NCBI RefSeq assembly: GCF_025716875.1
Contig: NZ_JAOVZB010000001.1
Coordinates: 186,001-250,000 of the forward strand
DNA: 64,000 bases
Source of the DNA: Marinomonas sargassi
GTDB taxonomy: Bacteria > Pseudomonadota > Gammaproteobacteria > Pseudomonadales > Marinomonadaceae
Direction: 5' to 3'
Shown here: positions 1 through 64,000 of the stretch, piece after piece
How positions within the stretch are numbered: the first letter of the stretch is position 1
Layout: each line of letters starts with the position of its first letter
Translations under genes and position numbers: made by a program
Notes under the pieces: model-generated
Databases searched by the model: none
What the model saw: only the letters and a program-made list of their open reading frames with translations
What the model was told of the DNA's origin: nothing

Positions 1-298
1 CTATTGCACCACCCATATCATCATAGATCACCACCTGACTGGATGAAGTAATCCCCCAAAGCTGAAGCTGTTTAGCAAAATCGGATTCTGTTGGTAACGG
101 GTGACGACCAGACTTTTCTGTTTCCTGACCAGCGAGTTCAGTATGAAGGTCGACAAAAATAGCCCCCGGAATATGCCCTTTATCGTATTCTTTTTGGCCT
201 TTAGAGAGATCAGTCAAATAAAATCGACTATCCAAGAGGACTAAGCTTTCTTGGCCTATCAGCTCTTTTAGTTCTGCAGCACTTATTAGCGTTTTCAT
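1..298 (-). CDS. Rhodanese-family sulfurtransferase, N-terminal part (cut by window edge)
   Basis: Translating the minus strand from the ATG at 298-296 gives an open frame to the window edge beginning MKTLISAAELKELIGQ, with no stop. It contains LLDSRFYL, then YDKGHIPGAIFVD and later VVIYDDMGG. This is the pattern of the first rhodanese domain of two-domain thiosulfate/3-mercaptopyruvate sulfurtransferases (SseA type), where DxR and the GHIPGA loop are conserved. In that family the active cysteine lies in the second domain, which is outside the window, so activity cannot be judged. The gene is divergent from tlyA across a gap of about 115 bp. Confidence 0.85.
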   Translation of the reverse strand, partial: MKTLISAAELKELIGQESLVLLDSRFYLTDLSKGQKEYDKGHIPGAIFVDLHTELAGQETEKSGRHPLPTESDFAKQLQLWGITSSSQVVIYDDMGGAI

Positions 299-413
299 CT
301 CTTTGATTGCTCCTCAAGTATCGGCCATCAAACTAAAAGATAACCTATCGACTCTACTTAACCTTTTGTTTTTTTGTTAAAATTTATAGCTTACACCGCT
401 CATGGACAGTTTT

Positions 414-1184
414 ATGTTACGCATCGATCTCATTCTAACCGAGCGCAAGCTAGCGAAGTCCCGCTCGCAGGCTCAAGCATTTATCAAAGCAAAACGCGTG
501 TCTTATAAGCAAGATGATAAATGGCTCCTTACGAACAAACCCAGCCTTATACTCCCCTCTGATATCGAATTAAAAATTGCTCACGATGAATCTGATAAGT
601 ACGTTTCACGCGGGGCCTTGAAACTAGAAGGCGCGCTAAAACACACTCAGCTGAATATCCAAGGGTTCCAAGTACTAGATATCGGCCAATCTACTGGAGG
701 CTTTAGTGATTGCGCCTTACAACATGGAGCTGCGCATATTGTTGGTATTGAGGTCGGGCACGACCAGCTTGATAAAAGCCTAAGAAACAACAAACAAATC
801 ACTTGTTTAGAGGGGGTTAATGCGCGCTCCCTCACGGCTCAGGACTTAGGCTCAAATTTTCCCGACAATGGCTTTGATCTTGCTGTGATGGATGTATCCT
901 TCATTTCCCAAACAAAAATCCTGCCTCAGCTGCCTGATTTGCTAAGTTCAAGCGGACACCTAATCACATTAGTCAAACCGCAATTTGAAGTTGGGCCAGA
1001 ATTTATTGGTAAAGGCGGGATAGTAAAAAACACCAGGAGAGTAGAACAACTATCAAGAGATATCCAAGCCTTTGTTACAGAGCTAGGATTTACCGTTCGC
1101 ACCTATATTGAAAGCCCTATTAAGGGTGGAGATGGCAATCGCGAATATCTACTCTGGGCAAGTAAACAGCAATCTAATTATTAA
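414..1184 (+). CDS. tlyA: TlyA-family rRNA 2'-O-methyltransferase / hemolysin-like protein
   Basis: 256 residues. The N-terminus (MLRIDLILTERKLAKSRSQA) is the S4-type RNA-binding domain typical of TlyA. Next comes an FtsJ/RrmJ-like Rossmann methyltransferase with the SAM-binding loop DIGQSTGGFSD and later AVMDVSFIS and LVKPQFEVG. Family knowledge: TlyA adds 2'-O-methyl groups to cytidines in 23S rRNA, and the longer type also to 16S rRNA. An in-frame ATG lies 12 bases upstream at 402. I prefer 414 because TlyA proteins normally begin within a few residues of the S4 motif; neither start has a strong ribosome binding site. The 3' end overlaps the convergent MATE gene by 4 bases. Confidence 0.9.
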   Translation: MLRIDLILTERKLAKSRSQAQAFIKAKRVSYKQDDKWLLTNKPSLILPSDIELKIAHDESDKYVSRGALKLEGALKHTQLNIQGFQVLDIGQSTGGFSDCALQHGAAHIVGIEVGHDQLDKSLRNNKQITCLEGVNARSLTAQDLGSNFPDNGFDLAVMDVSFISQTKILPQLPDLLSSSGHLITLVKPQFEVGPEFIGKGGIVKNTRRVEQLSRDIQAFVTELGFTVRTYIESPIKGGDGNREYLLWASKQQSNY

Positions 1185-2560
1185 AGAGGCTCATCATGAT
1201 TGTTCGAGCGAGAAGGGGCAATGTTTGACGCTTCTTTTTCCTCTAACGTCTCAATATATTTCCTTGCCATATAAAAACCTAAGCAACCAAATATAACTGA
1301 CCCCACAGCCTGACCAAACAAAATACCATTGGCATCCATAAACAAGGCAAAAAACGCAATGAGAGGCCAAGTTCCCAATGTTGCGCGGCCAAAGTTTAAA
1401 AGCGTTGAAACAAAAGGCTTACCCAAATTGTTGAATACAGCAATGGCGATGAAGAGGAGGCTTTGAAAAAAGAAGCTAAAAGAAACGAAAGTAGAAAAAA
1501 ACCTTATCAGTTCAGCGCTTTCCGCTGAAGCATTAAAAACTTCTACTAACCAGTCCTGTACTTGATATAAAAACACACACAATACGGCACAATAGCAAAA
1601 CGCATAAAGTACAGCACTGCTAATGGCATTATGCATTCTATCAAATCGAACAGCCCCATAGTTTTGGCCAAGCACTGGCCCAACAGCACCTGATAACGCA
1701 AAAATACCACAAAAGACCACAGGAATGACTCGCCCGATAATAGCCACAGCTGCAACAGCATCATCACCAAACGATGAGGTATATTCCATGACAATGGCAT
1801 TAGCCAAGGGAGAAGACATGTTAGTTAGCATTGCTGGCACAGCGATCAGCGAAATCCCTTTCGCGTCTTTAATGAATTCCATTAAATCAAAAGTGCCCAA
1901 CATCTTATGGATATGCATGACGCCATGATACGAAATTGCCACCATAAAGAATCGCGCTAACAAAGAAGCGATTGCCGCGCCCTGCACCCCTAATCCAAGA
2001 CCAAAAATTAAAATAGGATCCAGCACCGCGTTGACGATTCCACCAGCCAAGGTCACATACATAGCACGCCGAGCATCACCAAGCGCACGCATTATGCCCG
2101 CACCTATCATGCTCGCCATCACCGCAGGCATGCCCAAGATCAGAATTTGTAAATAGTCTGTTGCAAGATCCAGCGTTCTGCCTGTTGCACCAATATATAA
2201 GAGGATATGAGGTACTTTTGGCCACAACCACCAAACTACGATAGAGGAGAAAAATACGCCATAAACCAAAACGTTCACTGCACGTCGTTTTGCGAGATCA
2301 ATATTCCCCGAACCTATTGCCTTAGAAACTAATGCTGTTGCCGAAATAGAGACAGCAATCCCTATTGAAATAGTGAAAAATATTATAGCGCTGGCAAAAC
2401 CCACCGCTGCAACGGCTTCTTTCTCTCCCAGCATAGAAAGGAAAAACATATCGACAAGGTCAACCAAGAAAATAGACATCAGCCCCAATGCACCTGTCAA
2501 AGACATGCTAAACACATGTTTTAAGGTGGAGCCTTGTGTCAGTTTCGCCCTTTTAGGCAT
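1181..2560 (-). CDS. MATE-family multidrug/sodium efflux transporter
   Basis: 459 residues with about twelve hydrophobic segments arranged as two similar halves, as expected for MatE-domain exporters (usual length 440-480). The stretch SMLGEKEAVAAVGFASAI near residue 45 and GAGIMRALGDARRAMYV near 160 match MATE signatures. Such proteins export cationic drugs or metabolites in exchange for sodium or protons; the substrate cannot be read from sequence. The start has an AGGA Shine-Dalgarno about 8 bases upstream. It lies downstream of lon on the same strand but is separated from it by a good intrinsic terminator, so it is probably transcribed on its own. A charged C-terminal tail of about 20 residues follows the last membrane segment. 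Confidence 0.9.
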   Translation of the reverse strand: MPKRAKLTQGSTLKHVFSMSLTGALGLMSIFLVDLVDMFFLSMLGEKEAVAAVGFASAIIFFTISIGIAVSISATALVSKAIGSGNIDLAKRRAVNVLVYGVFFSSIVVWWLWPKVPHILLYIGATGRTLDLATDYLQILILGMPAVMASMIGAGIMRALGDARRAMYVTLAGGIVNAVLDPILIFGLGLGVQGAAIASLLARFFMVAISYHGVMHIHKMLGTFDLMEFIKDAKGISLIAVPAMLTNMSSPLANAIVMEYTSSFGDDAVAAVAIIGRVIPVVFCGIFALSGAVGPVLGQNYGAVRFDRMHNAISSAVLYAFCYCAVLCVFLYQVQDWLVEVFNASAESAELIRFFSTFVSFSFFFQSLLFIAIAVFNNLGKPFVSTLLNFGRATLGTWPLIAFFALFMDANGILFGQAVGSVIFGCLGFYMARKYIETLEEKEASNIAPSRSNNHDEPL

Positions 2561-2591
2561 ATTTATTTCCTAAAAATACAATGGTTTATTA

Positions 2592-2626
2592 CGAAAAAAG
2601 CCGGACAACCAATGCTTATCCGGCTT
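2592..2626 (-). terminator. Intrinsic terminator of lon
   Basis: The 8-bp stem AAGCCGGA/TCCGGCTT has a 13-nt loop. Read on the minus strand it is followed by a run of six T. It sits about 40 bases past the lon stop codon and before the MATE start, so it separates the two genes. Confidence 0.85.
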
Positions 2627-2664
2627 GATAACATATCATTTCTAGAGACTTATGCAGCGCCTAG

Positions 2665-5103
2665 TTAATGTATGTGGCTATTTTCGCTGTTAAAGACAAT
2701 TTTCTCAACCTCTGAATAGCGTTCTGCAAAATGAACGGTTACTCCTTCTTTGACAGAGTCCGGTAGCTCTTCATAATCGCCACGATTCGGTTCAGGTAGA
2801 ATTATTTCCTGAATTTTACTGCGCTTAGCTGCGATAATTTTTTCGCGAATACCTCCTACTGCCAACACCTGACCCGTCAAAGTTAGCTCCCCTGTCATCG
2901 CAAGGCCTTTTCGTACAGGTTTGTTTTTCGCCAATGACATTAACGCTGTAGCAATCGTAATACCTGCACTCGGGCCATCTTTTGGTGTTGCCCCTTCAGG
3001 TACATGCAAATGAATAAAACTCTTATCAAAAAACTCAGGTGATTTTTGATAGCTTTTAGTATGGGAGAACACATAAGAGTAAGCAATTTCAGCCGACTCT
3101 TTCATGACATCACCGAGTTTTCCAGTCACTTTTAAGCCACGAGTTAAGTCATGTACCTTGTTGGCTTCAACAGGTAAGGTTGCTCCCCCCATGGAAGTCC
3201 AAGCTAACCCAGTCACAACACCAACCCCTTGCAGAGTTTTTTCAGCGCGAAAATAGGGCATACCTAGAAGCTCTTCTACGTCTTTCACACCAACATTAAT
3301 ATGCTCTTTTTCACCCGTTACTAACTTAACAACTGATTTACGCAACACTTTTTGCAACAGCTTATCTAAGCCTCGGACTCCAGCTTCTCGAGCATAATGT
3401 TCGATAATATGTCGCAATGCCGCATCAGTGATGTTTAACTGTTTCTTCAATAACTTATTTTTCTTCAGCAATTTCGGCCATAGATGCTGCTTAGCAATTG
3501 CCAATTTTTCATCCGCTATATAGCCAGATAAGCGAATTACATCCATTCGATCTAATAATGGAGAAGGAATAGTATCCAGTTGATTTGCCGTGCAAATAAA
3601 AAGTGCTTTCGACAAATCGATCCGCATGTCTAAGTAGTGGTCTAAAAACTCACTATTCTGCTCTGGGTCTAATGCTTCCAATAAAGAAGAGGCGGGATCC
3701 CCTTGAAAAGATGAGCCTATTTTGTCAATTTCATCCAGCATGATAACTGGGTTTTCAACACTCACGTCTTTCAGAGCTTGAACAAACTTACCCGGTAAAG
3801 CGCCGATATAAGTTCTACGGTGGCCTTTGATTTCAGCTTCATCCCGCATGCCACCTAGACTAAAACGATAAAACTTACGATTCAAAGACTCCGCTACTGC
3901 CTTACCAATCGAGGTTTTCCCAACACCCGGAGGACCAACTAGCAATAAGATAGAACCGCCCATTTCACCACGGTGAGCACCGAGCGCTAAGAATTCAACG
4001 ATACGATCCTTGATATCACTCAAGCCTGCATGGTGAGATTCAAGCACATCTCTTGCCGAGGCAATATCAAGATTATCCTCAGACTGTATTCCCCAAGGTA
4101 AAGAGGTTGCCCAATCTAAATAATTACGAGTCACGCCATATTCTGGAGATCCCGTTTCAAGCACGCTCAGTTTATGCAACTCGTCTTGAATTTTATTACT
4201 CACAGAATCTGTAAGTGTTTTCCCTTCGAGGCGAGCCGTAAAAGTATCCACATCTGAAGTACGATCATCCTTTGATACACCCAGCTCTTTTTGGATAACC
4301 TTAAGTTGCTCCTTTAGGAAAAACTCTCGCTGATGGTGGCTCAATTTATCATTCACCTCAGCACTAATTTCATTCTGTAAACGCGCAATATCTAACTCTT
4401 TCTTCAAGAGCGAGAGAGCCATAGGCATACGCTCTTTGACATCGGCGGTTGCCAACACCTCATATAAATCTTCAGGTTCTGCCGTGGTGATTGATGCAGC
4501 AAAGTCTGCTAATAAACCTGACTCATTAAACGAGAAACGACCAAGATACTGTCTAAGGTCTTCACTAAACAGCGGATTCAAACGGATCAGTTCTTTAATG
4601 GCATCCAAGATCGCAATGGAATAGGCTTTTGATTCATCATCGCTCGACCTAACATCCGTCAAGTAACGAACTTTAGCTAGATAAGGTGTTTTATCTGTTA
4701 GCCATTCGACAATTTCAAAGCGCTTAATTCCTTGTGCTAAAAAGGTAAGCTTATCATCTCGCTTTTCAGCCTTATGAACCCGTGCTACGCATCCAATAGA
4801 GCGAAACGAGCCGATGCTCGGAAGCTCATTACCTTTTTTATCCGCGTACATTAGGCCAACAGCCGCTTGAGGATTTTCTGCAATACGCTCTAACGTTTCC
4901 TCCCATTGTGCAGCATCCACCATAACTGGTTGCACTTGCGCAGGAAAAAATGGCCTACTAGAAATGGGCAAGATAAATAGGGTATCCGGCAAAACATCAT
5001 CTGGCAAAGCCAACCCTTTTGGGTCGTCAATAACAACACTTTCGTCTTCTGCTATTACATCTGCTTCTTCTTGCTCATTGAAGTATTGCTCGTCATTACT
5101 CAT
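2665..5103 (-). CDS. lon: ATP-dependent Lon protease (LonA)
   Basis: 812 residues, close to the usual 780-820. Order of domains: N-terminal LON substrate-binding domain (from about residue 38, LPDTLFILPISSRPFFPAQ), a coiled-coil linker with HHQREFFLKEQLKVIQKELG, the AAA+ module with Walker A GPPGVGKTS near residue 388 and Walker B VIMLDEIDKIG, and the C-terminal protease domain. The serine of the Ser-Lys dyad is in PKDGPSAGITI near residue 712, and its lysine is in the REKIIAAKRS region. Lon degrades misfolded and regulatory proteins in the cytoplasm. The acidic first 30 residues (EEADVIAEDESVV) are an extension rather than part of the fold. It is divergent from upp. I looked for a heat-shock sigma-32 promoter upstream and did not see a convincing one. 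Confidence 0.97.
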   Translation of the reverse strand: MSNDEQYFNEQEEADVIAEDESVVIDDPKGLALPDDVLPDTLFILPISSRPFFPAQVQPVMVDAAQWEETLERIAENPQAAVGLMYADKKGNELPSIGSFRSIGCVARVHKAEKRDDKLTFLAQGIKRFEIVEWLTDKTPYLAKVRYLTDVRSSDDESKAYSIAILDAIKELIRLNPLFSEDLRQYLGRFSFNESGLLADFAASITTAEPEDLYEVLATADVKERMPMALSLLKKELDIARLQNEISAEVNDKLSHHQREFFLKEQLKVIQKELGVSKDDRTSDVDTFTARLEGKTLTDSVSNKIQDELHKLSVLETGSPEYGVTRNYLDWATSLPWGIQSEDNLDIASARDVLESHHAGLSDIKDRIVEFLALGAHRGEMGGSILLLVGPPGVGKTSIGKAVAESLNRKFYRFSLGGMRDEAEIKGHRRTYIGALPGKFVQALKDVSVENPVIMLDEIDKIGSSFQGDPASSLLEALDPEQNSEFLDHYLDMRIDLSKALFICTANQLDTIPSPLLDRMDVIRLSGYIADEKLAIAKQHLWPKLLKKNKLLKKQLNITDAALRHIIEHYAREAGVRGLDKLLQKVLRKSVVKLVTGEKEHINVGVKDVEELLGMPYFRAEKTLQGVGVVTGLAWTSMGGATLPVEANKVHDLTRGLKVTGKLGDVMKESAEIAYSYVFSHTKSYQKSPEFFDKSFIHLHVPEGATPKDGPSAGITIATALMSLAKNKPVRKGLAMTGELTLTGQVLAVGGIREKIIAAKRSKIQEIILPEPNRGDYEELPDSVKEGVTVHFAERYSEVEKIVFNSENSHIH

Positions 5104-5165
5104 GTGGTACTTTATCTCTATGTATTCAATCGGGTGAAAATCAAAACTCTGTCGTTTTATGAGGC

Positions 5166-5194
5166 TATCCTTTTATGGGAATATCCTTTTATGG
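5166..5194. repeat. Two 13-bp direct repeats upstream of lon
   Basis: TATCCTTTTATGG occurs at 5166-5178 and again at 5182-5194, a period of 16 bases, 60-90 bases upstream of the lon start. A weaker third relative (cgttttatgaggc) precedes them at about 5153. They may be a regulator site for lon or a simple duplication; nothing further can be said from sequence. Confidence 0.5.
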
Positions 5195-5243
5195 AACTAT
5201 CGTTTATGTAGTGGCACTTTTTCTAAAAACAACACCTACCTAG

Positions 5244-5292
5244 CCTGTCAAAAAATTCGACCAATAGGACAGGTTTTTAATACAGTCCTATT
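5244..5292. repeat. Overlapping inverted repeats between lon and upp
   Basis: Two inverted repeats share bases. CCTGTC (5244-5249) pairs with GACAGG (5268-5273), which is followed by TTTTT on the plus strand. AATAGGAC (5263-5270) pairs perfectly with GTCCTATT (5285-5292). Both cannot form at once. This could be a leader switch for upp or an operator; whether this DNA is transcribed toward upp is unknown. Confidence 0.4.
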
Positions 5293-5368
5293 TTACTTAA
5301 TGCTATGATGAATAACGAACCAGATTACAAAAAATAAATTTACACTGGGCTATTAAAAGGAAAGGTTA

Positions 5369-6025
5369 ATGTCTCACGATGAACTGCTCTCGATCTATAA
5401 CGATATTTCAGTAATTGATCACCCTTTTGTTCAACACAAACTCACCAGTTTAAGAGATAAAAACACCAGTACACGCGAATTTCGCATGTTAGTAGAAGAG
5501 CTGGGGACTTTAATAGGCTATGAAGCCACTAGAGATTTAGAGACTACTGACATTGAAGTGGAAACACCATTAGAAAAAACCATGAGCCCTGTCTTAAAAG
5601 GGAAAAAACTCTGCGTTGTTACTATCATGCGGGCTGGCAATGGGTTAGCCGAAGGTGTCTTGAAATTATCCCCTTCCGCACGGGTAGGACATATAGGTTT
5701 ATATCGCGACCCAGAAACCAAACAGCCTGTTGAATATTATCTAAAAATGCCCCATTCAATCGATGAGCGTACCATTATCGTCGTCGACCCAATGCTGGCT
5801 ACTGGTAACTCCGCCATTATGGCCATAGATAAAATGAAAGAAATGGGTGCCAATCACATTCGTTTTATTTGTTTATTTTCAGCACCAGAAGGTATAACGG
5901 CTTTTAAAAAAGCCCACCCAGACGTCGCCATGTACATTGGCACGATTGACAGAGAGCTTGATGACCACGCCTATATTCGCCCGGGAGTTGGTGATGCAGG
6001 CGACCGCATCTACGGTACACTTTAG
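5369..6025 (+). CDS. upp: Uracil phosphoribosyltransferase
   Basis: 218 residues, about ten longer than the usual 208. It converts uracil and PRPP to UMP in pyrimidine salvage. The PRPP-binding signature is [16 protein letters not shown]. The uracil-binding C-terminus ends with [17 protein letters not shown], diagnostic of Upp. [16 protein letters not shown] is the conserved region after the flexible loop. The start ATG is preceded by AAAAGGAAAGG at a good distance. It is a single-gene unit, ended by a hairpin shared with the convergent exporter gene. Confidence 0.96.
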
Positions 6026-6062
6026 ACATAACAAGGCCACATATCACAAGAAGCACTTCATA

Positions 6063-6101
6063 AAAAAGTCCTAGTTCAAATGGCTTAAACTAGGGCTTTT
6101 T
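6063..6101. terminator. Bidirectional terminator between upp and the LysE-family gene
   Basis: A 14-bp stem, AAAAAGTCCTAGTT with AACTAGGGCTTTTT (one G-T wobble), has an 11-nt loop, with T runs at the 3' end on both strands. It lies in the convergent gap between the two genes, so it can serve both. Confidence 0.85.
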
Positions 6102-6125
6102 AAAAGTTCTGATGCGATTCAAAAC

Positions 6126-6746
6126 CTAGCCTTTAAAAGCGAGAAAAGCGCCTGCACTGGCCATAATACCGCCAGAAGTCCTATTCAGAGTTCTAACACT
6201 GCGCTCAGACTTCATAAGCTTTCTTGCTTGCGCTGCGCCTAGAGATACCATAGAGATACCTGACATCAAGCCCACAAAAGCCAAAATAGCCGCCAGTACA
6301 ATATCCGCACCATTTAAGACAGTAAGGTCCATAAAGGTCGGTAAAAATGCGATGTAGAATAAAACCACTTTGGGGTTAGAGGCTGAAATCATAAAGCCCT
6401 GTAAAAAACTCGCCATCTCACTTTGCGACTCATATTGCTTCGACTGATCATCAGGAGAAACAATAGGGGCTGTCCACATTTTCCAACCTAGGTAGATAAG
6501 ATATGCCGCACCAATATAACGAATAGCAATAAACACTTCTTCCCATGCAGAGGCTATAGCAGCCAATCCGTAACAGGCCATAACTAAATACACTATGTCG
6601 CTCATTACCATACCAACACAAAGCGACACACTGGCCTTCGCTCCTTTCGACATACTTTTAGCCATGATGGCAAAGATTCCCGGCCCCGGTGTAACTCCGA
6701 AAATAAAGATGGCGATAAAAAAAGTAATTCCACTTTCTAATGTCAT
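6126..6746 (-). CDS. LysE/RhtB-family amino-acid exporter
   Basis: 206 residues with about six hydrophobic segments, the normal size for this family. The N-terminal FGVTPGPGIFAIMAKSM carries the family's conserved GPGP-type motif, and SASNPKVVLFYIAFLPTFMD is the second conserved block. Members export amino acids such as homoserine, threonine or lysine across the inner membrane; this substrate is not determinable. The start has a strong AGGAGG Shine-Dalgarno. It lies 40 bases downstream of a TetR regulator on the same strand, so the two probably form an operon. Confidence 0.88.
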   Translation of the reverse strand: MTLESGITFFIAIFIFGVTPGPGIFAIMAKSMSKGAKASVSLCVGMVMSDIVYLVMACYGLAAIASAWEEVFIAIRYIGAAYLIYLGWKMWTAPIVSPDDQSKQYESQSEMASFLQGFMISASNPKVVLFYIAFLPTFMDLTVLNGADIVLAAILAFVGLMSGISMVSLGAAQARKLMKSERSVRTLNRTSGGIMASAGAFLAFKG

Positions 6747-6786
6747 ACACTACCTCCTTGAATACTTTAGCTATTACAAACTCTTA

Positions 6787-7428
6787 TTAGCCCTTCACAC
6801 CACAACCAGCAAGAATCATACGAGTGATAAATAATTTCGCTTCTTGGTAATCTGATTCCTCAAGCACATCTTTCTGCAAAAAGACTTTCACTTGAGCATC
6901 AAAATCCGCATAAGTCTGGGTCATTGCCCAAATACTAATAAACAAATGCTCGGTGGAAACTTTCTCCATTAAGCCAGACTCTACCCACTGCTCTATGGTT
7001 TCTTTTTCTCGCGCCAGCTCTGTCACAAAGAATTTTCTTAAGTAATCTAATACAAAAGGCTCTTCACCGATAAGCGCCATAGCAAATACCTTAGAAGCAT
7101 TTTTATTGTCTCTAGACTGGTCGATTTTTTCGCTTATATATCGAGTAAGACTCAATTTCGGACCATCTTCAAAGTTAAATTCACTAACAGACTCTAACCA
7201 AAGACTTAGTATGCGCTCTAAAACCGCTTCTAATAAATCCTTCTTGGAACGGTAGTAATAATGGACATTCGCTTTAGGCAAACCCGCTTCATCAGCAATC
7301 ATTTGTGTCGTGGTTTTAGCCAACCCTTGACGAGCAAACACTCGCTCTGAGGTTTCCAAGATAAGCGCTTGATTTTGCGCCCTAATATGAGATTTAAGCT
7401 GATCTTTCGCTCTTATTACTTTAGTCAA
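6787..7428 (-). CDS. TetR-family transcriptional regulator (RutR-like)
   Basis: 213 residues. The N-terminal helix-turn-helix is clear (AGLPKANVHYYYRSKKDLL, residues about 49-67). The C-terminal domain (KVFAMALIGEEPFV, WVESGLMEKVSTEHLF) resembles the YcdC/RutR C-terminal family, which binds pyrimidines in E. coli RutR, but orthology to RutR is not established. No rut genes are nearby. The start codon is TTG (7428-7426), and no better in-frame start exists. It is probably co-transcribed with the downstream LysE-family exporter. The upstream DNA holds a 12-bp inverted repeat pair and a Fur-like site, suggesting self-regulation and a link to iron. Confidence 0.85.
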   Translation of the reverse strand: MTKVIRAKDQLKSHIRAQNQALILETSERVFARQGLAKTTTQMIADEAGLPKANVHYYYRSKKDLLEAVLERILSLWLESVSEFNFEDGPKLSLTRYISEKIDQSRDNKNASKVFAMALIGEEPFVLDYLRKFFVTELAREKETIEQWVESGLMEKVSTEHLFISIWAMTQTYADFDAQVKVFLQKDVLEESDYQEAKLFITRMILAGCGVKG

Positions 7429-7451
7429 CGGGGTAGTCTCTCGCAGAAAAC

Positions 7452-7533
7452 ATTTACTTACAGGGAAGGTATAAACACCGCACCCTAGACAATCACTAAT
7501 AAGATTATCATTGTTAGCACTCTGTAAGTAAAT
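7452..7533. repeat. Perfect 12-bp inverted repeats upstream of the TetR gene
   Basis: ATTTACTTACAG (7452-7463) and its exact reverse complement CTGTAAGTAAAT (7522-7533) flank a 58-bp spacer directly upstream of the TetR start. The identity stops abruptly on both sides, which suggests selected protein-binding sites. The TetR protein is the obvious candidate ligand; this is inference. Confidence 0.55.
7497..7515 (-). promoter_or_regulatory. Candidate Fur box upstream of the TetR/LysE operon
   Basis: On the minus strand AACAATGATAATCTTATTA matches the 19-bp Fur consensus GATAATGATAATCATTATC at 13 positions, with an unbroken core AATGATAATC. It lies 69-87 bases upstream of the TetR start and inside the spacer of the 12-bp inverted repeats. 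Confidence 0.5.
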
Positions 7534-7549
7534 AATCTAAAGGTCGCAT

Positions 7550-7574
7550 AAAAAAAGGGAGCCAATTGGCTCCC
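7550..7574 (-). terminator. Intrinsic terminator of the candidate sRNA
   Basis: The perfect 18-bp palindrome GGGAGCCAATTGGCTCCC (7557-7574) is followed on the minus strand by seven T. No T run follows on the plus strand, so it acts in one direction. No protein gene ends nearby on that strand other than the diguanylate cyclase 280 bases upstream. Confidence 0.8.
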
Positions 7575-7754
7575 CATTTCCCCTCGTAACAGAGACTTAA
7601 TAACTATAGGCATTCATCATCAAGCTAACTGTTACACCACGTTGGCGCTGTGATTAACTTTCAGTTAAGACACTGAAAGTTAATGTTTTGCTCCCCCTTT
7701 ATCGAGGTACAGCTTTCTTTATTTACAAGAATAAAGAACGCTAATAAATTGATT
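7550..7754 (-). ncRNA. Candidate iron-responsive small RNA (about 205 nt)
   Basis: This gene-free stretch is bounded on the minus strand by a near-consensus promoter (7762-7789) and a strong terminator (7550-7574). The predicted start is near 7754. Between them are: a hairpin at 7712-7741 with a 9-bp perfect stem (TTCTTTATT); a 12-bp perfect hairpin at 7654-7665/7672-7683 with a 6-nt loop; a small GC hairpin (GCGCCA/TGGTGT, two G-U pairs); a 7-bp long-range stem 7586-7592/7629-7635; and an unpaired purine-rich AAAGGGGGAGCAAAAC segment that could base-pair with mRNAs. The only reading frames are trivially short. A Fur-like box overlaps the -10, as in the RyhB, PrrF and NrrF genes. I do not recognise the sequence as any of those, so the family is unknown. 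Confidence 0.6.
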
Positions 7755-7789
7755 GAGAATCATTATAGGCAGTTCATTTCCAAGTTCAA
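7749..7789 (-). promoter_or_regulatory. Sigma-70 promoter with overlapping Fur-like box
   Basis: On the minus strand, -35 TTGAAC (7784-7789) and a perfect -10 TATAAT (7762-7767) are 16 bases apart. The 19 bp at 7749-7767 (TTGATTGAGAATCATTATA on plus) match the Fur consensus at 13 positions, including GAnAATCATTAT. The box covers the -10 and the start region, the usual layout for iron repression. Confidence 0.65.
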
Positions 7790-7857
7790 TAGTTTAACGG
7801 AACTTTTTTGACCATTTGTTCAGTTTTTTTACAATACCTACGTAAAAAGTTGTTTTA

Positions 7858-9117
7858 TTAAGCAATAGTGACTCGGTTCCGACCTTTCTTTTTTGACACA
7901 TATAAAGCAGCGTCAGCTCGTTTTAAAGTCGAATCCGGCGCTTCTCCCTGCTCCGCCAAAGCAAGGCCAATACTCACAGTGACACTAACTTCCATATCTT
8001 TCTTCTTTTTAGGATCAAATACTTCAATTAAGGATTCTTCAATATTTAAACGAACGTTTTCTAAAACCTCTTTAATTTCCTCTTTTTTATCATTCGAAAA
8101 AACTATGGTGAACTCTTCCCCACCATATCGAAATGCTTTTCCCGGAGAACACCACCGCTTCATTTGATCGGCAACATTTTGTAAAACCCTGTCCCCCATG
8201 TCATGGCCATAGCTATCGTTAAATTTTTTAAAAAAATCCACATCGACCATGGCAATGGCATAGCGCTTAGAAAGCCCTATCAAACGTTCATTTAATGCTC
8301 TTCTAGCGGGTAATTTCGTCATATCGTCTAGGTAAGCCATTCGATACCCTTCCATCAAAGCAAACCAAATCCATAACAAAAATTGGGCCGCTAACAGAAC
8401 ATCCAATCTATGTCCTGAAAAAGAAAAATAATGAATTCCTATTAAGCTTAAAATACTAATAAAGCCACAGGCCTTAAAAGCATCTCTACTTGACCACCAA
8501 GAAAGAAATACTGTCGATAAACTCACTAACAAAACGCCCCATAAAAGAACGTCAGACCATGTCTTATTCGTTTGTAAGAAAGTGAAATTAAGAAAGGAAA
8601 AAGACACCCATTTTTGCTCAATGGCGTAACACCAAGTCACCAGCATAAAAATGAAAAGCAGTCGATTAATAACAAAACGGTTCATTAAGCCCCTTTCAGG
8701 CAGAAAGCTTAATAGGGCAATACAAAGGCAAGATACGACTAAATAAGCAACAAATGAACCTTCACTTACGTAGTCACCATAAAGTTTTGGTAACAATAAG
8801 AGAAGCACCAACACCAACACTCGACCTTTGTTGAAATGCCACGCCAGTACCAACGCAAGTGTTGCCATAATAAAAGGTAAAAGAGGTAGCAGACTGAGCC
8901 ATAAAGGCGACAACAGGTCGACATTTATACTGGCATAAATACTGGAAATAAAAATGAGACTAGGGAAAAACAATAACTTCAGTCGCTCAAGCATAAACCT
9001 ACTAAAACTCTCCAACTCAAAAAAACTTACAATGCCATAGTTTATTACCCATGACGACAGAACAATACCAACACAACTGTAAAAAGGGCAGTAAAACGAG
9101 GTAATCTTCTTTTGCAA
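7858..9117 (-). CDS. Membrane-anchored diguanylate cyclase (GGDEF)
   Basis: 419 residues. The first 265 or so residues contain about eight hydrophobic segments, so the enzyme is anchored in the inner membrane by an unrecognised MASE-like sensor domain. The GGDEF domain begins near DDMTKLPARRALNERL (about residue 268), and the active-site loop is RYGGEEF near residue 331. This intact A-site predicts synthesis of cyclic di-GMP from two GTP. The five residues before GGEEF are preceded by CSPG, so the RxxD product-inhibition site is absent. The start codon is TTG and uncertain; an internal ATG exists near residue 42. The nearest downstream element is the candidate sRNA promoter. Confidence 0.9.
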   Translation of the reverse strand: MQKKITSFYCPFYSCVGIVLSSWVINYGIVSFFELESFSRFMLERLKLLFFPSLIFISSIYASINVDLLSPLWLSLLPLLPFIMATLALVLAWHFNKGRVLVLVLLLLLPKLYGDYVSEGSFVAYLVVSCLCIALLSFLPERGLMNRFVINRLLFIFMLVTWCYAIEQKWVSFSFLNFTFLQTNKTWSDVLLWGVLLVSLSTVFLSWWSSRDAFKACGFISILSLIGIHYFSFSGHRLDVLLAAQFLLWIWFALMEGYRMAYLDDMTKLPARRALNERLIGLSKRYAIAMVDVDFFKKFNDSYGHDMGDRVLQNVADQMKRWCSPGKAFRYGGEEFTIVFSNDKKEEIKEVLENVRLNIEESLIEVFDPKKKKDMEVSVTVSIGLALAEQGEAPDSTLKRADAALYVSKKKGRNRVTIA

Positions 9118-9313
9118 GAAAAAGCACCGTCATAGAAAACCTATTAGCACGACTTATAAAGAAAGGGAGCATCTGAATAGTCAAAATATTCGTGAAAGCC
9201 TATTAAACTCTCTACAATTTAAGGATAATGGCAAATATTTTCAGCTGAATTTGTTACATATTCGGCTACTAAGCCTTGTATTAAAACAATCAATTGTTAC
9301 AGAGTCATACTTT

Positions 9314-10249
9314 ATGGAAAAGAAAATACTGTGGGTAATTTCCCTTATCTTGGTTCTCATCCTATGGATTAGGGTGGACTCTTCTATTGAAGAAAGCAAG
9401 GTCTCCAAAAGCGCTGAACAAGCGGAGAAAAGCGCCACTGAGACTTCAGAGCCGCAGCAAGCCGTTGAGCAATTAGCTAACAAGCCTAAAGCCCAAGAAA
9501 GCAAAGCAGAGAATAAAACGCCTGTTACTAAGCAACCAGTTAACAAGCCAACCAACAACGCCTCTAACGGCAGCATTCCAGATTTTGCCAAGATAGCTAA
9601 CATCAAAGAACGCAAAGAAACATTCTTTAATTTTTTAACGCCTTTCATTAAAGAAAAGAACACTTTGGTTTTACAGAACCGTCAGCGTCTTATGGACTTA
9701 ATTGAAAGTGATGAGCAGCTGTCCCCTTCGGACATCCAATGGATCTCATCCTTGCGCAAGCGTTCTAAATTAAAAGTTTTGGATTCTTATAACAAAGAAC
9801 ATCTATCAACACTGCTTGTTTATATAGATATCATTCCAGCTTCCCTGGTATTAGCTCAAGCCGCCAATGAATCTGCGTGGGGAACATCGCGTTTTGCCAC
9901 ACAAGGAAACAACTTCTTTGGTCAATGGTGCTTTAGAAAAGGCTGCGGACTCGTGCCTGCATCAAGAAACTCAGACGCGAACCACGAGGTACGTAAGTTC
10001 GCTGGAGCTAAAGAGTCTGTCTTTGCATACATCAATAACTTAAACAGCAATGGTGCTTACAAGAAACTTCGCGCTACTCGTGCCATGCTGCGAGATGAAA
10101 ACAAAGAAATTACTGGTTTAGATTTAACTCATGGCCTTATTCATTACTCAGAAAAAGGCCAAGTTTATGTAGAGGAAATTGAAGGCTTAATAAATTATAA
10201 TAAACTGTGGCGTTTTAACCACGCTCAGACACTTTCTGAGATACAATAA
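9314..10249 (+). CDS. Bax-like N-acetylglucosaminidase
   Basis: 311 residues from the ATG at 9314 (MEKKILWVISLILVLILWI), which gives a signal anchor at the very N-terminus. An upstream in-frame start at 9251 would put 21 residues before that anchor and is less likely. Residues 20-85 are low-complexity, rich in K, E, Q and A, a probable periplasmic linker. The C-terminal half is a glucosaminidase domain of the Bax/FlgJ superfamily, with the catalytic Glu in LAQAANESAWGTSRF and then NNFFGQWCF. Such enzymes cleave GlcNAc-MurNAc bonds in peptidoglycan. It stands alone, 150 bases upstream of fabY. Confidence 0.85.
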   Translation: MEKKILWVISLILVLILWIRVDSSIEESKVSKSAEQAEKSATETSEPQQAVEQLANKPKAQESKAENKTPVTKQPVNKPTNNASNGSIPDFAKIANIKERKETFFNFLTPFIKEKNTLVLQNRQRLMDLIESDEQLSPSDIQWISSLRKRSKLKVLDSYNKEHLSTLLVYIDIIPASLVLAQAANESAWGTSRFATQGNNFFGQWCFRKGCGLVPASRNSDANHEVRKFAGAKESVFAYINNLNSNGAYKKLRATRAMLRDENKEITGLDLTHGLIHYSEKGQVYVEEIEGLINYNKLWRFNHAQTLSEIQ

Positions 10250-10398
10250 TCTATCGCGTTTTCTTTAGGGCGAAAGCCAACAAAATATAAAAAGAAAATT
10301 ACACGTATTACGTACTTACATCGCAGGTGACGAAGTATCCTCATCTCTTTTTTACAACCACGTAATATATGACTCATTTATAGAACGAGGAAATTGAA

Positions 10399-12318
10399 TT
10401 GGCCCGTTTACCTGTTATCGTTGGCTTTGGCGGAATAAATTCAGCTGGTCGTACATCTTCGCATCAAGCGTATCGACGCATTGTGATTGACCTTCTGCCA
10501 AGCTCAGTACAGCAAGACGTTTTACTTGATCTTGCCACCATCACTCAGATGGCTGAATACAAAAATGGCAAATGGTTTACTGAATCTGGTGAAGCATTTG
10601 ACGCAGAAGAATTAGTAGACCAAATTGGTGATTCCGTACTAGCCCAAACTTTAATACGCAGAATACACCCAGATCTGTTTGATGTTGATAATGTTGTTAT
10701 CCATACATCAACGTCGTTAAATGCAACCGAGTCAGAAGAAAAACTCAGTTTTACTGCAAAAACCCGATCACTTCCTAAAAACCGCCCTACCAACTGGCAA
10801 ATCGAAGAAGTCTCTAGCACTTTGAGTAAAGTAACAGTGAATGGAAACCTTGAAACCTTCATCAAGGATACCAAATCTTTATCTGTCAAAGCCGCTGGAC
10901 AATTACCTACAGGATTTGATCCATCAAAGCTTTACCAAAGCCGTAATCATCCCCGTGGATTACAAATGACGGTATACGGCGCTTCTGATGCGATAAAAAG
11001 CAGTGGTATTGAATGGGATACCATTCGCAGCCATGTTGCACCTGATCAAATGGCCGTTTATGCAGCTAACTCAATAGGTCAAATGGATGATCTAGGATTT
11101 GGCGGAATGCTTAAATCTGCACTAATGGGGAAACGCACGACATCTAAGCATCTTCCTCTTGGCTACGCCCAAATGCCAGCAGATTTTGTAAATGCTTACT
11201 TACTAGGCAGTACCGGTAATGTAGGTACATCTATTGGCGCTTGTGCCACCTACTTCTTTAACTTAGAAAAAGCTATTGAAGGCATCAAATCTGGTAAATT
11301 CCGAGTTGCTATGGTCGGCGGCAGTGACGCTCCTATTACTCCAGAGATCATAGAAGGCTTCCGAACTATGGGAGCTTTGGCAGAAGACACTGCATTGCTG
11401 GCCCTTGATCAAATATCCAATCAAGCAGAACCAGATCACACTCGAAGCTGTCGCCCGTTTGCCCAAAACTGCGGTTTCACTATAGGTGAGTCCAGCCAGT
11501 GGACATTATTGATGGATGATGAGCTTGCCATTGAATTAGGCGCAGAAATCTTCGGTGCTGTTCCAGCCGTCTTCTCCTATGCAGATGGACACAAGAAGTC
11601 TATTTCAGCTCCTGGTATTGGTAACTACCTCACCATGAGCAAAGCCATGGCTTACCTGAAAAACATTATAGGAAACGATGGTTTAACAGAACGCACCTTT
11701 ATCCAAGCCCATGGAACCAGCACACCGCAAAATCGCGTTACTGAGTCCCATGTATTAAGCAAAGCTGCCACAAGCTTTGGTGCTCAAGGTATTCCTGTTA
11801 CCGCGATGAAAGCCTTTTTAGGTCATTCACAAGGTACTGCGGGTGGTGATCAGCTCCACCTATCATTAGGCGTTTGGAAAGACGGAATTTTACCGGGAAT
11901 TACAACGTCGGACCTAGTAGCTGACGATGTCTACCAAGACGGCCTAAAATTTCAGCTAAAGCACCAAAATTACGGTAAAGACCACTTCGATGCTGCACTT
12001 CTAAATTCGAAAGGGTTTGGCGGTAACAATGCGACTGCCGTATTGCTGTCACCTAATCAAGTGATGAAGATGCTAGAAAAGCGCTACGATGCAGCACAAC
12101 TTAACACCTACAAAGAAAAAAATAAGCTTGTAGTGAATGCTGCTGAAGAATACAACCAAGCCGCTATTCGTGGGGAGGCTTTGCCTGTCTACAAGTTCGG
12201 CCACAATGTACTCGGTGGAGAAGATTTAGAAATAACCAATGAGCACATTAAGTTGCCTGGTTATGAAATAGCGGTAGATCTAATCGATATTCAGAATGAG
12301 TTTGACGATTTAGTTTAA
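10399..12318 (+). CDS. fabY: FabY-type beta-ketoacyl-ACP synthase
   Basis: 639 residues, much longer than FabB/FabF (about 410) but the length of Pseudomonas FabY. FabY condenses acetyl-CoA with malonyl-ACP to start fatty-acid synthesis. The thiolase-fold triad is visible: Cys282 in SIGACATYF, His438 in QAHGTSTPQN and His476 in FLGHSQGTAGG. An extra N-terminal region of about 170 residues precedes the synthase core, as in FabY. The start codon is TTG with GAGG about 9 bases upstream; it begins MARLPVIVGFGGINSAGR. No other fatty-acid gene is adjacent. FabY assignment rests on length, the N-terminal pattern and the triad. Confidence 0.88.
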   Translation: MARLPVIVGFGGINSAGRTSSHQAYRRIVIDLLPSSVQQDVLLDLATITQMAEYKNGKWFTESGEAFDAEELVDQIGDSVLAQTLIRRIHPDLFDVDNVVIHTSTSLNATESEEKLSFTAKTRSLPKNRPTNWQIEEVSSTLSKVTVNGNLETFIKDTKSLSVKAAGQLPTGFDPSKLYQSRNHPRGLQMTVYGASDAIKSSGIEWDTIRSHVAPDQMAVYAANSIGQMDDLGFGGMLKSALMGKRTTSKHLPLGYAQMPADFVNAYLLGSTGNVGTSIGACATYFFNLEKAIEGIKSGKFRVAMVGGSDAPITPEIIEGFRTMGALAEDTALLALDQISNQAEPDHTRSCRPFAQNCGFTIGESSQWTLLMDDELAIELGAEIFGAVPAVFSYADGHKKSISAPGIGNYLTMSKAMAYLKNIIGNDGLTERTFIQAHGTSTPQNRVTESHVLSKAATSFGAQGIPVTAMKAFLGHSQGTAGGDQLHLSLGVWKDGILPGITTSDLVADDVYQDGLKFQLKHQNYGKDHFDAALLNSKGFGGNNATAVLLSPNQVMKMLEKRYDAAQLNTYKEKNKLVVNAAEEYNQAAIRGEALPVYKFGHNVLGGEDLEITNEHIKLPGYEIAVDLIDIQNEFDDLV

Positions 12319-12341
12319 GTAAAAACTACCATACGACTAAA

Positions 12342-12372
12342 CTGCCCATAACTTCATATGGGTAGTTTTTTC
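12342..12372 (+). terminator. Terminator after fabY
   Basis: The stem CCCATA/TATGGG with a 6-nt loop, extended by flanking CT and AG, is followed by TTTTTT. A longer alternative pairing (AAAAACTACC with GGTAGTTTTT) spans the same region. It lies 25-55 bases past the fabY stop. Confidence 0.7.
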
Positions 12373-12401
12373 TACCCTAAGAACTTTACCCCTTACAACC
12401 A

Positions 12402-12818
12402 TCAACTCTTAAAGATAGACCTAGAAGCCCCCCAAAGAGGCAAAATAGCCGCTGTAATAAAGCAACTCAAGGCACCATACGACAATAGGTATAGGGTTTC
12501 ACCTTGATTAAAGTCAAAGTGTAAACTAATAAAAACGTAGTTTGGTAAGGTAACAAATAACCACATTCCCAACACGGCACTACATCGAGTAGCACTAGAC
12601 ACTCCGTGCATTTTTGACAACAGCCACGCCGTAAACAATAGATAAATATAAATAGACAATGCAAACAACAGCATTACAACAGAGGAAAGTGACTCAGCAG
12701 GGCTGCCAATTAGTTCCTGCTCAATAAAAGACATAGGTTTGAAGGAATACCAGAGAAGCCCAACAAATGCTTGAACAACAAAAAGAAATACTATTGCCTT
12801 ATGGTTTATTCTATACAC
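12402..12818 (-). CDS. Small four-segment membrane protein, function unknown
   Basis: 138 residues with four hydrophobic segments (about 8-28, 43-68, 80-100 and 110-130). LWYSFKPMSF after the first segment faintly recalls DUF1761 membrane proteins, but I cannot assign the family. The start is GTG at 12818, with a GGGGG-containing ribosome binding site 6 bases upstream. It lies about 40 bases downstream of the RmlD-like gene on the same strand, so it may be the last gene of a tatD-reductase-membrane protein operon. Confidence 0.65.
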   Translation of the reverse strand: MYRINHKAIVFLFVVQAFVGLLWYSFKPMSFIEQELIGSPAESLSSVVMLLFALSIYIYLLFTAWLLSKMHGVSSATRCSAVLGMWLFVTLPNYVFISLHFDFNQGETLYLLSYGALSCFITAAILPLWGASRSIFKS

Positions 12819-12858
12819 ATTGCCCCCTATGTCTTTTGTTCCCGCTAGACTTAATTGG

Positions 12859-13731
12859 TTATGATTTATTGCGATGCAATTCCTTCACCAAATTCCTCAG
12901 TTTAGAACGCCACGGGCGCTGCTTTACACCAAAGTGATTAAAAATCCTTCGACAAGATAGCGACTGCCGCTGCCTTTCAACCGTTTCAAAATCTGTTTCA
13001 GAAATCACCTCAATTTCTTGTTGGACATCTGGTCGCAGCTGACTCGAGGTGGCAACAATCGCCTCCACTAGACCAACCCAACTGATTTCTTCTGCACCAC
13101 AATAGTGATATACCCCAGTATTTTCAGCGCCGTAGTGCCCCTGATTAATAACGGAAAAAATAACACGTGCCAAATCGGATACGGGAGTTGGACTGCCAAT
13201 CAAATCATCTTTATAAGCAAGATTAACACCATCTTCGATAAGCTCTAATGTTCGACAAACAAAATCGTCGCCTTTACCACTAAACAACCAGCCAGTACGT
13301 AAAACAATATTTTTAGGATTTTTTACCACGATAGACTCAGCTTCAACCAAAGCCAAAGCATATGGGCTTGTACCATCTGGTATATCATCTTCGCTATAGG
13401 CTACCGTTTTGTCGCCTAAGAAAACCCTAGCACTACTAATCATGATTAATGGTGCATCAGACTCTTCACTCAAGTAGGCTAAAGTAGATTGGTATTCTCT
13501 AAAGTCATTCTGTAATGCTGAACGTATACTCAAAGCATCAATGGCAACATCAAATTGCATTTCTTGAAGGTGAGCTTTGGCATTGTCACCCTGCAATACA
13601 GACTCATCTGGGCATAACCACTCAAATTCACTTCTTTCTTTTCCCAACTCCAATAAGGAGGAGCCTACCTCAGTATTACTACCGAGTAGCAATATACGAA
13701 TGGGAGCATTAATATTTTCCACAGTTGTCAA
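12859..13731 (-). CDS. RmlD-like NAD(P)-dependent sugar-nucleotide reductase/epimerase family protein
   Basis: About 290 residues. A Rossmann fold begins with IRILLLGSNTEVGSSLLELG, a variant of the GxxGxxG motif. It is followed by MISSARVFLGDK, YSEDDIPDGTSPYALALVEAE (Y and following residues in the SDR active-site position, but without a typical YxxxK) and RTGWLFSG, a hallmark of RmlD-type proteins. The missing YxxxK lysine makes dehydrogenase activity doubtful. I chose the TTG at 13731 because its first bases overlap the tatD stop (TTGA) and GAGGA sits 7 bases upstream; a GTG at 13749 has no ribosome binding site. Overlap implies translational coupling with tatD. Confidence 0.75.
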   Translation of the reverse strand: MTTVENINAPIRILLLGSNTEVGSSLLELGKERSEFEWLCPDESVLQGDNAKAHLQEMQFDVAIDALSIRSALQNDFREYQSTLAYLSEESDAPLIMISSARVFLGDKTVAYSEDDIPDGTSPYALALVEAESIVVKNPKNIVLRTGWLFSGKGDDFVCRTLELIEDGVNLAYKDDLIGSPTPVSDLARVIFSVINQGHYGAENTGVYHYCGAEEISWVGLVEAIVATSSQLRPDVQQEIEVISETDFETVERQRQSLSCRRIFNHFGVKQRPWRSKLRNLVKELHRNKS

Positions 13732-14507
13732 AATACATCCTCGTTCCACTTAGGGAATACTGTCAGCAAATTTTTATTAGCCTGATTAGCAACCTCTTCT
13801 ACCGTCATGCTTTTTAAACTAGCAACATGCTTTGCTACATCTATTACAGATAAAGGGGTGTTAATTTCTCCCTGTCGACCACACAAGGGCATATCAGGTG
13901 AATCTGTTTCTAAGACAAAGGCTTCTTTATCTAACATAGTTAAAGTTCGGTGTGCCTTCTTCGCCCTTGGATAGGTAATCGTACCACCAATACCCAGCAC
14001 AAAACCAAGGTCGATAAAACGCTTAGCTTGCTCAACACTGCCGTTAAAAGCATGGATGACGCCACCATGTTGAAAGCCTGTTTTACGTAAGCATTTGAAC
14101 ACTAAATCATAGCTTTTACGTGCATGTATGATAACAGCAAGCTTTAATGATTTAGCAATAGATAATTGCTGGCAAAAAATACTTATTTGCACTGCCATAT
14201 CAAAACTTCCCGGCCAATTGTCCAGTCCAATCTCACCTATCGCTATGGCATTTCCGCCTTCACATTGATCTCCCAAATACCCAAGATCGTCATCAGCACT
14301 TTCCGATAAAAAGTAGGGGTGTAAACCATAGGCAACACGCCATTGGGAATAACCTTGCTGTAGGTTCGAAAGCTTTGACCAAGACGATCGTTTTACTCCA
14401 GGTACAAGAAAGCCCGACACACCAGCAGAAAGACAAGCTTTCATTAAAGCGTCTCTTCGCTCATCAAAAACGTCAAAATCAAAATGGCAATGGCTATCAA
14501 TATACAT
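13728..14507 (-). CDS. TatD-family metal-dependent hydrolase/DNase
   Basis: 259 residues, the usual TatD length. Metal ligands are visible: the HxH pair in MYIDSHCHFDFD, the glutamate in AIGEIGLDNW, the histidines in IHARKSYD and HAFNGS, and the aspartate in LETDSPDMPL. Family members (TatD, YcfH, YjjV) are 3'-5' exonucleases or hydrolases acting in DNA repair and RNA quality control. It heads a probable operon with the overlapping RmlD-like reductase. Which TatD paralogue it represents cannot be told; the short loop structure is closer to YjjV. Confidence 0.88.
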   Translation of the reverse strand: MYIDSHCHFDFDVFDERRDALMKACLSAGVSGFLVPGVKRSSWSKLSNLQQGYSQWRVAYGLHPYFLSESADDDLGYLGDQCEGGNAIAIGEIGLDNWPGSFDMAVQISIFCQQLSIAKSLKLAVIIHARKSYDLVFKCLRKTGFQHGGVIHAFNGSVEQAKRFIDLGFVLGIGGTITYPRAKKAHRTLTMLDKEAFVLETDSPDMPLCGRQGEINTPLSVIDVAKHVASLKSMTVEEVANQANKNLLTVFPKWNEDVF

Positions 14508-14564
14508 AACCTAAAGATTACAGGATTTATAACCTAATATACCAATATATAAATGACAGCCATA

Positions 14565-14594
14565 AAAAAAGCCGCACTTTGAAGTGCGGCTTTT
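14565..14594. terminator. Terminator of pckA, probably bidirectional
   Basis: The 13-bp stem AAAAGCCGCACTT/AAGTGCGGCTTTT has a 2-base centre. A seven-base A run on the left gives a T run on the minus strand. It lies about 20 bases past the pckA stop. Confidence 0.85.
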
Positions 14595-14613
14595 AGTCAT
14601 TCAAACCAGAAAG

Positions 14614-16170
14614 TTATAAAGACGGCCCTGCCGCTTTAATAACATCTGAAACAGTGTCGAACTTTTTAAAGTTCTCCACAAACTGAGAGATCAGGTCTTT
14701 CGCTTGCAACTCGTATTCGGCTTGATCTGACCAAGTGTTTCTAGGATTTAATAAAACACTATCCACTCCTGGCACCTCAGTAGGAATATCCAAATTCACA
14801 TCAGCTAGATGCTCCGTTTTAGCACCGAGTAAAGCCCCAGACTGAATCGCAGCAATAACAGCTCGTGTTGTTGGAATACTAAAGCGTTTTCCGCCTTTGC
14901 CATGGGCTCCCCCAGTCCAACCAGTGTTGACCAAGTAAACTTGACTACCAAACTCTTCAATACGCTTGATCAACAGTTCAGCGTAAACATCTGCCGAGCG
15001 AGGAAAGAAAGGTGCGCCAAAACACGTTGAGAAGGTCGACTTAATGCCACTTCCTGCTCCCATCTCAGTAGAACCTACCAAGGCCGTGTAGCCACTCAAG
15101 AAGTGGTATGCCGCCGCTTCTTTCGTCAAAATAGACACTGGTGGCAAAACACCCGTTAGATCACAAGTCAGGAACACAATTGCATTTGGCTCCCCTGCGC
15201 GATTTTCTGCCACTCTCTTCTCTATGTGTGCACGTGGGTAACCAGCACGTCCATTCTGAGTTAAAGAGGTATCTGCATAATCCGCTACTCTTGTTTTCGA
15301 ATCCAGTACAACGTTTTCGACAATGGTGCCAAATTTAATCGCGTCCCAAATGATCGGCTCATTTTTCTGAGACAAATCGATGGTTTTAGCGTAGCAGCCA
15401 CCTTCGATATTAAATACCGTACCTTTACCCCAGCCATGTTCATCATCACCAATTAGTGAACGAGCAGGGTCGGCAGACAAGGTTGTTTTACCTGTACCAG
15501 AAAGGCCGAAAAACAAAGTTACATCTTGCTCTGTGCCAACATTCGCCGCACAGTGCATCGGTAAAACATCATGGGCTGGTAATAAGTAGTTCTGCACAGA
15601 GAACATAGCTTTTTTCATTTCACCTGCGTAACGCATGCCAGCAATCAAAACTTTACGCTCAGCAAAATTAAGGATAACGCAGGCCTCAGAGTTCGTTCCG
15701 TCACGCTCAGGATCACATACAAAACCAGGAGCATTTAAAATCTGCCACTCACCTTTATTAGATGGATTATAAGTCTCTGGCGTTATAAATAAGTTTTGAC
15801 CAAATAAATGATGCCATGCAGTTTCAGTACGCATAATAACCGGTAGGTAATATTCATCACCGGCACCAACATGCACCGTGGACTCATATGATGTATTTGA
15901 ATTCAGGTAGTCAGCTACACGATCCCATAAAGGTGAAAATTTAACTTCTGGAAAAGGTTTGTTCACTGCTCCCCACTGAATTGAATCTTTACTAGAGTCT
16001 TCCTCTACAATAAAGCGATCAGCTGGAGATCGACCTGTACGAGCACCTGTTTCAACAACAAGTGCCCCATTGTCCGCAAGTTTCCCCTCACCATATTCCA
16101 GCGCTTTTTCGACTAATTGTGGCGCGGTTAATTGTCTATGTTTTACCGGTTGGTTTATTGCAGAACTCAT
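14614..16170 (-). CDS. pckA: Phosphoenolpyruvate carboxykinase (ATP)
   Basis: 518 residues. It makes PEP from oxaloacetate and ATP, the entry step of gluconeogenesis. The kinase-1a P-loop is [15 protein letters not shown] around residue 225. The metal/ATP site [10 protein letters not shown] and [11 protein letters not shown] follow, and the substrate arginines lie in [11 protein letters not shown] near residue 45. All are diagnostic of the ATP-dependent class. The start ATG opens [14 protein letters not shown]. It is divergent from gnd across a 480-bp AT-rich gap, fitting coordinated control of carbon flow, though no regulator site could be recognised. Confidence 0.96.
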
Positions 16171-16651
16171 CTCACTACATCCTCTACACAGTCATCACTG
16201 TCTAATAAATTTCAGGGTTTTATCTGTGCTTTTATTAAGCAAAACGATAGTAACAAGATAATCTAAAAACAGACAAGCTTATAACTTTATGTTCTTTAAT
16301 TACGAATTTGAAAGAGAAATGACGTTTCTAACACTTTGATTTGTAATACAAAAATACTTTTTGGTAGGTTTTTACGTAGTTTCAACTAGAGATAAGCTCT
16401 CTTTTTTTATCCGCCAAAATATAAGCTTGTAATTTTCTTTCTTTTTTAACAAAGAAGGTTAAAAAAAACGCTTTTTACTACTGAAAAAAAATTGTAATTA
16501 TTTTTAAAAAAATCACTTTGTATTAGAAAAAGTCAAAAAAGCGTAATATTTTCATTTTTTGGAACATATAGGTGGTCTGAATAACCAAGCTTTATGGTAG
16601 GATAAGCAACCAATTTTCTTTTAAACTCCGTTCAAAGGTTGATCGTTTTTT
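16171..16651. other. AT-rich intergenic region between divergent pckA and gnd
   Basis: 481 bases without a gene, rich in A and T runs. It contains a 9-bp AT-only inverted repeat (TTTTTTAAC 16442-16450 with GTTAAAAAA 16458-16466) and a weak 5-bp hairpin followed by T7 near 16388-16408. Both divergent promoters must be here, but no box stands out against the AT background. I see no RNA gene or operator that I can support. Confidence 0.5.
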
Positions 16652-18175
16652 ATGTCAAATACACATCAGAACTGCAATATTGGATTTGTTGGCCTAGGTG
16701 TCATGGGTAAGAATTTAGCCTTAAATTTAGCCGATCATGGTTATCGTGTTGCAGGATTTGATCTAGATACTAGTAAAGTACAAGACACCTTAAACACGGA
16801 AGCCGCAGAGCGACCAGAGTCAGTGACTCAACCGCGTATCATCGGCTGTGAAAGCATGGAAGAAATGCTTAACAACCTAGTCAAGCCAAGAGTTATTGTC
16901 GTACTTGTTCCTGCAGGTAACCCTGTCGATGCCGTTTGTAACAACCTGATCAATGCAGGCTTAGAGCCCGATGACATTGTTGTGGATTGCGGTAACAGCC
17001 AATGGACAGACACTATTCGCCGAGAAGCGGAATATAAAGAAAAGCTGAAATTCTTCGGCACGGCCGTATCTGGTGGTGAAGTCGGTGCTCGCTTTGGCCC
17101 ATCACTTATGCCTGGTGGCGATGCCAATTCATGGAAATACCTACAACCTATGTGGGAAGCCGTGGCCGCGAAAGTTGATAGCAATGGTAAGCCGATTGTT
17201 AGTAACACGCCTGGCAAGCCAGTTAAAGAAGGTGAGCCTTGTACTGCTTACTTGGGTCCGAATGGCGCTGGTCATTACGTAAAAATGGTTCACAACGGTA
17301 TCGAATACGCTGATATGCAGCTAATTTGTGAAGCCTACCATTTACTACGCTCTTTATTAGGTTACGAACCAGAAGAAATCGGTAAGCTCTTCGAAAAATG
17401 GAACCAAGGCGTATTAAACAGCTACCTTGTAGAAATTTCTGCCGATATTCTACAAGAGTATGACGATGCAACTGGCGCACCATTGGTCGATATGATTCTA
17501 GATAGTGCTGGTCAAAAAGGCACAGGCCGCTGGACTTCCATTAGTGCAACACAAATGGGAGTTCCTGCTGGCATCATAAGTGAATCCGTTTACGCTCGAG
17601 CACTAAGTACACTAACAAGCGAACGTGAGCTTGCTGCAAGCAAACTAGTATCGGACGTTGAAAGTGGTGAAATTTCAGCGGACGACGTAGAAAAAGCGAT
17701 TGAAGAAGCTTTATATTGCGCAAAAATTTGTGCTTACGCACAAGGCTTCCAATTAATGCGTGCAGCGCAAAAAGAATATGACTGGAAACTGAACTTTACC
17801 GATATCGCTAAAATTTGGCGTGGCGGTTGTATCATCCGAGCTTCGTTCCTACAGAAAATCGCCGATGCCTTTACCGAGAATCCTGATCTGGAAAACCTAT
17901 TGCTTAGTGATTACTTTGCTGATGCTATGGCAACAAAACAAACAAGTCTTCGTAAAGCGGTCGTTCTAGCTGCCCAATCAGGCATTCCAACACCTTCATT
18001 CTTCTCAGCTTTGGCTTATTTCGATGGCTACCGCTCAGAAGTATTGCCAGCCAACTTACTACAAGCTCAACGAGACTACTTCGGTGCTCACACTTATGAG
18101 CGCGTAGATGCAGAGCCAGGGAAGAAGTTCCATACTTACTGGCAAGAAGAAGGCAGACCTGAGCGTAAAGCTTAA
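16652..18175 (+). CDS. gnd: 6-phosphogluconate dehydrogenase, decarboxylating
   Basis: 507 residues. It oxidises 6-phosphogluconate to ribulose 5-phosphate with NADP in the pentose phosphate pathway. The dinucleotide loop is GFVGLGVMGKNLALNLADHG at the N-terminus. The substrate loop AVSGGEVGARFGPSLMPGG and the catalytic block GAGHYVKMVHNGIEYADMQ are typical of the family. At 507 it is about 40 residues longer than the E. coli enzyme; part of the extra length is the segment between MWEAVAAKV and CTAYLGPNG. The start ATG is preceded by AAAGG. A strong terminator follows. Confidence 0.95.
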   Translation: MSNTHQNCNIGFVGLGVMGKNLALNLADHGYRVAGFDLDTSKVQDTLNTEAAERPESVTQPRIIGCESMEEMLNNLVKPRVIVVLVPAGNPVDAVCNNLINAGLEPDDIVVDCGNSQWTDTIRREAEYKEKLKFFGTAVSGGEVGARFGPSLMPGGDANSWKYLQPMWEAVAAKVDSNGKPIVSNTPGKPVKEGEPCTAYLGPNGAGHYVKMVHNGIEYADMQLICEAYHLLRSLLGYEPEEIGKLFEKWNQGVLNSYLVEISADILQEYDDATGAPLVDMILDSAGQKGTGRWTSISATQMGVPAGIISESVYARALSTLTSERELAASKLVSDVESGEISADDVEKAIEEALYCAKICAYAQGFQLMRAAQKEYDWKLNFTDIAKIWRGGCIIRASFLQKIADAFTENPDLENLLLSDYFADAMATKQTSLRKAVVLAAQSGIPTPSFFSALAYFDGYRSEVLPANLLQAQRDYFGAHTYERVDAEPGKKFHTYWQEEGRPERKA

Positions 18176-18200
18176 ATTATCCTAATACAGCAAAACTAAA

Positions 18201-18238
18201 AAACCGCCTATGAATGAAAGTTCATAGGCGGTTTTTTT
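18201..18238. terminator. Terminator between gnd and trmJ
   Basis: The 14-bp stem AAACCGCCTATGAA/TTCATAGGCGGTTT has a 6-nt loop followed by TTTT. The A run before it also allows weaker use on the minus strand, for the convergent trmJ. Confidence 0.88.
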
Positions 18239-18254
18239 ATTCTAAACGATATAC

Positions 18255-18983
18255 TTAAGGTTGGTCTTTTGCCTTTTTTTCCATAGAGGTCAACATGCCT
18301 CTCAACATACCGACTTCTTGTTGATCGAGCCTTGAACGCTGGAACAGACGACGGAATCGGGTCATCACTTGCATAGGAGTATTAGGGTCAAGAAACTCTG
18401 TTTTGACCAACACCTTTTCTAGGTGCTCAAGCAAGTAGTCAATTTGCTCCACATTCGCTGCTGGTACATCCCATTTGCTAGTCACAGGCGGTTTATCTTT
18501 TAATAAAAGCGACTTCATGCGTAGTTCATAAGCAATAACCTGAACCGCGGCACCTAAATTTAGGGAGCTAAAGCTTTCAACTGAAGGAATATGAACATGG
18601 TAATTACAACGTTGTAACTCCTCATTTGTTAACCCTCTGTCCTCACGACCAAAAACAAAAGCCGTTTCTAGGCCTTCATCAAACACCAAATCTGCCGCTT
18701 GTCTTGGGTCCACTAAAGGCCAAGGTATATTTCGCTCGCGGGCACTGGTACCAATCACTAACTGACAATCAACGAGAGCTTCTTCTAGTGTGTCTACGAT
18801 GACCGCATTATGCAAAATATCCGTTGCACCAGAAGCACGACTCACAGCTTCTTCACTTGGGTACTCTTTAGGCGCTACTAAATATAAGTCTGCCAATCCC
18901 ATGTTTTTCATTGCCCTTGCCGCTCCACCAATGTTACCGGGGTGAGACGTGTTAACGAGGACAATTCTAATTTTATTCTGCAT
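18255..18983 (-). CDS. trmJ: tRNA (cytidine/uridine-32-2'-O-)-methyltransferase TrmJ
   Basis: 242 residues. It is a SPOUT-fold methyltransferase that modifies position 32 in the anticodon loop of several tRNAs. The N-terminus IRIVLVNTSHPGNIGGAARA is the family signature. FVFGREDRGLTNEELQRC and IPSVESFSSLNLGAAVQV form the knotted SAM-binding site. The C-terminal extension after about residue 165, with the helix LLEHLEKVLV, is typical of TrmJ as opposed to TrmL. It is divergent from suhB, the same arrangement as in E. coli, which supports both assignments. Confidence 0.93.
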   Translation of the reverse strand: MQNKIRIVLVNTSHPGNIGGAARAMKNMGLADLYLVAPKEYPSEEAVSRASGATDILHNAVIVDTLEEALVDCQLVIGTSARERNIPWPLVDPRQAADLVFDEGLETAFVFGREDRGLTNEELQRCNYHVHIPSVESFSSLNLGAAVQVIAYELRMKSLLLKDKPPVTSKWDVPAANVEQIDYLLEHLEKVLVKTEFLDPNTPMQVMTRFRRLFQRSRLDQQEVGMLRGMLTSMEKKAKDQP

Positions 18984-19255
18984 TTCTAAAGCACCAATCT
19001 TAACGGATTTTGAATCTTTACTATGGTAACAGATATTTAATTCAAAACTTGTAACTGTTCAGTTTTTCACCAAGTTTTTGCTAGTAAAGCGAGCCTCTTT
19101 ACGCTAGAATTCGCGCTCTTATTTTGACGTCATGTTCTATCACTTTATGAATCAAGGGTATGGACGTGGCGCACGCTCTTTAACACTTTAATCGGCAACT
19201 TATTGTCCTATTGGCAATGAGTGCATTCTAATGACGAAAATATTGACGGTAAATT

Positions 19256-20047
19256 ATGCAACCTAAAATCAATGTCGCGCTTAAAGCGGCTCGTACTGCA
19301 GCAGAATATATAGTTCACTCACAAGAAAAATTATTGTTTGACAAGGAACAAGGTCAATCAGCAGATCAGTTCTACACAACGGTTTGCACTGGTGCAGAAC
19401 GCAGCATTGTTTATCACCTAGAAAAAGCGTACCCAGAAGACACCATCACAACCCGCCTACAAGGTACGGTTCAAGAAGGTACTGAAGGCGAGTGGATCAT
19501 CGACGCTATTCAAGGTCAGCATCTTTTCTCACGCGGCCTAACTGGTCACGTCATTACAATGAGCTATTTGGTTGCCGGTAAAGTGGAGCACGCTCTAGTA
19601 CTCAACCCTCACACAAGAGATGAGTTCTATGCGAGTAAAGGCCGTGGCGCTTACCTAAACAATTCTCGAATTCGCAGTACCTCTGCACGCGCACTAGATA
19701 ATACAACGCTAGGCGCTCAATTCCCTGCAACAGAAAGCACTCAAGCTTACCTTGCCGATCAATTTACTGTTCTTACTAAAGTTGCTGAGCAAGGCGCACG
19801 CGTTGTGATGCAAGATTCTCCTGCACTTATGCTAGCGAATGTGGCTGCGGGCCGCTTGGACGGTGCATGGGGTCTTCAGCTTCGTGAGTGGGAAACGCAA
19901 GCACCTTTATTCCTAGCTACTGAAGCAGGCTGTTTATTCGCAGGCTTTAACGGTTCACCAAGTGTGAAAGAAGGCAATGTTGTTTGTGCAGCACCACGTT
20001 TATTCAAAGCACTACTGCCTTTACTAAATCAACATTTAGGTGAGTAA
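19256..20047 (+). CDS. suhB: SuhB (inositol-monophosphatase family) with degenerate active site
   Basis: 263 residues, colinear with E. coli SuhB (MQPKINVALKAARTAAEYIV at the N-terminus) and divergent from trmJ as in E. coli. The metal ligands of inositol monophosphatases are mostly lost: the EE pair is Arg67-Leu68 (TTRLQG), the DPxDGT motif reads D83-A-I-Q86-G-Q, so the first Asp is kept and the second is Gln, and the late WD is W212-E213. Known biology: SuhB works in rRNA transcription antitermination with Nus factors and does not need phosphatase activity there. This copy therefore probably keeps only the regulatory role. No frameshift is seen and the rest of the fold is intact, so it is not a pseudogene. 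Confidence 0.88.
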   Translation: MQPKINVALKAARTAAEYIVHSQEKLLFDKEQGQSADQFYTTVCTGAERSIVYHLEKAYPEDTITTRLQGTVQEGTEGEWIIDAIQGQHLFSRGLTGHVITMSYLVAGKVEHALVLNPHTRDEFYASKGRGAYLNNSRIRSTSARALDNTTLGAQFPATESTQAYLADQFTVLTKVAEQGARVVMQDSPALMLANVAAGRLDGAWGLQLREWETQAPLFLATEAGCLFAGFNGSPSVKEGNVVCAAPRLFKALLPLLNQHLGE

Positions 20048-20095
20048 GACTTATAGCCTTTCAATTCCTTACTTAGTAGGACATTGATGACTATT

Positions 20096-20131
20096 AAAAA
20101 AAGCCAAAGTGGTCCCCACTTTGGCTTTTTT
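20096..20131. terminator. Terminator after suhB
   Basis: AAAAAAGCCAAAGTGG pairs with CCACTTTGGCTTTTTT around a 3-nt loop, a 16-bp stem ending in T6. The rest of the gap up to 20350 is AT-rich and must hold the promoter of the secretion operon; TATAAT occurs at about 20299, but without a clear -35. Confidence 0.9.
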
Positions 20132-20350
20132 GTCTCTGCAATAAAGCAACCTCTATGACTTTATGGCCATGCACTTACTCAAAGCCTCTGCACATTTTTA
20201 ACCACTTGTTTAAATTAAGTGCTTTTTAAAATACCTAATACACGGCATAATAAACATTTATATTAAAATATAACAAATACAATAATAAGCTACGCCCCAT
20301 ATAATGTACGGCGAGCAATAACTAACAACTATAAAAATAAGAATAATACT

Positions 20351-20980
20351 TTGAATATCAATACATTAAAGACGCTTCTAGAGAAGAAGCTATACTGTTT
20401 ACTATGTCTGTCTTCTCTCTTATCTATTCAAGTCGCACAAGCACAAGAAGATATATTGGTACCAGCATCCCTCTTACTACGAGCTGAGAGCGGTGTTGAA
20501 AATGGCTATCTAGTGTCTATTGGGCATGCGCAAGACGTTGAAAAAACAATTTACTCCGGCCTGTACTATTCCACCGAAAGTCTCACAAGCAGTCGAAAAC
20601 TAGAATCCTTTGGGGTTATTGCTTACAACATGAGCGATTTAACCAAGTCTAATTGGGGAGGCGAAATGACAGCCTCTATTAGCCGAACCAAAGACACTGG
20701 TTATGAACGCACTGGTTTTGATTTTTCTTTAACCATTCACCATCAATTCATGACTGCTTTGAGTGTATTTGCTAGTGCTGAAACACGTCCTACTTTTTTA
20801 TCATTTGATTCCAGCAATTCAGAGCTTAGCGAGCTCACAACAACCATTGGCCTAGATTATAACCTTTACACGGGCATCAACATTTATGGTCAATATAAAA
20901 ACAATAGTGTATTCAGCAGTGACACTAGTCTATCGAGCTTAAGCAATTACTTTCAGTTCGGTTTATCCACGCTGTTCTGA
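20351..20980 (+). CDS. Outer-membrane beta-barrel-type protein, function unknown
   Basis: 209 residues starting at TTG. The N-terminus has a signal peptide (KLYCLLCLSSLLSIQVAQAQ, cleavage after about residue 31). The mature part shows alternating hydrophobic strands (YLVSIGHA, FDFSLTIHH, TIGLDYNLYTGINIYGQY) and ends in phenylalanine (FGLSTLF), as outer-membrane barrels do. The size recalls the YfaZ family, but I cannot assign it. It lies 90 bases upstream of gspC on the same strand and may be co-transcribed with the type II secretion genes. The start has only a poor ribosome binding site. Confidence 0.65.
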   Translation: MNINTLKTLLEKKLYCLLCLSSLLSIQVAQAQEDILVPASLLLRAESGVENGYLVSIGHAQDVEKTIYSGLYYSTESLTSSRKLESFGVIAYNMSDLTKSNWGGEMTASISRTKDTGYERTGFDFSLTIHHQFMTALSVFASAETRPTFLSFDSSNSELSELTTTIGLDYNLYTGINIYGQYKNNSVFSSDTSLSSLSNYFQFGLSTLF

Positions 20981-21069
20981 AAGCATTTAGTCCCTTCTAA
21001 CTGACATGAGTGGTTGTCTGGTTGGTCGAGAGACTAAGGCGAAGAAGTTAAACAGAGAATAATAAGATT

Positions 21070-21570
21070 ATGAAGTTAGCATTATTAAAGGTGAGTATAT
21101 TTACGATAGCGGTAGGAGCCGGCAGCTACTATGTGGCTATTGACTCTATTACACCATCCGCTCCCGTAGCAGCCCATGAACCAGACAAAAAAACCAAACG
21201 CACAACGCATAATCATACAGCGAGTGGCAACTTATTTGGCAGGCAATCTCAGTCACACCAGTTAATGGAAGAAACTAGCCTGAATATTTCTTTACAAGGT
21301 GTAATGACATCCTCTATCCCAGAGCAAGCAATGGCTATTTTGCTCATCGATGGTCGAGAAGAAAGAACTGTATTGGTATCCGAAGAGTTCGCATCTGGAG
21401 TAACTTTATCGGAGGTTCGAGATGAGTTTGTCGTGATTGAGCGTAATGGGCAACTCGAAAAGCTTAGCTTCTCAAGTCAAGAAGAAGTGATTTTTGAATC
21501 TGATACTACACCCTCTCAGTCCATTGCAAAGACATTTTCAGCACTGGAAACAAATCATATAGGGCAATAA
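21070..21570 (+). CDS. gspC: Type II secretion protein GspC (short form)
   Basis: 166 residues, far below the usual 270-300. It has one N-terminal membrane anchor (LLKVSIFTIAVGAGSYYVAI) and a linker. The homology-region domain then follows (LNISLQGVMTSSIPEQAMAI, residues about 76-95, then GVTLSEVRDEFVVIERNG), which in known systems contacts the secretin GspD. The C-terminal PDZ or coiled-coil domain is missing, as in some short GspC proteins. It is the first gsp gene. A 118-bp gap with a hairpin separates it from gspD, unlike the tight spacing of the later genes. Confidence 0.85.
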   Translation: MKLALLKVSIFTIAVGAGSYYVAIDSITPSAPVAAHEPDKKTKRTTHNHTASGNLFGRQSQSHQLMEETSLNISLQGVMTSSIPEQAMAILLIDGREERTVLVSEEFASGVTLSEVRDEFVVIERNGQLEKLSFSSQEEVIFESDTTPSQSIAKTFSALETNHIGQ

Positions 21571-21590
21571 ATAACAGAACACCATAAACC

Positions 21591-21619
21591 CCACCTAATA
21601 CTTCTATTGTATTTGGTGG
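21591..21619 (+). other. Hairpin in the gspC-gspD gap
   Basis: CCACC-t-AATAC pairs with GTATT-t-GGTGG around a 7-nt loop, ten pairs with one mismatch. No T run follows, so it is not a classical terminator. It may be an mRNA processing or stability element. Confidence 0.45.
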
Positions 21620-21757
21620 AATGACGTCAGTGAACGGAATCAGTGCATCAAAACTAGTAAATGATCTTCAGTATCCTAGAACAGCTAATTGTTCAGATTG
21701 GGGGAGCTTTTGATCATAAATAACAAAAATAAAATTATAGTTTTAAGTAGGCATTAC

Positions 21758-23656
21758 ATGAAATTGATCAACACAACGCTTAACATTTTGGCTCTTATTT
21801 TAGCCACCTTTACTATGTCTTCACCATTGCTTGCTGAAGGGGCTCTAGAGAAAAACAATCTACAACTTTCTCCAACTTGGACAATCAACCATAAGAGTGT
21901 TGATATTCGAGCCTTTTTAAATCAAGTATCCAGCATTACTGGTAAGACTTTCATTATTGATCCTAATGTAACAGGCAAAATCAGCATCTTATCCGACAAG
22001 TCGTTAGATAAAGAGGGAGTGATTCAGCTGTTTTTTTCTGTTTTGTCTGTGCATGGTTATACGGCTATTCAAACAGAGAGTGGGATTAAAATCTTGCCGG
22101 AAAACAAAGCCAAATCTAACGGCATATACTTCGATGAAGAAGGCAAGGTCACAGGTTCCATCTTAATTACGCAGATCATCCCGATACAAAACGCAGTTGC
22201 TTCCGATTTAGTCCCAATTTTACGCCCTCTCATTCCTTCTTTTGGGCATATAGCTTCAGCAAATGACATGAATGCACTCATTGTAAGCGACCACGCAGAG
22301 AATATTCGTGAATTAGAAAAGCTGATTCAAAACCTAGATAAGGCAACAGATCTAAACATTCGAGTGGTTAACTTAAAACACGCTTGGGCAAGTGATATGT
22401 TGGAAACTCTGAGTTCCATTAGCGGCGGCTCACAAAACTCATCCGAGCAATCCAATCAAGGGGCAGCTAATGGCACCAAAGTCACTGCAGACGAACGTAC
22501 CAATCGTTTAATACTGCAAGGTAAGGATGAAAATTTAAACAATCTAGAAGCACTTATCTCAGAACTGGATGTTGAGACAACAAGATCTTCACGCTTGCAT
22601 GTCATTCCTTTGAGATACGCAGATGCTGAAACAACAGCAACGCTTATTTCAAGCTTATTATCTAACCCCAGCAGCACAGAAGAGCAAAATACCGCATCCA
22701 TGGTTGTGGCTGATAAAGATGTGAACCAATTAGTGGTACGTGCAGACCCCAGCATTATGGGAGAAATATCACCTGTTATTGAAGAGATGGACGTGCCGCG
22801 AGCACAAGTAAAAATCGATGCAGTAATTGCAGAAATCAATATGGACAATATTGAAGAAGCAGGAATTCAATGGCTCTTGGGCGGAACTGATGGCACCTCT
22901 ACTCCCGTAGCTGGCACCAATTTCACCTCAGCGGGAAACAGTATTTCCTCAATAGCAACGAGTATTGCTTCTGGTACGCCAACGCTAACGAACGGTGGTA
23001 CCATCGGCGCCGTCTTTAGCGACGGTAAATTCAACCTAGGTGGTATATTGCAAGCCATCGACAGTAGCTCCGCTGCAAATCTGCTATCAAACCCTTCTAT
23101 TACAGTAATGGATAACAAAATTGGTAAAGTTCTTGTCGGACAGAACATTCCAGTTGAAACAGGCTCTTATAACGATACCACAGGGAACCCATTCACTATT
23201 ACAGAACGCCAAGATGTTGGGTTAACACTTCAAGTAACCCCCCATATTAATGCAAACAATGAAGTTCGGTTAGAGGTTTCTCAAGTGGTAGAAGCGGTAT
23301 CATCCGAAGTTTCCACCCTTGGCTTTATCACCACAAAACGCGAAATAGTTACCGATGTAATCGTTCCAGACGGCGAGGTATTGTTTTTAGGTGGCCTCTT
23401 CAAAAATGATGAAGAAGTCATTAATCAAAAAGTTCCTGTTCTAGGTGATATCCCACTATTTGGGGCTTTATTTCGTAGTAGCTCGACTCAGCTAGTGAGT
23501 CAAAATCTAGTGGTTTATATCCGCCCTACTATTCTCCGCGATAGAAAGCATATTAAAGCGGTCACTGAAAACAGTTACCGACAGTTTAAGTCTATCGAGA
23601 TGCGCTTACCTAGTGGAGAAACACGCCCAGCAACCGTAGAAGGGTTATTTAACTGA
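21758..23656 (+). CDS. gspD: Type II secretion secretin GspD
   Basis: 632 residues from the ATG at 21758, chosen because AGTAGG precedes it and a clean signal peptide follows (MKLINTTLNILALILA, cleavage near LLAEG); the frame is open from a TTG at 21689. N-terminal N0 domain (TWTINHKSVDIRAFLNQVS), then N1-N3 repeats (VVNLKHAWASDMLETL, VIPLRYADAETTATLI). The secretin core ends with VPVLGDIPLFGALFRS and LVVYIRPTILRD, the diagnostic secretin signature. It forms the outer-membrane channel of the type II machine. The gspE start follows after one base, so the genes are coupled. Confidence 0.95.
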   Translation: MKLINTTLNILALILATFTMSSPLLAEGALEKNNLQLSPTWTINHKSVDIRAFLNQVSSITGKTFIIDPNVTGKISILSDKSLDKEGVIQLFFSVLSVHGYTAIQTESGIKILPENKAKSNGIYFDEEGKVTGSILITQIIPIQNAVASDLVPILRPLIPSFGHIASANDMNALIVSDHAENIRELEKLIQNLDKATDLNIRVVNLKHAWASDMLETLSSISGGSQNSSEQSNQGAANGTKVTADERTNRLILQGKDENLNNLEALISELDVETTRSSRLHVIPLRYADAETTATLISSLLSNPSSTEEQNTASMVVADKDVNQLVVRADPSIMGEISPVIEEMDVPRAQVKIDAVIAEINMDNIEEAGIQWLLGGTDGTSTPVAGTNFTSAGNSISSIATSIASGTPTLTNGGTIGAVFSDGKFNLGGILQAIDSSSAANLLSNPSITVMDNKIGKVLVGQNIPVETGSYNDTTGNPFTITERQDVGLTLQVTPHINANNEVRLEVSQVVEAVSSEVSTLGFITTKREIVTDVIVPDGEVLFLGGLFKNDEEVINQKVPVLGDIPLFGALFRSSSTQLVSQNLVVYIRPTILRDRKHIKAVTENSYRQFKSIEMRLPSGETRPATVEGLFN

Positions 23657-23657
23657 T

Positions 23658-25148
23658 ATGGCTAACCCAATAGATTTAATCTCTAGAACATTTGTAGAGA
23701 AGAATGATGTATTGATAGCTAACAAGGACGGCAAGCTACAAATTATCGCTTCTCCGGATGCCAAAATGGCCGCCGTTGCAGAACTAATAAGAGTTCATGG
23801 CAACAAGCTTGATATTCAGTTTCTTTCTAAAAACGAATTCGAGACTCACAAGGCGAATCATTACCATGAGAAAGGTGAAAGCACCCTAACCAAAGGTTTA
23901 GAAGCTGACATTGATTTGAACGACGCCGCCAATGAATTTAATGAACGCGCTGAAATTTCATACAGTGAAGAGAACTCGGAAATCATTGTGTTTGTAAATG
24001 CCATCTTCAGCCAAGCAGTTAAGAAGCAGGCCAATGATATTGCATTGGAATCCACAGCAGACAAATTGGTTATTCGATTTGTCATTGATGGCCGTTACAA
24101 AGACATTACCAGCGTACCGATAGGGGTAGCTCAAGCCATTATTGCTCGCATTAAGATCATGGCAAAGCTCGATACCTTCGTTAAAAAAATGCCTCAAGAC
24201 GGCGCAGTAACTATGTCTTTTCTAGGCAGACCTTTTGACACAAGGATCTCCACCTTACCTTCTATATTCGGCGAAAGGGTCTCTATTCGCTTACTTCCAG
24301 CCGACGATATGCAAAAGGATATAGAGGATCTTGGTTTATCTGATTCAGAGCGTAAAAAATTTGAATACCTAATGACAAGGCCTAAAGGCGTAGTGCTACT
24401 GGCAGGCCCAACAGGCAGCGGTAAAACAACGAGCATGTACGCGGGTATAAAAATGCTGAATACACCAGACAAAAGCATTATTACCATTGAAAACCCCGTC
24501 GAGTATCGAATGAAAGGGACTGGCATAGTACAAACTCAAGTGTCGCCTGAGGCTGGATACACCTTTGCGAAGGCTCTGCGTTCCGTCGTTCGACAATACC
24601 CCAACGTCATTTTATTAGGTGAAATTCGCGATAACGAAACCGCCGATTTCGCCTTACAGTCCTCCACCACAGGGCACCTTACTTTATCCTCCATTCATAC
24701 CAATTCAGCCGTTGGTACCATCTCTCGCTTAGTTAAGATGCAGGTGGAGCGCCACTACATCAGCTCGTCCTTGCAGGGCGTTATTTCACAGCGTCTGATT
24801 AGGCTGTTATGTCCACATTGCAAAGAAGAACACAAAGTTACCCCAGATCTGGCTAAAAAGTTCGAAGGACTACTCGATGAAGGGGCACACCATTACACAC
24901 ACAAAGGCTGTCTTGAGTGTGAGTTTGAAGGCTATAAAGGCCGAGTGGCTATTTATGAATTCCTGATTATGAACAATGAAATAAGAGCCTTAATCAATGC
25001 CAATGTAAATGAATTAGACATTGAAAAAGCAGCCATCGCAAAGGGGGAATCTCTTATTGAAAAGGGCTTTATTAAGGTCGGTCATGGTGTAACAAGCATT
25101 GATGAAATTCTCCGTGTCGTAGACGTTAGCGAAGCCATGGTGAATTAA
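23658..25148 (+). CDS. gspE: Type II secretion ATPase GspE
   Basis: 496 residues. It is the cytoplasmic ATPase that drives pseudopilus assembly. Walker A is LLAGPTGSGKTTSMYAG near residue 250, the Asp box and Walker B region are VILLGEIRDNETADFAL near 315, and the His box is TGHLTLSSIHTN. Two CxxC pairs (LCPHCKEEH and GCLECEFEGYKGRVAIYE) form the zinc-binding domain of GspE/PilB ATPases. The N-terminal domain that binds GspL is present and of normal length. gspF starts two bases after the stop. Confidence 0.96.
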   Translation: MANPIDLISRTFVEKNDVLIANKDGKLQIIASPDAKMAAVAELIRVHGNKLDIQFLSKNEFETHKANHYHEKGESTLTKGLEADIDLNDAANEFNERAEISYSEENSEIIVFVNAIFSQAVKKQANDIALESTADKLVIRFVIDGRYKDITSVPIGVAQAIIARIKIMAKLDTFVKKMPQDGAVTMSFLGRPFDTRISTLPSIFGERVSIRLLPADDMQKDIEDLGLSDSERKKFEYLMTRPKGVVLLAGPTGSGKTTSMYAGIKMLNTPDKSIITIENPVEYRMKGTGIVQTQVSPEAGYTFAKALRSVVRQYPNVILLGEIRDNETADFALQSSTTGHLTLSSIHTNSAVGTISRLVKMQVERHYISSSLQGVISQRLIRLLCPHCKEEHKVTPDLAKKFEGLLDEGAHHYTHKGCLECEFEGYKGRVAIYEFLIMNNEIRALINANVNELDIEKAAIAKGESLIEKGFIKVGHGVTSIDEILRVVDVSEAMVN

Positions 25149-25150
25149 CG

Positions 25151-26353
25151 ATGAATACATTTGCATATACCGCAGTTGATGCCGCTGGCAAAAAAGTAAA
25201 AGGGACGCTTGAGGCTACCAGCGAAGCAGATCTACGCCAAAAAATTAGAGACAAAGGCTTGGTGCCGATTCAGATAAAGGCCACCCACTCTGCCACAAAA
25301 AATAAAAAGCATTCCTATGCTATGAACCCAAAGCAAAGGAGTATTTTATTTAGAACACTTTCCACATTGGTAAGCCCTAATTTGCCTCTTGACCAAGCCA
25401 TGGTCATCGCTGCTGAACAAACCAAAGATAAAAGCATGAGAAAGATGATTGATAATACAACTAAGGCGGTACGGGAAGGTAAAACCTTATCTTCAGCTTT
25501 AGGCGATTACCCGAAGTCTTTCCCTCCCCTTTATCTTGCAAGTATTGAGGCAAGCGAAGAATCAGGCACCTTAAACAAGGTACTGCTCAGATTGGCTGAG
25601 CACAGTGAAAACCACTACTCAAACAACCAAAAGATCAAGTTGGCAATGTTATACCCTAGTATCTTGGTCACTTTATCCTTGCTGATCACAGGCTATTTGC
25701 TCGGTTTTGTTATGCCAGACATAGTGGACACATACCAAGATCAAAGCCAAGCTTTGCCCCCCCTAACCTCTGTCATGATGACTCTAAGTCAATTATTAGT
25801 CACCTATTGGGCATGGATTATTTTGAGCCTCGCAGCACTGATTGCGGTGTATTCCTTGTTATCTAGAAAAGCTAATATCCGGCTAAAAATTGACCAGTTC
25901 AAGTTATGTCTGCCATTGCTTGGCAAGGTAATTAAAACCATCGAAAGTACAAACTATATTTCAACACTTTCTATGCTGGTTAATGCTGGTATCCCACTCT
26001 CACAAGCTATGTCAATTTCGGGCGCATCACTCAGCAATAAAGAAATTAAAGACAGGCTAGAGGGAGTCTTGAGTGAGGTTTCGAAGGGTAAAACTTTGTC
26101 TAAACAACTCAGGGACACCAATATATTACCATCTATGATGATGCATTTAATTGAATCAGGAGAACGCTCAGAGCAGCTTGGCGCTATGTTAGAAAAAGCC
26201 TGCGTCGAGCAAAGTAAAGAAATACACAATATCACGAATGCGGCAATTTCACTGATCAATCCCATCCTTCTCATTTTTATGGGTGGTGCAGTGTTATTAA
26301 TCGCTTTGGCAATCATGTTGCCAATTATGAATATGAGCTCATTTATAGGTTAA
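25151..26353 (+). CDS. gspF: Type II secretion inner-membrane platform protein GspF
   Basis: 400 residues, the usual size. It begins FAYTAVDAAGKKVKGTLEA, the classic GspF N-terminus. Two homologous cytoplasmic domains (IEASEESGTLNKVLLRLAEH; LIESGERSEQLGAMLEKAC) alternate with three membrane segments (about 170-192, 215-240, 370-395). It couples the ATPase to pseudopilin assembly. Confidence 0.95.
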   Translation: MNTFAYTAVDAAGKKVKGTLEATSEADLRQKIRDKGLVPIQIKATHSATKNKKHSYAMNPKQRSILFRTLSTLVSPNLPLDQAMVIAAEQTKDKSMRKMIDNTTKAVREGKTLSSALGDYPKSFPPLYLASIEASEESGTLNKVLLRLAEHSENHYSNNQKIKLAMLYPSILVTLSLLITGYLLGFVMPDIVDTYQDQSQALPPLTSVMMTLSQLLVTYWAWIILSLAALIAVYSLLSRKANIRLKIDQFKLCLPLLGKVIKTIESTNYISTLSMLVNAGIPLSQAMSISGASLSNKEIKDRLEGVLSEVSKGKTLSKQLRDTNILPSMMMHLIESGERSEQLGAMLEKACVEQSKEIHNITNAAISLINPILLIFMGGAVLLIALAIMLPIMNMSSFIG

Positions 26354-26371
26354 CGTTAAAAGGTACTAGTC

Positions 26372-26818
26372 ATGAAAAAAACAAGATTCGCAGGTCGCAA
26401 AAAACAAGCTGGTTTTGGCTTACTCGAGGTATTAATTACCGTGGCGATTTTATCCATCATCGCCACATTGGCCGCCCCTACTTTATTCTCACGGGGCGAC
26501 ACAGCAAAAGTAGCCGCTACAAAAGCGCAAATATCTAGCATTGTCACGGCGTTAAGCATGTACAAACTTGATAACCAAGTATTCCCATCGACAAATCAGG
26601 GGCTGGATGCGCTTGTCGAAAAGCCAAGCGGCTACCCGCAAGCAAATAACTGGTCATCCGATGGTTATATGCGAAAACTGCCTAAGGATGGTTGGGGCAA
26701 TGATTTTCTCTATATTAGCCCGGGCTCTACAGGTCCATTTGAAATTATTTCCTATGGTTCCGATGGCGTATCCGGTGGTGAAGATACAGCTGCGGACATA
26801 CTTTCCAGCGAGCTATAG
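26372..26818 (+). CDS. gspG: Type II secretion major pseudopilin GspG
   Basis: 148 residues. The prepilin signal KKQAGFGLLEVLITVAIL carries the Gly cleaved by the prepilin peptidase and Glu at position 5 of the mature protein. The residue after cleavage is Phe, followed by Gly where Thr is usual. Downstream hallmarks of GspG are present: FPSTNQGLDALVEKP, DGWGNDFLYISPG and ISYGSDGVSGGED, the last being the calcium-site loop. It forms the pseudopilus shaft. gspH begins two bases after the stop. Confidence 0.95.
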   Translation: MKKTRFAGRKKQAGFGLLEVLITVAILSIIATLAAPTLFSRGDTAKVAATKAQISSIVTALSMYKLDNQVFPSTNQGLDALVEKPSGYPQANNWSSDGYMRKLPKDGWGNDFLYISPGSTGPFEIISYGSDGVSGGEDTAADILSSEL

Positions 26819-26820
26819 GT

Positions 26821-27282
26821 ATGAAGAGGGTTAGTAAGCAACGTGGCTTCGGTTTATTAGAAGTTCTTATTGCCTTGACCATCATAGCCATTATTGCCGG
26901 TCTATCTGTGCCCAGCCTAATTCCTAATCAAGATAAAGGGGCAATTGAGAAAACTGGCTTTTTGGTAAGGCAAGAACTGCAAAGGCTCTTTGACGAAAGT
27001 TGGTTGAATACTAAATCTTTTCAAGTGATCACATCCCCAGAAGGAGAATGGTCAGTTTTCTCTATGAAATTCGACCAGTGGGTGGAAGACCACAACCTCT
27101 TCAGCAACATCGAAGACGTTAGCTATGCAATATCGCTAAAAAACCTAAATGGCAGTAGCCACTCAGGCAAAATTTACTTTATGTCCAGTGGGGAATATAC
27201 CCCTTTTGAGTTAGTGATAAGCAACGAGGCGTATTCTAAGACCCTTTATGGAGACGGAATCAATGACATTAAAATCAAATAA
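26821..27282 (+). CDS. gspH: Type II secretion minor pseudopilin GspH
   Basis: 153 residues. The prepilin signal is KQRGFGLLEVLIALTIIAII, with Gly at the cleavage site and Glu at +5. The body (FLVRQELQRLFDESWLNTKS, then WSVFSMKFDQWVEDHNL) fits the GspH/FimT-type fold, but conservation is low, so the letter assignment also uses its place between gspG and gspI. Its 3' end overlaps gspI by 20 bases. Confidence 0.85.
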   Translation: MKRVSKQRGFGLLEVLIALTIIAIIAGLSVPSLIPNQDKGAIEKTGFLVRQELQRLFDESWLNTKSFQVITSPEGEWSVFSMKFDQWVEDHNLFSNIEDVSYAISLKNLNGSSHSGKIYFMSSGEYTPFELVISNEAYSKTLYGDGINDIKIK

Positions 27283-27652
27283 GAAATCGCGAGGTTTTAC
27301 CCTAGTCGAAAGTTTGGTTTCTATTGTCATTCTTTCCATGCTTGGGGTCATGGCACATTCATCCCATAGCCTCGCTTTAAATAGTACTGACAAAATGCGA
27401 GTGAAGAGCCTCGCCATTTTAGTGGCACAAAATAGAGCAGCGGAGCTGAAGATTCTGGCTCACCATAAAACGAGAATAAATTTAGGTCAAAGTGAGGTTG
27501 AGCAAGGCGGTCATGTTTGGCTGATAGATACATCCATAGAGAAATCAACTGGCAGCCTAACTCGGTTGAATCTAGACATAGCACTTAAGGTCGCACCTAC
27601 TAAAGCGGTACATTCATCGAAGATTTACCTAGCGACAGGGTTAATCCGATGA
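27263..27652 (+). CDS. gspI: Type II secretion minor pseudopilin GspI
   Basis: 129 residues from the ATG at 27263, with GGAGACGG upstream; an in-frame ATG at 27248 is less well placed. The prepilin signal is KKSRGFTLVESLVSIVIL, and the mature part contains KMRVKSLAILVAQNRAAELK, typical of GspI. It belongs to the pseudopilus tip complex with GspJ and GspK. It overlaps gspH by 20 bases and its stop overlaps the gspJ start (ATGA), indicating translational coupling. Confidence 0.88.
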   Translation: MTLKSNKKSRGFTLVESLVSIVILSMLGVMAHSSHSLALNSTDKMRVKSLAILVAQNRAAELKILAHHKTRINLGQSEVEQGGHVWLIDTSIEKSTGSLTRLNLDIALKVAPTKAVHSSKIYLATGLIR

Positions 27653-28251
27653 AAAAAATGAGCGGCTACATTCTAGTAGAAACACTTATCTCATTGGTGA
27701 TTATGAGCGTGGTGGGAATCGCCATTAGCGACCAAATCGTCAACAGTAATAAGGTTAAAAATACGGTTCAAAAGCAATCGAAATCTTTGGAGGCAAATTT
27801 TCAAATTCTAACCAGAATTAGACAAGATCTGCTTCAGGTGATGAATCGCTCCGTTAGGGATACTTCTGGTTTTATCGAAAGCGCATTTATAGGAATGCCA
27901 GATAGCTTAACCTTTACCAAAGCGGGTTGGCCGAATCCAACCGATGACGAACGTAGTACAAATCAGAGAGTGAATCTGGCTTTTGCAGGGAATCAATTAA
28001 ACCGAAATTATTATCAAGTGTTAGATAGAGCTAATGATTCAAAGAAAACTAAAGTGTTTGAGAATGTCACCAGTTTCAAAGCGGAATACATGGGCTATGA
28101 CCTGAATTGGCACCCCACATGGGACAGCAGAGTAGAAAACTCAACACCTGTGGCTGTGAAGGTGACCATTCAAATTCATGACACAGCACCATTAAATATG
28201 ATTGTCGAGCTGCCTTCGTATCAATCTAGGAACACGATTTCCTCACGTTAA
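27649..28251 (+). CDS. gspJ: Type II secretion minor pseudopilin GspJ
   Basis: 200 residues, normal for GspJ. The prepilin signal is short (MKKMSGYILVETLISLVIM): cleavage after Gly6 leaves Tyr rather than Phe as the first mature residue, and Glu is at +5. LTRIRQDLLQVMNRSVRDTSG is the conserved GspJ block (a DL...RxxRD pattern). It is part of the tip complex. The start overlaps the gspI stop by 4 bases. An 89-bp gap follows before gspK. Confidence 0.88.
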   Translation: MKKMSGYILVETLISLVIMSVVGIAISDQIVNSNKVKNTVQKQSKSLEANFQILTRIRQDLLQVMNRSVRDTSGFIESAFIGMPDSLTFTKAGWPNPTDDERSTNQRVNLAFAGNQLNRNYYQVLDRANDSKKTKVFENVTSFKAEYMGYDLNWHPTWDSRVENSTPVAVKVTIQIHDTAPLNMIVELPSYQSRNTISSR

Positions 28252-28340
28252 CACTATTAAGTATTTTAACACCGCCATAGTGAGTACTTACTTAAACTCA
28301 GATATAGATAGATAAAGCAATATGGGTAAGAGATAAAAAA

Positions 28341-29303
28341 ATGAAGTTGAATATAAAACAAAAAGGCTCAACCCTGCTGCTTAGCTTGATCGCGCTTGCC
28401 ATTGTCACGACTTTTGTCAGCAAAACACATTTGCATGTTAATCACACAAGTAAGCTGTTGGATAGCCAAATCAACACCGAAACTCGAACCGAGTATCTAT
28501 TAGCAGGTGAAGCTTGGATTGAAAACCAATTACTCCTAAATGAATGGCCGGGACGTAACGGTAGAATATTAAGTAGCGTCAGCTTTGACATTGAGGGAGG
28601 CAATCTAGATATCTTGGTAACAGATTTTAATAGTTGTATTAACGTAAATAAGTTTACAGATGGAGAGCAAGTGCTTGAAACACACAATGCCTTGATGCGT
28701 TTATCGGATAATGTAAATGGCTCTGGCTTTTCAAGTTGGGTCGGTGTCATTAAGGACTGGATTGATCTAGATGGACAAACCAGCTTATCTGGTGCTGAGG
28801 ACGCTTTTTATATTGCAAAATCTACCTCATACCGAACGCCAAACGGTAGTGTTCAAGGTGATTCTGAGTGGCCTCTTTTAAACTTAAATACGACGGAATT
28901 TAATAAGGTACTTCCCTTTATTTGTGCGGTAGATAGCACAAAATCTACGATTAACTTAAACACAGCTCCCAAAGAAGTTTTACTAGCGACCCTTGAAGAC
29001 TTATCAGAAGAGCAAGCAAAACTGATTGTAGGACGCCAACAAGACAAGCCATTTTCTAACTTGAGTGAATTCCATGGGGATCAGAGCTTTGAAAATATAA
29101 AACTTGAGGAAGCACTATGGTCAACGAGAACAAACGATGTTTTCGGACTGGTAAAGTTAACCACTAAAGATCAAATCTATTGGCTGCAGACTCTGGTCTC
29201 AAAAGATGAAAACGACATTATTAAATCCAGTAGTCGCGCTTTTCTGCCGCCCAATACTTACATGAAGCAACGTTTCAACCTCAAGGATAATAGTTATGAG
29301 TAA
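28341..29303 (+). CDS. gspK: Type II secretion minor pseudopilin GspK
   Basis: 320 residues. The prepilin-like signal is KQKGSTLLLSLIALAIV, which lacks the Glu at +5, as is normal for GspK, the pseudopilin at the tip. LDIEGGNLDILVTDFNSCIN and INLNTAPKEVLLATLEDLS are the family landmarks; the second is a helix-hairpin-helix-like element. It overlaps gspL by 8 bases. Confidence 0.9.
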   Translation: MKLNIKQKGSTLLLSLIALAIVTTFVSKTHLHVNHTSKLLDSQINTETRTEYLLAGEAWIENQLLLNEWPGRNGRILSSVSFDIEGGNLDILVTDFNSCINVNKFTDGEQVLETHNALMRLSDNVNGSGFSSWVGVIKDWIDLDGQTSLSGAEDAFYIAKSTSYRTPNGSVQGDSEWPLLNLNTTEFNKVLPFICAVDSTKSTINLNTAPKEVLLATLEDLSEEQAKLIVGRQQDKPFSNLSEFHGDQSFENIKLEEALWSTRTNDVFGLVKLTTKDQIYWLQTLVSKDENDIIKSSSRAFLPPNTYMKQRFNLKDNSYE

Positions 29304-30459
29304 AAACAGTAACGGCCTGTTATTTGTTCTACAAGCCAAGCTCAGTTTATCAGAGGAAGAAGACTATATATTTGATGGCACAGCCTTATTAGAGACTGAG
29401 GTTAGCGAAAAAATAGATAACGCTAGTATTAATGATGTGAACCTGTGGATTAACACAGTTTCAAATAACTACAAAGGCGTAGCTTCTGAAGCATGGGTGC
29501 TATTACCCAATGGAAGCACTCATTTTCATACCATTGAGCTGAATACTAAGACAGCAAAATACGCGCACGCTGTTATTAGTAATCACATTGAGCCAATGAT
29601 TGCGACTAACTTAGAAGACACAAAATTAACTTATCACTTAGAAGGCAATACAGCTTACACAGTGGCAATAAGCAAGCAACTTATTGCCAAGGTTGAGTCG
29701 TGCATCAGTACTTTGGAGCTGCCTGTAACCAAGCTATTGGCACCACAATCACTACTAAATCCCCTTAGGTCATTTAAAGAGGATGCTCCCGTCGAATTTG
29801 GGAATTACATTTATACAAACGAAGAAGAGCAGATAATCGGTGTGTCATTGGATATATTTTGTTCATTCAATCAAAGCACCACGACTCGACCTACTCCGTA
29901 CTCTTTGGAGGAAGTTATTAAGGGCATAGACTCGAAAAAGATAGTGCCCAACCTAAAAGCTAATGCTAAAAAAGAAACGCATTCCTCTTGGTTGCAAGTG
30001 CTAAAAAGCTGGTTAGGCTTAACGGTTATTGGCTTAACGATTATGACGAGTTTGGCAATGTACACAAACAGCGTTTTAAACAATCAAGCCAAAGACTTGA
30101 ATCAGGCCGTTTTAATGCAATATCAAACGATTTTCCCTGACGACCGCATCATCGACCTACCCCGCCAGATCAAGGCAAAAATAAATGCCCTAACAGGCAC
30201 GCCAGCTAATGCCGATGTAACGGGCTTCTTGCATGCCATTGAGAGCGTTTTAAATGAAGTGGGGAATAACAACTACATTGAATCCTTATCATGGCGGCGT
30301 GGCACAGCCCTTATTGCGTGGAAAGTAACAAATCAGCAAGATTTAAAGCGTATTGAAGATCAAATAAGAAGCAAAGGACTAAGCGTCACTCTAAATAGCT
30401 GGAATCGGTTAGAAGAGCGCACTGTTGTCGGTGAATTTGAAGTAAGGGTGACACAATGA
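29296..30459 (+). CDS. gspL: Type II secretion assembly-platform protein GspL
   Basis: 387 residues. The N-terminal 230 residues form the actin-like cytoplasmic domain that binds GspE, with WVLLPNGSTHFHTIELN near 80. One membrane segment follows (about 242-260, LTVIGLTIMTSLAMYT), then a periplasmic ferredoxin-like domain ending FEVRVTQ. Conservation is weak but size, topology and position between gspK and gspM are right. It overlaps gspM by 4 bases. Confidence 0.88.
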   Translation: MSKNSNGLLFVLQAKLSLSEEEDYIFDGTALLETEVSEKIDNASINDVNLWINTVSNNYKGVASEAWVLLPNGSTHFHTIELNTKTAKYAHAVISNHIEPMIATNLEDTKLTYHLEGNTAYTVAISKQLIAKVESCISTLELPVTKLLAPQSLLNPLRSFKEDAPVEFGNYIYTNEEEQIIGVSLDIFCSFNQSTTTRPTPYSLEEVIKGIDSKKIVPNLKANAKKETHSSWLQVLKSWLGLTVIGLTIMTSLAMYTNSVLNNQAKDLNQAVLMQYQTIFPDDRIIDLPRQIKAKINALTGTPANADVTGFLHAIESVLNEVGNNNYIESLSWRRGTALIAWKVTNQQDLKRIEDQIRSKGLSVTLNSWNRLEERTVVGEFEVRVTQ

Positions 30460-30971
30460 GTATGATTAAAAATTGGTTCATTGCTGAAATTAACCGCTCC
30501 ACCTTTCTTAAGGCGGGGATTCAATTCTATAAACAATGTAATCCCAGAGAGAAAATCTTGATTGAGATTTTGAGTGCATTGCTATTGGTACTGATCGTTA
30601 GCGCCTTGGTGCTCATGCCTTTAATGGCAGAGAAAGCCGCAATTAAGCAAAAGATTGCCTCAACAGAAGAATTAAATTTAGCTTTGCAGACGAATAAAGA
30701 CAATTTGAAAAGCTCTCTTGTATTGGCTCAGGATAGAACGGCAAGTCAGCTACAAGATCTTATGAGAGACCTCACAAGTCAACTGGGCTTCTACCCCGAA
30801 TCCATCAGCAATGTTAGTAGTAGCAAGGTTCGGAGTGTTTTTCTTAATGCCCCTTATACTAAGGTTCTGGAGCTTATCCAGAACTTAGAAGAAGCAGGCA
30901 CGACGTTAGAAGAATTCCAAATTACTCCCGTTGCAAATGGAATAGTCAATTTAACCCTAGTGGTGGATTAG
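30456..30971 (+). CDS. gspM: Type II secretion platform protein GspM
   Basis: 171 residues. A short cytoplasmic tail with the NPREKILIEIL motif precedes a single membrane helix (about 38-58), then a coiled-coil-like stretch and a small periplasmic domain ending NGIVNLTLVVD. This is the standard GspM layout; it partners GspL. The start overlaps the gspL stop. No gspN follows. Confidence 0.87.
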   Translation: MSMIKNWFIAEINRSTFLKAGIQFYKQCNPREKILIEILSALLLVLIVSALVLMPLMAEKAAIKQKIASTEELNLALQTNKDNLKSSLVLAQDRTASQLQDLMRDLTSQLGFYPESISNVSSSKVRSVFLNAPYTKVLELIQNLEEAGTTLEEFQITPVANGIVNLTLVVD

Positions 30972-30977
30972 CAAAAT

Positions 30978-31706
30978 ATGGAAGCAATAGTATTTGTCAT
31001 TACAGTATTTATTGTTGGGATACTCATATCTTTAGTAGCGGCGCAAATGCCTAAAGTTGCTTACAAGCAATGGGAAGCAGATGCTAAAGAGTATCTAAAC
31101 ATTAAAGATGAAGCCGCTACCAAGCAACCACAATCAACTATATGGGATTTACATCAGTTAAAAAGCGAATTGATTGTAAGAAAACAAAAACACCTATGCT
31201 TGGCAATGCTTTTTCTGATCGCTTGCATTCCTGCTTGGCTATATATTCATGACCCACTTGCTATGGGCTTAATATGTGGTGTCATCGGCTGCATATTAGT
31301 CGGAGCTCTAGTGGACTGGGAGCATATGTACATCCCTGATGAAACCATAGTATTGGGTCTTGGTTTAGCTTTTAGCTTCTTAATAATACACGGGGACAAC
31401 TTAGAGGGGCATATTATTGGAGCTATGGTTGGATACGGTTTTATCGCCTTCCTACGGTGGTTCTTTTATCGATTAAGAGGCATTGAAGGCATTGGATTAG
31501 GGGATGCTAAAATGCTTGCTCTAACGGGTGCATTAATTGGTGTTACAGACATTTTTTTATCGATTATAGCCGCTTGTATCATTGCTATAACTCTCAATCT
31601 GTTAAGTCAGAGAAAGCAATCCAAAGAGATTCCCTTTGGGCCTGGAATAGCCATTTCGGGGTTAATATTTTACCACCTTCAGCTATTAAACGAAGCGTTA
31701 GCTTAG
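30978..31706 (+). CDS. gspO: Prepilin peptidase GspO (lacks the cysteine motif)
   Basis: 242 residues with about seven membrane segments. The two catalytic aspartates of type IV prepilin peptidases are present, in VDWEHMYIPDETI and GLGDAKMLALTGALIG. In most homologues a cytoplasmic loop holds two CxxC pairs and an N-terminal NxxxxR(L/I)P motif; both are missing here, and the loop (about residues 30-70) has no cysteine. This resembles shorter peptidases without the zinc loop. Cleavage should be intact, while N-methylation of pseudopilins is uncertain. It starts 6 bases after gspM and is the last gene of the operon. I see no strong terminator after it. Confidence 0.88.
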   Translation: MEAIVFVITVFIVGILISLVAAQMPKVAYKQWEADAKEYLNIKDEAATKQPQSTIWDLHQLKSELIVRKQKHLCLAMLFLIACIPAWLYIHDPLAMGLICGVIGCILVGALVDWEHMYIPDETIVLGLGLAFSFLIIHGDNLEGHIIGAMVGYGFIAFLRWFFYRLRGIEGIGLGDAKMLALTGALIGVTDIFLSIIAACIIAITLNLLSQRKQSKEIPFGPGIAISGLIFYHLQLLNEALA

Positions 31707-31823
31707 GAAATACCTAGGAAAACAATCAGTAACCAATTGAAATTCTTGACTTTAAATCTAAGTAAACCGCCACTAAAAATCTAACTAAAAATCATTCAAT
31801 TATTACGATTGTATTACAAATAA

Positions 31824-31852
31824 TTGACATTACTATTAATATATTTTATAAC
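31824..31852 (+). promoter_or_regulatory. Sigma-70 promoter of the alginate lyase gene
   Basis: A perfect -35 TTGACA (31824-31829) is followed, 17 bases later, by TATAAC (31847-31852), one mismatch from TATAAT. The predicted start near 31859 leaves a leader of about 100 nt before the ATG. Confidence 0.75.
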
Positions 31853-31956
31853 TTGCTCCCAGAAGTCCTAAGAGACGTTGTTACATATTCTTGTAATGCT
31901 TCCATTTAGGGCTTCTTATAAAAATCAAATAAAAATAAAAAACAGGTGTAAAAAAT

Positions 31957-32700
31957 ATGAAGAAAATATTCGTACCACTTTGTGTGGTAGGTACTCTTGC
32001 ATGCGCGTCTTTCACATTCGCAGAAAGCGCTCCTTACTCTACTTCTCGTTACCAATCAGTACTTGATGACTCCAAGCTCCAAGCTCCTGGCAGCAATACC
32101 TTGATTAAACAAGGTGACTTCGCTGGTGCCTATAATGATTATTTCTATGTTCCAGACAGCGGCAACAAGTGGATGACTTTTGAAATGACTGGCTACCTTG
32201 CTCGCTCTGAGCTACGCCAAATGGATGAATGGTACTCTTCAGACTCTTCGTACACGAATAAAATGATCGGAGAAGTGGAAGTAATTAACCCAGAAGATGG
32301 TGAAGTTGATGAAATCACCTTCATGCAAATTCACGATGTATCAGGCAACAGCAACGCGATTAACAAACCATTAGTTCGTTTAGTCTGGGAAAGAGAACGA
32401 GATGGCATTGAAAATCACTACTGGGCTGTTATCAAGGAAGACGCTTGTAAAGACTGTAAAAATTACCTAAAAGTAGACATTGGTGAGCATAAAGATGACC
32501 CAGTTAAGTTTGAAATTAGGGTTACTGATAGCAAGCTAACCATCAAACGTGACGGCGCTACCATCTCAGGCTTAAATAAATACGATATTGGCTACTGGGA
32601 TCACCTAGAAAACTATTTCAAAGCCGGTGTTTATAACCAAACCTCTGGAACAGCAAAAGTACAATTCAAAACTCTGAAGTACTACACGCAAGCGAACTAA
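31957..32700 (+). CDS. Secreted alginate lyase, polysaccharide lyase family 7
   Basis: 247 residues with a signal peptide (VPLCVVGTLACASFTFAES, cleavage near residue 22). All three PL7 signatures are present: RSEL at 83-86, QIH at 124-126 and YFKAGVYNQ at 220-228. Family knowledge: His126 and Tyr226 would be the catalytic pair for beta-elimination, and the QIH form is associated with preference for guluronate-containing blocks. A likely disulphide is CKDC near residue 165. No extra carbohydrate-binding domain is present. With a Sec signal and a place directly behind the type II secretion operon, it is a strong candidate substrate of that machine. It has its own promoter and terminator. Confidence 0.92.
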   Translation: MKKIFVPLCVVGTLACASFTFAESAPYSTSRYQSVLDDSKLQAPGSNTLIKQGDFAGAYNDYFYVPDSGNKWMTFEMTGYLARSELRQMDEWYSSDSSYTNKMIGEVEVINPEDGEVDEITFMQIHDVSGNSNAINKPLVRLVWERERDGIENHYWAVIKEDACKDCKNYLKVDIGEHKDDPVKFEIRVTDSKLTIKRDGATISGLNKYDIGYWDHLENYFKAGVYNQTSGTAKVQFKTLKYYTQAN

Positions 32701-32755
32701 GTTACTTTAGATAAATAAACTGAACACATGCAATTGGACTGCGAATAACTTGAGT

Positions 32756-32792
32756 GCCCCCAGTAGTTGTACTATCTACTGGGGGCTTTTTT
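32756..32792 (+). terminator. Terminator of the alginate lyase gene
   Basis: The 11-bp GC-rich stem GCCCCCAGTAG/CTACTGGGGGC has a 9-nt loop followed by TTTTTT. Confidence 0.92.
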
Positions 32793-32812
32793 ATTGCTGC
32801 AAGGCTAAAAAA

Positions 32813-33853
32813 CTAATGCTTGTGATGGCTGTGCTCATGGTGGTGCTCATGAACATCATGATGATCATCCTGCTCTTCGCAAGGGTAGCTAACACCCATA
32901 TCTTGGCGTATCTCATCCAATGTCGAAATTAGTTCAAGGCTGTCTTGCCAACTGTGGTTCGGACTTTGAGTTAAGCCCTCCTCCAAACAACGGTTCACTT
33001 CATCAACTTCAAATTGAAAACCATTACCTGAAAAATCAAACTCGACAGCACGCTCATTTCCGCTTTCATCAACAAGACGACAAGATTTGGCTTTATACCA
33101 AGGCGAGTCTATTTCAATGTAACCTTTTTCACCCGATAAAATTGCACGATTAGGGTTAGAAGAAATAATAGAAGCATCGAGTGAAGCCAATTGCCCTGTT
33201 TCCCAGCCTAGTAATATTTGCTCGAAAACATCTACATCTGTATCACCAATAACCGCTTGGTTTTGTACAAAGTCCGGCTTACCGAATAACAATTGAGCAA
33301 GGAAAACTGGATAAATACCGACATCTAATAAAGCACCGCCACCCAACTCGCGATTCAGAATACGATGACTTGGGTCTGTCGAAGCAAGGAAGTGAAAGCT
33401 AGCTTGAACACTGTGAAGGCTACCGATTTCACCTTCTTCTACCCATTCCAACACCTGTTCAATCACAGGATTAAAACGTGTCCACATGGCTTCCATAACG
33501 AATACGTTTTTTTCTAATGCTAGATCATAGAGTGATTGTGATAATGCCTCATTCAAGGTGAAGGGTTTTTCACACAACACAGCTTTGCCAGCCAAAATAC
33601 AGGCTTTCACTAGGTCATAGTGATGAACGTGTGGCGTGGCTATATAAACCACATCTATCTCTGGGCTATTAATTAAAGAAAAGTAATCGACAAAAGCCAG
33701 CTCGATATCAAATTCAGCGGCAAACTGATCGGCACATGCCTTGTCTCGAGACGCGACAGCTTTAAGCTCACCCATTTTAGCGTAGCTAAAATCACTGGCG
33801 AATAAATGCGCTGCTTGGCCTGTACCAACCACACCCCAATTAAACTGTTTCAT
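32813..33853 (-). CDS. Gfo/Idh/MocA-family oxidoreductase with histidine-rich tail
   Basis: 346 residues. The N-terminal Rossmann domain begins WGVVGTGQAAHLFASDF, followed by VVYIATPHVHHYD and the signature CEKPFTLN. The C-terminal half is the usual Gfo/Idh substrate domain (GGGALLDVGIYPVFLAQLL). It resembles dihydrodiol-dehydrogenase-type members that oxidise or reduce sugars or cyclic alcohols with NAD(P); the substrate is unknown. Odd feature: the last 16 residues hold ten histidines (HHDVHEHHHEHSHHKH) after an acidic stretch, a metal-binding-like tail not part of the family fold. Its neighbour is the alginate lyase, convergent, so a role in uronate metabolism is conceivable but unproven. 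Confidence 0.88.
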   Translation of the reverse strand: MKQFNWGVVGTGQAAHLFASDFSYAKMGELKAVASRDKACADQFAAEFDIELAFVDYFSLINSPEIDVVYIATPHVHHYDLVKACILAGKAVLCEKPFTLNEALSQSLYDLALEKNVFVMEAMWTRFNPVIEQVLEWVEEGEIGSLHSVQASFHFLASTDPSHRILNRELGGGALLDVGIYPVFLAQLLFGKPDFVQNQAVIGDTDVDVFEQILLGWETGQLASLDASIISSNPNRAILSGEKGYIEIDSPWYKAKSCRLVDESGNERAVEFDFSGNGFQFEVDEVNRCLEEGLTQSPNHSWQDSLELISTLDEIRQDMGVSYPCEEQDDHHDVHEHHHEHSHHKH

Positions 33854-33982
33854 AGGACTATCTCCATAAGTACCATCAATAGCATGACTGCCAAAAACCG
33901 AGTCGGTAATAAAAACTGGCTAAGTTTGAACGCTAACACCATTATAGTCTACTAAGGTGGATCAAAAGTTTATCCACATAGG

Positions 33983-35122
33983 TTACTGAATGGCTTTTTC
34001 CATACGGGATATGACTTCCTCAAGAGTGACTTTAGGGCAGCCAAAATTCAAACGTAAAAAGTCAGGGTTACCAAACTCACTGCCACAGGACATTCCGACC
34101 CCAGCATCTAGGAAGAATTTATGAGGGTTTTCCAGTTTCAAAGCAGACACATCAAGCCATGCAAGGTAAGTCGCTTCGATATGCAGCATTTTGATTGGTG
34201 TCGCTGCCAGCCTATCCGCTAACAAATCACGGTTAGTTGCTAGATACTTCAACATAGCTTGATGCCACTCCTGACCACCTTCATAAGCGGCTATCGCAGC
34301 GGTATAGCCCAACATATTAGGAGAAGGCACTAGGCCTGCTTTTTCATTGTTAAAACGCTGACGTACCTTGGCATTTTCAATAACAGCAAAGGCATATCCT
34401 AAGCCAGCAACATTAAAGGTTTTACTGGGCGCCATTAGAGTAATACTGCGGTTAGCAGCGTCAGCATTCAAGCTGGCGAAAGGCACATGGGGCAAGTCAT
34501 CTAAAATCAGGTCGCAATGAATTTCATCACTCACTACGATCAAATCGTACTTCTCTGCTAATGCATGAATGCTGAGCAGTTCATCCTTGGTATATACCGT
34601 ACCCCCGGGATTATGAGGGTTACAAAGTAGAATCATCTTACTATTGGGTTTTGCACAGGCTTGTTCAAAGGCCGCCATATCGGGTACCCAACGGCCATTT
34701 TCCTCCACCATATCCACAGAGGTAAGTTCTCGTTGAGCCAAAATAGGGGCTTTGGTTAAATGGAAATAAACAGGCCCTGGAACAACAACACTGTCCCCTT
34801 CATTAGAGAAAGCTCGAACGCTAATATATAAAGCACACACCAATCCTGGTAAATGCGAAAGTGAAGCGGAAGAGATAGACCAACCGTAATGTGAAGTAAG
34901 ATGGTTTTGAATTGCGCTAACCAATGCTTTAGGCGTATGGGTATAACCAAACACACCTTCATTTATACGTTGAGATAATGCTTCTTTAATACAGTCAGGC
35001 GCATCAAAGTCCATATCGGCAATCCACATAGGAATGATATTTTCAGGGTATTTTGACCACTTATCGCTGCTCATTCCTGAACGATCAATTACCATATCAA
35101 AGCTTGCTAACAAGGTATCCAT
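33983..35122 (-). CDS. PatB/MalY-type PLP-dependent C-S lyase
   Basis: About 379 residues. It is a fold-type I aminotransferase-like enzyme of the MalY/PatB group, which splits cystathionine or cysteine conjugates to give a thiol, pyruvate and ammonia. Landmarks are PMWIADMDFDAPDCIKEAL near residue 30, CNPHNPGGTVYT, SDEIHCDLIL, and the PLP lysine in MAPSKTFNVAGLG. The start is ambiguous: GTG at 35128 is only 4 bases from the GGAGAG site, while ATG at 35122 is 10 bases away; I use the ATG. It is probably a single-gene unit. Confidence 0.9.
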   Translation of the reverse strand: MDTLLASFDMVIDRSGMSSDKWSKYPENIIPMWIADMDFDAPDCIKEALSQRINEGVFGYTHTPKALVSAIQNHLTSHYGWSISSASLSHLPGLVCALYISVRAFSNEGDSVVVPGPVYFHLTKAPILAQRELTSVDMVEENGRWVPDMAAFEQACAKPNSKMILLCNPHNPGGTVYTKDELLSIHALAEKYDLIVVSDEIHCDLILDDLPHVPFASLNADAANRSITLMAPSKTFNVAGLGYAFAVIENAKVRQRFNNEKAGLVPSPNMLGYTAAIAAYEGGQEWHQAMLKYLATNRDLLADRLAATPIKMLHIEATYLAWLDVSALKLENPHKFFLDAGVGMSCGSEFGNPDFLRLNFGCPKVTLEEVISRMEKAIQ

Positions 35123-35186
35123 AATCACTACTCTCCAACTTAATTCCTTGAAGATGACTTTTAATAAGTCACCTTAAAACTGTAAC

Positions 35187-35213
35187 GTAAAACGGAGCCT
35201 ATTAAGCTCCGTT
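35187..35213 (-). terminator. Terminator of the polyamine-binding protein gene
   Basis: The stem AACGGAGC/GCTCCGTT with a 7-nt loop is followed by TT on the minus strand, so the run reads TTTT. It lies about 45 bases past the stop codon of the gene at 35256. Confidence 0.7.
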
Positions 35214-35255
35214 GCTTTCAATAACAAAATCTCAATGGCTATCTTTTAATGACTA

Positions 35256-36335
35256 TTAATGGCTATTTTTAAAGTCTATCCATGCCTTGCTCTGAGTTCG
35301 GTAGTAATCCATTGAACCAGATACTTGAACATAAAGCTTTTCCTTCACATCTTGAGGGGGATAAACACCTGTATTCTCAGCAATGCTTTTATCTAGAAAG
35401 GGCTCAGCAGCATTATTTGGCATAGCATAGAAAACATAATTCGAAATAGCAGCTGACGTTTCTGGCTGCAAAATAAAGTCAATAAAGGCTAATGCTTCGT
35501 CTGGGTTTGGAGCATCGGCAGGAATCGCCATAACGTCAAACCACATTTCAGCGCCTTCACGAGGTATCACATAGTTTATATCAATTCCTACTTCTTCCGC
35601 CTGAATTTGCGACTGCAAAACATCACCGTTATAGCCTATAGCAAGGCAAATATCTCCATTCGCTAAATCGGCAATGTACGAACTGGAGTTAATACTACGA
35701 ATGTAAGGCCTAATCTTATTAAGCAGGCCTATCGATTTCTCTAATTCGTCTTCATCTTCACTGTTTGGGTAAACGCCACGATAAAGATTTACTAGAGACA
35801 GCATGTCCGCGGGAGCGTCCAGCATGGTCACACCGCAATCTTCTAATTTAGATACGACCTCAGGGTTAAAAAACACATCCCAAGAATCGATTTGTTGAGT
35901 TCCTAACCGCTCTTCAATCATAGCCTTGTTATAACCAATACCAACCGTACCCCAAGCATAAGGAACATTATATTGGTTATTAGGGTCGTACTTTTCCATT
36001 TGTTGAAGTAATACAGGGTCTAAGTTTCCAATATTTTCTAGCTTGCTTTTATCTATTTTCTGATAAAAATTCGCTTTTAGCTGGCGTTCAAATACGTGAT
36101 TAGAAGGCATAACAACATCGTAGCCAGATTGTCCTGCTTGCAATTTTTTCTCTAACTCAAAATTACTACCATAAACATCATAGTTAACTTTAATACCCGT
36201 TTGCTGAGTAAATTTGTCTAATACACTAGGGTCAATATAATCAGACCAGTTATATACATTCACTACTTTTTCAGCTGTCGCTAAAGGGGAAAATAATGCA
36301 GATACACACAGACAGATTAGTGTTTGATATTTCAT
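35256..36335 (-). CDS. Spermidine/putrescine-type periplasmic binding protein (PotF/PotD family)
   Basis: 359 residues from the ATG at 36335, chosen because AAGG precedes it and a signal peptide follows directly (MKYQTLICLCVSALFSPLA, cleavage after TAE or nearby). The upstream in-frame start at 36374 would add 13 residues ahead of the signal. The mature protein begins VVNVYNWSDYIDPSVLDKFT, the standard PotF/PotD opening, and contains YAWGTVGIGYNK and CLAIGYNGDVLQ. Such proteins deliver putrescine or spermidine to an ABC importer. No potGHI-type transporter genes are adjacent, so it is an orphan receptor here. Confidence 0.9.
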   Translation of the reverse strand: MKYQTLICLCVSALFSPLATAEKVVNVYNWSDYIDPSVLDKFTQQTGIKVNYDVYGSNFELEKKLQAGQSGYDVVMPSNHVFERQLKANFYQKIDKSKLENIGNLDPVLLQQMEKYDPNNQYNVPYAWGTVGIGYNKAMIEERLGTQQIDSWDVFFNPEVVSKLEDCGVTMLDAPADMLSLVNLYRGVYPNSEDEDELEKSIGLLNKIRPYIRSINSSSYIADLANGDICLAIGYNGDVLQSQIQAEEVGIDINYVIPREGAEMWFDVMAIPADAPNPDEALAFIDFILQPETSAAISNYVFYAMPNNAAEPFLDKSIAENTGVYPPQDVKEKLYVQVSGSMDYYRTQSKAWIDFKNSH

Positions 36336-36521
36336 TCTTGTGCCTTGTTTAGAGAAGAAATGAGAAAAACGCATCTATTTGAATGCGCTTTCCGAATTTT
36401 AACGACATTCTCTCTTATATAGGGGTAAAAAATAAAGAGACAATATATTGTCAGAACAAATACTTACTTTCTTCGATTGAGGTTCAGATTAAAGAATCAA
36501 ACCTTGGAGACTTGAGAAAAG

Positions 36522-37130
36522 TCATGAAAGTGGCTGCAAAGCTATCTTCATCGCGATCGAAAAGATCAACAAAGCATTTACCCTATTAAACCAACGCCAA
36601 AATGACGCTTTTCCTAGCCATTGGGCACATAAATGACCAACCAGAGCCAACAGCAAGAACCAAACGATACCAGCTACCGAACAACCGAATACAAATTGCC
36701 ACTTTTCGCTCTGCCATTGATTTGCCAAACTCCCCATTAAAATCATGGTATCTAAATAAAAATGTGGATTTAACCAAGTCACGGCTAACCCAGTTAAAAA
36801 TAAAGGCCATACTGCCAGACGCTTCGAGGATTGCTCTAAAATCAAGTGCTCCTCTTGAAAAGAAGCTCGCAGCTTTCCGAAAGCAAACCACATTAAGAAA
36901 GCAACGCCCCCCCATTTAGATAAAGTAAACAACCATTCATTTGTTTGTAAAATTAAACCTAAGCCAAAGGCCCCTAAAGTAATAGCGACCACGTCACTTA
37001 GAATAAACATCAGCGCGAGTGGAAAAGCATAGTGTCGCTTTAGTGCCTGCTCCAATAAAAAACTGTTCTGGGCGCCAACTGCGATAATTAATCCGCCACC
37101 CGTTATCAACCCACTCATAAAAGCAATCAT
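36522..37130 (-). CDS. argO: Arginine exporter ArgO (LysE family)
   Basis: 202 residues with about six membrane segments. GAQNSFLLEQALKRHYAFPL near the N-terminus and TWLNPHFYLDTMILMGSLA are the conserved blocks of the LysE/ArgO subfamily. It exports arginine, and possibly lysine or canavanine. It is divergent from an ArgP-like LysR gene 88 bases away, the classical exporter-regulator pairing, so induction by intracellular basic amino acids is likely. The start has an AGGAGAG ribosome binding site. Confidence 0.9.
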   Translation of the reverse strand: MIAFMSGLITGGGLIIAVGAQNSFLLEQALKRHYAFPLALMFILSDVVAITLGAFGLGLILQTNEWLFTLSKWGGVAFLMWFAFGKLRASFQEEHLILEQSSKRLAVWPLFLTGLAVTWLNPHFYLDTMILMGSLANQWQSEKWQFVFGCSVAGIVWFLLLALVGHLCAQWLGKASFWRWFNRVNALLIFSIAMKIALQPLS

Positions 37131-37218
37131 AGTGCTCTCCTACTAAATTTGGGTTGATCTTAAAGCACTCAATCTATAAATTAAAATTAATTAAAATTAA
37201 ACTTCATTAGAAAATATT

Positions 37219-38100
37219 ATGTTGGATTATAGAGCGCTTTCTAGCTTACATGCGGTACTTAGGTTTCAAAGCTTTGACAAAGCGGCAAGCTATTTAAACC
37301 TGACCCAGTCTGCCGTTTCGCAAAATATCAAGCGCTTAGAAAACGCTTGTGGACGACCTCTGCTTATTCGTGCTCGCCCCATTACAGCAACGCCATTGGG
37401 CGAAAAAATGCTCGCACACTTCAATAAAGTCGCCATGTTAGAGGAAGGGTTAAGAAGCGAATTAGAGGTAGAAACTGATAATCAGCCCATTAGCATAGCT
37501 GTTAATAATGACTCTCTAGCCACTTGGTTTATTCAGGTGATGGGGTTATTTGCTCAGCAACCTAATTCCAAATTGCATATCAAAGCGGCCGATCAGGGGA
37601 AGACAAGACAACTATTACAAAAAGGCGAAGTCATCGCTTGCTTAAGTGATATCGGTACTCCTGTAACAGGTGGAGACTCTATTTTTCTTGGCTATATGCA
37701 TTATGAAGTCGTCGCCACGCCAGCATTTATTAAAGAAAATATAAAGCACGAAGACGACCTTAAAGATGTATTACAATCAAAGGCTCTGGTATTCGACGAA
37801 AACGACGAACTTTGGTCCAGATACCAAAATGAATGCTTAAATATCCAAGCCGATAATCGCAATAACCATTGGTACCCTTCTTCCCATGGTTTTGTGGAGC
37901 TGGTAATGGGTGGCACAGTCTGTGCTTTAGTACCTAGTATCCAAGTACAGAAACAACTGGAAAGTAAGGCACTCATTTCTTTATTACCATCAAAGAAACT
38001 GGCCTTGCCTCTTTATTGGCATTGGTACAAACTGAACTCCCCTGTATTGGATCGATTAACCGAGGTGATAAAAACTGTCACACAAAATACGTTATATTAA
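37219..38100 (+). CDS. argP: LysR-family regulator ArgP/LysG-like
   Basis: 293 residues, typical LysR length. The N-terminal winged helix-turn-helix reads SFDKAASYLNLTQSAVSQNI, followed by the linker RLENACGRPLLIRARPITAT, close to ArgP. The C-terminal effector domain starts ISIAVNNDSLATWFIQVM, which matches the ArgP/IciA pattern. It should control the divergent argO in response to arginine or lysine. The 88-bp intergenic gap contains a tandem repeat of TTAAAATTAA (37181-37200) next to the argP start. Confidence 0.9.
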   Translation: MLDYRALSSLHAVLRFQSFDKAASYLNLTQSAVSQNIKRLENACGRPLLIRARPITATPLGEKMLAHFNKVAMLEEGLRSELEVETDNQPISIAVNNDSLATWFIQVMGLFAQQPNSKLHIKAADQGKTRQLLQKGEVIACLSDIGTPVTGGDSIFLGYMHYEVVATPAFIKENIKHEDDLKDVLQSKALVFDENDELWSRYQNECLNIQADNRNNHWYPSSHGFVELVMGGTVCALVPSIQVQKQLESKALISLLPSKKLALPLYWHWYKLNSPVLDRLTEVIKTVTQNTLY

Positions 38101-38181
38101 CGCCAATAATAAAAATCGACTGGTTAATGGTTAAACCTTTAGATTAACCACTACTTTTGAAATGTTACTTTAAGGATACTT

Positions 38182-39009
38182 ATGATTCGCAAATGTTTAT
38201 TCCCTGTCGCAGGCTACGGTACTCGCTTTTTACCGGCCACCAAGTCTATGCCGAAAGAAATGCTTCCTATCGTAAACAAGCCTTTAGTACAGTACGGCGT
38301 AGAAGAAGCTGAAGCCGCTGGCCTCAACAACATTACATTCGTCACTGGCCGTGGTAAACGTGCCATTGCTGACCACTTTGATATTAGTTACGAACTTGAA
38401 CATCAGATTTCAGGTTCTAGTAAAGAGCAATACCTAGAAGGTATTCGCCACCTAATCAACAACGTTAACTTCTCTTTCACGCGCCAAAACAACATGCTCG
38501 GTCTTGGCCACGCCATTCTTACAGGTGAGCCACTTATTGGTGACGAAGCATTTGGTGTTGTCTTAGCCGATGACCTTTGTTTTGGTGAAGACGATGGCGT
38601 CATGGCGCAAATGGTAAAACTCTACAACCAGTTCCGATGCACCATTGTGGCCATCGAAGAGGTACCAGAAGACGAAGTGCACAAATATGGTGTGATCAAG
38701 GGTGAATCTATGATGGATGGTTTATTCCGTGTTACTGACATGGTAGAAAAGCCAAGTAAAGAAGAAGCACCATCTAACCTAGCTATCATTGGTCGCTACA
38801 TTTTGACGCCGGATATCTTTGATAAAATCCGTAATACACCACCGGGTCGTAACGGTGAAGTTCAGATTACTGACGCTATTTTGCAGCAAGCAAAAGAAGG
38901 CTGTGTATTAGCTTATAAATTCAAAGGAAAGCGCTTTGATTGCGGTAGTGTAGACGGTTTTGTTGACGCGACTAATCACTGCTACAAGCACATTTATAGC
39001 CAAGGCTAA
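38182..39009 (+). CDS. galU: UTP-glucose-1-phosphate uridylyltransferase
   Basis: 275 residues. It makes UDP-glucose from UTP and glucose-1-phosphate for polysaccharide and envelope synthesis. The nucleotide-binding N-terminus is CLFPVAGYGTRFLPATKSMP, with the key lysine in PKEMLPIVNKPLVQY. Other landmarks are FVTGRGKRAIADHFD, the metal-site VLADDLCFGEDD and VEKPSKEEAPSNLAI. The C-terminus GKRFDCGSVDGFVDA is diagnostic of GalU. It has its own strong terminator. Confidence 0.96.
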   Translation: MIRKCLFPVAGYGTRFLPATKSMPKEMLPIVNKPLVQYGVEEAEAAGLNNITFVTGRGKRAIADHFDISYELEHQISGSSKEQYLEGIRHLINNVNFSFTRQNNMLGLGHAILTGEPLIGDEAFGVVLADDLCFGEDDGVMAQMVKLYNQFRCTIVAIEEVPEDEVHKYGVIKGESMMDGLFRVTDMVEKPSKEEAPSNLAIIGRYILTPDIFDKIRNTPPGRNGEVQITDAILQQAKEGCVLAYKFKGKRFDCGSVDGFVDATNHCYKHIYSQG

Positions 39010-39047
39010 AACACGGTTCGCATAAGTGCAAGCAACAAAATCAAAAG

Positions 39048-39079
39048 CCAGACCATAGAAACTATGGTCTGGTTTTTTT
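39048..39079. terminator. Terminator between galU and the AEC transporter gene
   Basis: The 11-bp stem CCAGACCATAG/CTATGGTCTGG has a 3-nt loop followed by T7 on the plus strand; TTTT follows after one base on the minus strand, so partial use there is possible. Confidence 0.9.
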
Positions 39080-39108
39080 AGGTCTGTATGAAATGAGCAG
39101 AGCTCAAT

Positions 39109-40056
39109 TTAAAGAAAAAAGTAATGACTTAACCATACACTCACTGGCACAGTAAAAACTGACAACAAGGTCTGCATAGCAATGTACACAGCAATTTTGT
39201 CACTATCACCGCCCAATTGTCGTGCAAGGGCATAGCCAGAAGTTGCGGTAGGAACAAGGCCAAACAACATAGCCACTAGAGCAGGCAAACCTCGAATATC
39301 TAGCCACCAGCACATTAAACCGATCACAGCAGTAAAAATGACAAAGCGGGCAATAGAAGACAGTACAAAGGTTACACCCACAGAGCGAATGGCCTTCAAT
39401 TTAACGCTCGCCCCCACAGCCAAAAGCGCTAATGGCAAGGCAGCCCTCGACAACATTTCCATCACATCCGATACCAATACAATCGGAGAGAAGCCAAGCA
39501 CATTAACAAGGCAACCAAGAAAAATAGACAAAATAAGTGGGTTACGGATCAAAGCCCCACTTAATAGCTTCGGCATAGCAGCCAACTTAGAGCCATTTTC
39601 AGGGGTTTTACCATGCATTATGACCATGGAGATGATCAATAACAGATTGATAGAAGGAATAAGCACAGCGGCGCCTAATGTCGCTAGCCTTAACCCTTCA
39701 TCGCCGTAAAGGGTGACGGACAATGCCAGCACAATAAAAGAATTAAAACGTACGCCAGCCTGAAGCATAGAAGATGCAACCGGAGCAGTCACCTTTGTCA
39801 GCCAAGTACTAGAAAAAACAAACAGTGTCGTGACAAATAGTGCGCATAAAAGGATAAGCGCATATTTTGCTAACAGCGGATTAGAAAAGTCGATTTGCGA
39901 GGTGTTATGGAACAATAGTGCAGGGAACAACACCCAATAGGATAGTTTGTCGACGCCCAGCCAAAAGTCTTCCATAGGGAAGCGTAAACGTTGGAAAAAT
40001 GCGCCAAGTAGCAATAATAAGAAAACGGGTAAGACCGTCAGCGACAAAGTAAACAC
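39109..40056 (-). CDS. AEC-family permease (auxin efflux carrier family)
   Basis: 315 residues with about ten hydrophobic segments in two five-segment halves, as is usual for bacterial AEC proteins such as malonate or malate carriers. The conserved features GVDKLSYWVLFPALLFHNTS at the N-terminus, ALLAVGASVKL in the middle and GLVPTATSGYALARQLGGD at the end match the family. Substrate unknown, possibly a carboxylate. It lies 50 bases downstream of the siderophore-interacting protein gene on the same strand and may be co-transcribed with it, though no functional link is evident. Confidence 0.88.
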   Translation of the reverse strand: MFTLSLTVLPVFLLLLLGAFFQRLRFPMEDFWLGVDKLSYWVLFPALLFHNTSQIDFSNPLLAKYALILLCALFVTTLFVFSSTWLTKVTAPVASSMLQAGVRFNSFIVLALSVTLYGDEGLRLATLGAAVLIPSINLLLIISMVIMHGKTPENGSKLAAMPKLLSGALIRNPLILSIFLGCLVNVLGFSPIVLVSDVMEMLSRAALPLALLAVGASVKLKAIRSVGVTFVLSSIARFVIFTAVIGLMCWWLDIRGLPALVAMLFGLVPTATSGYALARQLGGDSDKIAVYIAMQTLLSVFTVPVSVWLSHYFFL

Positions 40057-40108
40057 AGATACTCCTTATTGTGTTACATGCTCTATCAAAACCCGCTTAT
40101 TAAAACAC

Positions 40109-40906
40109 TTAATCCTGTTTCCAGTAAGCAACTACATCAATGTTACTCGGATTAACACCACTTTCTTGCAGAAAAAAGCGCTTTAAACTTGCAACAGCGT
40201 GAGCTTCTGTCGCTCCCCACACCCAAGTGTTGGCATTCAGAGCTTGGCTGCTAAGGTTGTTCGCGGCATTTATTAAGCTTTCCCCATAAAATCCATCATT
40301 ATTTTGCAACCAATGAATCGTCGCTCCACCATGATGTGGAAGCGGGATTTCACTTTCAGCAGAGGGCATTTCAATAAAGGCTTCGACCTTGGCATCACTC
40401 GGTAAGATTTCTAACCAGCGCGCTAATGCAGGCACACTCGTTTCATCGGCAAAGAAAACATAATTAACCGCTCCTAGTGGCGGGAACTTCCAAGACCTAG
40501 GGCCAAATAAACCCAAAGTCTGGCCCACTTGCGCTTGTTTTGCCCAAGGGCCACCCACACCCTCATCATGCAATACCAAATCTATATCGACAGTACCGGC
40601 TTCCGCATCAAAGGCACGAATGGTGTAGTTTCGACAAGGGGATAAAAGCCCCTCTTTTAGGCCAGACCAGTCAGCACTTTTACCATCAGGCGTCGCTTTT
40701 GGTAAACGTAGCTCAGGCTGTGATTCAGTAGGAAAAAAGAGTTTTACATGGATTTCAGGTGCTAGTTCATCAAATTGAAAGTCATGTAAGTCAGCCCCCT
40801 GTAAGCGTACACGTCGTAGTGTTGGCGATAAATCCACCACACTCACAACATTGGCTAACCGCTCTTTTAATGGCACTTCTACACGAACATTCTCATAAAC
40901 TGGCAT
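40109..40906 (-). CDS. Siderophore-interacting protein (FAD-dependent ferric-siderophore reductase)
   Basis: 265 residues, typical of the SIP/ViuB family. The FAD motif is CRNYTIRAFDAEAGTVDIDL, followed by HDEGVGGPWAKQAQVGQTLG and the SIP-domain elements FFADETSVPALARWLE and WGATEAHAVASLKRFFL, ending VAYWKQD. These proteins reduce ferric siderophores in the cytoplasm to release iron. A Fur-like site lies about 60 bases upstream of the start. It is the natural partner of the iron importer at 43.1-47.0 kb. Confidence 0.93.
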   Translation of the reverse strand: MPVYENVRVEVPLKERLANVVSVVDLSPTLRRVRLQGADLHDFQFDELAPEIHVKLFFPTESQPELRLPKATPDGKSADWSGLKEGLLSPCRNYTIRAFDAEAGTVDIDLVLHDEGVGGPWAKQAQVGQTLGLFGPRSWKFPPLGAVNYVFFADETSVPALARWLEILPSDAKVEAFIEMPSAESEIPLPHHGGATIHWLQNNDGFYGESLINAANNLSSQALNANTWVWGATEAHAVASLKRFFLQESGVNPSNIDVVAYWKQD

Positions 40907-40966
40907 TGTCTGCTCCGCTCTTATCTCACTTAAAAAGTGCGCCTAATATAAAGGATCTACAGCTTA

Positions 40967-40985
40967 AATGATATTGATTCTTATT
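40967..40985 (-). promoter_or_regulatory. Candidate Fur box upstream of the siderophore-interacting protein gene
   Basis: The minus-strand AATAAGAATCAATATCATT matches the 19-bp Fur consensus at 11 positions. It lies between the AraC-type gene and the siderophore-interacting protein gene, at promoter distance from the latter. Confidence 0.5.
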
Positions 40986-41004
40986 AATGTGATAGTGAAA
41001 ATTC

Positions 41005-41790
41005 CTAACGAAAGTAACTTTTCGGGGGGACATGAAATACTTGTTGAAACGCATAACTGAATGCAGAAGTGGATTGATAACCCACTTCTAACGCCACTTG
41101 GGTCACAGATTGTCCTTGCTCTAACAAAGAGAGCGAATGAAGCAAACGTACCTTTTGGCGCCATTCCTTAAAACCTATGCCAGTCTCAGCAAGAAAGATT
41201 CGGCTCAAGGTACGGCTAGATAGGCCTAGGGTATTTGCCCAATCTTTTAGCGTCGTATCGTCGCAGGGGTCAGCCTCTAAAGAAGTGACTAAACCTTGTA
41301 CTCGGATATCCTTGGGCATCAATAAACTTAGCTGGTTAGCAGGCTGACTAAGCAATTGATCCAACAATACCATGAGCAGTCTTTCATCACTCTCTTGCCA
41401 CACTGAGCCAGTATCACAACGGGTGGCAACGGCCAAAATAAGCTCTCGTATTAACGGTGAAACGGTAAAAACTTTAGCTTGCTGACCTAAGCTTTCTACC
41501 TTGTCAGGACGGAAGTACAAACTACGAAACTCAGCCCCGCTCGGTGCAAAGGTTTTATGTTCACAGTGGGGTGGTAACCAAATCGCTTTCTGCGGTGGCA
41601 CCACCATAAACTGGTCTTCAAACGACACATTTAACAAACCACGGGAAGCATACATAAGCTGATACCAAGTATGGCTGTGCAACCTCCCCTGATGCCCCAC
41701 GCCCATATCAAATTGCCGAGCGAGCACAGTTTCTTCTGTCGCCAGCTTAATTCTTTCATCTGTTGTCTTACGAATCTCAGCTGGCTTCAT
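41005..41790 (-). CDS. AraC-family regulator with N-terminal cupin domain
   Basis: 261 residues. The N-terminal half is a small cupin (HSHTWYQLMYASRGLLNV, then AIWLPPHCEHKTFAPSG), which usually binds a small effector. The C-terminal half holds two helix-turn-helix motifs (LKDWANTLGLSSRTLSRIFL and VTQVALEVGYQSTSAFSYAF), ending HVPPKSYFR. It is divergent from an MFS transporter across 179 bp that hold a pair of imperfect direct repeats, so it probably controls that transporter and perhaps itself. Confidence 0.9.
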   Translation of the reverse strand: MKPAEIRKTTDERIKLATEETVLARQFDMGVGHQGRLHSHTWYQLMYASRGLLNVSFEDQFMVVPPQKAIWLPPHCEHKTFAPSGAEFRSLYFRPDKVESLGQQAKVFTVSPLIRELILAVATRCDTGSVWQESDERLLMVLLDQLLSQPANQLSLLMPKDIRVQGLVTSLEADPCDDTTLKDWANTLGLSSRTLSRIFLAETGIGFKEWRQKVRLLHSLSLLEQGQSVTQVALEVGYQSTSAFSYAFQQVFHVPPKSYFR

Positions 41791-41836
41791 TGCAGTTACT
41801 CATCTCTTACTTAAATATAAAAAGCTTTCCACATAA

Positions 41837-41868
41837 TCACTTTCTAGATAAAAGTCACTTTATCGATA
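41837..41868. repeat. Direct repeats in the araC/MFS divergent promoter
   Basis: TCACTTTCTAGATA (41837-41850) and TCACTTTATCGATA (41855-41868) match at 12 of 14 positions with an 18-base period. Tandem sites spaced about two helical turns apart are the usual AraC-type operator layout. They lie 100-135 bases upstream of the transporter start. Confidence 0.5.
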
Positions 41869-41969
41869 TAAATTGACTTATTAACGAAATTAAGACAAAA
41901 CCATACTTGATAATATAACCCTATTCAACATCGCTTACTGACAAGCGACCCATTGCATAGGACACCATA

Positions 41970-43142
41970 ATGATAAAAGAACGCGCTTCGCATTCTTGGC
42001 AAACACCAAAGACGCTACTCATGCTCGTGGCGATCGTATTGCCTATTTCCTTTGCCAGCTGGCAAGCACTGCTAAATAACTTTGTTATTGAAAAAGCCAA
42101 CTTCACAGGCGCTGAAATTGGCCTATTACAAAGCGTACGTGAGATACCCGGCTTCCTCGCCTTCACTGCTGTGTTTATACTTCTGTTCCTACGGGAGCAA
42201 AAATTTATGGTGCTGTCATTGGTGATGCTAACCATAGGTGTCGCTATTACTGGTTTCTTCCCTTCTGTTTCTGGGTTGCTGTGTACCACCTTACTCATGT
42301 CCATTGGCTTCCATTATTTCGAGACTCTAAAACAGTCCTTGTCTCTACAGTGGTTAAGTAAGGAAGAGGCTCCCGAGGTACTGGGCAAGATGATCTCCGT
42401 TGGCGCGTTAGCCTCCCTGATTACTTACGGAGTGCTATGGGTATTGCTTGAGCAAGTTGGCTTGGCATACAAATGGGTCTACGTGATAGCAGGCACAACC
42501 GCTCTCGCTATCGTGATCTTTATTTGGCTCGCCTTCCCAGCCTTTGAAGGTAAAACCAGACAAAACAAAAAATTGGTTTTACGGAAACGTTACTGGCTCT
42601 ACTACGCACTGGTCTTTATGAGCGGCGCTAGAAGACAAATCTTTGTTGTTTTCGCAGGCTTCCTTATGGTCGAAAAATTCGGCTATTCAGCGGCAGACAT
42701 CACCTTACTATTCTTAATCAACTACGCCTTCAATTGGCTCTTCGCAAAACGCATTGGCCGCTTTATTGGCGTTGTCGGTGAACGTAAAGCCCTGATTTTT
42801 GAATATGTTGGCCTAATATTGGTTTTCGTCAGCTACGCCCTTGTGGAAACAGCAGAAGTTGCCGCAGGTTTATACGTGATTGACCACCTATTTTTTGCCC
42901 TCGCCTTGGCAATTAAAACTTACTTCCAGAAAATAGCCGACCCTGCGGACATCGCCTCTACAGCGGGTGTGTCTTTCACCATTAGCCACATTGCCGCCGT
43001 ATTCATTCCAGTTAGCTTTGGGTTGCTATGGCTCATCTCCCCAGCCAGCGTATTTTACGCAGGGGCTGCTATGGCAGTAGTGTCACTACTACTGGCCTTC
43101 AACATTCCAGAGCATCCAGAGCAAGGGAATGAAGTGAGATAA
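41970..43142 (+). CDS. Major facilitator superfamily transporter
   Basis: 390 residues with about twelve hydrophobic segments. It opens with a short cytoplasmic tail, then LLMLVAIVLPISFASWQALL and IGLLQSVREIPGFLAF. The central loop (about residues 190-208) is basic (KTRQNKKLVLRKRYW), splitting the protein into two six-segment bundles. I do not recognise the subfamily and cannot name a substrate. It is probably controlled by the divergent AraC-type gene. The neighbouring iron genes make siderophore export conceivable, but nothing in the protein proves it. Confidence 0.85.
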   Translation: MIKERASHSWQTPKTLLMLVAIVLPISFASWQALLNNFVIEKANFTGAEIGLLQSVREIPGFLAFTAVFILLFLREQKFMVLSLVMLTIGVAITGFFPSVSGLLCTTLLMSIGFHYFETLKQSLSLQWLSKEEAPEVLGKMISVGALASLITYGVLWVLLEQVGLAYKWVYVIAGTTALAIVIFIWLAFPAFEGKTRQNKKLVLRKRYWLYYALVFMSGARRQIFVVFAGFLMVEKFGYSAADITLLFLINYAFNWLFAKRIGRFIGVVGERKALIFEYVGLILVFVSYALVETAEVAAGLYVIDHLFFALALAIKTYFQKIADPADIASTAGVSFTISHIAAVFIPVSFGLLWLISPASVFYAGAAMAVVSLLLAFNIPEHPEQGNEVR

Positions 43143-43155
43143 TGCACTTGTACTT

Positions 43156-43959
43156 TTAGCCATTCCTTACTCGTCGAATATTAATAAGTATTGGAGTCTG
43201 TGTTGTCGGATCAAGAAGTAAATCACATTCAATACCATACAGTTCCAATACTAACTCTTTCGTTATCACTTCTTTAGGAGGGCCTTCGGCTATAATTTTA
43301 CCTCCTTTCATTGCCACAATATGGTCCGCGTAACGACATGCGCTAGGTAAATCATGGACAACCATAGCAACCGTTTTGCCTTTATTAGAAAGCGCCTTTA
43401 TCAGCTCAAACACTTCCACTTGATGCCCTAGGTCTAGGGCTGAGGTAGGTTCATCTAGTAACAACAAAGGCGTTTCTTGAGCAATCGTCATCGCGATCCA
43501 AGCACGTTGTCGCTGCCCCCCAGATAAAGTATCCAACAACCTATTTTCTAACTCATTTAAATTGGCAGCATTTAGCGCATAAGAGATGGCTTCTTCGTCA
43601 CTCATTGACCATTGCTTCATTGTGCCCTGATGTGGATGACGACCAAAACGTATCAATTCAGAAACAGTCATTCCGTCAGGCGAAATGGTATCCTGTGGTA
43701 AGAGGGCTAAACGTCGAGCAACCTCTCTAGACGGTTGTTTATGAATGTCTTTTCCATCCAACAAAACATAGCCATTTGTTGGGGCATGTATCCGTGATAG
43801 GCCATGTAATAGTGTTGATTTACCACAACCATTAGGGCCAACAATAGCGGTTACTTTTCCGATAGGTAACGCTAAGTTTAATAATTCAATAATGGTAGTT
43901 TTGCCATGTTGTAACGTTAAATTATTAGCACTTAGAACAGTCGACATCCCCAGATCCAT
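43156..43959 (-). CDS. Iron-siderophore ABC transporter ATPase (FecE/FepC family)
   Basis: 267 residues. Walker A is AIVGPNGCGKSTLLHGL, the ABC signature is LSGGQRQRAWIAMTIAQ, and Walker B is LLLLDEPTSALDLGHQVEV with the H-loop in MVVHDLPSACRYADHIV. The C-terminal GPPKEVITKELVLELYGIEC is typical of the FepC/FhuC/FecE group. It energises ferric-siderophore import. It follows the second permease by 37 bases and ends the operon binding protein-permease-permease-ATPase. Confidence 0.94.
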   Translation of the reverse strand: MDLGMSTVLSANNLTLQHGKTTIIELLNLALPIGKVTAIVGPNGCGKSTLLHGLSRIHAPTNGYVLLDGKDIHKQPSREVARRLALLPQDTISPDGMTVSELIRFGRHPHQGTMKQWSMSDEEAISYALNAANLNELENRLLDTLSGGQRQRAWIAMTIAQETPLLLLDEPTSALDLGHQVEVFELIKALSNKGKTVAMVVHDLPSACRYADHIVAMKGGKIIAEGPPKEVITKELVLELYGIECDLLLDPTTQTPILINIRRVRNG

Positions 43960-43996
43960 TAATAAAATTCCCTTAGTTATATAGGTAATAGAGTTT

Positions 43997-45049
43997 TCAT
44001 AAAGAGCGATTGGTATCTTGACGAATTAACACCCAAATTAAATATGGGCCTCCCACAATAGAAGTCAAAATACCAACAGGAATCTCAACCGGAGAGAAGG
44101 CAGTACGACCAGCGATATCCGCAACGACCATAATGAGAGAGCCAGTCAAAGCAGAGCTTATCAAGGGTGTGCCACGATATTGCATCAGTACTCTCGCCAT
44201 TTCAGGGCCAATTAATGCGATTAACCCTACAGGGCCAGCCACAGAAACAGCCAACCCAGTCAGTAGAATAGACAAACTCAATGCGATGAGACGAAGGTGC
44301 TTCATGTTGCGCCCTAAGCCAGTCACAACAGGGTCAGAAAAAGGCAATAAAGAAAATACATGGGTTAACAACAAGCAGCCGATTAAACAAATTAATAAAC
44401 CAACGCCCAATATGTGAACCATCAATTTAGAAGGTGAATTTAAGCTTCCTACAGTCCAAGGGTAGGCTGTGTTGGCAGTATCAACGGCAACTTGACTTAA
44501 CATAATTTGGGTCATTGCACCGGCTACTGAACCAATAGCAATACCTGCCACGATAAAACGATAACCACGTGTACCGCTATGAGCAGACAAGCCAAATGCT
44601 AGTGCCGCTGCTGTTGCAGATCCAGCTAATGCCATCGCCGATGGTGCAATCGAAATACTAGTACTAACAATGGAAGACACTGCAAATGCCATCGCAGCAT
44701 TATCTATACCTATAATGCCGGGAGTGGCTAATCGATTACGGGCAAGCGTTTGCATTAAACAGCCTGCTAAACTGAAAGCGGCTCCTGTATAAATACCTGC
44801 GAGTAAGCGCTTTAACCGTAGTTCTTGCACAACAAACTGCGCCATTGCATCCCCCTTTCCTAACAGGGCATTAACCACCTCCCAAGGTGACAAGGGCACA
44901 GTGCCACTTCCCAATCCACCAATACAAACCAGAACTAAAATAGCAGCAAGAATAAAATTTCTAGTAATGGCTCTTTTATCCAGTAAGCAGGAATAAGGCC
45001 CAATGGACAAATATGAGTACCCAGTAAAAGAAGAGATTTTGTTTATCAT
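43997..45049 (-). CDS. Iron-siderophore ABC transporter permease (FecD/FepG family)
   Basis: 350 residues with about nine or ten membrane segments. The conserved blocks are ELRLKRLLAGIYTGAAFSLA, GCLMQTLARNRLATPGIIGI and GPVGLIALIGPEMARVLM, typical of the FecCD family. The first 30 residues, before the first membrane segment, are longer than usual. The start overlaps the stop of the upstream permease (ATGA), implying coupled synthesis and a heterodimeric permease. Confidence 0.93.
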   Translation of the reverse strand: MINKISSFTGYSYLSIGPYSCLLDKRAITRNFILAAILVLVCIGGLGSGTVPLSPWEVVNALLGKGDAMAQFVVQELRLKRLLAGIYTGAAFSLAGCLMQTLARNRLATPGIIGIDNAAMAFAVSSIVSTSISIAPSAMALAGSATAAALAFGLSAHSGTRGYRFIVAGIAIGSVAGAMTQIMLSQVAVDTANTAYPWTVGSLNSPSKLMVHILGVGLLICLIGCLLLTHVFSLLPFSDPVVTGLGRNMKHLRLIALSLSILLTGLAVSVAGPVGLIALIGPEMARVLMQYRGTPLISSALTGSLIMVVADIAGRTAFSPVEIPVGILTSIVGGPYLIWVLIRQDTNRSL

Positions 45050-46065
45050 AATGTTGGTAGCCGTTGTGCTCGAACTATTAGCAACAACACCGGAGCACCA
45101 ATAATAGCGGTCAGCACACCTAATGGCATTTCCGTCGGCTGAGCAATTAATCGAGATAAGATATCAGCACTGATGATCATCAAAGGCCCTAATGGTAAAC
45201 ACAGCCATAATGTTCTTCGAATATCCGTTCCAACTAACGCACGTGCAACAAAAGGCACAACTAAACCAACAAAAATAATCGGTCCAGCAATGGCAGTGGA
45301 GGTTCCTACTAATAGAGCGACGACAAATACAACGATCAGACGAACACGCTGCGGACGGTAACCCAACCCTATCGCCACATTCTCACCAAGTATTAATGAT
45401 GCGAGCGGGCGAACAATATATAACGAGCACAATGAGGCAATTACTAGAGATGGAACCACTTCTACCAGCTGGTCAAAACGCTTTCCCGCAATACTGCCCG
45501 TTATCCAAAATCGAATTTCGTCTGCTGCAAATTCGTTGTACATAAGTAATAAAGAGGTCAATGCAGTCAGTAAACTCGTTAATGCTGCGCCAGCCAAAAC
45601 CAAACGAATAGGGTCATTTCTCTGGCCTTGTAGCTTTGCAATTCCAATCACAAAGAAGCACCCTACTAAAGCACCCACTTGTGCTAATTCAATGGGTAAC
45701 GTCGCTACACTCATACCTAGCGCTAAAGCTAACGCTACCGAGAATGCACTGCCAGCACTGACCCCTAGTAAACCAGGCTCTGCTAATGGATTACGTGTAA
45801 CAGATTGCATCAATACACCGGATACACCAAGGCATACCCCAGCAATTAAACCAATAATAGTGCGTGGCAAGCGTAGTTCATGCACTACAAAAATAGCCTC
45901 ATCAGTCCCTTGCCCAAGCAACACCTGAACAGCGTCCATGGGGCTAACACTTCCAGCCCCAAACAACAGACTACAGAAACAGCAAAGTACAAATAACGCG
46001 TATACAGGAACAAGCATACTGCTCATTGGACGTTGTGAAGGAATAGGATGAAACAAGAACGCCAT
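45046..46065 (-). CDS. Iron-siderophore ABC transporter permease (FecC/FepD family)
   Basis: 339 residues with about nine membrane segments. ELRLPRTIIGLIAGVCLGVS, GVLMQSVTRNPLAEPGLLGV and GPIIFVGLVVPFVARALVG are the FecCD hallmarks. It overlaps the binding-protein gene upstream (TAATG) and the second permease downstream (ATGA). It partners the FecD-like permease to import ferric siderophore from the periplasm. Confidence 0.94.
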   Translation of the reverse strand: MAFLFHPIPSQRPMSSMLVPVYALFVLCCFCSLLFGAGSVSPMDAVQVLLGQGTDEAIFVVHELRLPRTIIGLIAGVCLGVSGVLMQSVTRNPLAEPGLLGVSAGSAFSVALALALGMSVATLPIELAQVGALVGCFFVIGIAKLQGQRNDPIRLVLAGAALTSLLTALTSLLLMYNEFAADEIRFWITGSIAGKRFDQLVEVVPSLVIASLCSLYIVRPLASLILGENVAIGLGYRPQRVRLIVVFVVALLVGTSTAIAGPIIFVGLVVPFVARALVGTDIRRTLWLCLPLGPLMIISADILSRLIAQPTEMPLGVLTAIIGAPVLLLIVRAQRLPTL

Positions 46066-47006
46066 TACTTAAGCTTAGTGTCAATTACGTTTTGTATATC
46101 ATCAAGGATTGCACCTACGGCAATTGGTCCAGTTGCACTTGTCCAAAGTTGACCATGTACCGGTATAACACGATCTTTTTTCGCAACACTTAAGCGAGAG
46201 AATGCTGGAGATACTTGAGCGGCTGCCAAAGCATCTTGTGCTTCTGCATTTAAAGTCGCCATAAACAGCCAATCATTATCAATTACCGACAAATTTTCTA
46301 AGCTTAATGCGCTACTATGCGGGCGACCTTCTTTCACTAAATTGGCATCGGTTACTTCAAACCCTGTTTTTGCCAAAATCACGTTAGAAAAGAACTCTGT
46401 CGTTAATACCATGGCACCTTGTGGCATCCAACGAATTAGAGATACTCCACGTTCATTTTCAGGGATGTGTTGCTGGACTGTTTCTCTAATACTATCAATA
46501 CGAATATTAACCTGTTGAATCACCTCTTCTGCCTTACTTTCACGATTTAGCGCTTTGGCATAAAGGCGTAACTCCTCAATCCAAGCATCAGGGCGAATCC
46601 CCTTTTCAACAGGAACAATGGTCGGGGCGATCTTAGATAACAAGTTATATTTTTCTTTAGACAGATACCAAGGTGCCAATATAATGTCTGGTCTCTGCGC
46701 CACAATAGCTTCAATATTAATTTCTCGCATGCTTCCTACCAAAGGGACATTTTTGGCCGTTCGTTGAATGTAGCTTGCTACTCCTTCCCCACCACGGGTG
46801 GAAATGGCTCCGACTGGCTCAATACCCAACGCAAACGAAGAATCTAACGCGCCTTCATAAACAGTAACTACTCGTTTCAATTCATCCTTAACAGTTACGG
46901 TACCGTATTGCGTTTGAACATGGATTTCTTCCGCATACAGATTCGAGCTACACAACAGCCCCAATAAAAAATAACCTGCATAAAAATAGCGACGTAGGAA
47001 AAACAT
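46065..47006 (-). CDS. Periplasmic ferric-siderophore binding protein (FecB family)
   Basis: 313 residues. The signal peptide is YFYAGYFLLGLLCSSNLYAE, with cleavage near residue 25. The mature protein shows the class III binding-protein pattern: RVVTVYEGALDSSFALGIEP, VPLVGSMREINIEAIVAQRP and PDIILAPWYLSKE, with a long helix linking two lobes. It delivers the ferric complex to the FecCD-type permease. The siderophore type cannot be told. It is the first gene of the operon, and a Fur-like box lies 113-127 bases upstream of its start. Confidence 0.93.
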   Translation of the reverse strand: MFFLRRYFYAGYFLLGLLCSSNLYAEEIHVQTQYGTVTVKDELKRVVTVYEGALDSSFALGIEPVGAISTRGGEGVASYIQRTAKNVPLVGSMREINIEAIVAQRPDIILAPWYLSKEKYNLLSKIAPTIVPVEKGIRPDAWIEELRLYAKALNRESKAEEVIQQVNIRIDSIRETVQQHIPENERGVSLIRWMPQGAMVLTTEFFSNVILAKTGFEVTDANLVKEGRPHSSALSLENLSVIDNDWLFMATLNAEAQDALAAAQVSPAFSRLSVAKKDRVIPVHGQLWTSATGPIAVGAILDDIQNVIDTKLK

Positions 47007-47118
47007 AAAGGCCTCTTATTTACATATTGAAAGAAAAATAGAAAAACTTTTACCTAGTTAATAAATAATCAAATTGCTTTTGGAGGGCATTCTTATTCAA
47101 AAGAAAAATAAATGCAAA

Positions 47119-47133
47119 TGACAACAATTATCA
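47119..47133 (-). promoter_or_regulatory. Fur box upstream of the iron-siderophore ABC operon
   Basis: TGACAACAATTATCA matches the 7-1-7 Fur motif TGATAATnATTATCA at 12 of 14 fixed positions. It sits in the gap between the PchR-like gene and the binding-protein gene, in the right place for the promoter of the latter. Confidence 0.65.
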
Positions 47134-47172
47134 TATTCTCCATTTTTATTTCGATATATATCTCAAAGGAGA

Positions 47173-48126
47173 TCAGTTAGAAAGGGAGTAAGAAGCTGCA
47201 GGAGATACACCAAATTGGCGCTTAAAAGCCGTCGTAAAATTGCTCGAGTGATTATAGCCAGCGAGTAATGATGCCTCCATGATTGACACACCATCTTGAT
47301 GTAAAGCAGTTTTAGCTAAATCTAATCGACGCTTCCTTAAATATTGAGTCAAACTCATATTAAGATAATCACGAGCATAACGTTGCAATGTAGCAGAACT
47401 CATACCTAATTGGTTACTAATAGCGGTTAAACTCATAGTAAGAACATCATCACTATTCAATAGTTCTTTAAACTGATGGGCTCGACGACCATCCGAACGC
47501 TGAACCCCTTTTCCTTCCTGAGTCATTTCGCCTAACCAAGTTGACATGAAGGATAGTGCAAAGCCTTCTCTTGCCATTCTACTGACATAACTTTGATCGT
47601 TTTGAGCAAATAACAACTTTGCCTGATGCCACAGGAAGTCAGGTAACTCCCAGTCTTCCGCGGTAAGGTGGTTATTTAAAATATTATTTAATCGAGGGGA
47701 TTCAATACCATTTTCTTCAAACCAATCAGGCTGCACAGAAAGGTATAATGCTGTTCTATGATCACCTTTTTTAGCATCCATTGAACAACCTTCTGATTGA
47801 TTAAAATTCATCACCCTTGCCGTTTTACCCATTTTTTCCATGAACACTTTTTGTGTTCCATACCTAAATCTCATATCCCCAGAAAACATAAGAGCTATTT
47901 TAAAATTCGATGAAAATTCAGCTTCAAAACTAAGGTCTTGTGTCGCTTTAATATTAGCCATATGGAAAATCATTCCTGAATTCAGTGGCTCAGAAATCAT
48001 CATCCCTTCCATATTAGGCGAGGAATATGCAGATGAAAGTGAAGCATTTTTTAACTCATCAGTGCTAACACTCAATCGATATTTTTTAAGGAAATCTGCT
48101 GTATTTTCTATATCAGGGGACATCAT
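47173..48126 (-). CDS. AraC-family regulator, PchR-like siderophore-uptake activator
   Basis: 317 residues, longer than common AraC proteins and like PchR. The N-terminal 200 residues (FKIALMFSGDMRFRYGTQKV, then HRTALYLSVQPDWFEENGI) follow the PchR pattern. The C-terminal DNA-binding domain has LTAISNQLGMSSATLQRYAR and IMEASLLAGYNHSSNFTTAF, ending FGVSPAASYS. PchR-type proteins sense the cognate ferric siderophore and activate the receptor gene. It is divergent from the TonB-dependent receptor, which is the expected target. Confidence 0.9.
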   Translation of the reverse strand: MMSPDIENTADFLKKYRLSVSTDELKNASLSSAYSSPNMEGMMISEPLNSGMIFHMANIKATQDLSFEAEFSSNFKIALMFSGDMRFRYGTQKVFMEKMGKTARVMNFNQSEGCSMDAKKGDHRTALYLSVQPDWFEENGIESPRLNNILNNHLTAEDWELPDFLWHQAKLLFAQNDQSYVSRMAREGFALSFMSTWLGEMTQEGKGVQRSDGRRAHQFKELLNSDDVLTMSLTAISNQLGMSSATLQRYARDYLNMSLTQYLRKRRLDLAKTALHQDGVSIMEASLLAGYNHSSNFTTAFKRQFGVSPAASYSLSN

Positions 48127-48282
48127 TAAACAAGCTCCTATCTAGCAATATAAAGCGTACATTTACAGGTCTAATAAAAGACAGAAATCGATAAAAAATG
48201 AGAGATACGCATAACAAATTGATTAAAACGAATAAAAGATTTACTCAGCTCATATGGAATAATACGCCCCACATAACTCAAA

Positions 48283-48300
48283 CGCAATTGATTCTCTTTT
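48283..48300. promoter_or_regulatory. Weak Fur-like site upstream of the TonB receptor gene
   Basis: CGCAATTGATTCTCTTTT, read on the minus strand, contains GAGAATCAATTGC, 9 of 13 matches to the core of the Fur consensus. It lies about 50 bases upstream of the receptor start. It is weaker than the other Fur-like sites and is listed because of its context. Confidence 0.35.
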
Positions 48301-48344
48301 ACGTTTGAACATAAACCTAGTAGAGGCTAAAAATACAAGAGCAT

Positions 48345-50480
48345 ATGAAAACAGTTACTCATAAACAATGTAAAAAAAATCATTCTCGAGTGCTAACCAT
48401 CGCATCGATCGCTTTACTTTTGGCTCCTTTTCCTAAGACAGTGCTAGCAGAGGAGATTTCTGAAACCGCCAGCCTACCGACCCTAACTGTCGAAGGAAAT
48501 GCACTATACGATGCCGTACCAAGTGAAGAGCTAACGGGGTATAACATCGAAGCCGTTTCCATAGGAACAAAAACGCCATCATCATTAAAAGATATACCTC
48601 AGTCCATTACGGTATTAACAAATGATTATATTGAGGATCGTGGATTCGTACACTTAGATGACGCAGCAAAAGTCACCCCTGGTTTACGTACATTAACTAA
48701 CGATAGTGGGCGCTCTTCTATTTATTCTCGCGGCTATGAATATGACGATGCTTTAATCGATGGTTTATCAGCTCCCATTAGTAGTAAGTATGGTTCATTA
48801 CCTTCCTTGTCAGCTTTTGATCGTATTGAAATTATGCGCGGCCCTTCTGGCTTATTCAGTAGCACAAGCGAACTTGGCGGAATTATAAATCTAGTAAGAA
48901 AGCGAGCCACAGAAGACACTCAAGCTTCCATTGATGTCGGAGCTGGGAGCTGGGGACGCTACAATTTAGGCACTGATATTTCTGGCTCACTAAATGACGA
49001 CGGCAGCGTTCGTGGACGTTTAGTTCTTTCCCAAACTGACACTTCAAGTCAGGTAGATGAAAACGATAACGTCGACCAGAGTATTTATGCGACAGTTGAA
49101 ATAGACCTAGATGAGCAAACAGAATTATCTATTGGTGTACTTCATCAAAACAAAGACATCGTCCCTAACAATGGTCTACCGACCTATGCTGATGGCACAT
49201 TATTAGATGTAGATCGTTCTACTTTTATAGGGGCAGATTGGAATGAGTTTACAGCAGAATCTACCGACATATTTATGGATATAACTCGACAATTTGATAA
49301 CGGTGGCCGTGGGCGCATTGCCGCTCGAGCTTCTGAGCGAAACGTAGATTATGAATATGCTTACATTTTAAGCTCTGTTGATGATGACGGTGATTTCACT
49401 ACTTTATACGCATCTAAAGAAGATCGTAAAGAAAGCGCATTTGCTTTCGATGCTAGTTATAGCCAGCCCTTTGAAGTTATGGGACATGTTAGTGAATTTG
49501 TTGTTGGTGTTGATGCTAAACAAGAAAGTACAGATGGCAGTAGCGACGACCAAAGTCTTACCGGCTCTTATAACATCTCAACATTTGATTCCTCTGCAAT
49601 CACTCGTGACTTATTTACATTCAGCCTTTCAGACTCCGAAGCATCTGAAAGTGAACAAGCAGTCTATGGAAAGCTGACGTTTCGCCCCATGGCGAATTTA
49701 GCTCTCATTACAGGGGCTCGTATCAGCAACTATGAGCTTGATTCAGGCAGTCAAGAAGAAAGCGGCACGGCATTTACACCTTATGCTGGGGCTGTATTGG
49801 ATGTAACAGACAACCAAGCATTGTACGCTAGTTATTCAGAAGTATTTAAACCGCAAACCAGTACCGATGAAAACGGCGACTTCATTGACCCTCGTGTTGG
49901 CAAACAGTTTGAAGCCGGACTAAAAGGCAGTTACGCCAATGGCTTATTAAACAGCCGCTTGAGTGTATTTCAACTGACCGATACTAACCGCTCAGAACAG
50001 GTAACTGGCGAATCCTATTACGAAGCATCAGGAAAAATTCGTATTCGAGGTTTCGAAGCAGAATTAAGCGGCCAATTTGGTGCTTGGGATGTTTTAGCTG
50101 GTTACACCTATATGGACACTGAAACACTCAGCGGCAGTGATTTGAGAACGGAAAGTCTTATGCCTAAACATACACTATCTAGCTGGGCAAAATACCGTTT
50201 GTCTGCCAGTGGCCTACTTGAGAACGTAGATATTGGAGCAGGCTTCAGCTTCTTAAGCAGTTTTTCTGCAACAGGAAGAGACAGTGTAGAAGTCGTAGCC
50301 CCAAGCTATACCTTGGTTGATACAGCAATCAACAAACAGATTAATGACAATCTAAAAGTATCTTTCAAAATTAACAATCTATTAGATGAAACTTATTACG
50401 AACGCGTTGGAGGAACAACGATCTTCAACTTTTACGGAGCTGGAAGAAACTTTATGGCAAGTGCTAACTATGCATTTTAA
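48345..50480 (+). CDS. TonB-dependent siderophore receptor
   Basis: 711 residues. The signal peptide spans about residues 1-35 (TIASIALLLAPFPKTVLAEE). A TonB box-like LPTLTVEG follows, then the plug domain (IPQSITVLTNDYIEDRGFVH, YSRGYEYDDALIDGLS, IEIMRGPSGLFSSTSELGG). The remaining 550 residues form the 22-strand barrel with many acidic loops and end MASANYAF, with the C-terminal Phe needed for membrane insertion. NNLLDETYYERVG is the conserved C-terminal signature of siderophore receptors (FhuA/FpvA/FoxA group). The ligand is unknown. Control by the divergent PchR-like protein and Fur is likely. Confidence 0.95.
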   Translation: MKTVTHKQCKKNHSRVLTIASIALLLAPFPKTVLAEEISETASLPTLTVEGNALYDAVPSEELTGYNIEAVSIGTKTPSSLKDIPQSITVLTNDYIEDRGFVHLDDAAKVTPGLRTLTNDSGRSSIYSRGYEYDDALIDGLSAPISSKYGSLPSLSAFDRIEIMRGPSGLFSSTSELGGIINLVRKRATEDTQASIDVGAGSWGRYNLGTDISGSLNDDGSVRGRLVLSQTDTSSQVDENDNVDQSIYATVEIDLDEQTELSIGVLHQNKDIVPNNGLPTYADGTLLDVDRSTFIGADWNEFTAESTDIFMDITRQFDNGGRGRIAARASERNVDYEYAYILSSVDDDGDFTTLYASKEDRKESAFAFDASYSQPFEVMGHVSEFVVGVDAKQESTDGSSDDQSLTGSYNISTFDSSAITRDLFTFSLSDSEASESEQAVYGKLTFRPMANLALITGARISNYELDSGSQEESGTAFTPYAGAVLDVTDNQALYASYSEVFKPQTSTDENGDFIDPRVGKQFEAGLKGSYANGLLNSRLSVFQLTDTNRSEQVTGESYYEASGKIRIRGFEAELSGQFGAWDVLAGYTYMDTETLSGSDLRTESLMPKHTLSSWAKYRLSASGLLENVDIGAGFSFLSSFSATGRDSVEVVAPSYTLVDTAINKQINDNLKVSFKINNLLDETYYERVGGTTIFNFYGAGRNFMASANYAF

Positions 50481-50519
50481 ATTTCCCCCTTTAATTTAGA
50501 ATGTAATATACTACCCATA

Positions 50520-50560
50520 AGAACAAAGCCAACGTTTAACCACGTTGGCTTTGTTCTTTT
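50520..50560 (+). terminator. Terminator of the TonB receptor gene
   Basis: The 16-bp perfect stem AGAACAAAGCCAACGT/ACGTTGGCTTTGTTCT has a 6-nt loop and a trailing TTT. The remaining gap to 50788 is AT-rich with no other gene that I can support; it must hold the aminotransferase promoter. Confidence 0.92.
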
Positions 50561-50788
50561 CTATATATCCATTTAATCACTGTGCAAAAGTGATGAATAC
50601 ATTCTTCAAATGTAGGCATTTTGAAAACCACCTTATACATCATTCATAGGTGTATGCTATCTCTTACAGTTTTATAAAAATCACTTTGTCGATTCGATTG
50701 TATTTTTCGCTCAATACGGCAAAATGCAGTTGCGTTCCACTTAACTTTATTTTTCATCTTGGCTCTGCATAAGGACTCAGTAAACATT

Positions 50789-51985
50789 ATGTTCCAGCAT
50801 TTAAAAGCCGTTTCTGGCGACCCTCTTTTAGCACTGATCATTGCTCATAAAAATGACCCTAATCCTAAGAAAATTGATTTAGGCGTAGGTGTTTATAAAG
50901 ATGACAATGGGCACACCCCTATTTTAAACAGTGTGAAAAAAGCCGAGGCGATTTTGCTTGAGCAAGAAGATTCTAAAAGCTATCTAGGAATCTACGGTGC
51001 AGCTGAATTTGAGCCTGTTATTCAAAACCTTGTTTTAGGTGAAGATAACCCTTTAATTGCTTCTGGTCGTATTCGCTCTGGCCAAACACCAGGTGGTACT
51101 GGTGCTTTAAAAGTAGCGGCTGATTTTATTAGCGCCAACTTGAAAGGCGCTCGCCTTTGGGTAAGTGACCCGACTTGGGGTAACCACCAATCTATTTTCA
51201 ATTCTGCTGGTGTGGAAGTGAAGGTTTACCCTTACTACGATGCAGAAACTAATGGCCTACGTTTTGATGACATGATGGCAACGCTAGAAGCGGAAGTGCA
51301 AGAAGGTGATGTATTGCTGCTTCATGCTTGCTGCCATAACCCTACAGGTATTGATTTGCAGTTTAACCATTGGGAGCGCTTAACCGAGTTCGTTAAAGAA
51401 CGTGGCTTGCTACCTTTAGTGGATGCTGCATACCAAGGTTTTGGTGATGGTTTAGATGAAGACCTTGCAGGTGCTCGCTACATGGCAGCCAATGTGCAAG
51501 ATATGTTAATTGCCAACTCTTTCTCAAAGAACTTCGGTATCTACCGTGAGCGTTGTGGTGGCTTAAGCATTATCGCTTCAACTGCCGACGAAGCGAATGC
51601 CGCTTTCTCTATTATTGGTCAAGCCATTCGCGCCAACTACTCTATGCCACCTGCCCACGGTGCTGCGGTTGTTCACACCATTTTGAGCGACCCAGAACTT
51701 ACTGCTGAGTGGGAAGTAGAAGTAGCAGAAATGCGTGACCGTATTAACGGCTTGCGCGAGAAGCTAGTTGCTAAATTAGCTAAGTCTGGTGTCAGCAAAG
51801 ACTTTAGCTTCATTCAAGACCAGCGTGGTATGTTCTCTTATTCTGGTTTGACACTAGAGCAGGTTCGTACCCTACGCAGTGAGTACTCTATCTATATCGC
51901 TGATACAGGTCGTATGAGTATTGCCGGTGTGAGTGATGACAACATCGACTACTTGTGTGAATCCATTGCTAAAGTAGTGGGCTAA
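50789..51985 (+). CDS. Aspartate/aromatic aminotransferase (class I)
   Basis: 398 residues from the ATG at 50789 (MFQHLKAVSGDPLLALIIAH), matching the normal start of AspC/TyrB enzymes; the frame is open from 50759. AAGGA lies 13 bases upstream. Landmarks are IDLGVGVYKDDNGHTPIL, LHACCHNPTGIDL, VDAAYQGFGDG and the PLP lysine Lys247 in NSFSKNFGIYRERCG, with the substrate arginine in GRMSIAGVS. It transfers amino groups between aspartate or aromatic amino acids and 2-oxoglutarate. The choice between aspC and tyrB cannot be made from sequence. Confidence 0.95.
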   Translation: MFQHLKAVSGDPLLALIIAHKNDPNPKKIDLGVGVYKDDNGHTPILNSVKKAEAILLEQEDSKSYLGIYGAAEFEPVIQNLVLGEDNPLIASGRIRSGQTPGGTGALKVAADFISANLKGARLWVSDPTWGNHQSIFNSAGVEVKVYPYYDAETNGLRFDDMMATLEAEVQEGDVLLLHACCHNPTGIDLQFNHWERLTEFVKERGLLPLVDAAYQGFGDGLDEDLAGARYMAANVQDMLIANSFSKNFGIYRERCGGLSIIASTADEANAAFSIIGQAIRANYSMPPAHGAAVVHTILSDPELTAEWEVEVAEMRDRINGLREKLVAKLAKSGVSKDFSFIQDQRGMFSYSGLTLEQVRTLRSEYSIYIADTGRMSIAGVSDDNIDYLCESIAKVVG

Positions 51986-52034
51986 TTACCCTTCCATCTC
52001 TTTTTCTTGATAGCTATGAGTAGATCAAGGAAAG

Positions 52035-52062
52035 AAAAAAGGCCTCGTATGAGGCCTTTTTT
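52035..52062. terminator. Bidirectional terminator after the aminotransferase gene
   Basis: The 12-bp stem AAAAAAGGCCTC/GAGGCCTTTTTT with loop GTAT gives T runs on both strands. It lies in the convergent gap with the YecA-like gene. Confidence 0.92.
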
Positions 52063-52063
52063 G

Positions 52064-52678
52064 TTAGTGTAATATACGTTCTTCTAAGCTGTTATTTTCT
52101 GGTTCTATTTCAGGGTGATAATGCTGGGCCAAACGAAGAATAGAAGGCTCTAAATTGTCCTGCCAAAACGCAATTTCCTCTGGCACCATGGATTTTTGTT
52201 TTTCCCAGCCAGCTTCTGTTCCGAATAATCGTGCAGGAGCCAGTACTTCATCAAAAAACTCACGATCGCCATTAAGCCCTAAACCAATCAACTTAGCGCC
52301 TCGCATAAAGCCAACACACCATTCATCGACAATGAGTTTATACTCACCATCAAACTCTTGCTCTAGGTAGATGGGATAAAAGCTGCCAAACATTAGACTA
52401 TTCATAGTTTCCATGTACATGATGAGCACTAGGCTGAGAAACTCGTCTTCTTGTTCGCTGTTATCCCATTGAGGCTGGTCTTCTTCTATTCCCCAAATCG
52501 CATTGATCCAAGTGTCAGGCTCTAATTCTTTTACTGAACAGCCTAACGCAGTAAGAAAGCCATCTAACTCCGACACACAAAGTAAAGAACGATCACCACC
52601 AAACGCTTGTAAGTAGTGATCAATCTTTTCATAAAGTACGTCTTCACTAATGACATTCTCTTCTTTCATTTCAGGCAT
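52064..52678 (-). CDS. UPF0149/YecA-family protein
   Basis: 204 residues. SELDGFLTALGCSVKELEPDTW and EWCVGFMRGAKLIG are the hallmark blocks of the UPF0149 (YecA/YgfB) family; FGTEAGWEKQKS follows. The C-terminal SEC-C zinc motif found in YecA is absent, so this is the short type. Function is not established in most bacteria. It precedes parE on the same strand by about 100 bases going upstream, in a gap with no clear terminator. Confidence 0.85.
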   Translation of the reverse strand: MPEMKEENVISEDVLYEKIDHYLQAFGGDRSLLCVSELDGFLTALGCSVKELEPDTWINAIWGIEEDQPQWDNSEQEDEFLSLVLIMYMETMNSLMFGSFYPIYLEQEFDGEYKLIVDEWCVGFMRGAKLIGLGLNGDREFFDEVLAPARLFGTEAGWEKQKSMVPEEIAFWQDNLEPSILRLAQHYHPEIEPENNSLEERILH

Positions 52679-52782
52679 ATGCTTGGTCCATCTGCGTTAT
52701 TACTGTGTCGTGCACATTTAGAATATCGTTCAAGGCTGAATGTAAGTTTAGCCTATTCAGATAGCCATCGAGCATTTCTAGA

Positions 52783-54681
52783 TTAATCCACTATGGCTAA
52801 GTTGCCGTAGGTTTCTAACCATTGCTTACGATCACCTGCGCGCTTTTTCGATAACAGTTTATCAAGAAGTTCGTCCGTATCGGGTCTATCTTCCATAGTA
52901 AGCTGAATCAAGCGACGTGTATCTGGCGCCATAGTAGTTTCACGCAATTGAGACGGGTTCATCTCACCCAATCCTTTGAATCGCTGTACATTTGGTGTAC
53001 CACGTTTATTTTCTGCTGCCAGCTTATGCAAAGTGATGTCTTTTTCTTCATCATCCAGTGCGTAATAAACTTCCTTACCTAGGTCTATACGGTACAGAGG
53101 CGGCATAGCAACAAAGACATGGCCTTTGTTTACTAGAGCTGGGAAATGGCGAACAAACAAGGCACAGATGAGCGTAGAAATGTGCAGACCATCCGAGTCA
53201 GCATCGGCAAGAATACAAATTTTACCGTAGCGAAGGCCGCTTAATTCTTCATCATTAGGATCCACACCAATGGCAACGGAAATATCATGAATTTCCTGTG
53301 AGCCCAGCACTTGGCTAGAATCAACTTCCCAAGAGTTTAGTATTTTCCCTCGTAGCGGCAAAATTGCTTGGAAGTCTTTCTCACGGGCTTGCTTAGCAGA
53401 GCCACCCGCCGAATCACCCTCTACTAGGAAAAGCTCACTTCGTGCTGAGTCTTGACCAGAACAGTCGGCTAATTTACCCGGTAATGCAGGGCCTTGAGTG
53501 ACTTTTTTACGGACAACCTGTTTGCTAGCTTTTAAACGCTTTTGAGCGCTAGAAATGACAATTTCAACAATTTTATTCGCATCTTCCACATGCTTATTAA
53601 GCCATAAGCTGAATGCATCTTTTGCTGTTGCCGAAATAAAGGCCACAATTTGGCGAGACGACAAACGCTCCTTGGTTTGTCCTGAGAACTGAGGTTCTTG
53701 TAGTTTAGCAGACAGCACATAACTACAACGATCCCAAACATCTTCCGCCGTTAATTTAATGCCACGGGGCAATAAGTTATGGAAGTCACAGAACTCACGA
53801 ATCGCTTCTAATAGACCTGTTCTTAGGCCATTTACGTGAGTACCGCCCTGTGCTGTTGGGATCAAGTTCACATAGCTTTCTGTGACCAATTCACCACCAT
53901 CTGGCAGCCATTGCACAGCCCAATCCACACCTTGAGTAGTTTCTGTTAAGCCACCAACAAAAGGTTGCTCAGGTAATAAAGTAAAGCCAGAGTTCGCTTG
54001 GGCGAGATAATCTTTTAATCCATCTTGGAAGAACCATTCTTCTCGAACTTCTTCCGCGCCACTTTGGTCGATAAATATAACTTGTAAACCAGAACACAAT
54101 ACAGCTTTGGCTTTAAGAAGATGCTTCAAACGAGACAAGGAAAATTTAGGGCTATCAAAGTAAGAAGGGTCTGCGGAGAACTTCACTTTAGTACCGGTAT
54201 TTTTCTTACCTACCGTACCAATTTCTTCTAACTCTGAGACTTTTAAGCCATCGGCAAAACCAATGTGGTATTGGGTGCCATTACGCTTAACCCATACTTC
54301 CAGAGAGGTAGATAAGGCATTTACTACTGATACCCCTACCCCGTGCAAACCACCTGAGAATTGGTAGTTATCACCAGAGAACTTACCACCAGCGTGTAGT
54401 TTCGTCAGGATCAGCTCGACACCTGAAACCCCTTCCTCTGGGTGAATGTCTACCGGCATGCCTCGGCCGTTATCTTCCACACTCAAAGAGCCATCTTTAT
54501 ACAAAACCACTTCAATACGATCAGCGTGCTTTGCCAACGCCTCATCAACTGAGTTATCGATAACTTCTTGTGCTAGGTGGTTTGGGCGAGTGGTATCCGT
54601 GTACATTCCCGGACGTTTTTTGACAGGGTCTAAGCCGCTCAGAACTTCTATCGATCCAGCGTTATATTCTTTTGCAGACAT
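52783..54681 (-). CDS. parE: DNA topoisomerase IV subunit B
   Basis: 632 residues from the ATG at 54681 (MSAKEYNAGSIEVLSGLDPV), matching the E. coli start and length (630); an upstream in-frame ATG at 54717 adds 12 residues of unlikely origin. The GHKL ATPase domain has EVIDNSVDEALAKHADRIEV and GGLHGVGVSVVNALS; the TOPRIM domain has LVEGDSAGGSAKQ and CILADADSDGLHI. With ParC, which is not in the window, it decatenates daughter chromosomes. It is the last gene of a nudF-yqiB-yqiA-parE cluster like that of E. coli. Confidence 0.97.
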   Translation of the reverse strand: MSAKEYNAGSIEVLSGLDPVKKRPGMYTDTTRPNHLAQEVIDNSVDEALAKHADRIEVVLYKDGSLSVEDNGRGMPVDIHPEEGVSGVELILTKLHAGGKFSGDNYQFSGGLHGVGVSVVNALSTSLEVWVKRNGTQYHIGFADGLKVSELEEIGTVGKKNTGTKVKFSADPSYFDSPKFSLSRLKHLLKAKAVLCSGLQVIFIDQSGAEEVREEWFFQDGLKDYLAQANSGFTLLPEQPFVGGLTETTQGVDWAVQWLPDGGELVTESYVNLIPTAQGGTHVNGLRTGLLEAIREFCDFHNLLPRGIKLTAEDVWDRCSYVLSAKLQEPQFSGQTKERLSSRQIVAFISATAKDAFSLWLNKHVEDANKIVEIVISSAQKRLKASKQVVRKKVTQGPALPGKLADCSGQDSARSELFLVEGDSAGGSAKQAREKDFQAILPLRGKILNSWEVDSSQVLGSQEIHDISVAIGVDPNDEELSGLRYGKICILADADSDGLHISTLICALFVRHFPALVNKGHVFVAMPPLYRIDLGKEVYYALDDEEKDITLHKLAAENKRGTPNVQRFKGLGEMNPSQLRETTMAPDTRRLIQLTMEDRPDTDELLDKLLSKKRAGDRKQWLETYGNLAIVD

Positions 54682-54826
54682 GGGTATGTGTTCTTCCAAT
54701 TTGGTGTTGCTGCGCATAACAATCCATTAAAGACAAATACTCTGAAATGGCGCAACATAAGCTATAAACAGAATGAGTTAGAGTCTATCACTGGTTTACT
54801 AAGTGTGAAATAGGTTAAGGAGGTAA

Positions 54827-55408
54827 CTAGTTATCAGCGATGCCTGCGAATACAAGTATCTCATTCAGGTATTGATCGAATCCTTCAAAGCGATGATTTC
54901 CGCCTTTTTCATGGGTTAACTTATGAGGTTGTGGGTACGCCTTTAGTGCCGCTCGGTAATCCAACACTTCGTCCCCCTCTTGTACCATCAACCAATATAA
55001 AGACTCGGTAGGTTGCTTTACGACTAGCGACTCTAATTCCAACATATGAGCCTGTGTTAGCTCATATTCTTCATCCGTATAAGGGTTTAATTGTTTACCA
55101 AGGTGATTTTGTAACAGGATTGGTGCCTCTACTGCTGGGTTTATCAGTATGGCTTTAAGTTGATATTTTTCTGCGAGATAAGAAGCATAGAAGCCACCCA
55201 ATGAGCTTCCGATAAGCGTGACACCTTTTGAAAGGTTATCTTGAATAATATCTTCTAATTGTTTGATGGCGACTGAAGGCTGCCATGATAAGCGAGGCGA
55301 TAATACGGTTCGTTCCTTATTTAGCTCTGACACCGTTTCGATTAAAAGTTGGGCTTTATAAGAACTCTCTGAGCTATTAAATCCGTGTATATATAAAAGT
55401 ACTGGCAC
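54827..55408 (-). CDS. yqiA: YqiA-like alpha/beta-fold esterase
   Basis: 193 residues. It begins at GTG with MPVLLYIHGFNSSESSYK, the YqiA N-terminus. The nucleophile elbow is LIGSSLGGFYASYLAEKY (Ser in GxSxGG), the acid is the Asp in VQEGDEVLDYRAA, and the histidine is in KGGNHRFEGF. E. coli YqiA hydrolyses palmitoyl-CoA and short esters. It lies upstream of parE and 16 bases downstream of yqiB, as in E. coli except that cpdA is missing between them. Confidence 0.9.
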   Translation of the reverse strand: MPVLLYIHGFNSSESSYKAQLLIETVSELNKERTVLSPRLSWQPSVAIKQLEDIIQDNLSKGVTLIGSSLGGFYASYLAEKYQLKAILINPAVEAPILLQNHLGKQLNPYTDEEYELTQAHMLELESLVVKQPTESLYWLMVQEGDEVLDYRAALKAYPQPHKLTHEKGGNHRFEGFDQYLNEILVFAGIADN

Positions 55409-55424
55409 AGGTTATCTCACTGTT

Positions 55425-55892
55425 TTAAGCAAATTGAAAAGGAGGAGTATCGCTAAGTCTATGCCCATGTTTTAAGCACAGCTCTAATAAATCTGCGAGC
55501 TGTTGATTGAGGCGAAACTTCTCATCACGGTGCAACATGGCATCATTTGGGTAAGGGTAAGACCCACTATATTGTCTATGACCATCGGTTATCTCAGCCA
55601 GTTTTACGTCATGATATAAGCGTATTGTCATAGAGAGTGTGGTTGTAAATAGCAGTTCTTTTTCTGTTTCTGGGCCAAATTCCAAATGCAACTCCGAGGT
55701 AAAGCGGCTTACCTCACCTTGAGTCAAAGATAAACGGCTTTCTTGATCACCCGCACTATGCACAGAAAAATGCCAGACTGTTTGATTCTCTTGTCCACGC
55801 ATCAGCTTACCAAGGCGACGATAATTAAGCTCACCTAGCATTTGTAAACTGACTAAATCTGGAACATAGTTCTTGGAACTCTTTTGCGTCAT
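55425..55892 (-). CDS. yqiB: DUF1249-family protein (YqiB-like)
   Basis: 155 residues. YVPDLVSLQMLGELNYRRLG and LMRGQ are the conserved opening of DUF1249, followed by VKLAEITDGHRQYSGSYPYP and FRLNQQLADLLELCLKHGHR near the end. Its function is unknown; the family is linked to cyclic AMP phosphodiesterase and parE clusters. It is 16 bases upstream of yqiA and 233 bases downstream of nudF; that gap holds only AT-rich sequence with a short imperfect repeat (gaaagcacg/gaaagtacg). Confidence 0.88.
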   Translation of the reverse strand: MTQKSSKNYVPDLVSLQMLGELNYRRLGKLMRGQENQTVWHFSVHSAGDQESRLSLTQGEVSRFTSELHLEFGPETEKELLFTTTLSMTIRLYHDVKLAEITDGHRQYSGSYPYPNDAMLHRDEKFRLNQQLADLLELCLKHGHRLSDTPPFQFA

Positions 55893-56125
55893 ATCGGCCT
55901 TTTGAAAATACGAATAGTAAAATGCAGCCTCCTGCTGATTGCTATTCTTTAATTAAAGATGACTCTTCTCTGAGTATCCTTTTTTTTGAAAGCACGTAGT
56001 TTTGAAAGTACGCTGTTTTAGGAAATAGTTTTTTAGAAACTTAACGGTTTGATTGTTGTTTTTATTAGGTGGGATTTTTACTTAGCAACCTCTTTATATA
56101 AAACTTCCACCTTGCCATTATAGAC

Positions 56126-56743
56126 CTAATAACCCCAAGCTTTCTTTAAATCCCCTTTATTTAACTCAAACCACTGCAATCCCATAATAGTACTGGCATT
56201 GTTTATATCCTGCTTAAGTAGCTGCTTTATCTCACTGACATCATAGAGGTGCAGCTTGATGTCCTCATTCTCTTGGTCCAATCCATACGTCTGATTCAAG
56301 TTAACAGCACTGGAATCAAATTCACCAGCATACATTCTCAACCGTTCAACCAAACCACCCGGTGAGGGTAAAAATTTAAACATGTAAGCAAGACGTTTGA
56401 CTTCTACACCCGCTTCTTCGAATGATTCACGACGTGCAACCTCCTCGTCACTTTCACCTTCTTCGACCATACCTGCGACCAACTCCAGCAACCAAGGGGA
56501 ATCATCCTTATAAACTGCAGGGCGGAATTGCTCAATTAGCAGGATTTTATCTCGCTCGGGGTCAAATAGTAGTACGCATACCGCATCATCACGAACCATC
56601 ATTTCCCTCGTCATGATGTTACTCCACTCGCCATTAAACTTTCGATGCTTAAGTGTACGTTTGCGCATTTGAAAAAAGCCTTTATACAGGGTTTCTTCTT
56701 CTATCGTTTCTACATCCTGTTGGCTGTAAGTCGGTTTAAACAT
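56126..56743 (-). CDS. nudF: ADP-ribose pyrophosphatase NudF
   Basis: 205 residues, normal for NudF. The Nudix box GMVEEGESDEEVARRESFEEAGVEV fits G-x5-E-x7-REUxEE; here the core reads RRESFEEAGV. The N-terminal WSNIMTREMMVRDDAVCVL and FLPSPGGLVERLRMYAGEF are ADP-ribose pyrophosphatase features. It cleaves ADP-ribose to AMP and ribose-5-phosphate, clearing a reactive NAD breakdown product. It is the first gene of the parE cluster. Confidence 0.93.
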   Translation of the reverse strand: MFKPTYSQQDVETIEEETLYKGFFQMRKRTLKHRKFNGEWSNIMTREMMVRDDAVCVLLFDPERDKILLIEQFRPAVYKDDSPWLLELVAGMVEEGESDEEVARRESFEEAGVEVKRLAYMFKFLPSPGGLVERLRMYAGEFDSSAVNLNQTYGLDQENEDIKLHLYDVSEIKQLLKQDINNASTIMGLQWFELNKGDLKKAWGY

Positions 56744-56848
56744 GCTACAAATTCCTTGAAATCAGGCTATTTTCAGATAGTAAGTTTGATATGATCCATC
56801 TATTGTATGCAGTTTTGCACACATTGATATGGCGTAGGAGAATAATAT

Positions 56849-57415
56849 ATGGAAGAGATACGCTGCTCTTGGTGTTTAAGTTCCCCTGAGTACATTGATT
56901 ACCATGATAATGAATGGGGAATACCAGTTTATGATGACGTTTCCTTGTTCGAGTGTATGACTCTCGAAAGTGCCCAATCCGGTTTAAGCTGGATTACCAT
57001 TTTGCGAAAACGAGAAGGCTACCGCACTGCTTTTTATCAGTTTGATCCAGTCAAAGTGGCAAGCATGACAGAACAGGATGTTGAAAGGTTATTACAAGAT
57101 GAAGGTATTGTGCGCCATCGAGGTAAAATCGAAGCCACCATTAATAATGCAAAAGTCTTTTTAAAGATTGCCGATGAATTCGGGTCTTTTAGTCAGTACT
57201 TTTGGGCTTTTAGTGACAATAAAGTCATAGATAATCAAGTAAAGGAGCTTGCTGATGTGCCTGCGGTTACTGATTTATCAAAGCACATTGCGAAAGAATT
57301 TAAAAAGCGTGGGGTTAAGTTTTTAGGCCCCACGACTTGCTATGCTTTTATGCAAGCGACAGGCATGGTGAACGATCATATTGCAGACTGTATCGCTCGT
57401 AAAAGAACAGAGTGA
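56849..57415 (+). CDS. tag: DNA-3-methyladenine glycosylase I
   Basis: 188 residues, the normal length. It removes 3-methyladenine from alkylated DNA. The zinc-snap ligands are present: Cys6 in RCSWC, His19 in YHDNEWG and the C-terminal His and Cys in NDHIADC. The catalytic/base-pocket region is FECMTLESAQSGLSWITIL, and the helix-hairpin-helix DNA-binding element covers about residues 120-165. It stands alone, divergent from nudF. Confidence 0.95.
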   Translation: MEEIRCSWCLSSPEYIDYHDNEWGIPVYDDVSLFECMTLESAQSGLSWITILRKREGYRTAFYQFDPVKVASMTEQDVERLLQDEGIVRHRGKIEATINNAKVFLKIADEFGSFSQYFWAFSDNKVIDNQVKELADVPAVTDLSKHIAKEFKKRGVKFLGPTTCYAFMQATGMVNDHIADCIARKRTE

Positions 57416-57534
57416 GCGTTGCCCATAAACTTACATATAGAACAAGCAGATCCTTGTTTTTGTTAATGTTTCAGCGAAGCAGCCGATATAACTAGATAGT
57501 CTTTTAATCATTTCATTTTTGGGTTTGGTATTAA

Positions 57535-59700
<2,166 letters not shown>

Positions 59701-59704
<4 letters not shown>

Positions 59705-60426
59705 GTACGGCACCTGTAAAGCAAAACCCACGAAGAGTGGCTGTTATTCCCGCTAGAGGTGGATCCCAACGAATTCCACGCAAAAATATCCGCCTGTTAA
59801 ATGGCAAACCCTTAATTGCTTACTCCATTGAAACAGCTATTCAATCAGAACTATTTGATCGTGTTGTTGTTTCTACGGATGACGCAGAAATTTCCGAAAT
59901 AGCACAAAGCTTTGGTGCTGAGGTGCCATTTTTGCGCCCTAAAGCTCTCTCTGACCATATGACTGGCACCACTCCTGTTATGCAGCATGCCTTACAAGAG
60001 CTCATTGCTGCAGGTGATAGACCAGATGAGGCTTGCCTAATATATGCAACATGCCCATTACTAACAGCACAAGATTTATCAAAAGGTTTAGAAATACTCC
60101 CATCCGCAAGTTTTTGCTTTTCGGCCACTAGCTTCGATTTCCCTATTCAAAGGGCATTACACATAACAGCCGAGGGGAAACTGGCTCCTATGTTTCCTGA
60201 ATCCATAAACCAACGATCTCAAGATTTAACGGAAGCTATTCACGATGCAGGTCAGTTTTATTGGGCTAGTACCAAGAATTGGTTAGAAGATGGGGTTATC
60301 TTTGGCGAAAAAGCTAAGCCAATTATGTTGCCAAGGCATAGAATTCAAGACTTAGATACAGAAGAAGACTGGCTACGTTTAACGCAAATCATGCTACTAA
60401 AACAAGCGTCAGAGTTCACCATTTAG
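59701..60426 (+). CDS. pseF: Pseudaminic acid cytidylyltransferase PseF
   Basis: 241 residues starting with GTG that overlaps the pseC stop. The nucleotidyltransferase motif is VAVIPARGGSQRIPRKNIRL, followed by VVVSTDDAEISEIAQSFGAE and LIYATCPLL. It activates pseudaminic acid with CTP, the last step of the pathway. The short length and close genetic link with PseB/PseC support PseF over NeuA/CMP-Neu5Ac synthetase. It ends 9 bases before the convergent pseG. Confidence 0.93.
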
Positions 60427-60435
60427 GTTACTTAT

Positions 60436-61431
60436 CTAACTAGGCTCAGTAGATTTCACTACATAGTCATGTATGATTTGAGCAACGCGATTCGCTCCAT
60501 TTCCGTCCACCAAATTTCGTGCAATATAGCGAGCACGCTCTTGCCACGACTTATCAGACCACATGTCATGACATAGCGTCATAAGCACCTTTAATTGCTC
60601 TGAATCGCCCTGCTCTTCTAACAAATCAAAGCGAACAGCTTTACACCAATCCAAAGGAACATGCTGCTCTAGCGAACGTGTTTGATTATCCGCTACTTGC
60701 GCAAATAAGGTTGGGACACCACAACAAGCCAATTCAAACAAGGTTCCCCCTGCTGCTGAGATCGCCATTTTCGCTTGCTTCATTAATGGCGTAACATCAT
60801 CAATCCCTTGCTCAAAAGCAATACCTTGGTCGTGACAAAAGTCGATAACCGCGTCCGCACCTTTCGCGTTACTTCCCACCAAAACCAATATATCTTTTGA
60901 TTCAAAATCAGCTTTTATTAACGACTTTATAATAGGTAGGGTTAAGCAAAGAGGGTCTGTTCCTCCTAGCGCCACCAGCAATTTATCGCGTTGCAATGAC
61001 GTATCTAATGTCAGCTCAGAGAAGGTTGGGCGCAAGAGTGCGTAATGACTGCCTAATAAAGGGAACTCGACACTGGGCGGATAATGCTCTTTTAACGGGT
61101 TAAGTAGCCAACGAGATGAGAATTCACCCCTATCATTCATATCATCTAAAACGAGTAGATTAGGCTGATGCTTATATAAAAGAGTAATAGCGTCTGCTTG
61201 GTAGCCATAATGATCCAAGATCACCAAATCGGCTTGTTCTGCTAAAACGAGCAGTTCTTGCTCAGAATAAATGAGAATATCTTCAGATGAAGCAAAGCTA
61301 CGGTGATCGTGATGTACAACGAACTGACAGTGCCAACAGAGGCTTTGTAAAGCGGATATTAATGCTTGGCAACGCACTCTATGCCCCATACCAATGCTTA
61401 CAGACGCATCGGCTCGGACAAGCGCTCTCAT
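60436..61431 (-). CDS. pseG: UDP-sugar hydrolase PseG
   Basis: 331 residues from the ATG at 61431, which overlaps the pseI stop by 4 bases (ATGA); the frame is open 15 bases further upstream. The MurG-like fold starts MRALVRADASVSIGMGHRVR, with GMGHxxR the nucleotide-sugar motif. Later blocks are VALGGTDPL and AISAAGGTLFELACCGVPTL. It releases UDP from the 2,4-diacetamido sugar. PseG in some organisms carries a PseH acetyltransferase domain at the C-terminus; at this length it does not. Confidence 0.93.
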   Translation of the reverse strand: MRALVRADASVSIGMGHRVRCQALISALQSLCWHCQFVVHHDHRSFASSEDILIYSEQELLVLAEQADLVILDHYGYQADAITLLYKHQPNLLVLDDMNDRGEFSSRWLLNPLKEHYPPSVEFPLLGSHYALLRPTFSELTLDTSLQRDKLLVALGGTDPLCLTLPIIKSLIKADFESKDILVLVGSNAKGADAVIDFCHDQGIAFEQGIDDVTPLMKQAKMAISAAGGTLFELACCGVPTLFAQVADNQTRSLEQHVPLDWCKAVRFDLLEEQGDSEQLKVLMTLCHDMWSDKSWQERARYIARNLVDGNGANRVAQIIHDYVVKSTEPS

Positions 61432-62447
61432 GCCATCATATCCCAAGTAAGGGGCTGGCCTTTCTTAGCATCCGCTTTGAGTGTTTTGCCTAATACATCC
61501 GGCCAATGCTTTGGTTCTAGACCGTATGAAGGACGAATGATTTGTAAGTGCTGTTCAGATAAAACAGTTCCTGCATCTAAATCAGCTGCTACATAAATAG
61601 AGCGTCTATATTTTTTCGATGCTTGCTCAGAATCGGAGCCGCCATAAGTGACCGCTCCTAAAGAAGCTTTTGCAGCACGACACGCTGAAACAAGATCAGC
61701 CATTTCATCTGGCTCCATTGAGAACGCAGAATCAACGCCACCAGCACTTCGATCCAAGACAAAATGTTTCTCTATTACCGTAGCACCCAGTGCGGTTGCT
61801 GCAACAGCTGCGGCTAACCCTTGAGTATGATCAGACAAACCTACGGAACACCCCGTGAAGCCAGCTAAATCGTTCATAGTGACTAAGTTAGTGTCTTCAA
61901 TTTTTGCCGGGTAAGTACTGGTACACTTCAATAAGATCAGTGGGTTATCGCCGATACCTCTCACTGCCGCTATTGCTTCTTGTATTTCTTTTTTAGAAGC
62001 CATACCTGTCGACATAATCATAGGCTTTCCGGTTCTGGCAACCGCTTGGATCAAGGGAATATCTGTCAGTTCAAAAGAAGCAATTTTATAGAGGGGTACA
62101 TCAAGCGTTTCTAGAAAGTCGACCGCGCTTAAATCAAAAGGCGAACTAAAAGCAACTAAACCAAGAGAGTTTGCCAACTCAAAGAGAGGCTGATGCCATT
62201 CCCAAGGGGTGGATGCTTTGGCATATAGATCGTATAAATTATTACCACGCCACAAACTATTCTCTTCCGATACCATAAATTCCCCATGACGAATATCTAA
62301 GGTCATGGTTTCTGGTTTATAGGTTTGTAGCTTTATTGCGTCTACACCTGCTTTAGCAGCTGCATGAATCATAGACTTAGCTAATTCAAAATCCTGATCG
62401 TGATTACCTGATAATTCAGCAATAATAAAAGGGGTATTTTGGAACAT
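61428..62447 (-). CDS. pseI: Pseudaminic acid synthase PseI
   Basis: 339 residues. It condenses the altrose derivative with PEP to give pseudaminic acid. The NeuB domain opens FIIAELSGNHDQDFELAKSM and contains AIKLQTYKPETMTLD, LYKIASFELTD and VGLSDHTQG. The C-terminal SAF antifreeze-like domain (RSIYVAADLDAGTVLSEQHL) completes the usual architecture. It overlaps pseG by 4 bases and follows the Maf gene by 2 bases, forming one operon on the minus strand. Confidence 0.95.
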   Translation of the reverse strand: MFQNTPFIIAELSGNHDQDFELAKSMIHAAAKAGVDAIKLQTYKPETMTLDIRHGEFMVSEENSLWRGNNLYDLYAKASTPWEWHQPLFELANSLGLVAFSSPFDLSAVDFLETLDVPLYKIASFELTDIPLIQAVARTGKPMIMSTGMASKKEIQEAIAAVRGIGDNPLILLKCTSTYPAKIEDTNLVTMNDLAGFTGCSVGLSDHTQGLAAAVAATALGATVIEKHFVLDRSAGGVDSAFSMEPDEMADLVSACRAAKASLGAVTYGGSDSEQASKKYRRSIYVAADLDAGTVLSEQHLQIIRPSYGLEPKHWPDVLGKTLKADAKKGQPLTWDMMA

Positions 62448-62449
62448 AA

Positions 62450-64000
62450 TTATCCGTTGTAGTAGGTCACTAGGTGATCATTACCTTCATCTACAAACTC
62501 AGAGGCTTGCTTCAGCATACTTGGCATTTCTTCAAGGAACTCACACCAAGGCTCAAAGAGATAGCGTGCTCGTTTTACAACCTCTTTTTCATCTTGATAC
62601 TGGAATAAAAATTGAACAATTAAGAAAGCAGAGTAAGTAAAAGAGCCAATGAGGAGCTCGTATATATGACGGTGCACTGTCGCTTTTAAAAAATATATAT
62701 GACGGTGATGTGACCAAAGTAAGTCGCAAACCTGACTTCGAGTGACAATACTATCATCCCACCCTTGCTGGAGACGCTTGCTCACTTTAATGAAATCTTC
62801 CACGGAAATCAGCACTTCTGCAGACTGATTAACCAAGGTTTCAGGTGCTTCAGTAAAAAAAGCAGCTTCTAAGATATCGATTACTTTTGCGTGATCTATC
62901 TTAGGGTCTAAGATCAAGACATCTTCTAGTGGTAGTGGTGTAACCCCTTCGATTTTAGCCCCGTCGGATAAATTAAAGCTGGCGAAGTTTCGTCTTTGGT
63001 TTAACTGTCGAGTTAACGATTCCAATTGCACTCTCGAGGTGTCCATAATGCTAGTGGCATAGATGACTCCACCAAAGTTACCCTCTCGTTCAACTAATTT
63101 GGCATCTTGAAAGGTTTGAAAGCCAGACTCTTTACCATCCTTATAATAACCACTATGAACAGAGTGGTGGCTAGTTTTATCTTTGAAGCCATTATCAACA
63201 CCAAGATAATAAACATTATTAAAGCCAAAAAAGTGCACGTAAGATAGAGCTAAATTCGCCACAACAGGATTACAATAATTTAGTTGGACATATTCTTTCA
63301 TATCACCGTGCTGGCGAGCTTGTGAAAGCATCAAAGAAGTAATTGCTTCACCCGGCTTCATTGCCATACCAGAACGTTTAAAACAATCAAACAGACCTGG
63401 ATGCATAACATTCACGGACAGTCCCCAGATTTTATCTAGGTATTCTTGGTCTAAAAAAGAAAATTTATCGACGGTTTGTTTTAACCGCTCAATATCAACA
63501 TGTATATCTGGTGTGATACCAAGCTTTTTCAGGGTGTTAATCGTAGAACCGCAACATATTAGTAAAACTTGATCACGTACTTCTTTTATCAGCTCAATAC
63601 CTTGATCTAAAGAAGGGCCATTCCCTAAAATAAAAACAGGAATATTCGTTACCCATTTAGGCACAGCATCTCGACCTGTAAAGTGCGCCAACTTTGTTTT
63701 TGGTAAGGAAGATAATCCCTGTGCCACACCTATTAAAGCATCATCAAAGAATCCCCACCCCATAACCTGACGAGTATAATGCTTTTTAAAATAAGCAATT
63801 GCTTCATTATTTTCCGGACTAGAATAAGATGAGTACAAATAAGTTTCAGGCGCCATAAAATACCCATTCTCTTCGAGTTGAATGATGTATTTTTCTGTAA
63901 ATTCCTCAGCATTTGTCCCTAAGAAGAAATGAATCGTTCTACCATCTCTATTAAAAGTTGTAAGAATGTCTTCCCATTCAATTGCAAAGAGCGAGTAATA
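62450..64000 (-). CDS. Maf/DUF115-family motility accessory factor, C-terminal part (cut by window edge)
   Basis: The frame is open from the right edge (YYSLFAIEWEDILTTFNRD) through an internal ATG at 63856 to the stop, so the start lies outside the window and the gene is partial. The DUF115 signature is FILGNGPSLDQGIELIKE, followed by LLICCGSTINTLKKLGITPD and YLGVDNGFKDKTSHHSVHSG. Maf proteins transfer pseudaminic or legionaminic acid to flagellin in Campylobacter, Aeromonas and related bacteria. Its tight link to pseI and pseG says the sugar made here is destined for flagellin. The C-terminal 150 residues are helical and of unknown role. Confidence 0.92.
   Translation of the reverse strand, partial: YYSLFAIEWEDILTTFNRDGRTIHFFLGTNAEEFTEKYIIQLEENGYFMAPETYLYSSYSSPENNEAIAYFKKHYTRQVMGWGFFDDALIGVAQGLSSLPKTKLAHFTGRDAVPKWVTNIPVFILGNGPSLDQGIELIKEVRDQVLLICCGSTINTLKKLGITPDIHVDIERLKQTVDKFSFLDQEYLDKIWGLSVNVMHPGLFDCFKRSGMAMKPGEAITSLMLSQARQHGDMKEYVQLNYCNPVVANLALSYVHFFGFNNVYYLGVDNGFKDKTSHHSVHSGYYKDGKESGFQTFQDAKLVEREGNFGGVIYATSIMDTSRVQLESLTRQLNQRRNFASFNLSDGAKIEGVTPLPLEDVLILDPKIDHAKVIDILEAAFFTEAPETLVNQSAEVLISVEDFIKVSKRLQQGWDDSIVTRSQVCDLLWSHHRHIYFLKATVHRHIYELLIGSFTYSAFLIVQFLFQYQDEKEVVKRARYLFEPWCEFLEEMPSMLKQASEFVDEGNDHLVTYYNG

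Follow-up and report, generated by a model that had tools for sequence, protein, structure and literature searches.

Which product, if any, is encoded between the gene of a TetR-family regulator (6787..7428, minus strand) and its upstream neighbour, a diguanylate cyclase (GGDEF) gene (7858..9117, minus strand), in the 64,000-nt stretch of Marinomonas sargassi DNA analysed here (the window)? The initial annotation had proposed a highly structured small RNA repressed by Fur. From the positions of a promoter and a terminator, a transcript of about 206 nt is predicted on the minus strand (7550..7755), its start being placed 7 nt past the -10 element. The announced TTGAAC-16-TATAAT arrangement is present at 7789-7762, with the -35 element TTGAAC at 7784..7789, mostly TTGCAC or TTGCGC in orthologues, and the -10 element TATAAT at 7762..7767, which most orthologues retain. 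This promoter (7762-7789, minus) reaches 10 of 12 matches, which taken alone is unremarkable, as 8 promoter-like sites occur in 6000-10000 versus 8.2 expected from shuffles. The transcript would begin with an unconserved 5' extension (7693..7755, minus), variable among genomes in both length and sequence, in which a hairpin at 7711-7742 contains the 9-bp run noted earlier; by eye, the extension is missing from G009 and G020, where the promoter abuts the core directly. Hairpin P1 (7653..7684, minus) follows, and what had been described as a 12-bp stem is present with 13 bp in the window (7653-7665/7672-7684). Its location is preserved across the main clade, and its sequence is almost free.

The conserved core (7550..7652, minus) measures 81-108 nt among 48 Marinomonas genomes and contains GCCAACGUGG (7637..7646, minus), all but one base of which is invariant (GCCAANGTGG in 48/48 cores); it may possibly serve as a pairing element, a protein-contact element, or a 4-bp mini-hairpin. 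Stem-loop P2 (7586..7635, minus) consists of a lower stem, 7629-7635/7586-7592, identical to the 7-bp long-range stem of the annotation, and an upper stem, 7616-7625/7595-7604, closed by a loop (7605-7615, minus) with an invariant GCCUA (GCCTA in 48/48 cores). The purine-rich open stretch seen before corresponds to the linker GAGGGGAAAUGGGG (7572..7585, minus), which is near-invariant and 1 base shorter in the divergent clade. The end is formed by an intrinsic terminator, GGGGAGCC-AATT-GGCTCCC followed by T7 (7550..7575, minus), in which the predicted 18-bp palindrome lies at 7557-7574 and its T7 at 7556-7550; T5 has been found at 48/48 core ends, and GCCAANGUGG, GCCUA and the T5 tail are common to all 48 cores. 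The absence of a credible protein has been borne out as well, since no open reading frame is shared by the 48 orthologous cores, whose longest start-to-stop frames span 2-36 aa. The stretch 7549-7755 folds far better than its shuffled versions (z = -6.8, 0/200), and all 15 of the single cores tested beat the mean of their shuffles, with z between -1.9 and -5.4. The claim of a highly structured RNA has held, but part of what was described, 7653-7755, is a variable 5' extension that does not belong to the conserved core, 7550-7652.

Conservation has been followed through 48 Marinomonas genomes. By blastn, matches have been obtained in 41 of them, four of these being terminator-sized only, and the long matches of relatives do not extend beyond some 100-115 nt in the 3' part. 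A covariance model, R1, has returned a strong copy in 48/48 genomes (53-163 bits) and recovers all 11 genomes with no blastn match or with a terminator-only match; a second, weak R1 match of 27-30 bits occurs in four genomes. Compensatory changes in the stems, named beforehand as a check, have been found in two alignments, whose structure strings were drawn by hand after the folds had been seen and are biased in favour of those folds: in 26 copies of the core with P1, pairing is kept in 96.3% of cells, and two-sided variation affects 14 of 35 pairs; in A4, which comprises 39 of the 48 cores (the nine omitted being mostly close to others), the corresponding figures are 94.8% and 13 of 24. Both-sided changes affect 13 of the 17 pairs in the two stems of P2 and 4 of the 6 basal pairs of P1 (26 sequences). 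When the pairing of A4 is slid by 1-3 columns, 43-54% of cells pair. Among 500 shuffles of A4 the observed value has been reached in 0/500 for four measures and in 9/500 for a fifth (pair types), counts that are not to be read as probabilities because the sequences are related, a relatedness that the slid controls retain. Structure and terminator exceed chance on account of this conservation and covariation. The RNA lies between genes, has a promoter and an intrinsic terminator of its own and keeps a conserved, non-coding secondary structure, traits that would place it among the bacterial trans-encoded small RNAs, and we are highly confident that 7550-7755 on the minus strand is a real small RNA gene.

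Beyond the genus, the RNA has not been traced. In Rfam, no family reaches its gathering score in the window, a permissive scan of the locus has given only weak matches to unrelated families, and no model of RyhB, PrrF or NrrF matches, in keeping with the new family that had been thought possible. The genome's own 6S RNA gene lies elsewhere (contig C9, 106.5 bits) and RF00013 has no match in the window, which removes 6S RNA as an identity; likeness is confined to a structured RNA near 200 nt. A pattern search has placed 25 of its 26 matches in Marinomonas, and the sole outsider, in Marinimicrobium (L050), is unmatched by the model. A second model, R2, has been run against 18 Marinomonas genomes and 372 from other genera of the order, 390 in all. 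High scores are restricted to the 18 Marinomonas genomes (79-118 bits); weak matches occur in 125 of the 372 at E 0.001, the best with 34.8 bits, and the 11 inspected of these 125 read as reading-frame ends followed by a terminator and have been rejected as relatives. R2 scored just 10 candidates per genome, and distant relatives could therefore be missed; a laxer, deeper search of 36 weak-match genomes has reached 33.9 bits at most. No convincing relative has been found in the 372 sampled non-Marinomonas genomes, none on plasmids in a plasmid search, and no published description is apparent among the literature matches listed. Within the window, 50522-50597 (minus) gives a weak R1 match of 17.8 bits and is probably another terminator. 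From these comparisons of sequence, the RNA is very probably an independent gene, with a predicted transcript, of a new genus-wide Marinomonas family outside Rfam.

The question then becomes what controls this gene. Upstream of the RNA, a RutR-type palindrome, 5'-CTGAACAAATGGTCAA-3' (7808..7823, minus), is conserved in the genus, with about TTGAnCGATCGGTCAA as the form common to the loci. In the window it starts 55 bp upstream of the -10 element, and its centre lies at about -61 from the predicted start. Promoter and motif have been called independently, and both have been found in 44 of 47 loci. The distance between motif and -10 is 54-56 in 35 of the 44 (exactly 55 in 29), 44-46 in 6 and other in 3. 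The two upstream distances differ by one turn of the helix and together account for 41 of the 44 scored loci. L095 owes its place in the group of 35 to a poor promoter call and measures 45 by eye; L088 and L096, overlooked by the script, measure 43-44 by eye. Such a placement is that of a putative class I activator site. The half-site spacing, TGA-N8-TCA, would fit RutR and not CRP or FNR, judged by their consensus sequences. In E. coli, the RutR palindrome spans about 16 bp (TTGACCANNTGGTCAA), and by these letters a RutR-type palindrome is present at the promoter, as expected of a member of a RutR regulon. Some loci (L101, L103, several of L090-L099) carry the palindrome once more immediately downstream of the -10, which looks like an added repressor site.

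Across 26 genomes the strict motif occurs 83 times and its reversed control 42 times; a first set of 6 genomes contributes 27 of these sites (6 in the control) and a second set of 20 genomes contributes 56 (36 in the control). After subtraction of the small RNA's own sites, the second set counts 42 against 36, barely above its control, and the argument is therefore drawn from the repeated sites at xdhA and at a ribokinase operon instead of from totals. The loci of 76 of the 83 sites have been examined, the other 7 being 6 small RNA sites recognised by coordinate and one second-strand listing of a site already covered. The classes are the small RNA (20), xdhA (13), a 63-aa protein (9), a ribokinase-nucleoside hydrolase operon (5) and gcvT (4), and the remaining sites are mostly single, pairs in two genomes, or inside genes. 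The motif thus precedes the xanthine dehydrogenase gene xdhA in 13 of 26 genomes, and in the 12 of these 13 sites compared the motif is 95% identical against 49-52% in the flanks, the former figure being inflated as the sites were chosen by the motif. Single sites precede genes for guanine deaminase (G017) and for urate hydroxylase beside hydroxyisourate hydrolase (G045), and one lies 238 nt upstream of carA (G021). A looser palindrome pattern has shown no enrichment in the window's genome (35 and 34 sites against 43 and 39 in the control).

Two side observations concern the motif. In 9 of the 26 genomes it stands some 67 nt before the gene of the 63-aa protein (MDSQQQYEALL..., L206 1583-1774 and 8 other loci), which has no NCBIfam match; these sites say little, because the flanks are 82-85% identical anyway. 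At L197 of the window's genome, the palindrome lies 42 nt ahead of the gene of a Cache-GGDEF protein.

A likely reader of the palindrome is the neighbouring regulator, which carries a RutR-type C-terminal domain (PF08362; Pfam TetR_C_3, 127.9 bits) and whose best relatives with a solved structure are RutR proteins. It scores 134.8 bits with the NCBIfam RutR model, under the curated cut-off of 368, and is consequently RutR-like and not RutR proper. An orthologue occurs in 48/48 Marinomonas genomes and, at E 1e-55, in 0 of the 372 others of the order, the same range as that of the RNA. The usual gene order is GGDEF gene, RNA, TetR gene and LysE-type exporter, and upp often sits between LysE and a gene taken to be lon. 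In the window, the RNA terminator and the TetR gene are separated by a stretch that holds a perfect 12-bp inverted repeat at 7452-7463/7522-7533 (ATTTACTTACAG/CTGTAAGTAAAT). In many main-clade genomes (e.g., L007, L008, L014) the TetR leader, after the RNA terminator, shows by eye a CAGGATG segment flanked by short inverted repeats as well as a CCCCTTT-type run ahead of the start, an arrangement that could be a CsrA-type site.

On this basis, we consider the chances about even that the gene encodes a small RNA which acts in trans and belongs to a nucleobase regulon under the neighbouring RutR-like TetR. More tentatively, the RNA may be the post-transcriptional arm of a nucleobase-sensing RutR-like TetR regulon in which the TetR protein acts as a direct class I activator from a strictly phased site, 55 or 44 bp away from the -10. 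In the former reading, the regulator would bind the palindrome from about -61 and, in response to the supply of nucleobases, switch the RNA along with the genes for xanthine dehydrogenase and nucleoside breakdown. Activation would be expected from the class I position, although TetR proteins are mostly repressors, which counts against this activator reading.

The palindrome of the same small RNA gene could instead be read by another protein, whether an additional RutR-like TetR or some unrelated factor, in which case the TetR gene would be a neighbour by chance linkage; we regard this as unlikely while giving it some weight. A second RutR-like TetR of 33-38% identity is encoded in 40 of 48 genomes and could bind the palindrome. 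In G002, G037 and G047 no TetR gene follows the RNA, its orthologue being elsewhere, and the motif has stayed beside the RNA; where the TetR gene has moved in G037 and G047, the 5-kb stretches surrounding it contain no motif, nor does one stand just upstream of it. Against another binder, eight genomes (G006, G017, G021, G024, G030, G038, G043 and G046) hold at E 1e-30 a single RutR-like TetR, each time the neighbour's orthologue, and the motif precedes the RNA in 7 of these 8, G021 having a weaker match only (11/14).

The RNA would further act in trans with Hfq, for which the genome has an hfq gene, and its invariant unpaired segments (GCCAACGUGG, the loop GCCUA and GAGGGGAAAUGGGG) would pair with mRNAs. 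For the first segment, the complement of GCCAACGUGGU has 25 sites in 8 genomes, 8 of them being the gene itself, against 38 in the control; it is unenriched and therefore supports no target. This outcome also agrees with a different mode of action, in which the RNA titrates or scaffolds a protein through the invariant unpaired elements and does not pair with mRNA, and so does the nature of these segments, which are short, partly G-rich and at fixed structural positions. We judge this mode distinctly unlikely, as the gene is present in single copy with a core of 81-108 nt and a U-rich end suited to Hfq. The protein would not be CsrA, because ANGGA motifs are almost absent (0 in 45 of 48 cores). 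In M. mediterranea, CsrB and CsrC, structured small RNAs of the same genus, are reported to carry a GacA box and many CsrA motifs (PMC8523701). A CsrB/RsmZ-like identity has been rejected on the near-absence of ANGGA and on the GacA-box score, which is at best 10/12 in one locus and at most 9 in the other 47.

A role in cis, as leader or attenuator of the TetR gene downstream, is very improbable. Its terminator does lie shortly upstream of the same-direction TetR gene in most loci looked at, but the RNA is kept without a TetR gene behind it in G002, G037 and G047 and also in G024, where RNA and TetR gene are on one contig but separated by about 13 kb. In G002, G037 and G047, moreover, the TetR gene retains a similar leader of its own that lacks the RNA. 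Nor is the RNA the tail of the diguanylate cyclase mRNA, an objection raised at the outset: it has its own promoter, and it is retained in G002 and G037, where 8-kb stretches around it contain no GGDEF gene. As it is kept without these neighbours, the RNA is not the tail of the one nor, probably, the leader of the other.

Most improbable of all is the iron-sparing RNA after the manner of RyhB, PrrF or NrrF that the initial annotation had favoured, since the Fur-like 19-mer over the -10 (7749..7767, minus), with 13 of 19 matches as stated, is at chance level against the shuffled promoter (P = 0.09) and is not retained in orthologues, where the best Fur scores are 9-13 of 19 in the 39 promoters scored (of 48 loci; in two, L020 and L028, the script chose a site other than the fixed-phase one), as in shuffles; the motif conserved there is the RutR-type palindrome. 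RyhB, PrrF and NrrF are intergenic single-copy genes with a sigma-70 promoter, stems and an intrinsic terminator. The Marinomonas RNA shares this architecture, which is what speaks for such a role, and differs in lacking a conserved Fur site and an Rfam match and in its other conserved upstream motif.

The E. coli RutR regulon offers a further comparison. According to PMC10891134, RutR represses rut and indirectly activates carAB. The Marinomonas system resembles this regulon in a TetR_C_3 regulator, a palindrome of about 16 bp and, in one genome, the carA site. Unlike in E. coli, the sites lie mainly at purine genes and at the small RNA, and the regulator stays below the RutR cut-off. Public RNA-seq data of M. 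mediterranea exist (PRJNA676156, given in PMC8523701). The locus adds what is very probably an undescribed small RNA family, present in all 48 Marinomonas genomes searched, whose core is defined and whose switch can be tested. If the link to the TetR neighbour is true, the breakdown of purines and pyrimidines would be tied to post-transcriptional control, and the system would provide a case of a RutR-type TetR protein that acts as a phased activator.
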